From: a virus
Virus record (IMG/VR): IMGVR_UViG_3300025438_000118
Span: 1 to 26,336 of that record
Direction: 5' to 3' (one strand)
DNA: 26,336 nt
The stretch's first letter is position 1. Every line of letters starts with the position of its first letter. Positions 1-26,336 of the stretch are shown piece by piece. The translations under genes were made by a program, and so were the position numbers. The notes under the pieces are model-generated. The model had not been told where the DNA came from. It saw only the letters and a program-made list of their open reading frames with translations, and did not search any database.

Positions 1-12
1 AGAGGAATAATC

Positions 13-189
13 ATGACATACGAGCAAAAAATGGAATCAACAGTTTTGCAACCTGAAGTTAAAACTACACGGCTTAATGCCAACATCAAGATAGAGTTAC
101 ACACGGCATTAAAAATCAAAGCCGCAACCGAGGGAACAACCATTGGGGCGCTGATTGAGGAGTGGATAGTGAGCTTAGGTCAAAAATAA
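13..189 (+). CDS. Small ribbon-helix-helix (CopG/ParG-like) DNA-binding protein
   Basis: A 58-residue protein with an AGAGGAA ribosome binding site just before the ATG. Residues about 19-29 (RLNANIKIELH) form the basic beta strand expected of a ribbon-helix-helix protein. Two short helices follow: HTALKIKAATEG, then IGALIEEWIVSL after the typical TT turn. Such proteins act as dimers that place a two-stranded sheet in the DNA major groove, usually as repressors or as part of plasmid and phage regulation. The first 17 residues are a flexible extension. It is the first of a same-strand run of small genes, so it may regulate this early cassette; its operator is not identified. Fold assignment is fairly sure, target unknown. 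Confidence 0.75.
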   Translation: MTYEQKMESTVLQPEVKTTRLNANIKIELHTALKIKAATEGTTIGALIEEWIVSLGQK

Positions 190-246
190 AATTTCAGACT
201 TAACGGCAAAACTTAAATAACTTTTTTTAAATCAAGGACTAATCAA

Positions 247-513
247 ATGGCATATGAACAACGCGACAACTCAGGCTCACTTTTCAAAAATGACCGCAAA
301 GAAAAAGAAACCCACCCAGACTACAAAGGCACTTGCATGGTTGGTGGCGTAGAAATGTGGATGAGCGCATGGTCCAAAACAGGCGCAAACGGCACGAAGT
401 TTATGTCGTTCAGCTTCCAGCCCAAAGACCAGCAGCAGTCTGCAACGCGTCAAGCACCGGCGAGTCAGGCTCCACAGGCAGAGCCTGACTTCATAGACGA
501 ATTGCCGTTTTAA
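247..513 (+). CDS. DUF736-like phage protein with SSB-like acidic C-terminal tip
   Basis: An 88-residue protein, start supported by AAGGA ten bases before the ATG. The N-terminal two thirds (NSGSLFKNDRKEKETHPDYKG, then GGVEMWMSAWSKTG and KFMSFSFQPKD) resemble small DUF736-type proteins common in phages and plasmids, probably a compact beta fold. A Gln/Ala/Pro-rich linker follows and the protein ends in DFIDELPF. That end resembles the DDIPF-type tip by which bacterial single-stranded DNA binding protein recruits exonuclease I, PriA, RecO and other repair proteins. The architecture of small beta domain, disordered linker and acidic-hydrophobic tip matches SSB layout. A role in DNA metabolism or as an SSB-tip mimic is inference. 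Confidence 0.72.
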   Translation: MAYEQRDNSGSLFKNDRKEKETHPDYKGTCMVGGVEMWMSAWSKTGANGTKFMSFSFQPKDQQQSATRQAPASQAPQAEPDFIDELPF

Positions 514-522
514 AGGGTAGAC

Positions 523-675
523 ATGTGGCCTTACATATTCGCCGCGTGGATAATATCAGCGTGGTTGACACATATCATCACCTGCCTGCTGGATGGCTCG
601 TGGGGCTTTTTAATAGCAGGTGCGCTGTTGTTCCCAATCGCCTGGGTACACGGCACGCTAATCTGGTTTCAATAG
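523..675 (+). CDS. Small membrane protein, two predicted helices
   Basis: A 50-residue, very hydrophobic product with AAGGG six bases before the ATG. Two membrane segments are visible: residues about 3-20 (PYIFAAWIISAWLTHIIT) and about 28-46 (FLIAGALLFPIAWVHGTLI), separated by the short polar turn DGSWG. It sits 9 bases after the DUF736-like gene and its stop overlaps the AGGAG of the next gene, so the three are probably co-transcribed. I do not recognise a family. Small inner membrane proteins of this kind in phage early regions include superinfection-exclusion and host-takeover factors, but nothing here selects one of these. Confidence 0.65.
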   Translation: MWPYIFAAWIISAWLTHIITCLLDGSWGFLIAGALLFPIAWVHGTLIWFQ

Positions 676-684
676 GAGTAAATA

Positions 685-822
685 ATGGAAAAAGAACTTA
701 AAGAATACGTCAGCTTGCGCGTACCAAAGCCACTGCACACCAAGCTGGTTTCCCTTGCAAAGCAAAATGAGCGCTCGTTGACTGCTCAAATCGTGTTTTT
801 GCTCAAAAAAGCAATAGGGTAA
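685..822 (+). CDS. Arc-family ribbon-helix-helix protein
   Basis: A 45-residue protein with a clean AGGAG seven bases before the ATG. After a short acidic start, residues 8-13 (YVSLRV) give the basic beta strand. Helix A is PKPLHTKLVSLAKQNE and helix B is SLTAQIVFLLKKAIG. The RVPKPLHTKL and ERSLTAQI motifs are typical of the Arc-like DNA-binding family (P22 Arc repressor is the prototype, 53 residues). It likely dimerises and binds an inverted repeat. A long inverted repeat begins 27 bases after its stop and is a candidate target, although an RNA role for that repeat is also possible. This is the second ribbon-helix-helix gene within 700 bases. Confidence 0.78.
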   Translation: MEKELKEYVSLRVPKPLHTKLVSLAKQNERSLTAQIVFLLKKAIG

Positions 823-848
823 ACACCTAGAAAAACAGCTTAATAAAC

Positions 849-903
849 CTCCTGTTTGTCCTGCATTTGTGTGTAGAATAAATACAGGACAAACAAACAG
901 GAG
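849..903 (+). promoter_or_regulatory. Imperfect inverted repeat burying a ribosome binding site
   Basis: Left arm 849-863 (CTCCTGTTTGTCCTG) is complementary to right arm 885-903 (CAGGACAAACAAACAGGAG): 15 base pairs, interrupted only by four extra bases from a tandem AAAC in the right arm, with a 21-base loop. The last five bases of the right arm, AGGAG at 899-903, are the ribosome binding site of the gene starting at 912, and they pair with CTCCT at 849-853. Folded RNA would therefore block translation of that gene. There is no T-run after it, so it is not an ordinary terminator. It could instead be an operator for the neighbouring ribbon-helix-helix protein. Confidence 0.6.
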
Positions 904-911
904 AAAGCAAA

Positions 912-1019
912 ATGGACTTTGATAGTCAAGACGAATACGAGGAATACCTAGAGGCTGGTCAAGAGCGTGAAGACTGGGAACACGAGCAACATGACGTTGA
1001 GAAAGACAGAAATGAATAA
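912..1019 (+). CDS. Tiny acidic protein of unknown function
   Basis: A 35-residue, highly charged product (MDFDSQDEYEEYLEAG, then QEREDWEHEQHDVEKDRNE) with no cysteine, no hydrophobic core and strong negative charge. It is probably one helix, or disordered until it meets a partner. Its start has AGGAG eight bases upstream, held inside the predicted hairpin at 849-903, so expression may be controlled at translation. Its stop lies inside the start of the next gene, which points to coupled translation. I do not recognise it; acidic phage peptides sometimes inhibit host DNA-binding proteins, but nothing here shows that. Confidence 0.5.
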   Translation: MDFDSQDEYEEYLEAGQEREDWEHEQHDVEKDRNE

Positions 1020-1122
1020 TTTACTAAAAACACTAGGTGTAGGCTCATGGTTTGAGCTGGGTGCAGTGGTCGCGATAGCCGTTACTATTGCGGGTTTGAT
1101 TGTTTTGGAGTTGAGCAAATGA
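1012..1122 (+). CDS. Single-span small membrane protein
   Basis: A 36-residue protein whose ATG lies eight bases before the end of the previous gene. Residues about 17-32 (GAVVAIAVTIAGLIVL) form one clear transmembrane helix preceded by a short polar segment and followed by ELSK. There is no strong ribosome binding site, so translation probably depends on coupling to the upstream gene. Its stop TGA shares bases with the next ATG (ATGA). Function is unknown. The hydrophobic segment and the overlaps at both ends are the reasons to accept so short a gene. Confidence 0.5.
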   Translation: MNNLLKTLGVGSWFELGAVVAIAVTIAGLIVLELSK

Positions 1123-1298
1123 GCACTAATGGAAACGTAAACCCGACCAGGTACACTGGTGACTTCAAATCTACGCTTGAGCCACGGGACTTTAGCTCAA
1201 CTCCTGTTCGAGCGGGCAGCGAGGAAAACCTAGCTTTTCCGTCTCGCGTTGGCAGGTGGCTGTTTTATCGTGATGGCCGAAAGGTGCTTGTGAAATGA
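1119..1298 (+). CDS. Hypothetical 59-residue protein
   Basis: Begins in an ATGA overlap with the preceding stop and ends in another ATGA overlap with the next start, a pattern hard to explain unless the frame is used. The N-terminal half is polar and rich in Thr, Ser, Asn and Pro (TRYTGDFKSTLEPRDFSS). The C-terminal half is basic and aromatic (SRVGRWLFYRDGRKVLVK) and could bind nucleic acid or membrane. No known domain is recognised and no function is proposed. Confidence 0.5.
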   Translation: MSTNGNVNPTRYTGDFKSTLEPRDFSSTPVRAGSEENLAFPSRVGRWLFYRDGRKVLVK

Positions 1299-1456
1299 TT
1301 TACAACACCGGCAAGGTCAAGATTGGCCTGCATTACACGCCACCAGTACGACCTGCGGATATTGGCCGTGACATGATGCTCTTGCAGACAGCGTTATTGG
1401 CCAGGCCAAAGACGCTGTGGCAACGCATTGCCCGCTGGTTGGAAATTGATTTATGA
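1295..1456 (+). CDS. Hypothetical 53-residue basic protein
   Basis: Starts in an ATGA overlap with the previous gene and ends in an ATGA overlap with the zinc-ribbon gene. The sequence opens with MIYNTGKVKIGLHYTPPVRP and continues with DIGRDMMLLQTALLAR and a basic amphipathic helix, PKTLWQRIARWLEIDL. The Tyr-Thr-Pro-Pro segment followed by helices is seen in some small phage proteins, but I cannot name a family. The coding call rests on the nested overlaps and an uninterrupted frame. Confidence 0.5.
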   Translation: MIYNTGKVKIGLHYTPPVRPADIGRDMMLLQTALLARPKTLWQRIARWLEIDL

Positions 1457-1656
1457 ACTGCCCAGAATGCAATGGTTGGTGCGAGGTCAAAGAGACTCGC
1501 CAGCGGGCAAACGGGTCTACATACAGGCGTTACGTGTGCGCCAACGGTCACCTCTTTTCAACAAAAGAACTGGTCGTTGCGGGTCGGTCAAAGAATCCCG
1601 TTGGAGTACTGAGTCCGGCCATTGACTCGCCGCGCAGTAAGAGTCTGGCACTTTAG
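1453..1656 (+). CDS. Small zinc-ribbon protein
   Basis: A 67-residue protein. CPEC at residues 3-6 and the later CANGH near residue 29 give a zinc-ribbon layout (two close Cys, then Cys with a following His), with basic residues between (KETRQRANGSTYRRYV). The layout resembles NrdR-like or Ogr-like zinc ribbons often found in phage early regions. These bind DNA, RNA or a protein partner; the target here is unknown. The ribbon is complete by about residue 40 and the remaining tail is low in hydrophobic residues. That tail is encoded in 1588-1656, which also encodes the last codons of the endolysin on the other strand. It is the last gene of the plus-strand run. Confidence 0.62.
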   Translation: MNCPECNGWCEVKETRQRANGSTYRRYVCANGHLFSTKELVVAGRSKNPVGVLSPAIDSPRSKSLAL

Positions 1657-2043
1657 GTCTGCCGCGTCATAAGAACAGTGAACCCAGCCTGAATCTGGGT
1701 CGCCGTTGTAGAACTCAAGTATCAGTTGGGTATAAGTTAACGAGTCTCGGATGTATATAGCTAACTCGCGATTATCCATGCCAAGCGCCTCAAAATCGGC
1801 TGCGTAGCCAAAGCAGTGATGCGAGGTAGCGCTACCACCGATTGCTTTATTTACCTCCGGCGAACGGTAGCCGCTTGTAACAATGACTGCGCCGAACTTG
1901 TCGCGCAAGGGTTGCAGGATATTGTCAGTCAACGCTTGCAGCTTTTCAATAACCAGCGCAGATGGGGTGTTAAATATGCCGTTGCGAGTTGCCGCCTCAG
2001 ACTTAGTGAGTTCGTTCAGCGAGAAGTTTGCCGACAGCTTCAT
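1588..2043 (-). CDS. Endolysin, peptidase M15 (D-Ala-D-Ala carboxypeptidase-like)
   Basis: A 151-residue zinc peptidase expected to cut peptide links in peptidoglycan at the end of infection. The M15A signature is complete: SxHxxGxAxD at residues 74-83 supplies ligands H76 and D83, and WVH at 120-122 supplies the third ligand H122. E110 in LILEF lies where a catalytic acid is usual. The N-terminal LSANFSLNELTKSEAATR is typical of phage M15 enzymes. There is no signal peptide, so release should depend on the holin encoded two genes upstream. The start overlaps the stop of the upstream gene (ATGA), with AAGGACG before it. The last 69 bases overlap the convergent zinc-ribbon gene. Confidence 0.92.
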   Translation of the reverse strand: MKLSANFSLNELTKSEAATRNGIFNTPSALVIEKLQALTDNILQPLRDKFGAVIVTSGYRSPEVNKAIGGSATSHHCFGYAADFEALGMDNRELAIYIRDSLTYTQLILEFYNGDPDSGWVHCSYDAADLKCQTLTARRVNGRTQYSNGIL

Positions 2044-2234
2044 ATAAATTCGTCCTTTTTTATTTGTATGCAGACAAGTTTAAAACTTGCAACATCTAAG
2101 TCTGTTGCCAGCTTTTGTCTGACCGCGTAATTCGTCTTTTCGCACTGGCTGGCTGTCGCCGTTAAGCTGCCGCTGGCAAACCCGCAATTGCCGCCACTGA
2201 GGCAAATAAAAACAACAGGCAACCAAAAAGACAT
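2040..2234 (-). CDS. Small exported protein in lysis cassette
   Basis: A 64-residue protein with GGAG seven bases before the ATG. Residues 1-22 look like a cleavable signal peptide: a hydrophobic stretch (FWLPVVFICL), then small residues ending in ASG. The remaining mature part of about 42 residues has paired cysteines (one in SQCEK, one in KLVCIQ) plus a cysteine near the signal region, so a periplasmic disulfide is possible. It lies between holin and endolysin and overlaps the endolysin start by four bases. The position would suit a spanin subunit or an endolysin helper, but there is no lipobox, and I do not assign it to Rz/Rz1. Function unknown. Confidence 0.65.
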   Translation of the reverse strand: MSFWLPVVFICLSGGNCGFASGSLTATASQCEKTNYAVRQKLATDLDVASFKLVCIQIKKDEFI

Positions 2235-2247
2235 AACGTACTCCAGA

Positions 2248-2658
2248 TTATTTCTTTGCTTTCATGTCAATGATTTTTTCAAGCGTTCGACCGCCAAAAT
2301 AAAACGACATGATTAGCATACCCCACTGGCCAAGCAATTCAATGTAGGCTGAATTTGCCTCAAGACCGAATGCTGACATCATAGCGAACGTAAAATAGCC
2401 CACTAGGATGGCCAGAAGGGTCATAGGGCGTATATTCTTTGACAGCCAACTGTCACTACCCATATCGGCTTTCAGGCGCTCTGTGAGGTTCCCTTGCTCT
2501 GTCTTGTAGAGGTCGGTTTCGTTGGCCATCTTTGCTAACTCGCCGCTTTGCACAAGTGCTGCCAGTTCTAGCTGCGCCTTAGCCTTAGCCGTTGGGTCGG
2601 GAATGAGTTTGTCAATCAGCTTACCGCCAATTTCAAGTAGTCCGGCTAGTGCAATCAT
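2248..2658 (-). CDS. Holin, GTA-type three-helix family
   Basis: A 136-residue protein resembling the 3-TM holin family known from gene transfer agents and many proteobacterial phages. Residues 1-15 form a short hydrophobic helix (MIALAGLLEIGGKLI), followed by DKLIPDPTAKAKAQLEL, a hallmark segment. A helical region precedes the marker SWLSKNIRPMTL, and two membrane helices lie near residues 80-99 and 108-124. A basic tail (IIDMKAKK) follows. Holins oligomerise in the inner membrane and release the endolysin at a set time. There is no recognisable ribosome binding site before the ATG. The start overlaps the stop of a 21-codon ORF, so translation is probably coupled. Confidence 0.88.
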   Translation of the reverse strand: MIALAGLLEIGGKLIDKLIPDPTAKAKAQLELAALVQSGELAKMANETDLYKTEQGNLTERLKADMGSDSWLSKNIRPMTLLAILVGYFTFAMMSAFGLEANSAYIELLGQWGMLIMSFYFGGRTLEKIIDMKAKK

Positions 2659-2720
2659 TTTTTTGGTGGCTTTTTGTTTTTGGCTTTTCGCATATTGCGA
2701 ACCGGTAGTTGTCTAGTCAT
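2655..2720 (-). CDS. Putative 21-residue basic peptide upstream of holin
   Basis: The frame begins in TAATG (its A is the last base of the preceding stop) and ends in ATGA with the holin start. The product, MTRQLPVRNMRKAKNKKPPKK, carries about ten basic residues and no acidic ones. AAGGG lies eight bases before its ATG, whereas the holin itself has no such site. The ORF may therefore act as a leader that loads ribosomes for the holin, or the peptide may act on membranes or RNA. It fills exactly what would otherwise be an untranslated gap in a chain of overlapping genes. Short length keeps confidence moderate. Confidence 0.45.
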   Translation of the reverse strand: MTRQLPVRNMRKAKNKKPPKK

Positions 2721-2989
2721 TAGAATTGCCCTTTCGTGTAAATTGCCCAAATAAGCAACGCGACTACAAAAAATCCAGTTGCAACTGATATAACAATAAT
2801 GACTCCGTTTACCCAGCCCCAGAGCTTCTGCCTGCGTTTGTATATCGCTAAGGCTTTGTCACGTACCTCTTGCTCACGCTCGCGTTTTTTTAAAGACTGA
2901 TATTGCAAAAAATCATCGTATAGTCCTGGGCGCCCTGAGTAGATAAGCATCTCTTTTAACTCAGCTTCAGCTTCACGCAAAGATTCCAT
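2720..2989 (-). CDS. C-terminal part of the interrupted gene (possible restart)
   Basis: This is the 89-residue open part after the TGA, beginning at an internal ATG (MESLREAEAELKEM). It contains the conserved IYSGRPGLYDDFLQYQ segment, a highly charged helix (KKREREQEVRDKALAIYKRR) and one transmembrane helix near residues 61-83 (NGVIIVISVATGFFVVALLIW in outline). No convincing ribosome binding site precedes this ATG, so it is more likely the C-terminal half of a broken or read-through gene than an independent gene. If made, it would be an inner membrane protein with a cytoplasmic coiled coil, plausible as a lysis or DNA-entry accessory factor. Confidence 0.5.
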   Translation of the reverse strand: MESLREAEAELKEMLIYSGRPGLYDDFLQYQSLKKREREQEVRDKALAIYKRRQKLWGWVNGVIIVISVATGFFVVALLIWAIYTKGQF

Positions 2990-3163
2990 CGCCCAAAAAG
3001 CATCTGAATCACTGCCCTTGCTTGATGCCTTTTTTGCAATCTCAGCCTTTAAACCAAAATACTCACCCAGTTTTGATGCTCATGCAGCTAATTCAGAACC
3101 ATTTTTTAGCGCGAGCTTGACTGTTGCAAAACACGCATTTGCAGCAGCCAGCTCAATCAACAT
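2720..3163 (-). pseudogene. Membrane-anchored lysis-region gene broken by in-frame TGA
   Basis: Read from the ATG at 3163, which forms TAATG with the preceding stop, the frame gives MLIELAAANACFATVKLALK, then NGSELAA, then TGA at 3082-3080, and then continues in the same frame through ASKLGEYFGLKAEIAKKAS to the C-terminal part ending at 2720. Both sides look like one known phage protein: an N-terminal helix of the ELAAANAAF type, a middle SDSDAFWAMESLREAEAEL segment and IYSGRPGLYDD, then a basic coiled coil and one membrane helix. The full product would be 147 residues. A single substitution to TGA explains the break. Sequencing error, a recent mutation or programmed readthrough are all possible. 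Confidence 0.65.
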
Positions 3164-3393
3164 TACTTATTCAAAAATGTAACAAACCAAGCCATAAAGC
3201 CGCTTATAACGCTTGCTATTGACATGCCCATCCAAAACCCACCTTTACTTTTATTAGCCAAAGCCATCAGTTCTTCAAGTTGTCGGTCTACTTTGTCCAT
3301 TTTCTTATCCATGTCTTGAACTTTTTGCCAAAGCACGCCATATTTGACAAGATCAATCTCGTTGCCTTCGGCCATAATTCCAATCTCCAACAT
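3163..3393 (-). CDS. XhlA-like coiled-coil membrane protein
   Basis: A 76-residue frame that starts in TAATG with the preceding stop. An internal ATG at 3375 (MAEGNEIDLVKYG) has GGAG nine bases upstream, so the true product may be 70 residues. The layout is a short N-terminal region, a heptad-rich helix (VQDMDKKMDKVDRQLEELMAL), a basic hinge (NKSKGG) and a C-terminal membrane helix (FWMGMSIASVISGFMAWFVTF). This matches haemolysin XhlA-type and related phage proteins that assist holin function or anchor to the inner membrane. It sits immediately upstream of the lysis genes. The fold is clear from composition; its role in lysis is inferred from position. Confidence 0.68.
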   Translation of the reverse strand: MLEIGIMAEGNEIDLVKYGVLWQKVQDMDKKMDKVDRQLEELMALANKSKGGFWMGMSIASVISGFMAWFVTFLNK

Positions 3394-3746
3394 TAGATGC
3401 CTTGGCCTGGCGTGATGTAAACGGTGGTAGCACTAGAAGCCAGGCCGCTGAACCATGTATCTTTGTTGAAACGCAAGATTTCTACGGCACCAGGCAGCAG
3501 AACGATGGCGTCAGAAGGCGTACCAGCCACCGGCGCAACTGCTTTATCTGTAGCATCTGCCGCCGATACTCCAGCGCCTAGAAACACGGTTGTAGTGCCT
3601 GCATTAACAATGCGGTATTGGCCCACAGCCTGCGGGTCAAACCGGACCAAGACCGGCGCTTGCACGCCTGCCGGGGCTGTTGCAGCGGCTGGGACTACGA
3701 TTGTTTTGCCTTGGGGATTGAAAGCAATTTGTGAATTGGTAGACAT
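3393..3746 (-). CDS. Small beta-rich phage structural protein
   Basis: A 117-residue protein with AAGGA before the ATG and no cysteine or membrane segment. The sequence is rich in Val, Ala, Thr and Gly in alternating patterns (KTIVVPAAATAPAGVQAPVLVRF in outline, then QYRIVNAGTTTVFLGAG, then AIVLLPGAVEILRFNKD) and ends VYITPGQGI. The layout suggests a beta sandwich. Proteins with this opening (AFNPQGKTI) and ending (ITPGQG) recur in phage tail and lysis regions and are usually annotated as hypothetical structural or decoration proteins. Role in the particle is inference. Confidence 0.65.
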   Translation of the reverse strand: MSTNSQIAFNPQGKTIVVPAAATAPAGVQAPVLVRFDPQAVGQYRIVNAGTTTVFLGAGVSAADATDKAVAPVAGTPSDAIVLLPGAVEILRFNKDTWFSGLASSATTVYITPGQGI

Positions 3747-3749
3747 AAA

Positions 3750-3992
3750 TTAATCCTTGGTTGAAAGGTCTTGCTCGGTGTAGGCTTTCGCCCATTTTAA
3801 ATCGTTTTCGTATGCGCTCTTGCAGTGGTCAACTTGCCAAAATAAAAGCGCGTTGATAACCCGCTTGAATCGCCAGCCTTCTCGGTGGCTGCGCCCACTG
3901 ATCGACTCATTCGGATGCCCAAGCAGCAGGGCAACATTGAGCCACTGGCTCGTTGCCGACCACATGCCCATTAAATATTTTCGTAACGTCAT
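3750..3992 (-). CDS. Conserved small phage protein, 80 residues
   Basis: The open frame extends further upstream to 4058, but the start at 3992 is preferred because its ATG overlaps the stop of the tail gene (ATGA), and the extra 22 residues would lie entirely inside that gene. The product begins MTLRKYLMGMWSATSQWLNV and continues GHPNESISGRSHREGWRF and INALLFWQVDHCKSAYENDL. The pattern SQWLNV...G.P.ESIS.R...EGW...FWQ.DHC..AYE.D recurs in small proteins located after tail genes in many phages, with unknown function. Trp and His/Cys conservation suggests a compact fold. No ribosome binding site is seen; translation is probably coupled. Confidence 0.7.
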   Translation of the reverse strand: MTLRKYLMGMWSATSQWLNVALLLGHPNESISGRSHREGWRFKRVINALLFWQVDHCKSAYENDLKWAKAYTEQDLSTKD

Positions 3993-4996
3993 GGCAAGAT
4001 GCGCTTGTTTTTTCGACGAGTGTAGATGTACTTGCCAAGTTGGAATGAAAAATCCCACCCATCGTTGTTTCCACCATCAACGTTATTGTTCGTAGTGTAA
4101 GCGTTCCACGTTGCGCCGCCAATGGCGTTAATATCTTGAATGGTTAAGTTGCTGGTGCTAACTGTGCCGCTGGCCTGCGACAACGTAGCCTGTGAACCCG
4201 CCAGCGTAGACTGCAAAAACTTTTGATTAGCACCAGCACTAACAAACGCACCCATAGTGCTAGTCACGCCATTTTTTAACTTTAGTGTTCCGTTACTCAA
4301 TGTAAGTGTCCGCGTGTCGGCAATTGTTAACGCATCTGTAAATTCCCAAGTGGCTGCACCGTTAAAAGTGAAAAGCCCATCAAACACTTTTCCCGCCATT
4401 GTTAAAGTGTATACACCGGATGTTGCTAAAAATTGATGACCCCCAAATGAACCAGATGCCAACGTCATAAGGGCTGAATAAATTAAACCACCATAAAAAA
4501 CGCGGTTCCCCGTGTTAAGTGTTCCAGCAAAACCCGTAAAGTTAACGTTTTTGTAGGTATTGTTTCCTGAGCCAAGAGTAACAATGTCTGTACCCAACAA
4601 AATATTAACGTTAATAGCGTTGGCCTCCAAAACTCCAACGCCAGCAGTAATTGTTCTAGTGCCTGTTGCGCCCGCGTAATTAGCATTTATTGTTGGATTG
4701 TTAAGCATAACAATTGCCGAATTGCCAGCATAAATTGTTGAGGCATTTCCAGCTAAATTTACAACCTTGTTGTTCCAGTTAACTGTCAAAATAGATGAGT
4801 TGGCAAACGTCATCCTTAAGACAGTGACGTCTTCTCCAATCGTGATTGTCCCCGCCCCTGCATTAGCGTTAAAAAGGGCAACGTCGGCAGCGGTCGGTGC
4901 TGATGCGCCAGACGCGCCGCCTGACGTTGCAGACCAGTTTGCCGTAGATGTTGTATCCCATGTCCCGCTACCGCCAACCCAATATCTGTTAGCCAT
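3989..4996 (-). CDS. Beta-repeat tail or surface protein
   Basis: A 335-residue protein beginning MANRYWVGGSGTWDTTSTAN, an opening shared by many phage tail and appendage proteins. The remainder is Gly, Ser, Thr, Asn and Ala rich with short repeating beta strands (LTVNWNNKVVNLAG, MTLASGSFGGHQF, LTLSNGTLKLKNG). This suits a beta helix or autotransporter-like stack. The only basic stretch is the end (YIYTRRKNKRILP). It follows the tailspike with one tiny ORF between, and has GAGGT before the start. Likely an additional receptor-binding or side-tail protein; whether it attaches to the particle through the spike is unknown. Confidence 0.72.
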   Translation of the reverse strand: MANRYWVGGSGTWDTTSTANWSATSGGASGASAPTAADVALFNANAGAGTITIGEDVTVLRMTFANSSILTVNWNNKVVNLAGNASTIYAGNSAIVMLNNPTINANYAGATGTRTITAGVGVLEANAINVNILLGTDIVTLGSGNNTYKNVNFTGFAGTLNTGNRVFYGGLIYSALMTLASGSFGGHQFLATSGVYTLTMAGKVFDGLFTFNGAATWEFTDALTIADTRTLTLSNGTLKLKNGVTSTMGAFVSAGANQKFLQSTLAGSQATLSQASGTVSTSNLTIQDINAIGGATWNAYTTNNNVDGGNNDGWDFSFQLGKYIYTRRKNKRILP

Positions 4997-5084
4997 TTAA
5001 CTTTACCTCAAAATAATTACCAGAAATAAAGCAGCGGCATTTAATGACGTTGTCGTTTATTTCAATAATTTCACAATTATCCAT
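4989..5084 (-). CDS. Putative 31-residue protein between tail genes
   Basis: A short frame filling the gap between the tailspike and the beta-repeat tail gene. Product: MDNCEIIEINDNVIKCRCFI followed by SGNYFEVKLNG. AAGGTGAT lies just upstream and its last codons overlap the next gene's start (ATGGCTAA). It has three cysteines, two as CRC, and alternating hydrophobic residues that suggest a beta hairpin. No family recognised. The tidy spacing, ribosome binding site and overlap favour real coding, but at this length chance cannot be excluded. Confidence 0.4.
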   Translation of the reverse strand: MDNCEIIEINDNVIKCRCFISGNYFEVKLNG

Positions 5085-5094
5085 TTTAATCACC

Positions 5095-7122
5095 TTATGG
5101 GTAAACTAAAGCAATGCCAGAACCGACCACATTATTTGCAGCAATAACTAAGACGTTTGTCGCGCTAGCGTTTAAAAATACTGCCGCAGCGTTTGTTGCA
5201 GCAGTATTTAAATCAAGGAAAGCATTGCCAGAAATAATGCCGTCTTTAGTTGTAGCGGCTGTAAAGATTAAATATCTGTAATCATTAGTGGAAAATATGT
5301 TTCCTGTGACGGAAAACCCAGTAATATCAACCCCAAATTGCAAACAATTGATATTAACGCTCGTAGTTGTTGTCCCTACGTTTTTAAATGTGTTATTTGC
5401 AACATTTAACTGGCTGCAATACTCAATGTCTAAACAAGCTGCGCCTATTTGTTCGAAATTATTATTGATTAACCTAACAGCTTTGTCATAATTATCAACA
5501 GAATAAACACCAAACCTTGCATCTCTAATTGTGTTATTAGTGATGTTGCAAAAATCAACACCCTCAACTGTGATATTGTACGATGTTGCGTTGGGCGTAG
5601 CTGCTGGCTTGCTTAAAAAGCAACCGTCTACTAAACAATATTTTGTTGTTCGTAATCGCATATAGCGATGGTGCTTAAAAACACTATTTAAAACTTGTAT
5701 TTGATTACACAACTGTGGGTAAAAATATTCTCTTGTATGAGTGACATTATCTGAATACATTTTGATATTTTTAAAAATACCTATGTCTAGACCCGTAATA
5801 CCAAAGATTAAACCTGTTGAGTGATTGTTAGCGTCAACTTCAAAGCCATTGACAAGGACGGATGCTTTATGGTCAAAACCATTCCAAACTGGCGACGCGT
5901 TAACGCCAGAGCTTACAGCATCGGCAGAAAAGCCACCTTCGCCAGTTATAAAACAGTCGGCTACGGTAAAATCATAGCTTTCGTCTTGCGTCAAGTTTTG
6001 CGCATAGGTGTATCCGTAGTCACCAACAAATAAGTTGTAGCCAAGTGTCGTGCAATCAGCGTAACAGTTATCAACTACAACTCTGCCAGATGCTGCGAAT
6101 GTAAATCCTCTTAATGGTTTACTAAAACCAGACTTTTGATAAATCTTGCAATTGCGAATAGTAATGTTATTAGCGTGCCATGTTTGTGTTGGCAATGCTG
6201 GGAATAGGTTTGATGACCAATGCGCTGTGATGGCAAAGTTGGTAAAACCAGTCACTGCAACACCTTCAATTACAGTATCTTCTACATACCCGCTTAGGTA
6301 AATGCCTTTAACATTTTGACTACCGCTGATGTTAATCTCAATACTGCCGCTTGCAAAACAAAATTGCGTAATGCTTGGTGAAGCGGAATTTGATGCGTTA
6401 CCAAACTGAATACATGAGTTCTTGCTGCCATCCGTACCAAGAGAAGTGGCAGAAGCGTTAATAACAAAATCACCTCTTATGCCACTATTTATGGCTTCTT
6501 CAAAATAAAAACCACGCCCGTTTTGGCCAGAACAATCCATCTCAAATGTTGTACCATTAGCGACTTCAAGAGTAGTGTTGCTACCAAAAATAACTTCACC
6601 CACAATTTTGTATGTGCCAGACGGTACGAAAATCTGGCCGCCAGCATTTGCGGCCAATTGAAAAGCAGCCGTATCGTTTGCAACCCCATCACCCACAGCC
6701 CCGAAGTCCTTGACACTCACAATCTCCCGCAACTTCGTCTGCACCGTAGTAGCCACAGCCCCAGTGCCTGCGGGGTCATAAATAACAGTACTTGCATTGA
6801 TGTCACCGATAACTACATCGCTATAACGCTCAGTAGCAGCAGGCGCAGAATAAACCACGCTGCCATTTTTATTCATTACCCTGATGCTGTAATCGCTGTC
6901 AACGTACAGACGCGCAGGCGTGCCGCTGTTGGCTGGGTAGCCGCCAAGCGTGCGGATGGGCTGCACTGCCACAATGGTTAGTGCTGCGTCCCAATAGACG
7001 GCAATGGGGTTGACTTGTGGGTCAAGGTTAGCTGTGCCAATCCAGACGTAACCGGCTTCAAGCGGCTGGCCGTCAATGTCGGTAAAAATTGGGAATGGGC
7101 TGGATACTGATAGTGCGGACAT
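5095..7122 (-). CDS. Tailspike with P22-type head-binding domain and beta helix
   Basis: A 675-residue protein, close to the 667 of P22 gp9, with AGGAG before the ATG. Residues 1-115 match the P22 head-binding domain pattern: PFPIFTDIDGQPLEAGYVWI, then DAALTIVAVQPIRTLGGYP, then GTPARLYVDSDYSIRV. Such a domain trimerises and attaches to the portal-proximal tail. Residues 136-154 (VSVKDFGAVGDGVANDTAAF) are the typical opening of the pectate-lyase-like right-handed beta helix. The rest carries many short NN and NIT turns typical of coils. P22 gp9 hydrolyses O-antigen; the active-site residues here cannot be placed from sequence alone. It is the main receptor-recognition candidate and its gene position matches P22. 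Confidence 0.9.
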   Translation of the reverse strand: MSALSVSSPFPIFTDIDGQPLEAGYVWIGTANLDPQVNPIAVYWDAALTIVAVQPIRTLGGYPANSGTPARLYVDSDYSIRVMNKNGSVVYSAPAATERYSDVVIGDINASTVIYDPAGTGAVATTVQTKLREIVSVKDFGAVGDGVANDTAAFQLAANAGGQIFVPSGTYKIVGEVIFGSNTTLEVANGTTFEMDCSGQNGRGFYFEEAINSGIRGDFVINASATSLGTDGSKNSCIQFGNASNSASPSITQFCFASGSIEINISGSQNVKGIYLSGYVEDTVIEGVAVTGFTNFAITAHWSSNLFPALPTQTWHANNITIRNCKIYQKSGFSKPLRGFTFAASGRVVVDNCYADCTTLGYNLFVGDYGYTYAQNLTQDESYDFTVADCFITGEGGFSADAVSSGVNASPVWNGFDHKASVLVNGFEVDANNHSTGLIFGITGLDIGIFKNIKMYSDNVTHTREYFYPQLCNQIQVLNSVFKHHRYMRLRTTKYCLVDGCFLSKPAATPNATSYNITVEGVDFCNITNNTIRDARFGVYSVDNYDKAVRLINNNFEQIGAACLDIEYCSQLNVANNTFKNVGTTTTSVNINCLQFGVDITGFSVTGNIFSTNDYRYLIFTAATTKDGIISGNAFLDLNTAATNAAAVFLNASATNVLVIAANNVVGSGIALVYP

Positions 7123-9480
7123 TTATGGGGTCTCCTGGTCAAATTGGCGCTCGGCTTGAAGGGACGATTGCAAATACTGGATTCGCGCGTCAAGCGTTTT
7201 AGGTAGTTTAACCGCATCAGCAAACTTTTGAAATGCTGGTGAAGCGGCTGTTTTTCGAACAGTGGCTGCGCTTGGTGCTCCCTTGGTTGCGGCTTCAATG
7301 GCAAGTTTCTGGAATCCCTCATCAGCAAACAGCTTTCCTGCCGCTTTTACTCGGTCTTCAGCGCCTTGCGACATAAATTTAATAATGTCTGGTGCAACCA
7401 ATCCACCGCCTGGAATAAAGCCGGTTGCTGCTGTTGCGGCTCGCTGCGTGATGCTGCTTTCCATGACTTTGCCAATTAGACCTTCGGCATTTGCAAATGC
7501 TTGATTTGCTTTACCAGTGGTCAAGACATTGGCTCTAGCATCAGTAATCCGTTTGGAGACCTCAAACAGGTCACGCAAAACAACAGACGAATCTTTACCA
7601 AGCGTGTCCACGATAATCTTATAGACTGGTGGGTTGGCTCGTAGCTTTGGGTAGATTGTTGCAAACTCTGAGAAACCAAAGCCACCTTTTTCAGCGCCTC
7701 TGGCAGAGCGTGTAACAGATGCCAGTGCAGTGGCTATTGTTTCTTTGCGTAGGTCTTCTGGTACTGTCTTGAGTAGGCGGTTAAAATCGCCAGCGTCTCC
7801 CTTAGCAGCGCCAGTGATGGCGGTACGCATTTTATTGGCAATGCTGCCTTCGATGTCTTGGCCAAACGCATTGACAATACGCTTGCCTAATGCTCGCTCT
7901 TTGGCGTAAATAAGGTTAGCTCCACGCAGTTGCTTGCGCAATTCCTCGCCACCAATATTACCCACGTTTGTCAGCTGGTCATCAGCAAGTGCGGCATAAA
8001 GACGCTTGAGATCTGCCTCGGCCATGCTGCCGTAGGGCGACTCCATATTATTAAGCGCCTTGCCAATCAATCCTTTTTCGCGTTTAAGTAGCCCATAGGT
8101 CACATTACCGCGCTCAATCATGTTGGCCAACTTGCGCTCGGCTGCTGACATGCCTTTGTCGGTGACTTCGGCTTTAATAGCGTCTAGCGTTGCTTTGAGC
8201 TTTGGCAGGTCAACCACCGATGTCCTTGGCACCACTGCGTCAACCGCATCGTAAACTTTGCCAGCCTGCGCGTTAAGGGATGAACGAGTCGCTGTCAGCG
8301 AGTCCTTGATCTTTTGCGAGACCACGCCAGGCGCAACAGCACCTTCAACAAAAGTTGCATCAAACTGCTTGATTACATCGTCAGCTTTGTCAACAGCCTG
8401 TGTAACAGTGTTGCGCCAGCCTGCTTCAGCCTCGCCGCCGGCTACTGAGCGTGTTAGCCCTGCGGCTGCTCGGACTTGCGGGTTGTCACTAAATACGTCG
8501 GCAGGCAGTTCAATGCCAAGTCGCTGGGCTGCTTCTTTGGCCGCCACGTTGACTTGAGCAAGGTCGGCCAGCCGGTTTCTTGCGCCAGCAGAGCCGAATC
8601 CGGTGCCTGCTGCTTTTTGAACAAGATTATTGACAGATTCTTCGGTGACTTCTGCAACGATTGGAGCAACTGCTGGTGCAGCTGGCGCCACTGGAATCTC
8701 TGGGACTGCTGGCGCTACCTCTGGCATTGCCATGCCCGTTGGTGCTACTGGGGCACCAGCCGCTGGTATTGGCATAGGTGCGCGGCCTGTGGCGCTCTGT
8801 ACGCCTCTTTTTACAGCCTGCACAACCGGAGGTACTCGCTCAATAATCTGCCCTGCTGGGCCTGTGATGGCTGCCACGCCAACGTCTGTAGGGCTGAATT
8901 CTCCACCAGTTGCAGCTTGCGTTCCCTCGATAACTGCTTGTGTCGCACCCGCACCAATAAATGCGCCTGGGATGGTTGCTGCTCGGCCTGCTGGCGTAAA
9001 GGCTGCAAGAGCACCTATAGCTCGTGGCGCATCGCCCATCGTAAGACCTGGTGGGATGGCATATTCCTGATTGTCAACTGACGAGCGCATCAAGTAATTG
9101 CCTTTAGCATCTTGACGAACCTGTACACCAGGAAAATTAGATTGCAGAATCTGCACCGTTTCCTTGGGGTTGCTCATAAGCGTGCCAAGCGCCGTTTTAA
9201 AGGATGCCACGCTCATTTGATTGAGTTCTGGCATTGATGTCCACTCTGGCAGAGTTTGGGTCTCTGGGGTTGCGCGTGCGCTTCCTGTGACCGACTCAGC
9301 AATACCTTCAAAAAACCCCATTTCTGGTTGTGGCTCTGGCGCTGAAGCCTCTAAAGCAGCAGGCCCACCACCGGCACGAATTGACGCAACCCGCGCTTTT
9401 AAGTCGGCTGAGTCTGGCGCAACATCATCTGGAATGTTGTTGATTGTGATGCCATCTTTTGTCGTGATGGAATATGCCAT
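7123..9480 (-). CDS. Large ejection (internal virion) protein, gp16-like position
   Basis: The start is set at 9480 (MAYSITTKDGITINNI) rather than the longer frame, because the preceding gene ends at 9482 and GGTGG lies upstream. Product 785 residues. A polar N-terminus is followed by a Gly/Ala-rich hydrophobic stretch near residues 150-190 (IGALAAFTPAGRAATIPGAF), a possible membrane-active segment. An Ala/Pro-rich linker lies near 233-275 and a long helical charged C-terminal half follows. Gene order gp7, gp20, gp16, gp9 in P22 places it as gp16, a protein ejected with DNA to cross the envelope. P22 gp16 is 609 residues, so this one is longer. No lytic transglycosylase motif is visible. Confidence 0.72.
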   Translation of the reverse strand: MAYSITTKDGITINNIPDDVAPDSADLKARVASIRAGGGPAALEASAPEPQPEMGFFEGIAESVTGSARATPETQTLPEWTSMPELNQMSVASFKTALGTLMSNPKETVQILQSNFPGVQVRQDAKGNYLMRSSVDNQEYAIPPGLTMGDAPRAIGALAAFTPAGRAATIPGAFIGAGATQAVIEGTQAATGGEFSPTDVGVAAITGPAGQIIERVPPVVQAVKRGVQSATGRAPMPIPAAGAPVAPTGMAMPEVAPAVPEIPVAPAAPAVAPIVAEVTEESVNNLVQKAAGTGFGSAGARNRLADLAQVNVAAKEAAQRLGIELPADVFSDNPQVRAAAGLTRSVAGGEAEAGWRNTVTQAVDKADDVIKQFDATFVEGAVAPGVVSQKIKDSLTATRSSLNAQAGKVYDAVDAVVPRTSVVDLPKLKATLDAIKAEVTDKGMSAAERKLANMIERGNVTYGLLKREKGLIGKALNNMESPYGSMAEADLKRLYAALADDQLTNVGNIGGEELRKQLRGANLIYAKERALGKRIVNAFGQDIEGSIANKMRTAITGAAKGDAGDFNRLLKTVPEDLRKETIATALASVTRSARGAEKGGFGFSEFATIYPKLRANPPVYKIIVDTLGKDSSVVLRDLFEVSKRITDARANVLTTGKANQAFANAEGLIGKVMESSITQRAATAATGFIPGGGLVAPDIIKFMSQGAEDRVKAAGKLFADEGFQKLAIEAATKGAPSAATVRKTAASPAFQKFADAVKLPKTLDARIQYLQSSLQAERQFDQETP

Positions 9481-9481
9481 A

Positions 9482-10786
9482 TTAGTAATCCACCGTAACG
9501 TTGCGGTTCGAGCCTGTGCCAGTTTCTTGGCCAAACACGTTTTCAGGATTCAGCTTGTAGTTTTTTACCACAAGGCCCAAGTCTCTCTTTTCTTGCGCTG
9601 CTTTGTCTTTGGCAGAATTCAAATACTTTTTAGATAAATCAACGTATTCCAAACGCTGTTTAGGGCTGAGCAATTGTCCGCTTTGCGCCTTTTCCAGTCT
9701 GTTTTGTAATTGAGTGAAAAGACCAGCCGTGTCTCGGGCAGTGGCAAATTCTGACTCGCGCACAACTGAGCCAGGGTCAAGCATTTTCATGAATGAAGTG
9801 ATAAGCGCAATGTCGCCTGGACCGTTGGCAGACTTGGACGACGATTCAATATTTCCAAAAGTACCCTGCAACTCTCCATAAACTTTGTTGCGGACTTGAT
9901 ATTCTTTGCGGATTTTTTCTTCTTGAGCAAACTTTTCCTTGGGGTCAACACCGCCAGACGCTTTAAGTGCTTCAAGTTGAAGTGCGGCTTGTTGAGTATC
10001 AACGCCAAGTTTTCTTGTTTGAGCTAGGGCTGAGCCAGTTTGTGCTTTTGTTAAGCCAAGGGCTGCAGCGTCTTGCTCAAGTTTGTTAAGTGCTGCGCGC
10101 TCTGCATATTTAAGATCTATCTTAGCTTTGTTGGCGTTTGCTGTGGCGAGTGCGGCTTCTGCTGCGGCTTGTTCTGGTGCATTTTGCGCGTTGGCTACTG
10201 CTGTTGTAGCGTCTGCGATAGCTTTGTCTTGGGCTGCTTGGCCGGTAGCTTGAGACAAACGAGCCTTGACCGACTTTTCATAACGATCAGGGTCTAAGAT
10301 TGTCAGCGCCATATTAACGCCAGCTTGAGCAGCCTTTGTGTTGCCAGACTCTAGTGCGGCAAACACTTGGTCATAAATCTGGGTCGGCTCGCCTACGTTC
10401 TTTTTGGCCGCAATGATGGTTTTAAGTTGTTCCATCGCAACTGTTGGATTGTTGTTTTCCAAAGCCATCGAAACAGAAAAGCCTTGCTTGAATTCATTGG
10501 TCAAGCGTTCTTCGCCAAAACTTTGGCGGGCTGACTCAAGGGCTTGCCGTTGTTGCGGATAAGTAAGAATCAACTTATTAAATGAACTCTGCGTTGGGTT
10601 GGCTAATGCATTTTGCAGGTCGGTAGCGTATTGCGCTTTTATAGTCGCGGCTTCTTCTTGTCTAGCTTGCTCTTGCGTGCGTTCTCTGCGTTGAGCCACG
10701 GCTTGCCCAAACCCTGCAAAAGCAGGGGTAAGATCAACCATCTGCGATGCGTAATTAATTGGTGCTTGTAGTGGATTGATGGCCAT
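9482..10786 (-). CDS. Ejection protein, gp20-like position, coiled coil
   Basis: A 434-residue protein (P22 gp20 is 471) with AAGG before the ATG. It opens MAINPLQAPINYASQMVDLT and QAVAQRRERTQEQARQEEAA, then is mostly helix rich in Ala, Gln, Glu and Lys. Long heptad-like stretches occur in the middle (AVANAQNAPEQAAAEAALAT, then KIDLKYAERAALNKLEQDAA). The FMKMLDPGSVVRESEFATAR segment is a recognisable motif of phage internal and structural proteins. Position between the gp7-like and gp16-like genes supports a role among proteins packaged inside the capsid and ejected to form a channel. Assignment is by order and composition. Confidence 0.7.
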   Translation of the reverse strand: MAINPLQAPINYASQMVDLTPAFAGFGQAVAQRRERTQEQARQEEAATIKAQYATDLQNALANPTQSSFNKLILTYPQQRQALESARQSFGEERLTNEFKQGFSVSMALENNNPTVAMEQLKTIIAAKKNVGEPTQIYDQVFAALESGNTKAAQAGVNMALTILDPDRYEKSVKARLSQATGQAAQDKAIADATTAVANAQNAPEQAAAEAALATANANKAKIDLKYAERAALNKLEQDAAALGLTKAQTGSALAQTRKLGVDTQQAALQLEALKASGGVDPKEKFAQEEKIRKEYQVRNKVYGELQGTFGNIESSSKSANGPGDIALITSFMKMLDPGSVVRESEFATARDTAGLFTQLQNRLEKAQSGQLLSPKQRLEYVDLSKKYLNSAKDKAAQEKRDLGLVVKNYKLNPENVFGQETGTGSNRNVTVDY

Positions 10787-10795
10787 GTTTTTGCC

Positions 10796-11416
10796 TTAAA
10801 ACGATGCGATTGTTTTGCCAATTTGCAGCGCATCGCCAAATGCCTGCCTGTTTACATTGCCCCTGGCGATTTGACCGCCTGCAATAGCTTGGCCTTGATT
10901 GGCTAAAAGATTTGCAATATTGCTTGCAGAAGACATGCCTTGCGATGCTTGTCCGGCTGCCGACGCTTGGCCCAACGCAGAAAGACCACCAAGGCGACCG
11001 TATTGCTGCTCGATAAGCGCGTTCAGCATTTGTGGCCGGAACTGTGCAAGCGCAGCTTGAGTGTTGCCGCCACGTAAACCGCCTGTGGCTGATGCGTTTT
11101 GCAAGATAGCATTTTCACCTTGCTGCGTAAGTGACTGAAAAAATGGAGATTGCTCAAAGCCTGAGATTGCTTGTTGCTGCGCCTCCTGCCCCTGTAATCC
11201 AATCAAAGCCTGCTGGCCACCTAGCGCACCCTGCCCTGCAGTAACATAAGGTGCCATGAGTTCAACTAATGCGTCAAACTGTCTGCGCTGCTCGTCTATA
11301 CCAGCTTGCGATGCTGCTGCCTGTGTTCGGCCTGCGGCTTCTGCTGCTTTTCCAGCTTGCTTTGCGCCGGTGATGCCTCCAACCACGTCACCAATTACGT
11401 CTCCAATAAAACTCAT
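10796..11416 (-). CDS. DNA transfer / ejection protein, gp7-like
   Basis: A 206-residue protein (P22 gp7 is 229) with GGAG seven bases before the ATG. It begins with a glycine-rich hydrophobic helix (MSFIGDVIGDVVGGITGAKQ), then Ala/Gln-rich helices. A typical segment of P22 gp7 and related DNA transfer proteins follows: SPFFQSLTQQGENAILQNAS, ATGGLRGGNTQAALAQF, YGRLGGLSALGQASA. These proteins leave the capsid with the DNA and help it cross the periplasm. Its stop overlaps no other gene; ten bases separate it from the gp20-like gene. Confidence 0.82.
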   Translation of the reverse strand: MSFIGDVIGDVVGGITGAKQAGKAAEAAGRTQAAASQAGIDEQRRQFDALVELMAPYVTAGQGALGGQQALIGLQGQEAQQQAISGFEQSPFFQSLTQQGENAILQNASATGGLRGGNTQAALAQFRPQMLNALIEQQYGRLGGLSALGQASAAGQASQGMSSASNIANLLANQGQAIAGGQIARGNVNRQAFGDALQIGKTIASF

Positions 11417-11871
11417 AATGTGCTCCAGTCTTGCCGAGTCATGCCCAGCACATAAACGTCTTTAATGATGCCGCCCTGCACACAAGCGTGTCGGCGTGTG
11501 CCTTCGTGCTTCATACCAAGTTTTATGCAGTAATTCTTTGCCGACTCTAAGCCTTCAATAATGTAAGCGGTCACGCGCAAAATAGGTTGGGCAAATGCCC
11601 ATGCTAGGAAAGCGCGGCCAAGAGCGCGAGAGTGCTTAATGGCAGCTTTGTGCAAAAGCGAATGTAGCTCCAACTCAATGCTTGAGAAACGGATGGCCAT
11701 AAATGCGCCAACAAAGTGACCGCCTACGGTTGCACTTAAATATGTAACGCTCGGATGGTCAATAGGCGCGGCTGGACGTTGGTCGTGACCCACTTTTGTG
11801 ATGTAGGAATCAGAGTAAACCTCTTGCAAGTGCGCTGCTGTGATTCCTTCAGTGATGGCCGCGTTCAACAT
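11413..11871 (-). CDS. gp14-like GNAT-fold protein (DUF2824-like)
   Basis: A GNAT-like domain of 152 residues. The frame is open to an ATG at 11937, but the start at 11871 (MLNAAITEGITAAHLQEVYS) has GGAG seven bases upstream while the outer ATG has none. The order of strand, helix and strand suits the acetyltransferase fold: HPSVTYLSATVGGHFVGAFM, then HSLLHKAAIKHSRALGRAFL, and ESAKNYCIKLGMKHEGTRRH near the end, which is the typical second half of a GNAT. P22 gp14, a head-completion protein with a GNAT-like fold (DUF2824), occupies the same place before gp7. Whether it binds acetyl-CoA is unclear because the canonical Q/RxxGxG/A loop is not obvious. The stop overlaps the gp7-like start. Confidence 0.72.
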   Translation of the reverse strand: MLNAAITEGITAAHLQEVYSDSYITKVGHDQRPAAPIDHPSVTYLSATVGGHFVGAFMAIRFSSIELELHSLLHKAAIKHSRALGRAFLAWAFAQPILRVTAYIIEGLESAKNYCIKLGMKHEGTRRHACVQGGIIKDVYVLGMTRQDWSTL

Positions 11872-11949
11872 GTTTTCTCCGTAGTCGGAAAGAGTTGCTG
11901 GCGGCTCTGATGACTCAGCGCCTTTATTGTCGCACATTTCAGCATTTGG

Positions 11950-12345
11950 TCAATCTTCATACTCTCGGTCTTCCCATGCTTGGCAAACACGCATGTCGTT
12001 ACAGATAAAGTCCAGCTTTTCGCAGTGGCCACGAAAGCCTGCGCCCTTGTCGTAGGCAGCAAGGGGGATGCGCTCGATGCGAACCTGTGCCATTAGGCTG
12101 TTGTCATAGTAACCGCAGTTGGAGCAGTGCTTGCGTCTGGCCTCCTTTTCATCGGATTGCATAGCTTCTGCTAGACCTGCGTAGAACTCCTTATTTGCGC
12201 CTGGCTCGTTGGTGGGCACCTCGGGGCCGTAGTTCCAATCCTCCACCGCAATGACGTAGTTCTTCTTGTTTTCTGCGTTGGTGATGAATGCCTCATCCAT
12301 CGGCAGGCCGGTAAAGCCCTTGGGAATCATCATAAAGTCTTTCAT
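11950..12345 (-). CDS. Cysteine-rich protein, possible metal or Fe-S binding
   Basis: A 131-residue protein with AAGGA before the ATG. Five cysteines gather in the C-terminal half: C74 and C77 (CSNCGYY), C108 (GHCEK), C115 (DFICND) and C121 (RVCQAWE). The arrangement CxxC...G.C...C.....C..W resembles small high-potential-iron-sulfur-like phage proteins often found in head-tail regions; zinc is an equal alternative. The first 70 residues are acidic and unstructured-looking apart from EFYAGLAEAMQ. It lies between the small beta protein and the gp14-like gene, an insertion relative to P22. Confidence 0.62.
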   Translation of the reverse strand: MKDFMMIPKGFTGLPMDEAFITNAENKKNYVIAVEDWNYGPEVPTNEPGANKEFYAGLAEAMQSDEKEARRKHCSNCGYYDNSLMAQVRIERIPLAAYDKGAGFRGHCEKLDFICNDMRVCQAWEDREYED

Positions 12346-12357
12346 CGGGCAGTTCCT

Positions 12358-12690
12358 TTAAGTTACTTCGCGGCCAGATGCGCGAATGGTCAGCGCTGTT
12401 GCTGTGCCTGTGGTGCTGATAAATCCGCCGGTTGCCAAGACTTGGCCTACTAGCTCGGGGAAAGTGTAAGTTTCATCAGGGGCAATGGCTCGGCTGTCAA
12501 CAATCAGGTTGGCTGCGCCCGCTGTACCGCCGCTGCTGACCAAGTTTACGCTGATAAGAGCATTGCTAGCCGTTGTGTTGGTAGCTGTGAACTTGTCAAT
12601 GATAGCTGTGGCATTAACAACTGTGTATTGAGTGGTTTGCGCGGCCTCCATTTGCTTTGAGCCGATGAGGGGTTTTACTGTAACGGTCAT
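12358..12690 (-). CDS. Small beta structural protein, 110 residues
   Basis: GAGGA lies before the start. The protein is rich in Thr, Ala, Val and Ile with clear alternating strands: FTATNTTASNALISVNLV, then ANLIVDSRAIAPDETYTFPE, then GGFISTTGTATALTIRASGR. The pattern DETYTFPELVGQVLATGG is familiar from small phage structural proteins of beta-sandwich type that are usually uncharacterised. It could be a decoration or tail accessory protein. It has no catalytic motif, cysteine or membrane segment. Confidence 0.65.
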   Translation of the reverse strand: MTVTVKPLIGSKQMEAAQTTQYTVVNATAIIDKFTATNTTASNALISVNLVSSGGTAGAANLIVDSRAIAPDETYTFPELVGQVLATGGFISTTGTATALTIRASGREVT

Positions 12691-12699
12691 AATTATCCT

Positions 12700-13995
12700 C
12701 TATTGTTGAACTTGCGTAACTTCTATTACCACAGCAGGTGCTACTGGTGCAAAGGCTGTAGCGGGTACGTTGTCAAGTGTAACGTTTGTGCTGTCGGCAG
12801 CATAGACTAACTCTACATATCCGTTTGCTGCCAATGATACGGCTTCAGCTACAGATAGCGGAGTATATGCGCCATTCACGCTCACCGTAACAATCCGCGC
12901 CGAGTCTGGAATGTTTGTGCCGTTTTTGCGAAACCAAACCCAAATGTTTTTGTCTGTCCCAGAATTACTGCTAAATTGCAATGTTGCCGTAAATTGATAC
13001 AGTCCTGACTGTGGCACAACAATCCTTGATGCGGGTGTGCCTAAAACGACACCGTTACCATTTCTGGTTACATCAAAAACAATTGGGTATGCTGTGTTTA
13101 TTACCGCTGGGCTAGTGTCCGTTTCTAGCGCAAAGATGCCGTAATATTGCATTTGAGCAATGGTAGGTCGCACAAAGATGACACCCGTCGTTGCATTTGA
13201 CACAATACAAGCGGCAATCGGTATGACGTTATCTGGTGCTGTAGGCTTAACATTAGTTAACCCACCCGCAACAGTAGGGGAGACGTAAAGAATATCACCC
13301 ACGCTGAATGCACTGGTATTAAGGTCACGAACAAAGCCGAACGTTACGCAGTACCCTTTCTCACCTGAATCGGGTAAGTCATGCGTCATGATGCCCAAAA
13401 TATTAAGACTTGGTTGTGTTCCATTAGCCAAATAAGGAGCAACTAAAACCGCGTTAGCAGTCGCCCCTGCAAAGCCCACGGCTGTACCATTGGTAATCGT
13501 GACCCCAGTAGTGTTGCCAACACGGGCGTATTGTTCTTGCCCGATCTGTTGGGTAACACCGTAATCCATACCCAAGTTAAGCGTCTGGTCTGTATTATTC
13601 CAACCCATTCGCGCAATCTTACGAGCAAAAGGTGCACCTAATTCAAAGTCAACGTAATCAGCTTCTACACTGTTGTTGTTTTCAATAACAGGCGCTGTGC
13701 TTAACAGGTCTAATTTATTTGCTATGCGCTCAAGTGTGTCTAATGTTTGCGTAGCCTTTTGATCTGCAATGCTTGAATCTATTGCTAATGATTGCTTAAT
13801 AGCTTGTATTAAGGCTAAAGCCTCATTAGCAGAGGCTTGAGAATTACCTGCTTGGATGCTAATGCCTGTGGTGTCGCTGGATGGCGCAACCTCATCAACA
13901 ATTTCAAACAGCTTTTCAAACTGCTTGATCTGCTCCTGATTTTTCAGGAACGTGGCAAACTGGTCGCGGGTGAGATTTATCTTTTGTGTTGCCAT
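12700..13995 (-). CDS. Needle candidate: coiled coil plus C1q/TNF-like C-terminal domain
   Basis: A 431-residue protein starting in TAATG with the gp10-like stop. Residues 1-38 form a helix (NLTRDQFATFLKNQEQIKQF in part) and residues about 52-100 form a second helical stretch (ALALIQAIKQSLAIDSS, DTLERIANKLDLLS). Then comes a beta domain common in phage fibres (YGVTQQIGQEQYARVGNTTG; VRDLNTSAFSVGDILYVSPT). The last 140 residues match a C1q/TNF-like jelly roll (VPQSGLYQFTATLQFSSNSG; IWVWFRKNGTNIPDSA). P22 has gp26, the tail needle, directly after gp10, and the Sf6 needle ends in a TNF-like knob. Needle identity is inferred from place and layout; a trimeric fibre is the main alternative. Confidence 0.7.
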   Translation of the reverse strand: MATQKINLTRDQFATFLKNQEQIKQFEKLFEIVDEVAPSSDTTGISIQAGNSQASANEALALIQAIKQSLAIDSSIADQKATQTLDTLERIANKLDLLSTAPVIENNNSVEADYVDFELGAPFARKIARMGWNNTDQTLNLGMDYGVTQQIGQEQYARVGNTTGVTITNGTAVGFAGATANAVLVAPYLANGTQPSLNILGIMTHDLPDSGEKGYCVTFGFVRDLNTSAFSVGDILYVSPTVAGGLTNVKPTAPDNVIPIAACIVSNATTGVIFVRPTIAQMQYYGIFALETDTSPAVINTAYPIVFDVTRNGNGVVLGTPASRIVVPQSGLYQFTATLQFSSNSGTDKNIWVWFRKNGTNIPDSARIVTVSVNGAYTPLSVAEAVSLAANGYVELVYAADSTNVTLDNVPATAFAPVAPAVVIEVTQVQQ

Positions 13996-15401
13996 TAATA
14001 GGCCAGTGGCTCAAGTTGAGCCTCAAGACGGATAAATGACAGATGCGCTTGCGTGTCGCCACGGAAACGCTGAATCCGCCAGTTGCGCATGTGGCCTTGT
14101 TGAAACCACGCCAGGCGCTTGCGGCTGTTGCCGGTCGTGCCCACGCGGATGCCTCGGTCTTGGCTCCAAGACTGGCCGTCTGTGCTGTAGCTGGTCGAAA
14201 TGATTGGGTTAACGCCAAGCGCTACGCTGCCGGTTAAACTTACAAGCTCCATCTCGTTAAAAATTGCGCCGTTGCCCTCGTTGTACACAATGAGCGTGCC
14301 AAACTCCCATCGCACAATCTGCGCCCAGTGGCTGCTAATGTTGTCGACTAGATAGCCTATTGCGTTTGACTGCGTGTCACCTACAAGCCACTTGTCGTAA
14401 GCCCAGACCATGTTTTTTGCGCGGTATTGTGCAAAACCAATTGTGCTGGTTGTCAGGGTAAACCATACGGGCGTTTGCAACGCTTGCGATGCGGTAGCGT
14501 CATAGACAATGGTTCTGTCCGGCAAATGGATGTAAAGGTGATTGTGGTTTTTGTCGTTGCGTGCCTCGAGCTTGACGGTAACAAGCTGAGCCTCTGTGTA
14601 GCCAAGCAATATTTGGTCAATCTCTTGCGTGCTGAGTTTTTGGGAGGTTGCGTTAACGCCAACATAAATGCCAGGCGATTCATTTCGACCGCTGCCCAAG
14701 AAGGCAATGCCATTGACAAATACGCAGCATCCAAACGTTCCAATTACGCCTTTTTGGATTTGAGCGCCTTCGATGCGCTGGAATGGAAAAAACTCGCCGC
14801 CCACGTTGTCGAACACCTCGATGGTGTTGCGGTTTAGCGCGTAGATTTCGTTTCTGAACTTGAGCAGGGCAACGATTGGGTCAGGGTCTACCTCTGAGCT
14901 GCCGTACTTTAAAGGGTTGATCTGTGTAGGGTCTGACAATTCTGTCACCACAAGCGAGCTGCCGTCTGTGGTCATGTAGTATCCATCTGCCCAGACAACA
15001 TCCAGCACAAGACCAAGATCGGGGTCTGTTACCTGCACCAAAGATGATTCGTCCCAGTAGTAAAGCCGACCTCCAGAAGCAATTGCTAAACGACCAAAGC
15101 CGTAGTCCATTGTGACCATTTCGTTGGTCGGGCCGCCTACATCGCCCAGCTCGGTTACAACGCCGTTGCTGTCGATCTCGACCAGCTTTGTGCCCATAAC
15201 CCGATACAGTTTGCCGCGCCAGTTGATGCCGCCACGGTCAATGCCTGGGCCAGTACCGTTGGCCACAATCCCATCACCAGGACGCAAGAAGCCATTGCTG
15301 ATGCCTGAGACCTTTGGAACAGGAACAAAATTTACTGGGTACGAGGTGCGAAGCTCTGGCGTGTTGTCAGAAAATATCCCGTTTAAGATTGGAATTTGCA
15401 T
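13995..15401 (-). CDS. Tail accessory / stabilisation protein, P22 gp10-like
   Basis: A 468-residue protein (P22 gp10 is 472), starting in TAATG with the preceding stop. Features typical of the family: the opening MQIPILNGIFSDNTPELRTS, YPVNFVPVPKVSG, SNGFLRPGDGI, and an all-beta propeller-like body (LYRVMGTKLVEID, LVQVTDPDLG, ALNRNTIEVFDNVGGEFFPF). The end is WFQQGHMRNWRIQRFRGD. In P22, gp10 adds below gp4 to close the DNA-filled head and receives the needle and spikes. Its neighbours here, with a gp4-like gene upstream and a needle candidate downstream, match that job. Confidence 0.9.
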   Translation of the reverse strand: MQIPILNGIFSDNTPELRTSYPVNFVPVPKVSGISNGFLRPGDGIVANGTGPGIDRGGINWRGKLYRVMGTKLVEIDSNGVVTELGDVGGPTNEMVTMDYGFGRLAIASGGRLYYWDESSLVQVTDPDLGLVLDVVWADGYYMTTDGSSLVVTELSDPTQINPLKYGSSEVDPDPIVALLKFRNEIYALNRNTIEVFDNVGGEFFPFQRIEGAQIQKGVIGTFGCCVFVNGIAFLGSGRNESPGIYVGVNATSQKLSTQEIDQILLGYTEAQLVTVKLEARNDKNHNHLYIHLPDRTIVYDATASQALQTPVWFTLTTSTIGFAQYRAKNMVWAYDKWLVGDTQSNAIGYLVDNISSHWAQIVRWEFGTLIVYNEGNGAIFNEMELVSLTGSVALGVNPIISTSYSTDGQSWSQDRGIRVGTTGNSRKRLAWFQQGHMRNWRIQRFRGDTQAHLSFIRLEAQLEPLAY

Positions 15402-15694
15402 TACTTGGCCTTGTTTCGGGCTGATATTTTCTTTGCTTTAGCTTGTGCGTCAGCCTTAGACGACGCGCCCCAAACCCTTAGACTCAACAACAACCGAGTA
15501 GGTTCACCGTCTTTGTACTCAGGGCCAGCGTTACCACTCATGCGTGCCAGAAACGATGCTCTGCGCGGGTTGTCGCCCGTCTTAACCGGAGGCTTCAGGT
15601 TCATGCCATCAGCCTTAGCAGCAGCACGCCCCTTAGCGTTCAGGCCGCCTTTAGGGTTCTGTCCTGCTTTGCGTGCATAGGCTGGAGTTTTCAT
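15401..15694 (-). CDS. Basic small protein, DUF6321-like
   Basis: A 97-residue protein rich in Lys, Arg, Ala and Gly. The longer open frame begins at 15730, but the start at 15694 (MKTPAYARKAGQNPKGGLNA) forms TAATG with the preceding stop and the stop at 15401 forms TAATG with the gp10-like start. Sequence marks: NPKGGLNAKGR, GMNLKPPVKTGDNPRRASFL, LLLSLRVWGASSKADA. The segments GGLN.KGR and LK.PV...NPRR.SF.ARM are known from DUF6321-type proteins of phages, function unknown. It is an insertion between the tail genes relative to P22. Positive charge suggests DNA or RNA contact. Confidence 0.7.
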   Translation of the reverse strand: MKTPAYARKAGQNPKGGLNAKGRAAAKADGMNLKPPVKTGDNPRRASFLARMSGNAGPEYKDGEPTRLLLSLRVWGASSKADAQAKAKKISARNKAK

Positions 15695-16755
15695 TACGCC
15701 ACTACAGCGCCACGGAATCCGACCACCCACCAGTCAGTTCCAATAAACTGAAGCGTTGCAGAATCTCCAACAGCATTAAAAGTAATTGTGGTTGCGCCCC
15801 CAAGATTGGCTGGAGTTAAAACACCAGTATCGCCACCAGCCGCCTCTGCAACATAAATAATCGTTTTCAGTTGCCCCTGCGCGCCATCAGCAAGCGTCAA
15901 AGCATTACCAGTAGCAGTCGAAGTGAAAGAAGTGGCCAGGCTTGTGATATTTACCGCGCCAGGGCCACTTAATGCCTGCACTGTTCCTGATGCACCAGTG
16001 CCACCACTTGCAACTGGCAAAGCACCAGTCACGCCAGTCGTTAGCGGCAAGCCAGTGCATGAGGTAAGAGTGCCAGATGTTGGGGTTCCAAGAATCGGAG
16101 TGACCATCACCATGCTGGTGCTTGTGCAGGCGCTGATGTTGCCGCTAGTCACTGTACCTAGCACAGGCGTAACAAAGGTTGGGCTGGTGTTAAACACCAG
16201 CAAACCAGTGCCTGTCTCATCGGTCATTGCCGCAAGCAAATTGGCGCTTGTTGGGTTGTTTAGAAAATCTTGAATTGCCGCATCAAATCCCGCTGCCTCG
16301 TTAGTGATGTTGTACCAACTATTGGTCGCTAAATAGTAGCGATACTGAACAGCATTACCAGCAGTAATAGTGGAGACATCCCCAAAGATTGCAGCCGCGC
16401 CATTTAACGCAATTGTGAACGCTGTAATTGTTTGCGTGCTAGTTATCAGCACCTGAGTGCCATCAGGCACGCCGGTGTTCAGTGGCAGGGTGACGGTTCC
16501 TGTGGCCAATGTGCCTGCGGGTTGGATAAGCATCCATTGCTGCTCACTGACCGGCGTTGGCACAGTGATATTGAATCCAGCGCCAGGTGTGTACAGGGTG
16601 GTTGAAACGGTTGGTGCTGCAAATACGGTTTGAAAGTAGGCCAGCAATTGGCTGACCGATACCTTGCGAGCATCGCCATTGTTTGGCACGTAAATCGGGA
16701 GTTGGTCGCCGCCAGAGACTTGGCTGAGGCTTGCGAGTTGATTGATGGTTGGCAT
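15694..16755 (-). CDS. Fibre-like structural protein with TP(V/I)LGT repeats
   Basis: A 353-residue protein with AAGG before the ATG. Residues 1-48 (MPTINQLASLSQVSGGDQLP, then VSVSQLLAYFQTV) are an N-terminal module common in phage tail fibres. Beta-rich segments follow (FNITVPTPVSEQQWMLIQPA). The pair TPVLGTVTSGNISACT (about 196-211) and TPILGTPTSGTLTSCT (about 219-234) form a short tandem repeat, followed by LPVASGGTGASG, a sequence known from tail fibre knobs. The C-terminal 100 residues are another beta domain with ATLQFIGTDWWVVGF. It likely forms a trimeric appendage attached near the gp4/gp10 ring. Not present at this place in P22. Confidence 0.68.
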   Translation of the reverse strand: MPTINQLASLSQVSGGDQLPIYVPNNGDARKVSVSQLLAYFQTVFAAPTVSTTLYTPGAGFNITVPTPVSEQQWMLIQPAGTLATGTVTLPLNTGVPDGTQVLITSTQTITAFTIALNGAAAIFGDVSTITAGNAVQYRYYLATNSWYNITNEAAGFDAAIQDFLNNPTSANLLAAMTDETGTGLLVFNTSPTFVTPVLGTVTSGNISACTSTSMVMVTPILGTPTSGTLTSCTGLPLTTGVTGALPVASGGTGASGTVQALSGPGAVNITSLATSFTSTATGNALTLADGAQGQLKTIIYVAEAAGGDTGVLTPANLGGATTITFNAVGDSATLQFIGTDWWVVGFRGAVVA

Positions 16756-16765
16756 GATTTAAACC

Positions 16766-17248
16766 TTAATATAATTCAATTTGACCGTCTTGACCTGCAA
16801 GAAGTGGGTCAACTGGCTGGCGAAGAAATGGGTTGTCATAAACGCGCCACGGTTTATTGCCTGCGCCTGCTGGCATTGTGCCAGGCATTTGTTGCTCATA
16901 TGGCATAGCGGCTAGAGACAGCAAAGTGTTGTAAGACTCTTTGGCCGTTGTTTTGGTGTCTGGCATAACCTGCTTGCCGTAGCTGGGTGCCAGTTTGATG
17001 GCCAGGTTGGTGTAAATAGCCTCAGTTGAACTGTCTGGCACGTAAGTCTGCTCGTCCAAGTCGCTGTCCTGTGGGCTTGATGGCAGAGGGTAGCCTAAGC
17101 GTATGCCTAGCGCGTTCCATGCTGCAAGCATAGTGTCCAGCCTTCGCAGTGCGGATTGCAATTGCTCTGGGGTCAAGTCAAAGACGTAGGAGGCAAGGCC
17201 AATTTCCTCAAAGGCTTGCGTGACGAATTGGCGCTTAGTCCATCCCAT
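16766..17248 (-). CDS. Head-tail adaptor, P22 gp4-like
   Basis: A 160-residue protein (P22 gp4 is 166), with GGGAG upstream. The opening MGWTKRQFVTQAFEEIGLAS and the segment LQSALRRLDTMLAAWNALGI are hallmarks of the family; the middle has IYTNLAIKLAPSYGKQ, typical for gp4-like proteins across podoviruses. The C-terminal tail (WRVYDNPFLRQPVDPLLAGQ) is extended, as in P22, where it contacts gp10 and the portal. The protein attaches to the portal after packaging and starts tail assembly. P22 gp4 also has muramidase activity reported; no such motif is visible here. Confidence 0.9.
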   Translation of the reverse strand: MGWTKRQFVTQAFEEIGLASYVFDLTPEQLQSALRRLDTMLAAWNALGIRLGYPLPSSPQDSDLDEQTYVPDSSTEAIYTNLAIKLAPSYGKQVMPDTKTTAKESYNTLLSLAAMPYEQQMPGTMPAGAGNKPWRVYDNPFLRQPVDPLLAGQDGQIELY

Positions 17249-17249
17249 T

Positions 17250-17705
17250 TCATTCTCCCGTAGTCGGTTCGGTCAATCTGTCTTGAATCAATTGTCCCAG
17301 TTTTTTGTCTCTTGTCCTACCGTCAAAGCGGATGCTCAACTCATTAGCCTTGGCCTCAAGCTCTGCGCGGGTTGGTGCTGCATCATCAATGACTGGTTCA
17401 GGCACCGCTTCGGGCGCTGCTTCGATTTCTGGTTCTACCTGCTTCCAGCCTAGTGGCTTGGATGGCTTGCGCTTCTTGGTCTTTTTGGCTTTCAGCTTGA
17501 TGCGCCAGTCTGCAACCCTCTTTGGTGTTGTAGCCTTGTCGCCTGCGGCTTCAATAGCATCGGCAGATGATGCAAACCAGCCAGTGGCTAGTTTCTCGTC
17601 GAATTCCTCTTGCGTCTTTGCGCCCGTGTAAGCATACGTGCCGCCACTTGGCTTTTTATGTGGGCCTGGGCTGCGATACAGCATAGTTGGAAACAAGTCG
17701 CTCAT
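17250..17705 (-). CDS. Protein with C-terminal HeH/LEM-like domain
   Basis: A 151-residue protein starting in ATGA overlap with the preceding gene. Residues 1-60 (MSDLFPTMLYRSPGPHKKPS; YTGAKTQEEFDEKLATGWFA) are a module often found in phage head-region proteins. A Lys-rich stretch follows (KLKAKKTKKRKPSKPLG), then an acidic Ala/Pro linker. Residues about 112-144 (RAELEAKANELSIRFDGR, then DKKLGQLIQDRL) suit a HeH/LEM-type helix-extension-helix, which binds DNA or partner proteins. It sits between the coat-side small genes and the gp4-like gene. May act in head completion; role not proven. Confidence 0.68.
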   Translation of the reverse strand: MSDLFPTMLYRSPGPHKKPSGGTYAYTGAKTQEEFDEKLATGWFASSADAIEAAGDKATTPKRVADWRIKLKAKKTKKRKPSKPLGWKQVEPEIEAAPEAVPEPVIDDAAPTRAELEAKANELSIRFDGRTRDKKLGQLIQDRLTEPTTGE

Positions 17706-17875
17706 TTCTTGGCCTTCATGGGCTTGGCAGTTTTCGCAGATGCTACAAAGTCAGCCTTGGTTGGTGCGCCTTTTGCACCAGGCTTTTTCATGCGCTCAGG
17801 TGTCTTGCCTGCGGCCTTCTGTGCCGCAATACGGTCACGCTTGGCATTGATATTAGCATACAAGCCGGTCTTCAT
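17702..17875 (-). CDS. Small basic protein, 57 residues
   Basis: The frame starts in an ATGA overlap with the 56-residue gene upstream and ends in an ATGA overlap with the HeH gene downstream. Product MKTGLYANINAKRDRIAAQK, then AAGKTPERMKKPGAKGAPTK and ADFVASAKTAKPMKAKK. The outline GLYANI.AKR.RI...ERM.KPG.KGAPT...F..SAKT recurs as a small conserved phage protein near coat and tail genes. It is strongly basic (about 16 Lys/Arg) and probably binds nucleic acid or an acidic partner inside the head. Function not established. Confidence 0.75.
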   Translation of the reverse strand: MKTGLYANINAKRDRIAAQKAAGKTPERMKKPGAKGAPTKADFVASAKTAKPMKAKK

Positions 17876-18042
17876 TTCACGGCCTTCTTGGGTGCTTTGC
17901 TGGGCTTGCCTGCGCTATTGGCTGCTTTGCGTGCAGTATTAAGTGCCACGGCAACAGCTTGCTTCTGAGGCATTCCTGACTTCATCTCTTTTGCAATGTT
18001 TTTGCTTACGGACTTGGATGAGTAGCCCTTGGTCAATGGCAT
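17872..18042 (-). CDS. Small basic protein, DUF6496-like, 56 residues
   Basis: The open frame extends to 18084, but the start at 18042 (MPLTKGYSSKSVSKNIAKEM) has a perfect AAGGAG eight bases upstream, while the longer version would run through the terminator stem. The middle, MKSGMPQKQAVAVALNTARK, is a widespread motif of small phage proteins of DUF6496 type, with a Lys/Ala tail. Function unknown; its location directly after the coat gene is common for the family. It is the first gene after the coat terminator, so its level should be lower than coat. Confidence 0.75.
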   Translation of the reverse strand: MPLTKGYSSKSVSKNIAKEMKSGMPQKQAVAVALNTARKAANSAGKPSKAPKKAVK

Positions 18043-18054
18043 GGTGCACTCCTT

Positions 18055-18086
18055 AAAAAATAAAAGATGAGGCCGAAGCCCCATCT
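18055..18086 (-). terminator. Rho-independent terminator with UUCG loop after coat gene
   Basis: Read on the minus strand, the transcript gives stem AGATGGGGC, tetraloop TTCG, stem GCCTCATCT (18086 down to 18065): nine pairs including one G-U, closed by C(UUCG)G, an unusually stable loop. It is followed by TTTATTTTTT. It begins 12 bases after the coat stop at 18098 and ends just before the AAGGAG of the next gene. It should stop part of the transcripts and keep coat mRNA abundant; some readthrough must feed the downstream tail genes unless another promoter exists. Confidence 0.88.
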
Positions 18087-18097
18087 CTTAGTTTAGG

Positions 18098-19372
18098 TTA
18101 TTGATTAAAAATTAGGATGCCGCTCATTTCTGGTTGTTTGTTGACCACGCCAAACAGAGTATCCAAGCGGTACTTGATCGTCATGGAGTCGATGTCGTAG
18201 AACTTCTGCATGACCAACTCGACACCTTGGTCGGTGGTGGCACGCATCACTGCGGTGCCAGCATCGGCTGGGATGGCGTAACGGCCTGGGAGAATTTCCA
18301 GCGAATCTTTCTGCCAAAACACGTTGATTGCCGAGGCACCAGTGTTTAGGAAGGTGATTGCTGCGGTTGCCGACTCGGTAACTACTTCCACGTTCTTGTA
18401 CTGCAACTCAGCATCAGTTGGCGAGTTTGTAGCGCCAATGATTGGAGGGCTAATCACCATTGTGGTGCCATTGGTCACGCTAAGGACACGATATGTCTTT
18501 AGTTGGCCAGTAGACGCTTTGGTGATGTGGTGCACCGCCTCAACGCCGTCAATGGTGAACGCATCGCCAGCAACAATGCCAGTGGTGCTAGACACAACAA
18601 CAGACTGGTAACGGTTGTCAACGTTGATCTGTCCACCGACCGAGGTCGATGTAGCTTGAGGAACGAAGTCAGCCTGTGAGCCATTTGTTGCAATAGTGAT
18701 GGAACTGCCAGCAGCCACACCAATGCGGTTTGCATAGTCAAACTTGTAGGTGTCAAAGCCTGCGACCATGCCAACAAAGTTGCGCTCGTAAGCCTTGTCA
18801 GACTTAGCATTGCCAAACGAACGGCTTGCTTGTGACAAGTTGCCAGCTAAACCGTTGTAATCGCGGCTTGACAGACCCAAGAAGCGGTCGTAATCAGGCA
18901 CGCCTTGCTCGTTCATGATGGTGTCGCACAAGGAGACATCATCATAATCACCGGCAGCAGCACCAATTGGAACAACCAGCGTGCCTTGGGCGGCTGCTGT
19001 GTTCATAATCGCGACGTTGATGTCGGATGCGAGCTTTTGCTTGGCTGACTCACCCAAACGATTTTCTTGCAACGCATCACGCAGATCAAGCGTTGTCATA
19101 GTCCAAGGCACAGTCTTGCTGAAGCCAATGGTAGATGGCACAGACAACTGGGTCATGTTCTGGTAAGACGATGAAATGCTGGTGCCTGGTGTGCTGTCGA
19201 TCGACTGAGCGATGTAAGGCATAGGTCTCCAGATGGTGTCGTTGGTACGAGCCATTTCAGTCTGGTTTGTGTTGTACACGCTAACGTGACGCGACAAAAC
19301 CAATAAGTCTTGGAAACCTTCGAGGATGTCTTCGAACGCAACGCGCTCTTCTTTGGAAAATGAATTTGCCAT
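18098..19372 (-). CDS. Major capsid (coat) protein, P22 gp5-like
   Basis: A 424-residue protein (P22 coat is 430) with AGGAG before the ATG. It opens MANSFSKEERVAFEDILEGF and continues QDLLVLSRHVSVYN, TIWRPMPYIAQ and VPWTMTTLDLRDALQENRLG, as expected for the P22 coat family with the HK97 core fold. A beta-rich middle (VVVSSTTGIVAGDAFTIDGV, VLSVTNGTTMVISPPIIGA) may match the inserted I-domain region. It ends with YRLDTLFGVVNKQPEMSGIL. The protein forms the icosahedral shell around the scaffold. It is followed by a strong terminator, consistent with high demand. Confidence 0.93.
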   Translation of the reverse strand: MANSFSKEERVAFEDILEGFQDLLVLSRHVSVYNTNQTEMARTNDTIWRPMPYIAQSIDSTPGTSISSSYQNMTQLSVPSTIGFSKTVPWTMTTLDLRDALQENRLGESAKQKLASDINVAIMNTAAAQGTLVVPIGAAAGDYDDVSLCDTIMNEQGVPDYDRFLGLSSRDYNGLAGNLSQASRSFGNAKSDKAYERNFVGMVAGFDTYKFDYANRIGVAAGSSITIATNGSQADFVPQATSTSVGGQINVDNRYQSVVVSSTTGIVAGDAFTIDGVEAVHHITKASTGQLKTYRVLSVTNGTTMVISPPIIGATNSPTDAELQYKNVEVVTESATAAITFLNTGASAINVFWQKDSLEILPGRYAIPADAGTAVMRATTDQGVELVMQKFYDIDSMTIKYRLDTLFGVVNKQPEMSGILIFNQ

Positions 19373-19395
19373 GAGTGGCTCCTAAATTAAATAAA

Positions 19396-20259
19396 TCATT
19401 TGGAAGCTGCTCGTTTCTGCGCTTTGTACTGGATGACTTTCGTCATGTTCCCAGTCTTCTCCGCTTCTGCTCGCAGCCGTTCAAGGGTTGAGTCCACCGC
19501 CCCAGATGTTCGGCCAGTACCTGACACAATTCTCTCGGGTGGCGGGGCTGCCTTACGGTTTGTAACTTTCAATTCTTTCTCCAGTTTCGCTACCGCAAAG
19601 GCAAACTTTACGGGGTCTTTGATTTCGGACAGCTCTTTAGCCTTCTTTGGGTTCTTACCAAGCGCGTAGACCACTAATGCGGGATTATCCGCACCTTGAA
19701 GCATAACGCCTTGCTGGGTGACGTTGAACAACTCTTGGGCCACGGCCTCAGCGTCTTCAAAGTCTTTGACCTTCAGCTCTGCTTTCGCTTTGCTGTAGCC
19801 GTCCAGTTTGGCTTGCCAGTCTTTTTGCTGAGTCATAACTTCAGCTTCTTGTCTGGCGTTTATTTCATCAGCGCGACGTTTACTGTCAAACCAATTAGTT
19901 AATGCATCTTCGTACTTTTCAGAGTCATAGTCGTGGTCTTCAAGGCTTGGCTTTTTACCTAATACGACTGGCTTGGTCTCGGTCGTAGTGGTTTGCAGCT
20001 TGCCTTGCAGTTCACGGTTCTGGCGCTGTAGCTCACGGTTGGTCTTACGCAGCTCACGAACCCACTCTGGGGCTTGAGTCTGTTCCTCGGGAGGCGGCGC
20101 TTCCTCACCAATGCTTACGATAACGTCGTCGGTTTCGGTGTCGTCGGTTTCATCGTCCAACTCGTCGCTAGGCGCTTCGCTGGTTTCGACTTCTTCCTCA
20201 ATAACCACGTCCTCGTCTTCGTTCTCGCTCACTTCTGCCTTGTTCATCTTTGACCCCAT
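19396..20259 (-). CDS. Scaffolding protein, P22 gp8-like position
   Basis: About 287 residues (P22 gp8 is 303), between portal and coat as in P22. The frame is open to a GTG at 20268. ATGs occur at 20259, with GGTGA close by, and at 20247, so the start is uncertain by a few codons; 20259 is used. The N-terminal 60 residues are extremely acidic (ENEDEDVVIEEEVETSEAP). A coiled coil follows (EWVRELRKTNRELQRQNREL), then helices, and a basic C-terminus (KVIQYKAQKRAASK). A helical body with a basic helix-turn-helix end that binds coat is typical of scaffolds. It directs shell assembly and then leaves. Sequence identity is by place and layout. Confidence 0.83.
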   Translation of the reverse strand: MGSKMNKAEVSENEDEDVVIEEEVETSEAPSDELDDETDDTETDDVIVSIGEEAPPPEEQTQAPEWVRELRKTNRELQRQNRELQGKLQTTTTETKPVVLGKKPSLEDHDYDSEKYEDALTNWFDSKRRADEINARQEAEVMTQQKDWQAKLDGYSKAKAELKVKDFEDAEAVAQELFNVTQQGVMLQGADNPALVVYALGKNPKKAKELSEIKDPVKFAFAVAKLEKELKVTNRKAAPPPERIVSGTGRTSGAVDSTLERLRAEAEKTGNMTKVIQYKAQKRAASK

Positions 20260-20338
20260 CAAACTCACCCATTGAACGGCTGGGTGGATGCCGTTGGTTA
20301 CATTGTCGCCCGTTTTCGATTATCTTACAATAGGCGGT

Positions 20339-22375
20339 TTAATTTTGTGTCGGTTGTACCATACTTTCCATAACCTTAAGTGCTAGCTCTTGCGTGTCTA
20401 TGTCCACTTTGTTAAGGGTTTCAACAGTCTTAGCGCGTTTTAGTTCTGCGTCTGCAATAGTCTCAACAGTATCTGCGCGAGCCTTTGCCGCTTTAGCTGT
20501 GGCTTCCTCTGCGGCTGCCTGCAAGTAAATAGCATTGGGGTCTTGCGGTGTGCCTTGCATTTCTGCCATAAGTTCTTCGCGTTCAGCATCTGTTGGCTCT
20601 ACAACTCCCATGCGGAGCAGCTTCTTGCGGAAATAAGCGTTAGTGTCTGCCAAGCCCTCACCTTCCATGTTCATCATGGCCATTGCGGTCAAGACTTGCG
20701 CGGTCTCTGGGTCTTGGGTAATCTGCAACATGCCGGTCAATGCGCGAACGGTAGCTTGTCTTTTGCTTGAACTAGATGGGCCAACATCAGCCACAATTTC
20801 AAACGTCGCATTGCTCATGTCATTTTCAATAACAAGAGCGCCGGATTCTTGGTTAATCATAGGCTTCATTAGCTCAACCATGCCAGACTTACCAACTGGT
20901 GTAATGGTCTTCATCTTGCGCTTGTCCTCAATGTAGACCTCTTTGGCCATTGACAGCCAGATTTCACCGCAGCGCTTCATGCCTTTTGCAAAGTTGCTCA
21001 TGTAGATAAATGACTGCATATCAACGCGGGTCTGAATCATCTCCACCGCTTTGCCTGAAATGTTGCTAACCATCTTGTCGGCACCACCTTGGTTGCCCAA
21101 GATGTCCTGCATGTCGGTCTCGGTTATCTGCAAGAGCGCTGCCATTGCTGGTGGGATTGATGCGCTGCGGGTGTAGGCAACTGGGCCACTGACTGCTTGG
21201 TTGCCGTTCTGGTCAGTGATTGGGTTAATCAGCAAGTACGGATAGTCTTTGAGGTTATCCTCTGCCCACATGACTTGATGGCCAGCGACCTGCTCAGGCA
21301 GAAGGATGGGCTTTTCAACGCTTGACAGTGCGCTTATCTCACCGAGCTTGGATAACTGCATATTCTTAAGTCTCTGCGCGTCCTTGGCCAGCCTGACGTG
21401 TCCCATGCAGCGCTCAATATTGTCAACAAACCAGCGTTTACCGTACACCACGACAATGGGGATGCACTTTCCTGCAATGTAGCCAGCGTCTTCCAGCACC
21501 TTGCCACCGGACAGAACGTACTTGTGCACGCGCTTAGTCTTGATGCGCTTTTGACGCACCTCTATCGTGCCAACAGCACTTAGGGTTTCCTCTAGCATCT
21601 CGTCGTTCGCAAAGTCTGCCTGGGTGTAGCGTTCTTCCTCGCCTGTAATGGTTTGGAAAATGCGTATAGTTTCGCTCTTTTCCTCAACCTTGTAATACTC
21701 AGCCACGTAAACAACGTCAGGCGTACACCAGTCAAACTCATACTGATGGATAATCTTTGGCCAGCTTGCAGGGTCATCGTTGTAGGCTTCTTTGTAAGCC
21801 TGGCGCGTCATTGATGTGACAACGAAACAGAATTTTGCGTCGGACTTGTCTTGTCGTTTAGCACCGAGGTCAAAAAACACCGAGCTGTCAGCGTCAAAAA
21901 TAGGCTCTATGCGTATGCGTTGGCGGTCATCTTCTGGGTCTTCATCGTCCTCGTAGGTGGTACGCAAGCGCCAGGCACCAATGCCGCCTCCAACAGCTTC
22001 CTCAAAAGCGTTGTCATAGGCTTCATCTGCCACGGATGCTTGCTCATCTGCGCGGTATAACCCGTCGCAAACCTCGGCCAGCTTGTCATTGTCTGTGCCG
22101 TCTTTGGACACAAAGTCCACGGTGATGCGGTTGTTGCGGTACTCGTTGATTACTCGAATCACGGACAGCATGATTTTATTAACCTCAAACTTGGGCTTGT
22201 TCTCGTACTGGTCCCAAAGTGGGCCTTCCCACTGACTGCCTGCCAGCGAGTAGAAGCGACGGTCTTGCAAGCACTGAAGGCGCTCGTCACGCAATGCGCT
22301 TTGAACATCATCAAATTGCATTAGTGCCTCATCATGCAAATTAGCAAGTCGCTGGTCGTTTGAAAGTCTGGCCAT
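20339..22375 (-). CDS. Portal protein, P22 gp1-like
   Basis: A 678-residue protein (P22 portal is 725) with GAGG before the ATG. P22-portal hallmarks: RRFYSLAGSQWEGPLWDQYE, NKIMLSVIRVINEYRNNRIT, the helix-rich EAVGGGIGAWRLRT, and RIEPIFDADSSVFFDLGAKR near the stem. VVYGKRWFVDNIERCMGHVR lies in the wing and NISGKAVEMIQTRVDMQSF near the crown. The C-terminus has a Lys/Ala coiled coil (AEEATAKAAKARADTVETIA), a shortened version of the P22 barrel. Twelve copies form the ring at one vertex through which the terminase packages DNA. Confidence 0.93.
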   Translation of the reverse strand: MARLSNDQRLANLHDEALMQFDDVQSALRDERLQCLQDRRFYSLAGSQWEGPLWDQYENKPKFEVNKIMLSVIRVINEYRNNRITVDFVSKDGTDNDKLAEVCDGLYRADEQASVADEAYDNAFEEAVGGGIGAWRLRTTYEDDEDPEDDRQRIRIEPIFDADSSVFFDLGAKRQDKSDAKFCFVVTSMTRQAYKEAYNDDPASWPKIIHQYEFDWCTPDVVYVAEYYKVEEKSETIRIFQTITGEEERYTQADFANDEMLEETLSAVGTIEVRQKRIKTKRVHKYVLSGGKVLEDAGYIAGKCIPIVVVYGKRWFVDNIERCMGHVRLAKDAQRLKNMQLSKLGEISALSSVEKPILLPEQVAGHQVMWAEDNLKDYPYLLINPITDQNGNQAVSGPVAYTRSASIPPAMAALLQITETDMQDILGNQGGADKMVSNISGKAVEMIQTRVDMQSFIYMSNFAKGMKRCGEIWLSMAKEVYIEDKRKMKTITPVGKSGMVELMKPMINQESGALVIENDMSNATFEIVADVGPSSSSKRQATVRALTGMLQITQDPETAQVLTAMAMMNMEGEGLADTNAYFRKKLLRMGVVEPTDAEREELMAEMQGTPQDPNAIYLQAAAEEATAKAAKARADTVETIADAELKRAKTVETLNKVDIDTQELALKVMESMVQPTQN

Positions 22376-22402
22376 GTTAAATCCTCATTTTGTGCAATTT
22401 TC

Positions 22403-23626
22403 TCACCATTTGTGCATGGTGGCAATTGGCGTGAACATCGCCGGTTTTGTTATGGCTGCGCGTCTGACACCTTCGCAGGCGTAACGCAGCGCATCTATGA
22501 CGTGGTTCTTCTTGTCTTCAAGCACTGGCAAGATTTTACCCGTTAATGCGTCTTGCTTGTAACTGTACAGCATAAGTTCATCAATTGTATGGATGCAGCG
22601 AGGGTGAACCACGATGTCGTAGTTCTTTAAAAACTCAATGCCCTCCTCTACCGACTTCGGCCCTTTGACTGCTGTCATTATCTTAGGAAAGCCGTTGCGC
22701 TTCATGTGGCTGATGGTCTCCGGTCTTGCTGAGTCTGCAACGATTGGCCACTTTTCTGCCTCTGGCACCTGCATAAATAGTTCAGGCGTGTTGACAATCT
22801 CACAGCCGACCATGTAAGCCTCATAGTCAATGTAGAGCTTGCGCCCAATGATGTGGCAACGCACCAAGGTGGTTGGGTCAACAGCGAAGCCCCAGTCAGC
22901 GCCGAGACGGTGGATTGCGTCTGTTGGAGCTTCGAAGTCGTCCACAACCCAGTTTTTAAACACGCGGCTGTTGCTGTTTGTTAGATACCCACCCATCCAA
23001 ACGTGCAAGTATTTGTCGGGGTCGCGACGCTTGTCGTACTCCATCTCGTCACGCAAAACGGTTGGAAACCACGGGTTATCAGTAAAGTTAACCTTAATAA
23101 CGCTTGCGTCTTTTGGTGGTGTCGGGCCGCGTAAGAGAAAGTCAACTGGGTCGGACTGTTGTCTTGGGTTCCACGTAAACCATAATTCACTGTCGGGCTT
23201 GCGAATAGTTGGCCGCAACAAGTCAAGGCTGGTCTGGCTCAGGCTTTGGGCTTCCTCCACCCAGGCGCAGTCGTAGCCCTCTAGCGACTTAATACTGTCG
23301 GCGGTGTGATTCTGCATACCTTGGAAAATAATCGCGCCATCGGCCTTCTTGGACTTAATAACCGCATCCTGCACCTCAAAGTAGGCTCCAGCGTTCATGG
23401 CTTGAATCTTAATCTCCAGCAAGCGTTTGACTGACTGGCTGAGTGACTTTTGGATTTCACGCACGCAAACACTGCGCCGCTTCTGATCCATAATGTGGGC
23501 CTCGATCATCATCTCAGCAAAGGTGTGCGACTTACCAGAGCCTCGGCCACCGTGAGCGCCTTTGTAGCGCGAAGGCTCCAGCATCGGTAGCGCCCAGGCT
23601 GGGGTCTCAATGCGCAGGGTTGTCAC
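22403..23626 (-). CDS. Terminase large subunit, PBSX/Sf6 type
   Basis: A 407-residue packaging motor protein. The start is GTG at 23626, overlapping the small terminase stop (GTGA). The ATPase has Walker A GGRGSGKS at 26-33, Walker B with catalytic acids at 121-126 (AWVEEA) and the coupling motif TWNP at 151-154. The nuclease has an RNase H fold with acids D244 (GADWG), D298 (VADSA) and D378 (HVIDALRY). This is the Terminase_3 class found in Sf6 and PBSX phages. It hydrolyses ATP to pump DNA through the portal and cuts the concatemer. Complete, no missing key residue. Confidence 0.95.
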   Translation of the reverse strand: MTTLRIETPAWALPMLEPSRYKGAHGGRGSGKSHTFAEMMIEAHIMDQKRRSVCVREIQKSLSQSVKRLLEIKIQAMNAGAYFEVQDAVIKSKKADGAIIFQGMQNHTADSIKSLEGYDCAWVEEAQSLSQTSLDLLRPTIRKPDSELWFTWNPRQQSDPVDFLLRGPTPPKDASVIKVNFTDNPWFPTVLRDEMEYDKRRDPDKYLHVWMGGYLTNSNSRVFKNWVVDDFEAPTDAIHRLGADWGFAVDPTTLVRCHIIGRKLYIDYEAYMVGCEIVNTPELFMQVPEAEKWPIVADSARPETISHMKRNGFPKIMTAVKGPKSVEEGIEFLKNYDIVVHPRCIHTIDELMLYSYKQDALTGKILPVLEDKKNHVIDALRYACEGVRRAAITKPAMFTPIATMHKW

Positions 23627-24045
23627 TTGCCGACCACCACGCGCTCGATCTTGCGGTACTCGATGGGTGCTCCATCAACGCCGCTGTGCTCGTGGTGCTG
23701 CACTTCCTTCCAGCGCATCTGGGTCTTGCTCCACCAGATAGCTGCGGTCGTGTCGCCTGCCATGGCCTTCTGGAATAGGGTTTTTCCTACCTGCCCGTTG
23801 GCTTTGGCTTTGCCGGAGATTAGCTCGGTTGCAAAGTGCTTGCGCAGAGTGTCGGTGTCAATGCCGTTGCGCACCAGGACTGCAATCTGCTCGATTGGAA
23901 GGCCGTAGCCGGACAGCGCTTCGACCTGTTTGCGCTCGGTATCAGTCGGCTCAAACGGCTTGCGGCCTGCGCCTTCCCGAGCGCCCCCATTGGGGCCAGC
24001 CTTTTTTACAACCGATTTTTCAGTTCTTGGTTTCTTTGTTGCCAT
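23623..24045 (-). CDS. Terminase small subunit
   Basis: A 140-residue protein, equal in size to Sf6 gp1, with a perfect GGAGGT before the ATG. The N-terminal tail is basic (KKPRTEKSVVKKAGPNGGA) and leads to GAREGAGRKP, common at the start of phage small terminases. A DNA-binding helix-turn-helix follows: ERKQVEALSGYGLPIEQIAV, LVRNGIDTDTLRKHFATEL. A helical oligomerisation region comes next (QVGKTLFQKAMAGDTTAAIW) with a C-terminal tail. It selects viral DNA and hands it to the large subunit. Place directly upstream of the large subunit with an overlapping stop confirms the call. Confidence 0.9.
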   Translation of the reverse strand: MATKKPRTEKSVVKKAGPNGGAREGAGRKPFEPTDTERKQVEALSGYGLPIEQIAVLVRNGIDTDTLRKHFATELISGKAKANGQVGKTLFQKAMAGDTTAAIWWSKTQMRWKEVQHHEHSGVDGAPIEYRKIERVVVGK

Positions 24046-24124
24046 CTTTTACCTCCGCGAAAGGTTCGCCAGTTTCTGCGTGAGTTGCTATTTTACCTGT
24101 AAAGTCTTGCCTTGGTTTCCTATC

Positions 24125-24322
24125 TTAGCCATAAGTTTTCATTAGTGAATCAGCCATTTCAATGCTCATAACGGCAACCATCTCAACCCTAAACTTTTCT
24201 GGATTTGGCACGCCTTGCTGTCGTTTAATTGCCTTGGCTTTGTGAATGTATAAGCAACCCTCCATTGGAGAGCCATCGTGGTCATGCACAACACACCATC
24301 TTTTACATGGAAGTATTTTCAT
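24125..24322 (-). CDS. Hypothetical 65-residue protein
   Basis: The open frame extends to 24340, but the start at 24322 forms ATGA with the methyltransferase stop. Product MKILPCKRWCVVHDHDGSPM, then EGCLYIHKAKAIKRQQGVPN, then a helix (RVEMVAVMSIEMADSLMKTY). The paired CKRWC, HDHDG and C segments could bind a metal ion, but no family is recognised. It is the third gene of the ParB, methyltransferase, small-protein series. The same frame continues open for 34 codons after its stop, with protein-like composition (see findings). Confidence 0.6.
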   Translation of the reverse strand: MKILPCKRWCVVHDHDGSPMEGCLYIHKAKAIKRQQGVPNPEKFRVEMVAVMSIEMADSLMKTYG

Positions 24323-25374
24323 ACGCCTACTTTTAACCACTGGTCACGGACTGCACAAGCTACCGCCTCTGTCATCTTAGGAGGTACACTCATGCCAATC
24401 ATGTACTTACCAATGTTGTTTGATTTAGCCTGATAATCATCTGGGAATGAGCCAAGCCGCTTCCACTCTCTATAAGTTAACTTCCTGCATTTATCCCAAT
24501 GCCTAATAACATCCGTAGCAGTAACTGTTACTGATGGTTTTTCTTTATTTAATCTAACCATGTTAAATCCTGATGGTTTACCTCGTAACCTTTCCCATTC
24601 TTTAGAATAACTGCTGCCAGGCTTAGTGCCTGGCCAAAACTGAATGTCTGTTGCGGTTGCTTTGGTTTCTTTTAGCTCATCATCAGTTAATGCCTGCAAG
24701 TCTTGAGTAGCCTCTCCTGCGCTAATCCATTTATGAGTTGGGGTTAGCTTTAGCGGCGGCACATTAATATCATTGCGAACAGCGCAAAAAAACACACGTT
24801 CTCTACGCTGCGGAACCCCGCAATCAGCCGCGTTTAACAAAAACAACTGTGGCCTATAACCAAGCTCTTTAAACCTTTGCATAACCAATTTTGTATAGCC
24901 TTTAGCGTTTCCGATTAGCATACCTTTAACGTTTTCAGCAATAGCAACTTTTGGCTTTAGCTTGCCTACAAGGTCAAGATAATCAAAAAATAAGTCAGAC
25001 AATACTTGTTTAGATTGACCCTCCCTGAAATGCTTTTCTTTTCCCCATGATTTCTCACGGCTTCCTGCCATGCTAAATGTAGAACATGGAGGCGAACCGT
25101 CTAGAACATCAAGGTTATATAGCTCCTCAGGCAAATCTTTATTCAGCAATTCTCCAATAGGGCAAAGAAAGTAGTATTTAGGGTTAATATTTAGCTTGTA
25201 GTGCCACGCCATTTCTGGGTCTATGTCATTAGCAGCAATAACATCAAATCCAGCTCTTTTATAGCCCATGCTTGACCCGCCACCGCAAGCAAAGGTAGAC
25301 ATTACTTTTAAGTTGTGTTTAGGGATATTTTGTAGGTCTGCTATATCCCATGCGCAGTCTGGTTTATTTTTCAT
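24319..25374 (-). CDS. C5 cytosine DNA methyltransferase (Dcm-type)
   Basis: A 351-residue enzyme from ATG 25374; GTG at 25389 is an alternative start. It transfers a methyl group from S-adenosylmethionine to cytosine C5. Key motifs in order: motif I STFACGGGSSMGYKRAGF (about 26-43), an acidic NDIDPE for cofactor, motif IV GSPPCSTFSMAG with catalytic Cys about 97, motif VI AENVKG (about 146-151), motif VIII QRRERVFF (about 189-196), and a late motif X region, NNIGKYMIGMSVPP. The target sequence cannot be predicted. The start overlaps the ParB-like gene by 11 bases. Likely protects the phage genome against host restriction. It is solitary; no restriction endonuclease partner is seen nearby. 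Confidence 0.93.
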   Translation of the reverse strand: MKNKPDCAWDIADLQNIPKHNLKVMSTFACGGGSSMGYKRAGFDVIAANDIDPEMAWHYKLNINPKYYFLCPIGELLNKDLPEELYNLDVLDGSPPCSTFSMAGSREKSWGKEKHFREGQSKQVLSDLFFDYLDLVGKLKPKVAIAENVKGMLIGNAKGYTKLVMQRFKELGYRPQLFLLNAADCGVPQRRERVFFCAVRNDINVPPLKLTPTHKWISAGEATQDLQALTDDELKETKATATDIQFWPGTKPGSSYSKEWERLRGKPSGFNMVRLNKEKPSVTVTATDVIRHWDKCRKLTYREWKRLGSFPDDYQAKSNNIGKYMIGMSVPPKMTEAVACAVRDQWLKVGV

Positions 25375-25888
25375 CAAATTCAAACCCACATTTTGGACAC
25401 TGATGGCCTAACTTGTAGTCGTCTGGGTTAATTTCTTTAGAGCTGGTTTCAGGTGTTTCATTATTTGCAACGTATAAATTAAGTAAGCTGTTTATTTCAA
25501 TTTGCGTAAAACCTGTTAGCTCAAGATGCAATTCTGCAAGGTCGGACAGCTCTATCTTTAACAATTCATCATCCCACCCAGCGTTCAAAGCCAGCTTGTT
25601 GTCGGCAATGATGTAGGCTTTCTTTTGCGCTCCAGTAAGGTTTGTCAGCCGTATGCATGGCACTTCACCCAACCCTAGCTTACGCGCAGCCATAGTGCGT
25701 CCGTGGCCAGCAATGATGCCACCGTCTGCGTCTATCAATATAGGGTTTGTGAAGCCGAACTCGCGTATGCTAGCTGCTATCTGCGCGACTTGCGCGTCTG
25801 AGTGCGTTCTGCTGTTCCTGGCATAAGGAATTAGCGTTTCAAGAGCAATATATTCTAAATTGTTCCTGACTTTATCCATTGTCGTCAT
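25364..25888 (-). CDS. ParB/Srx-like nuclease-domain protein
   Basis: A 174-residue protein with GGAG six bases before the ATG. The ParB N-terminal domain is clear: IALETLIPYARNSRTHSDAQ, IAASIREFGFTNPILID, and the phosphate-binding GHGRTMAARKLG (61-72) followed by VPCIRLTNLT. The middle (IADNKLALNAGWDDELLKI) is typical of phage ParB-like proteins linked to DNA methylases. The end has CPKC (164-167), half of a zinc site. ParB domains bind CTP or ATP and some act as nucleases; many phage DNA methylases carry this domain fused at the N-terminus. Here it is separate but overlapped by the methyltransferase, suggesting joint action in genome modification. It is the first gene after the promoter candidate. 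Confidence 0.88.
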   Translation of the reverse strand: MTTMDKVRNNLEYIALETLIPYARNSRTHSDAQVAQIAASIREFGFTNPILIDADGGIIAGHGRTMAARKLGLGEVPCIRLTNLTGAQKKAYIIADNKLALNAGWDDELLKIELSDLAELHLELTGFTQIEINSLLNLYVANNETPETSSKEINPDDYKLGHQCPKCGFEFDEK

Positions 25889-25920
25889 GGGTTCTCCATT
25901 GGTAAATCCAAAGTGAAACC

Positions 25921-25929
25921 ATCATACCA
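25921..25929 (-). promoter_or_regulatory. Extended -10 promoter candidate for the leftward operon
   Basis: Reading the minus strand, TGGTATGAT is an extended -10 element (TGnTATGAT) about 33 bases before the ATG of the ParB-like gene. A run of eight T lies directly upstream; no good -35 hexamer is found at 16-18 bases, which extended -10 promoters can tolerate. It sits in the only gap of about 100 bases in this part, between ninG and the cassette. It would drive ParB, methyltransferase and possibly the packaging and late genes. Confidence 0.45.
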
Positions 25930-25989
25930 AAAAAAAGAACACTGCGTTAGTGGTCTAAAGTCGCTACAAACGACTAGGAGAAAGAGCCT

Positions 25990-26336
25990 TCATTGTAACC
26001 TCTCTTTGAGCAATCGCCTGGCTTCTGCGTTGTAGTGCCTGGCAATCTCAATCAACCCTTCTTTGGTGTACTTCCTCAGCGTGCTGTCAGATTCGAGTAA
26101 GTTAAGTTGGCGTTCACCAATGCGCTCTATGAGTCGCTTACGATACTCAACAACGTTTCCGCCAAGCCAGTTATTGCAGTGCTTGCATTGACCATGAACG
26201 TTGTCCTCGACAAACCTCATGTGCGGAGCCGAGCCGACCGACCTGTAGTGACCCGCGTCAAATGTGTTTGGCGTGTCTCCCAGGGGCTTGTCACACGATA
26301 TGCATGGCTTGCCTGTATCTCTAGCTCGGATGTACG
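25990..26336 (-). CDS. ninG: NinG-like recombination protein, C-terminal part
   Basis: The frame is open to the window's right edge, so the 5' end is missing; 114 residues are visible. The internal ATG at 26220 is not the start, because conserved sequence continues upstream. The NinG/Rap pattern is present: KPCISCDKPLG (first Cys pair), TFDAGHYRSVGSAPHMRFVE with its central His, and VHGQCKHCNNWLGGN (second Cys pair), then EYRKRLIERIGERQLNLLES and a basic C-terminal helix. In lambda this protein aids RecBCD-linked recombination and resolves Holliday-like structures. Its zinc-ribbon and HNH-like layout suggests a nuclease. It is separated from the late cassette by about 100 bases holding a promoter candidate. 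Confidence 0.88.
   Translation of the reverse strand, partial: YIRARDTGKPCISCDKPLGDTPNTFDAGHYRSVGSAPHMRFVEDNVHGQCKHCNNWLGGNVVEYRKRLIERIGERQLNLLESDSTLRKYTKEGLIEIARHYNAEARRLLKERLQ

Follow-up and report, generated by a model that had tools for sequence, protein, structure and literature searches.

A hairpin covering a Shine-Dalgarno sequence follows a small regulator gene in a family of water-dwelling bacterial viruses

Small genes are acquired and exchanged by phages all the time, which raises the question of how a newcomer is accommodated in an established timetable. We address it here in aquatic bacterial viruses of one family, in which a hairpin follows a small regulator gene. The window, i.e., the whole stretch of DNA analysed, is a 26,336-nt (26.3-kb) virus record, a fragment of a tailed phage. 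Its plus strand carries an early cassette of short genes (13-189, 247-513, 523-675, 685-822, 912-1019, 1119-1298, 1295-1456 and 1453-1656), which near 1.6 kb meets structural genes transcribed in the opposite direction. The hairpin at 849-903 (CTCCTGTTTGTCCTGCATTTGTGTGTAGAATAAATACAGGACAAACAAACAGGAG) stands between the fourth and the fifth of these genes, and we ask what it does for the gene behind it. The features concerned are as follows.

13..189, plus strand: RHH-like gene, ParG-like (Pfam 0.0013, below cut-off)
247-513, plus strand: ssb-like gene
685..822, plus strand: RHH (Arc/CopG-like) gene, 45 aa, with a PHROG Arc-like repressor match; candidate binder of the box
815..829, plus strand: box TAGGGTAAACACCTA, a near-palindrome that recurs before other leaders in the same phages
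848..863, plus strand: 5' arm of the hairpin, with the anti-SD CTCCT at 849-853 (from the fold and arm-swap tests)
874..879, plus strand: -10-like hexamer TAGAAT in the loop region of the hairpin, a putative promoter element
885..903, plus strand: 3' arm of the hairpin and leader (from the fold)
899..903, plus strand: Shine-Dalgarno (SD) sequence AGGAG, paired in read-through RNA according to its predicted P(unpaired)
912..1019, plus strand: cargo gene behind the hairpin, 35 aa, acidic, replaced or displaced in relatives

The gene at 685 is assigned to the RHH proteins by profile matches. Its product matches PHROG 228 (Arc-like repressor) at 4e-5; the window copy is weak in Pfam (RHH_5, 0.011, below cut-off) and its homologues in L045 and L038 lie above the curated cut-off. 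The product of gene 912..1019 had no family match in the profile search. Elsewhere in the window, a ParB-like protein and a DNA methyltransferase are encoded on the minus strand at 24319..25888 with a head-to-tail overlap (PHROG 3e-61 and 6e-72). GenBank phages share similar DNA with the window in structural-side genes only (68-72%).

The hairpin is confirmed as a conserved and unusually stable structure that covers the SD of gene 912. As the initial annotation had read from the letters, the predicted fold contains 15 pairs and a four-base bulge. The bulge lies on the 3' side and the loop has 7 nt; 6 extra pairs beyond a 1x1 mismatch, uncounted at that stage, extend it. The AGGAG at 899-903 is fully paired with CTCCT in this fold, again as proposed, with the ATG downstream at 912. 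The folding check that had been suggested gave -37.4 kcal/mol for region 830-960, compared with -21.4 (sd 3.3) for 200 dinucleotide shuffles (z -4.8; 0/200 shuffles as low), and the hairpin region is the most stable among 38 compared upstream regions of gene starts in the window. The view that the hairpin is not a terminator also held, as no T-run follows it and it is absent from the hits of a terminator scan over 600-1300. The scan explains the hairpin by neither a consensus promoter nor a terminator. A known Rfam RNA family was likewise ruled out as its identity, nothing having reached the gathering score in window 600-1300 or in 8 relative loci.

A search with the ssb-like protein returned 397 matching stretches, and the best 80 loci among them were kept. 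A collection of RHH genes made by HMM over all loci comprised 87 ORFs, 85 of them with enough downstream sequence; these 85 loci are overlapping pieces of about 45 records and contain 39 distinct elements, or 33 after merging of near-identical ones. Hairpins from bare palindrome patterns in unrelated contigs (e.g., L105, L107, L113, L121) were set aside. The element of the window type occurs in 21 records including the window, in 13 distinct versions, every one exactly 55 nt, which rules out the suggestion that the AAAC repeat at the bulge varies stem length between strains. Variation is concentrated in its inner arms, which change wholesale even among phages with a 100% identical RHH protein; the outer arms (CTCCTGTTTG/CAAACAGGAG) and the loop region hardly differ. 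The gene behind this 55-nt element varies as well: besides the MDFD gene of the window we found genes starting MTQF, MKVF, MANI, MKHY and MTKK, all beginning 6-8 nt past the same AGGAG. Distant relatives (ssb about 55-73% identity, RHH 34-55%) have a hairpin at the same spot whose stem differs (e.g., TTGTGTTGCGATGTGT..ACACATCGCAACACAA) but encloses the shared loop core TGTG..TANAAT. A MAG contig labelled Halieaceae from a different collection (L173), reached solely through its ssb gene, shows the same order: an RHH gene, then TAGGGTAATCCCTA, a hairpin (-25.1 kcal/mol) whose loop region contains TATAAT and whose AGGAG is paired, then another small gene. This one related contig is too thin a basis for naming a host, and a host search of GTDB contigs found no exact match to the box plus leader.

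In the predicted folds, at least 3 of the 5 SD bases are paired in 33/33 merged versions, a count inflated because folding ended at the SD: shuffling of the 5' side leaves three or more SD bases paired in 58% of cases on average. Accordingly, the SD pairing is partly built in; the stability of the elements, with a mean z of -3.7 (range -1.8 to -6.2) against 200 shuffles of the 5' side in 14 representatives, does not have that explanation. In L028, L029, L035 and L037 the main stem stops just short of the SD.

RNAalifold run on a MAFFT alignment of the elements predicted no pairs because the arms do not align by sequence, and arm-swap permutations were therefore used instead. Natural combinations of arms from the 14 representatives fold at -23.9 kcal/mol compared with -19.7 for swapped ones, 2/20000 permutations being as low, and an earlier set of 12 representatives gave the same picture (-23.4 vs -18.8; 2/20000). 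Variants of the SD are matched by the facing arm: GGGGA stands opposite CCCC or CCC (L031, L038, L058), and AGGAG is faced by CTCCT or TCC. Single uncompensated arm changes exist (L014, L016, L044). Overall, the comparison of arms that had been proposed as a check favours structure and supports stems that are re-invented among relatives yet still pair.

A pairing of arms could also reflect a DNA operator, the inverted repeat being a protein site laid over a promoter and the RNA pairing incidental. The test of strand asymmetry, RNA against DNA, was negative, as this explanation would have it: among 27 distinct versions (L160, which does not follow an RHH gene, was left out of the arm-swap and strand set) the plus strand folds better in 15/27, and the strand difference is equal for natural and swapped arms (-2.38 vs -2.43). 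Dyads surround the -10 in some copies at operon heads (TTGGTGTGTGTTT..AAACACATACCAA, -16.8), and the ESAS repeats of cluster K phages are interpreted as DNA sites in the portion of PMC3203893 consulted. An operator does not, however, account for inner arms that change wholesale under an identical RHH protein and yet remain complementary, or for pairing that reaches the SD mainly at the RHH-downstream position; we regard it as unlikely. The more specific proposal, an operator of the Arc-like protein encoded just upstream, meets the same objection at the arms. The idea is better placed on the box at 815-829, since this box recurs at promoters without an SD-covering hairpin and tracks the RHH gene.

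The dependence on position is pronounced. Copies downstream of the RHH gene have a mean of -23.0 kcal/mol, with the SD paired in 9/9 representatives; other internal copies average -11.0 (n=5) and operon-head copies -9.5 (n=9), with the SD mostly free (Mann-Whitney p 2e-4). Since the other internal copies mostly lack a strong lock, lying inside an operon does not by itself account for a gene's need of one. At divergent junctions of relatives, the box, then a -10, then the leader AAACACA..CAACACAACAGGAG head the early operon, and these head copies carry the box, a CATAAT-type -10 and the same leader as the RHH-downstream copies. Their spacing from box to -10 is about 22-24 nt, often with an extended -10, TATGYCATAAT.

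Several further elements were seen around these sites. An extra dyad lies on the divergent side of the operon head at L128:4750-4790, with similar sites in G002-G004 and G009; the dyad TTGTGTGCAAATTTATTTTGCACAA of G001 faces a minus-strand gene, resembles the hairpin core and may be an opposite promoter. A variant of the box module with a longer leader and a second hairpin before the SD occurs at L148:2889, L154:2919 and L163:12191. On the minus strand of L122, a shorter hairpin of 39 nt at 1786-1824 (CTCCTGTTTGGTTATATTTATTTTATAGCCAAACAGGAG) lies immediately ahead of an ATG.

What, then, would open the hairpin? In all 39/39 distinct RHH-downstream elements the loop region holds a -10-like hexamer, and an SD and a start codon are present. 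In the 33 merged versions the hexamer is TAGAAT (15), TAAAAT (7), TATAAT (7) or TATACT (4) and starts 23-27 nt ahead of the SD; across 14 representatives, positions T35, A36, A38 and T40 are invariant. The presence of the hexamer in the loop of every element suggests that the lock is bypassed by transcription starting inside the hairpin. The window copy lacks a -35 hexamer at a spacing of 16-18 nt as well as a TGn in its customary position, and the consensus promoter scan of the window did not report a promoter at 874-879. A promoter with a good -10 and no -35 may be weak, or may depend on an activator bound to the box.

We modelled the short RNA with its 5' end 12 nt past the start of the -10, which in the window places the predicted start near 886. 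The predicted P(SD unpaired) in the window is 0.02 in the long read-through RNA and 0.94 in the short RNA. Over the RHH-downstream versions the mean rises from 0.16 (long) to 0.65 (short) and is higher in 31/33; predicted release on shortening is seen in 12/14 representatives, the SD staying closed in the predicted short RNA of L032 and L059. For 25 other boxes the predicted accessibility of the SD is 0.45 in the long and 0.52 in the short RNA.

On balance we think that the hairpin probably acts as a lock on translation and contains a promoter that bypasses it, an arrangement of the kind known from T4 gene e and I-TevI. Read-through RNA from the early operon (ssb, the gene at 523 and the RHH gene) would carry both arms, so that the SD of gene 912 would be base-paired and the gene poorly translated. 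A promoter with its -10 at 874-879 would start a short RNA near 886 which, having no 5' arm, would leave the SD free and allow gene 912 to be expressed. A protein on the box at 815-829, most likely the RHH protein, would set the timing of this promoter, and the RHH protein would also act at the early-operon heads bearing the same box. The lock would thereby uncouple an interchangeable accessory gene from the surrounding operon. The start of transcription, the binding at the box, and the sign and timing of regulation are what we infer from sequence and predicted folds.

Of the translational switch first proposed for this hairpin, the sequestration of the SD stands, as it recurs in all 33 versions with re-invented stems. 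The triggers then named (a ribosome, a protein or an antisense RNA) are probably wrong, given the hexamer in the loop of every element. A trans-acting opener, either a phage protein on the loop or an antisense RNA, would fit the conserved loop core and has a precedent in phage P22, where the sar RNA spans the arc-ant junction. There, too, an Arc-type RHH gene immediately precedes a gene that is subject to additional control of its translation, exerted by that antisense RNA. At the present locus, unlike P22 arc-ant, there is no sign of an antisense RNA: the window scan lists no antisense promoter nearby. Also, no Rfam match reached the gathering score, and the -10 element by itself accounts for the conservation of the loop. 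We therefore hold a trans-acting opener to be very improbable.

Cleavage of the hairpin by RNase III, or a similar enzyme, is another way in which a cargo mRNA might be separated and its SD exposed. A long stem with an internal bulge between genes of one operon, followed by no T-run and kept while its sequence varies, is what such a site would look like, and cleavage would account for operon-head copies that have no strong stem. It leaves unexplained the invariant hexamer and its almost constant spacing to the SD, the leader shared with the operon-head copies, and the box, and seems to us improbable.

The box overlaps the stop codon of the RHH gene (820-822) and sits 44 nt before the -10 of the window; in many RHH-downstream copies this spacing is 42-46 nt, and in L151 and L167 it is 22. 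Its pattern was found at 29 sites, compared with 5 for a reversed-pattern control, in 50 of 56 intended records (L044, L071, L073, L075, L076 and L080 were left out). A strict box is present in 13/19 RHH-positive loci and in 0/28 RHH-negative loci with downstream sequence, a Fisher comparison that leaves out three box-positive records with 2-83 nt after ssb. Of the six RHH-positive loci that lack the strict box, five show a diverged but still recognisable one directly past the RHH stop, such as TAGGGTAATCCCTA; in the sixth, L043, the box is degenerate. The association may have its source in shared ancestry. The motif [YF]x[ST]xRx is found in all nine aligned homologues of the RHH protein, with R12 invariant, and corresponds to the strand that contacts DNA in Arc. 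The RHH protein encoded at 685-822 is the likely, still putative, binder of the box. The second RHH-like protein (13..189), encoded upstream of ssb, had 8 matches among the loci screened and is for that reason a less likely candidate.

The first gene behind the RHH-downstream copy belongs to 19 families, 4 of which also occur behind other box copies. This diversity raises the possibility of a cassette border, where box and leader would be a homology tract for an annealing recombinase that shuffles small genes, regulation being secondary. Two tandem cassettes, each with box and leader, indeed stand between the RHH gene and the MDFD gene in L022, and in G001 the same operon has a gene for an Erf-like annealing protein. 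A border, though, requires conserved sequence and not covarying arms, and the SD-covering hairpin is largely confined to one position. As a full account we consider a border quite unlikely; it is compatible with the lock-and-bypass model. In L008 (~2290-2315) and L010 (~2230-2257), where a cargo gene inserted behind the hairpin has displaced the MDFD gene, the latter has a new SD of its own, together with a short GGCTTCGGCC hairpin, just upstream.

We compared the arrangement with described systems. According to the sections of PMC3014915 and PMC2988022 used here, the SD of T4 e, soc, 49, I-TevI/II/III and segB, and of Aeh1 mobE, is hidden by a helix in the long RNA, and a late or middle promoter within or next to the 5' strand yields an RNA without that helix; these locks serve genes that lie within early operons, and several of these genes are mobile. 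The likeness lies in an upstream-initiated RNA that hides the SD and an internally initiated RNA that does not, here by prediction. More specifically, the SD is placed in a helix of the upstream-initiated RNA by the predicted fold, and a promoter whose RNA would omit the 5' strand may be marked by the invariant hexamer in the loop region, which in the window has no -35. The stem of T4 seg43(25) stops just before the SD in the portion of the T4 review consulted, as in L028 and L029. In contrast to T4, the phages studied here have no TATAAATA late promoter (gp55-dependent); the -10 in their loop is sigma70-like, an RHH gene and then a 15-bp box precede the hairpin, and the stem is re-invented between phages while the cargo gene changes. 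Judging by its hexamers (TAGAAT, TATAAT, TAAAAT, TATACT), the element would work like the T4 case without being a T4 late-gene hairpin.

A parallel for a repeated module of promoter plus SD is the ESAS/SAS of mycobacteriophages (PMC12699233, in the part consulted). As far as the consulted text of PMC3203893 and PMC11373665 goes, the SAS/ESAS of cluster K phages is repeated before gene starts in the non-structural half, ahead of different gene families, and ESAS is an inverted repeat with a SigA-like promoter followed by an SD-containing motif. The present module may be likened to it: several copies lie before gene starts, with a -10-like hexamer inside the repeat and no -35. The sequences differ, and direct reading showed the 13-bp SAS (GGGATAGGAGCCC, as defined in the consulted part of PMC3203893) to be absent at window 895-914. 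The arms of ESAS have no RNA-pairing support according to the statements of its authors consulted here, in contrast to the arms of the present element, which pair in the predicted fold. The parts each have a precedent, in T4 and in mycobacteriophage ESAS/SAS, and the fixed arrangement of RHH gene, box, hairpin and variable gene is new as far as searched: among the open-licence papers returned by the literature searches, none describes an RHH-linked hairpin of this kind, judged by titles and the beginnings of abstracts.

An unrelated phage record of 465 kb (G053, IMGVR_UViG_3300034072_000926) was met through the palindrome searches. It has at least six, probably more, SD-covering hairpins, six of them with exact CTCCTGTT..AACAGGAG arms and most before a start codon; several combine a -10-like stretch in the loop with an upstream TTGAC(A/T) as -35 (loci L110, L118, L169-L172, L175-L179, L188, L198). 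In sister promoters at L187, L190 and L193-L195 the sequence is TCACCT, and these seem to have no lock. Thanks to the -35, reading the element as a promoter is easier there than in the window, and G053 is a separate and possibly cleaner case of the promoter-in-hairpin mechanism.

Taken further, and only tentatively, the RHH gene, box and hairpin may form a standard socket for accessory genes, in which the stem is rebuilt in each lineage to fit the local SD and whose plan arose separately in T4-type phages and in the 465-kb phage. If so, a small gene landing behind the lock would be silenced in read-through RNA and placed under an RHH-controlled internal promoter, and cargo could be swapped without re-engineering its regulation. 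Promoter-in-hairpin locks would then be a general solution for newly acquired phage genes, and their signature, a -10 in the loop and an SD in the 3' arm, could be used to look for accessory genes of phages that have not been cultured. A leader of the lock-and-bypass type, kept in place under a changing downstream gene, would be a concrete answer, testable with reporters, to how phages fit new genes into an existing timetable.
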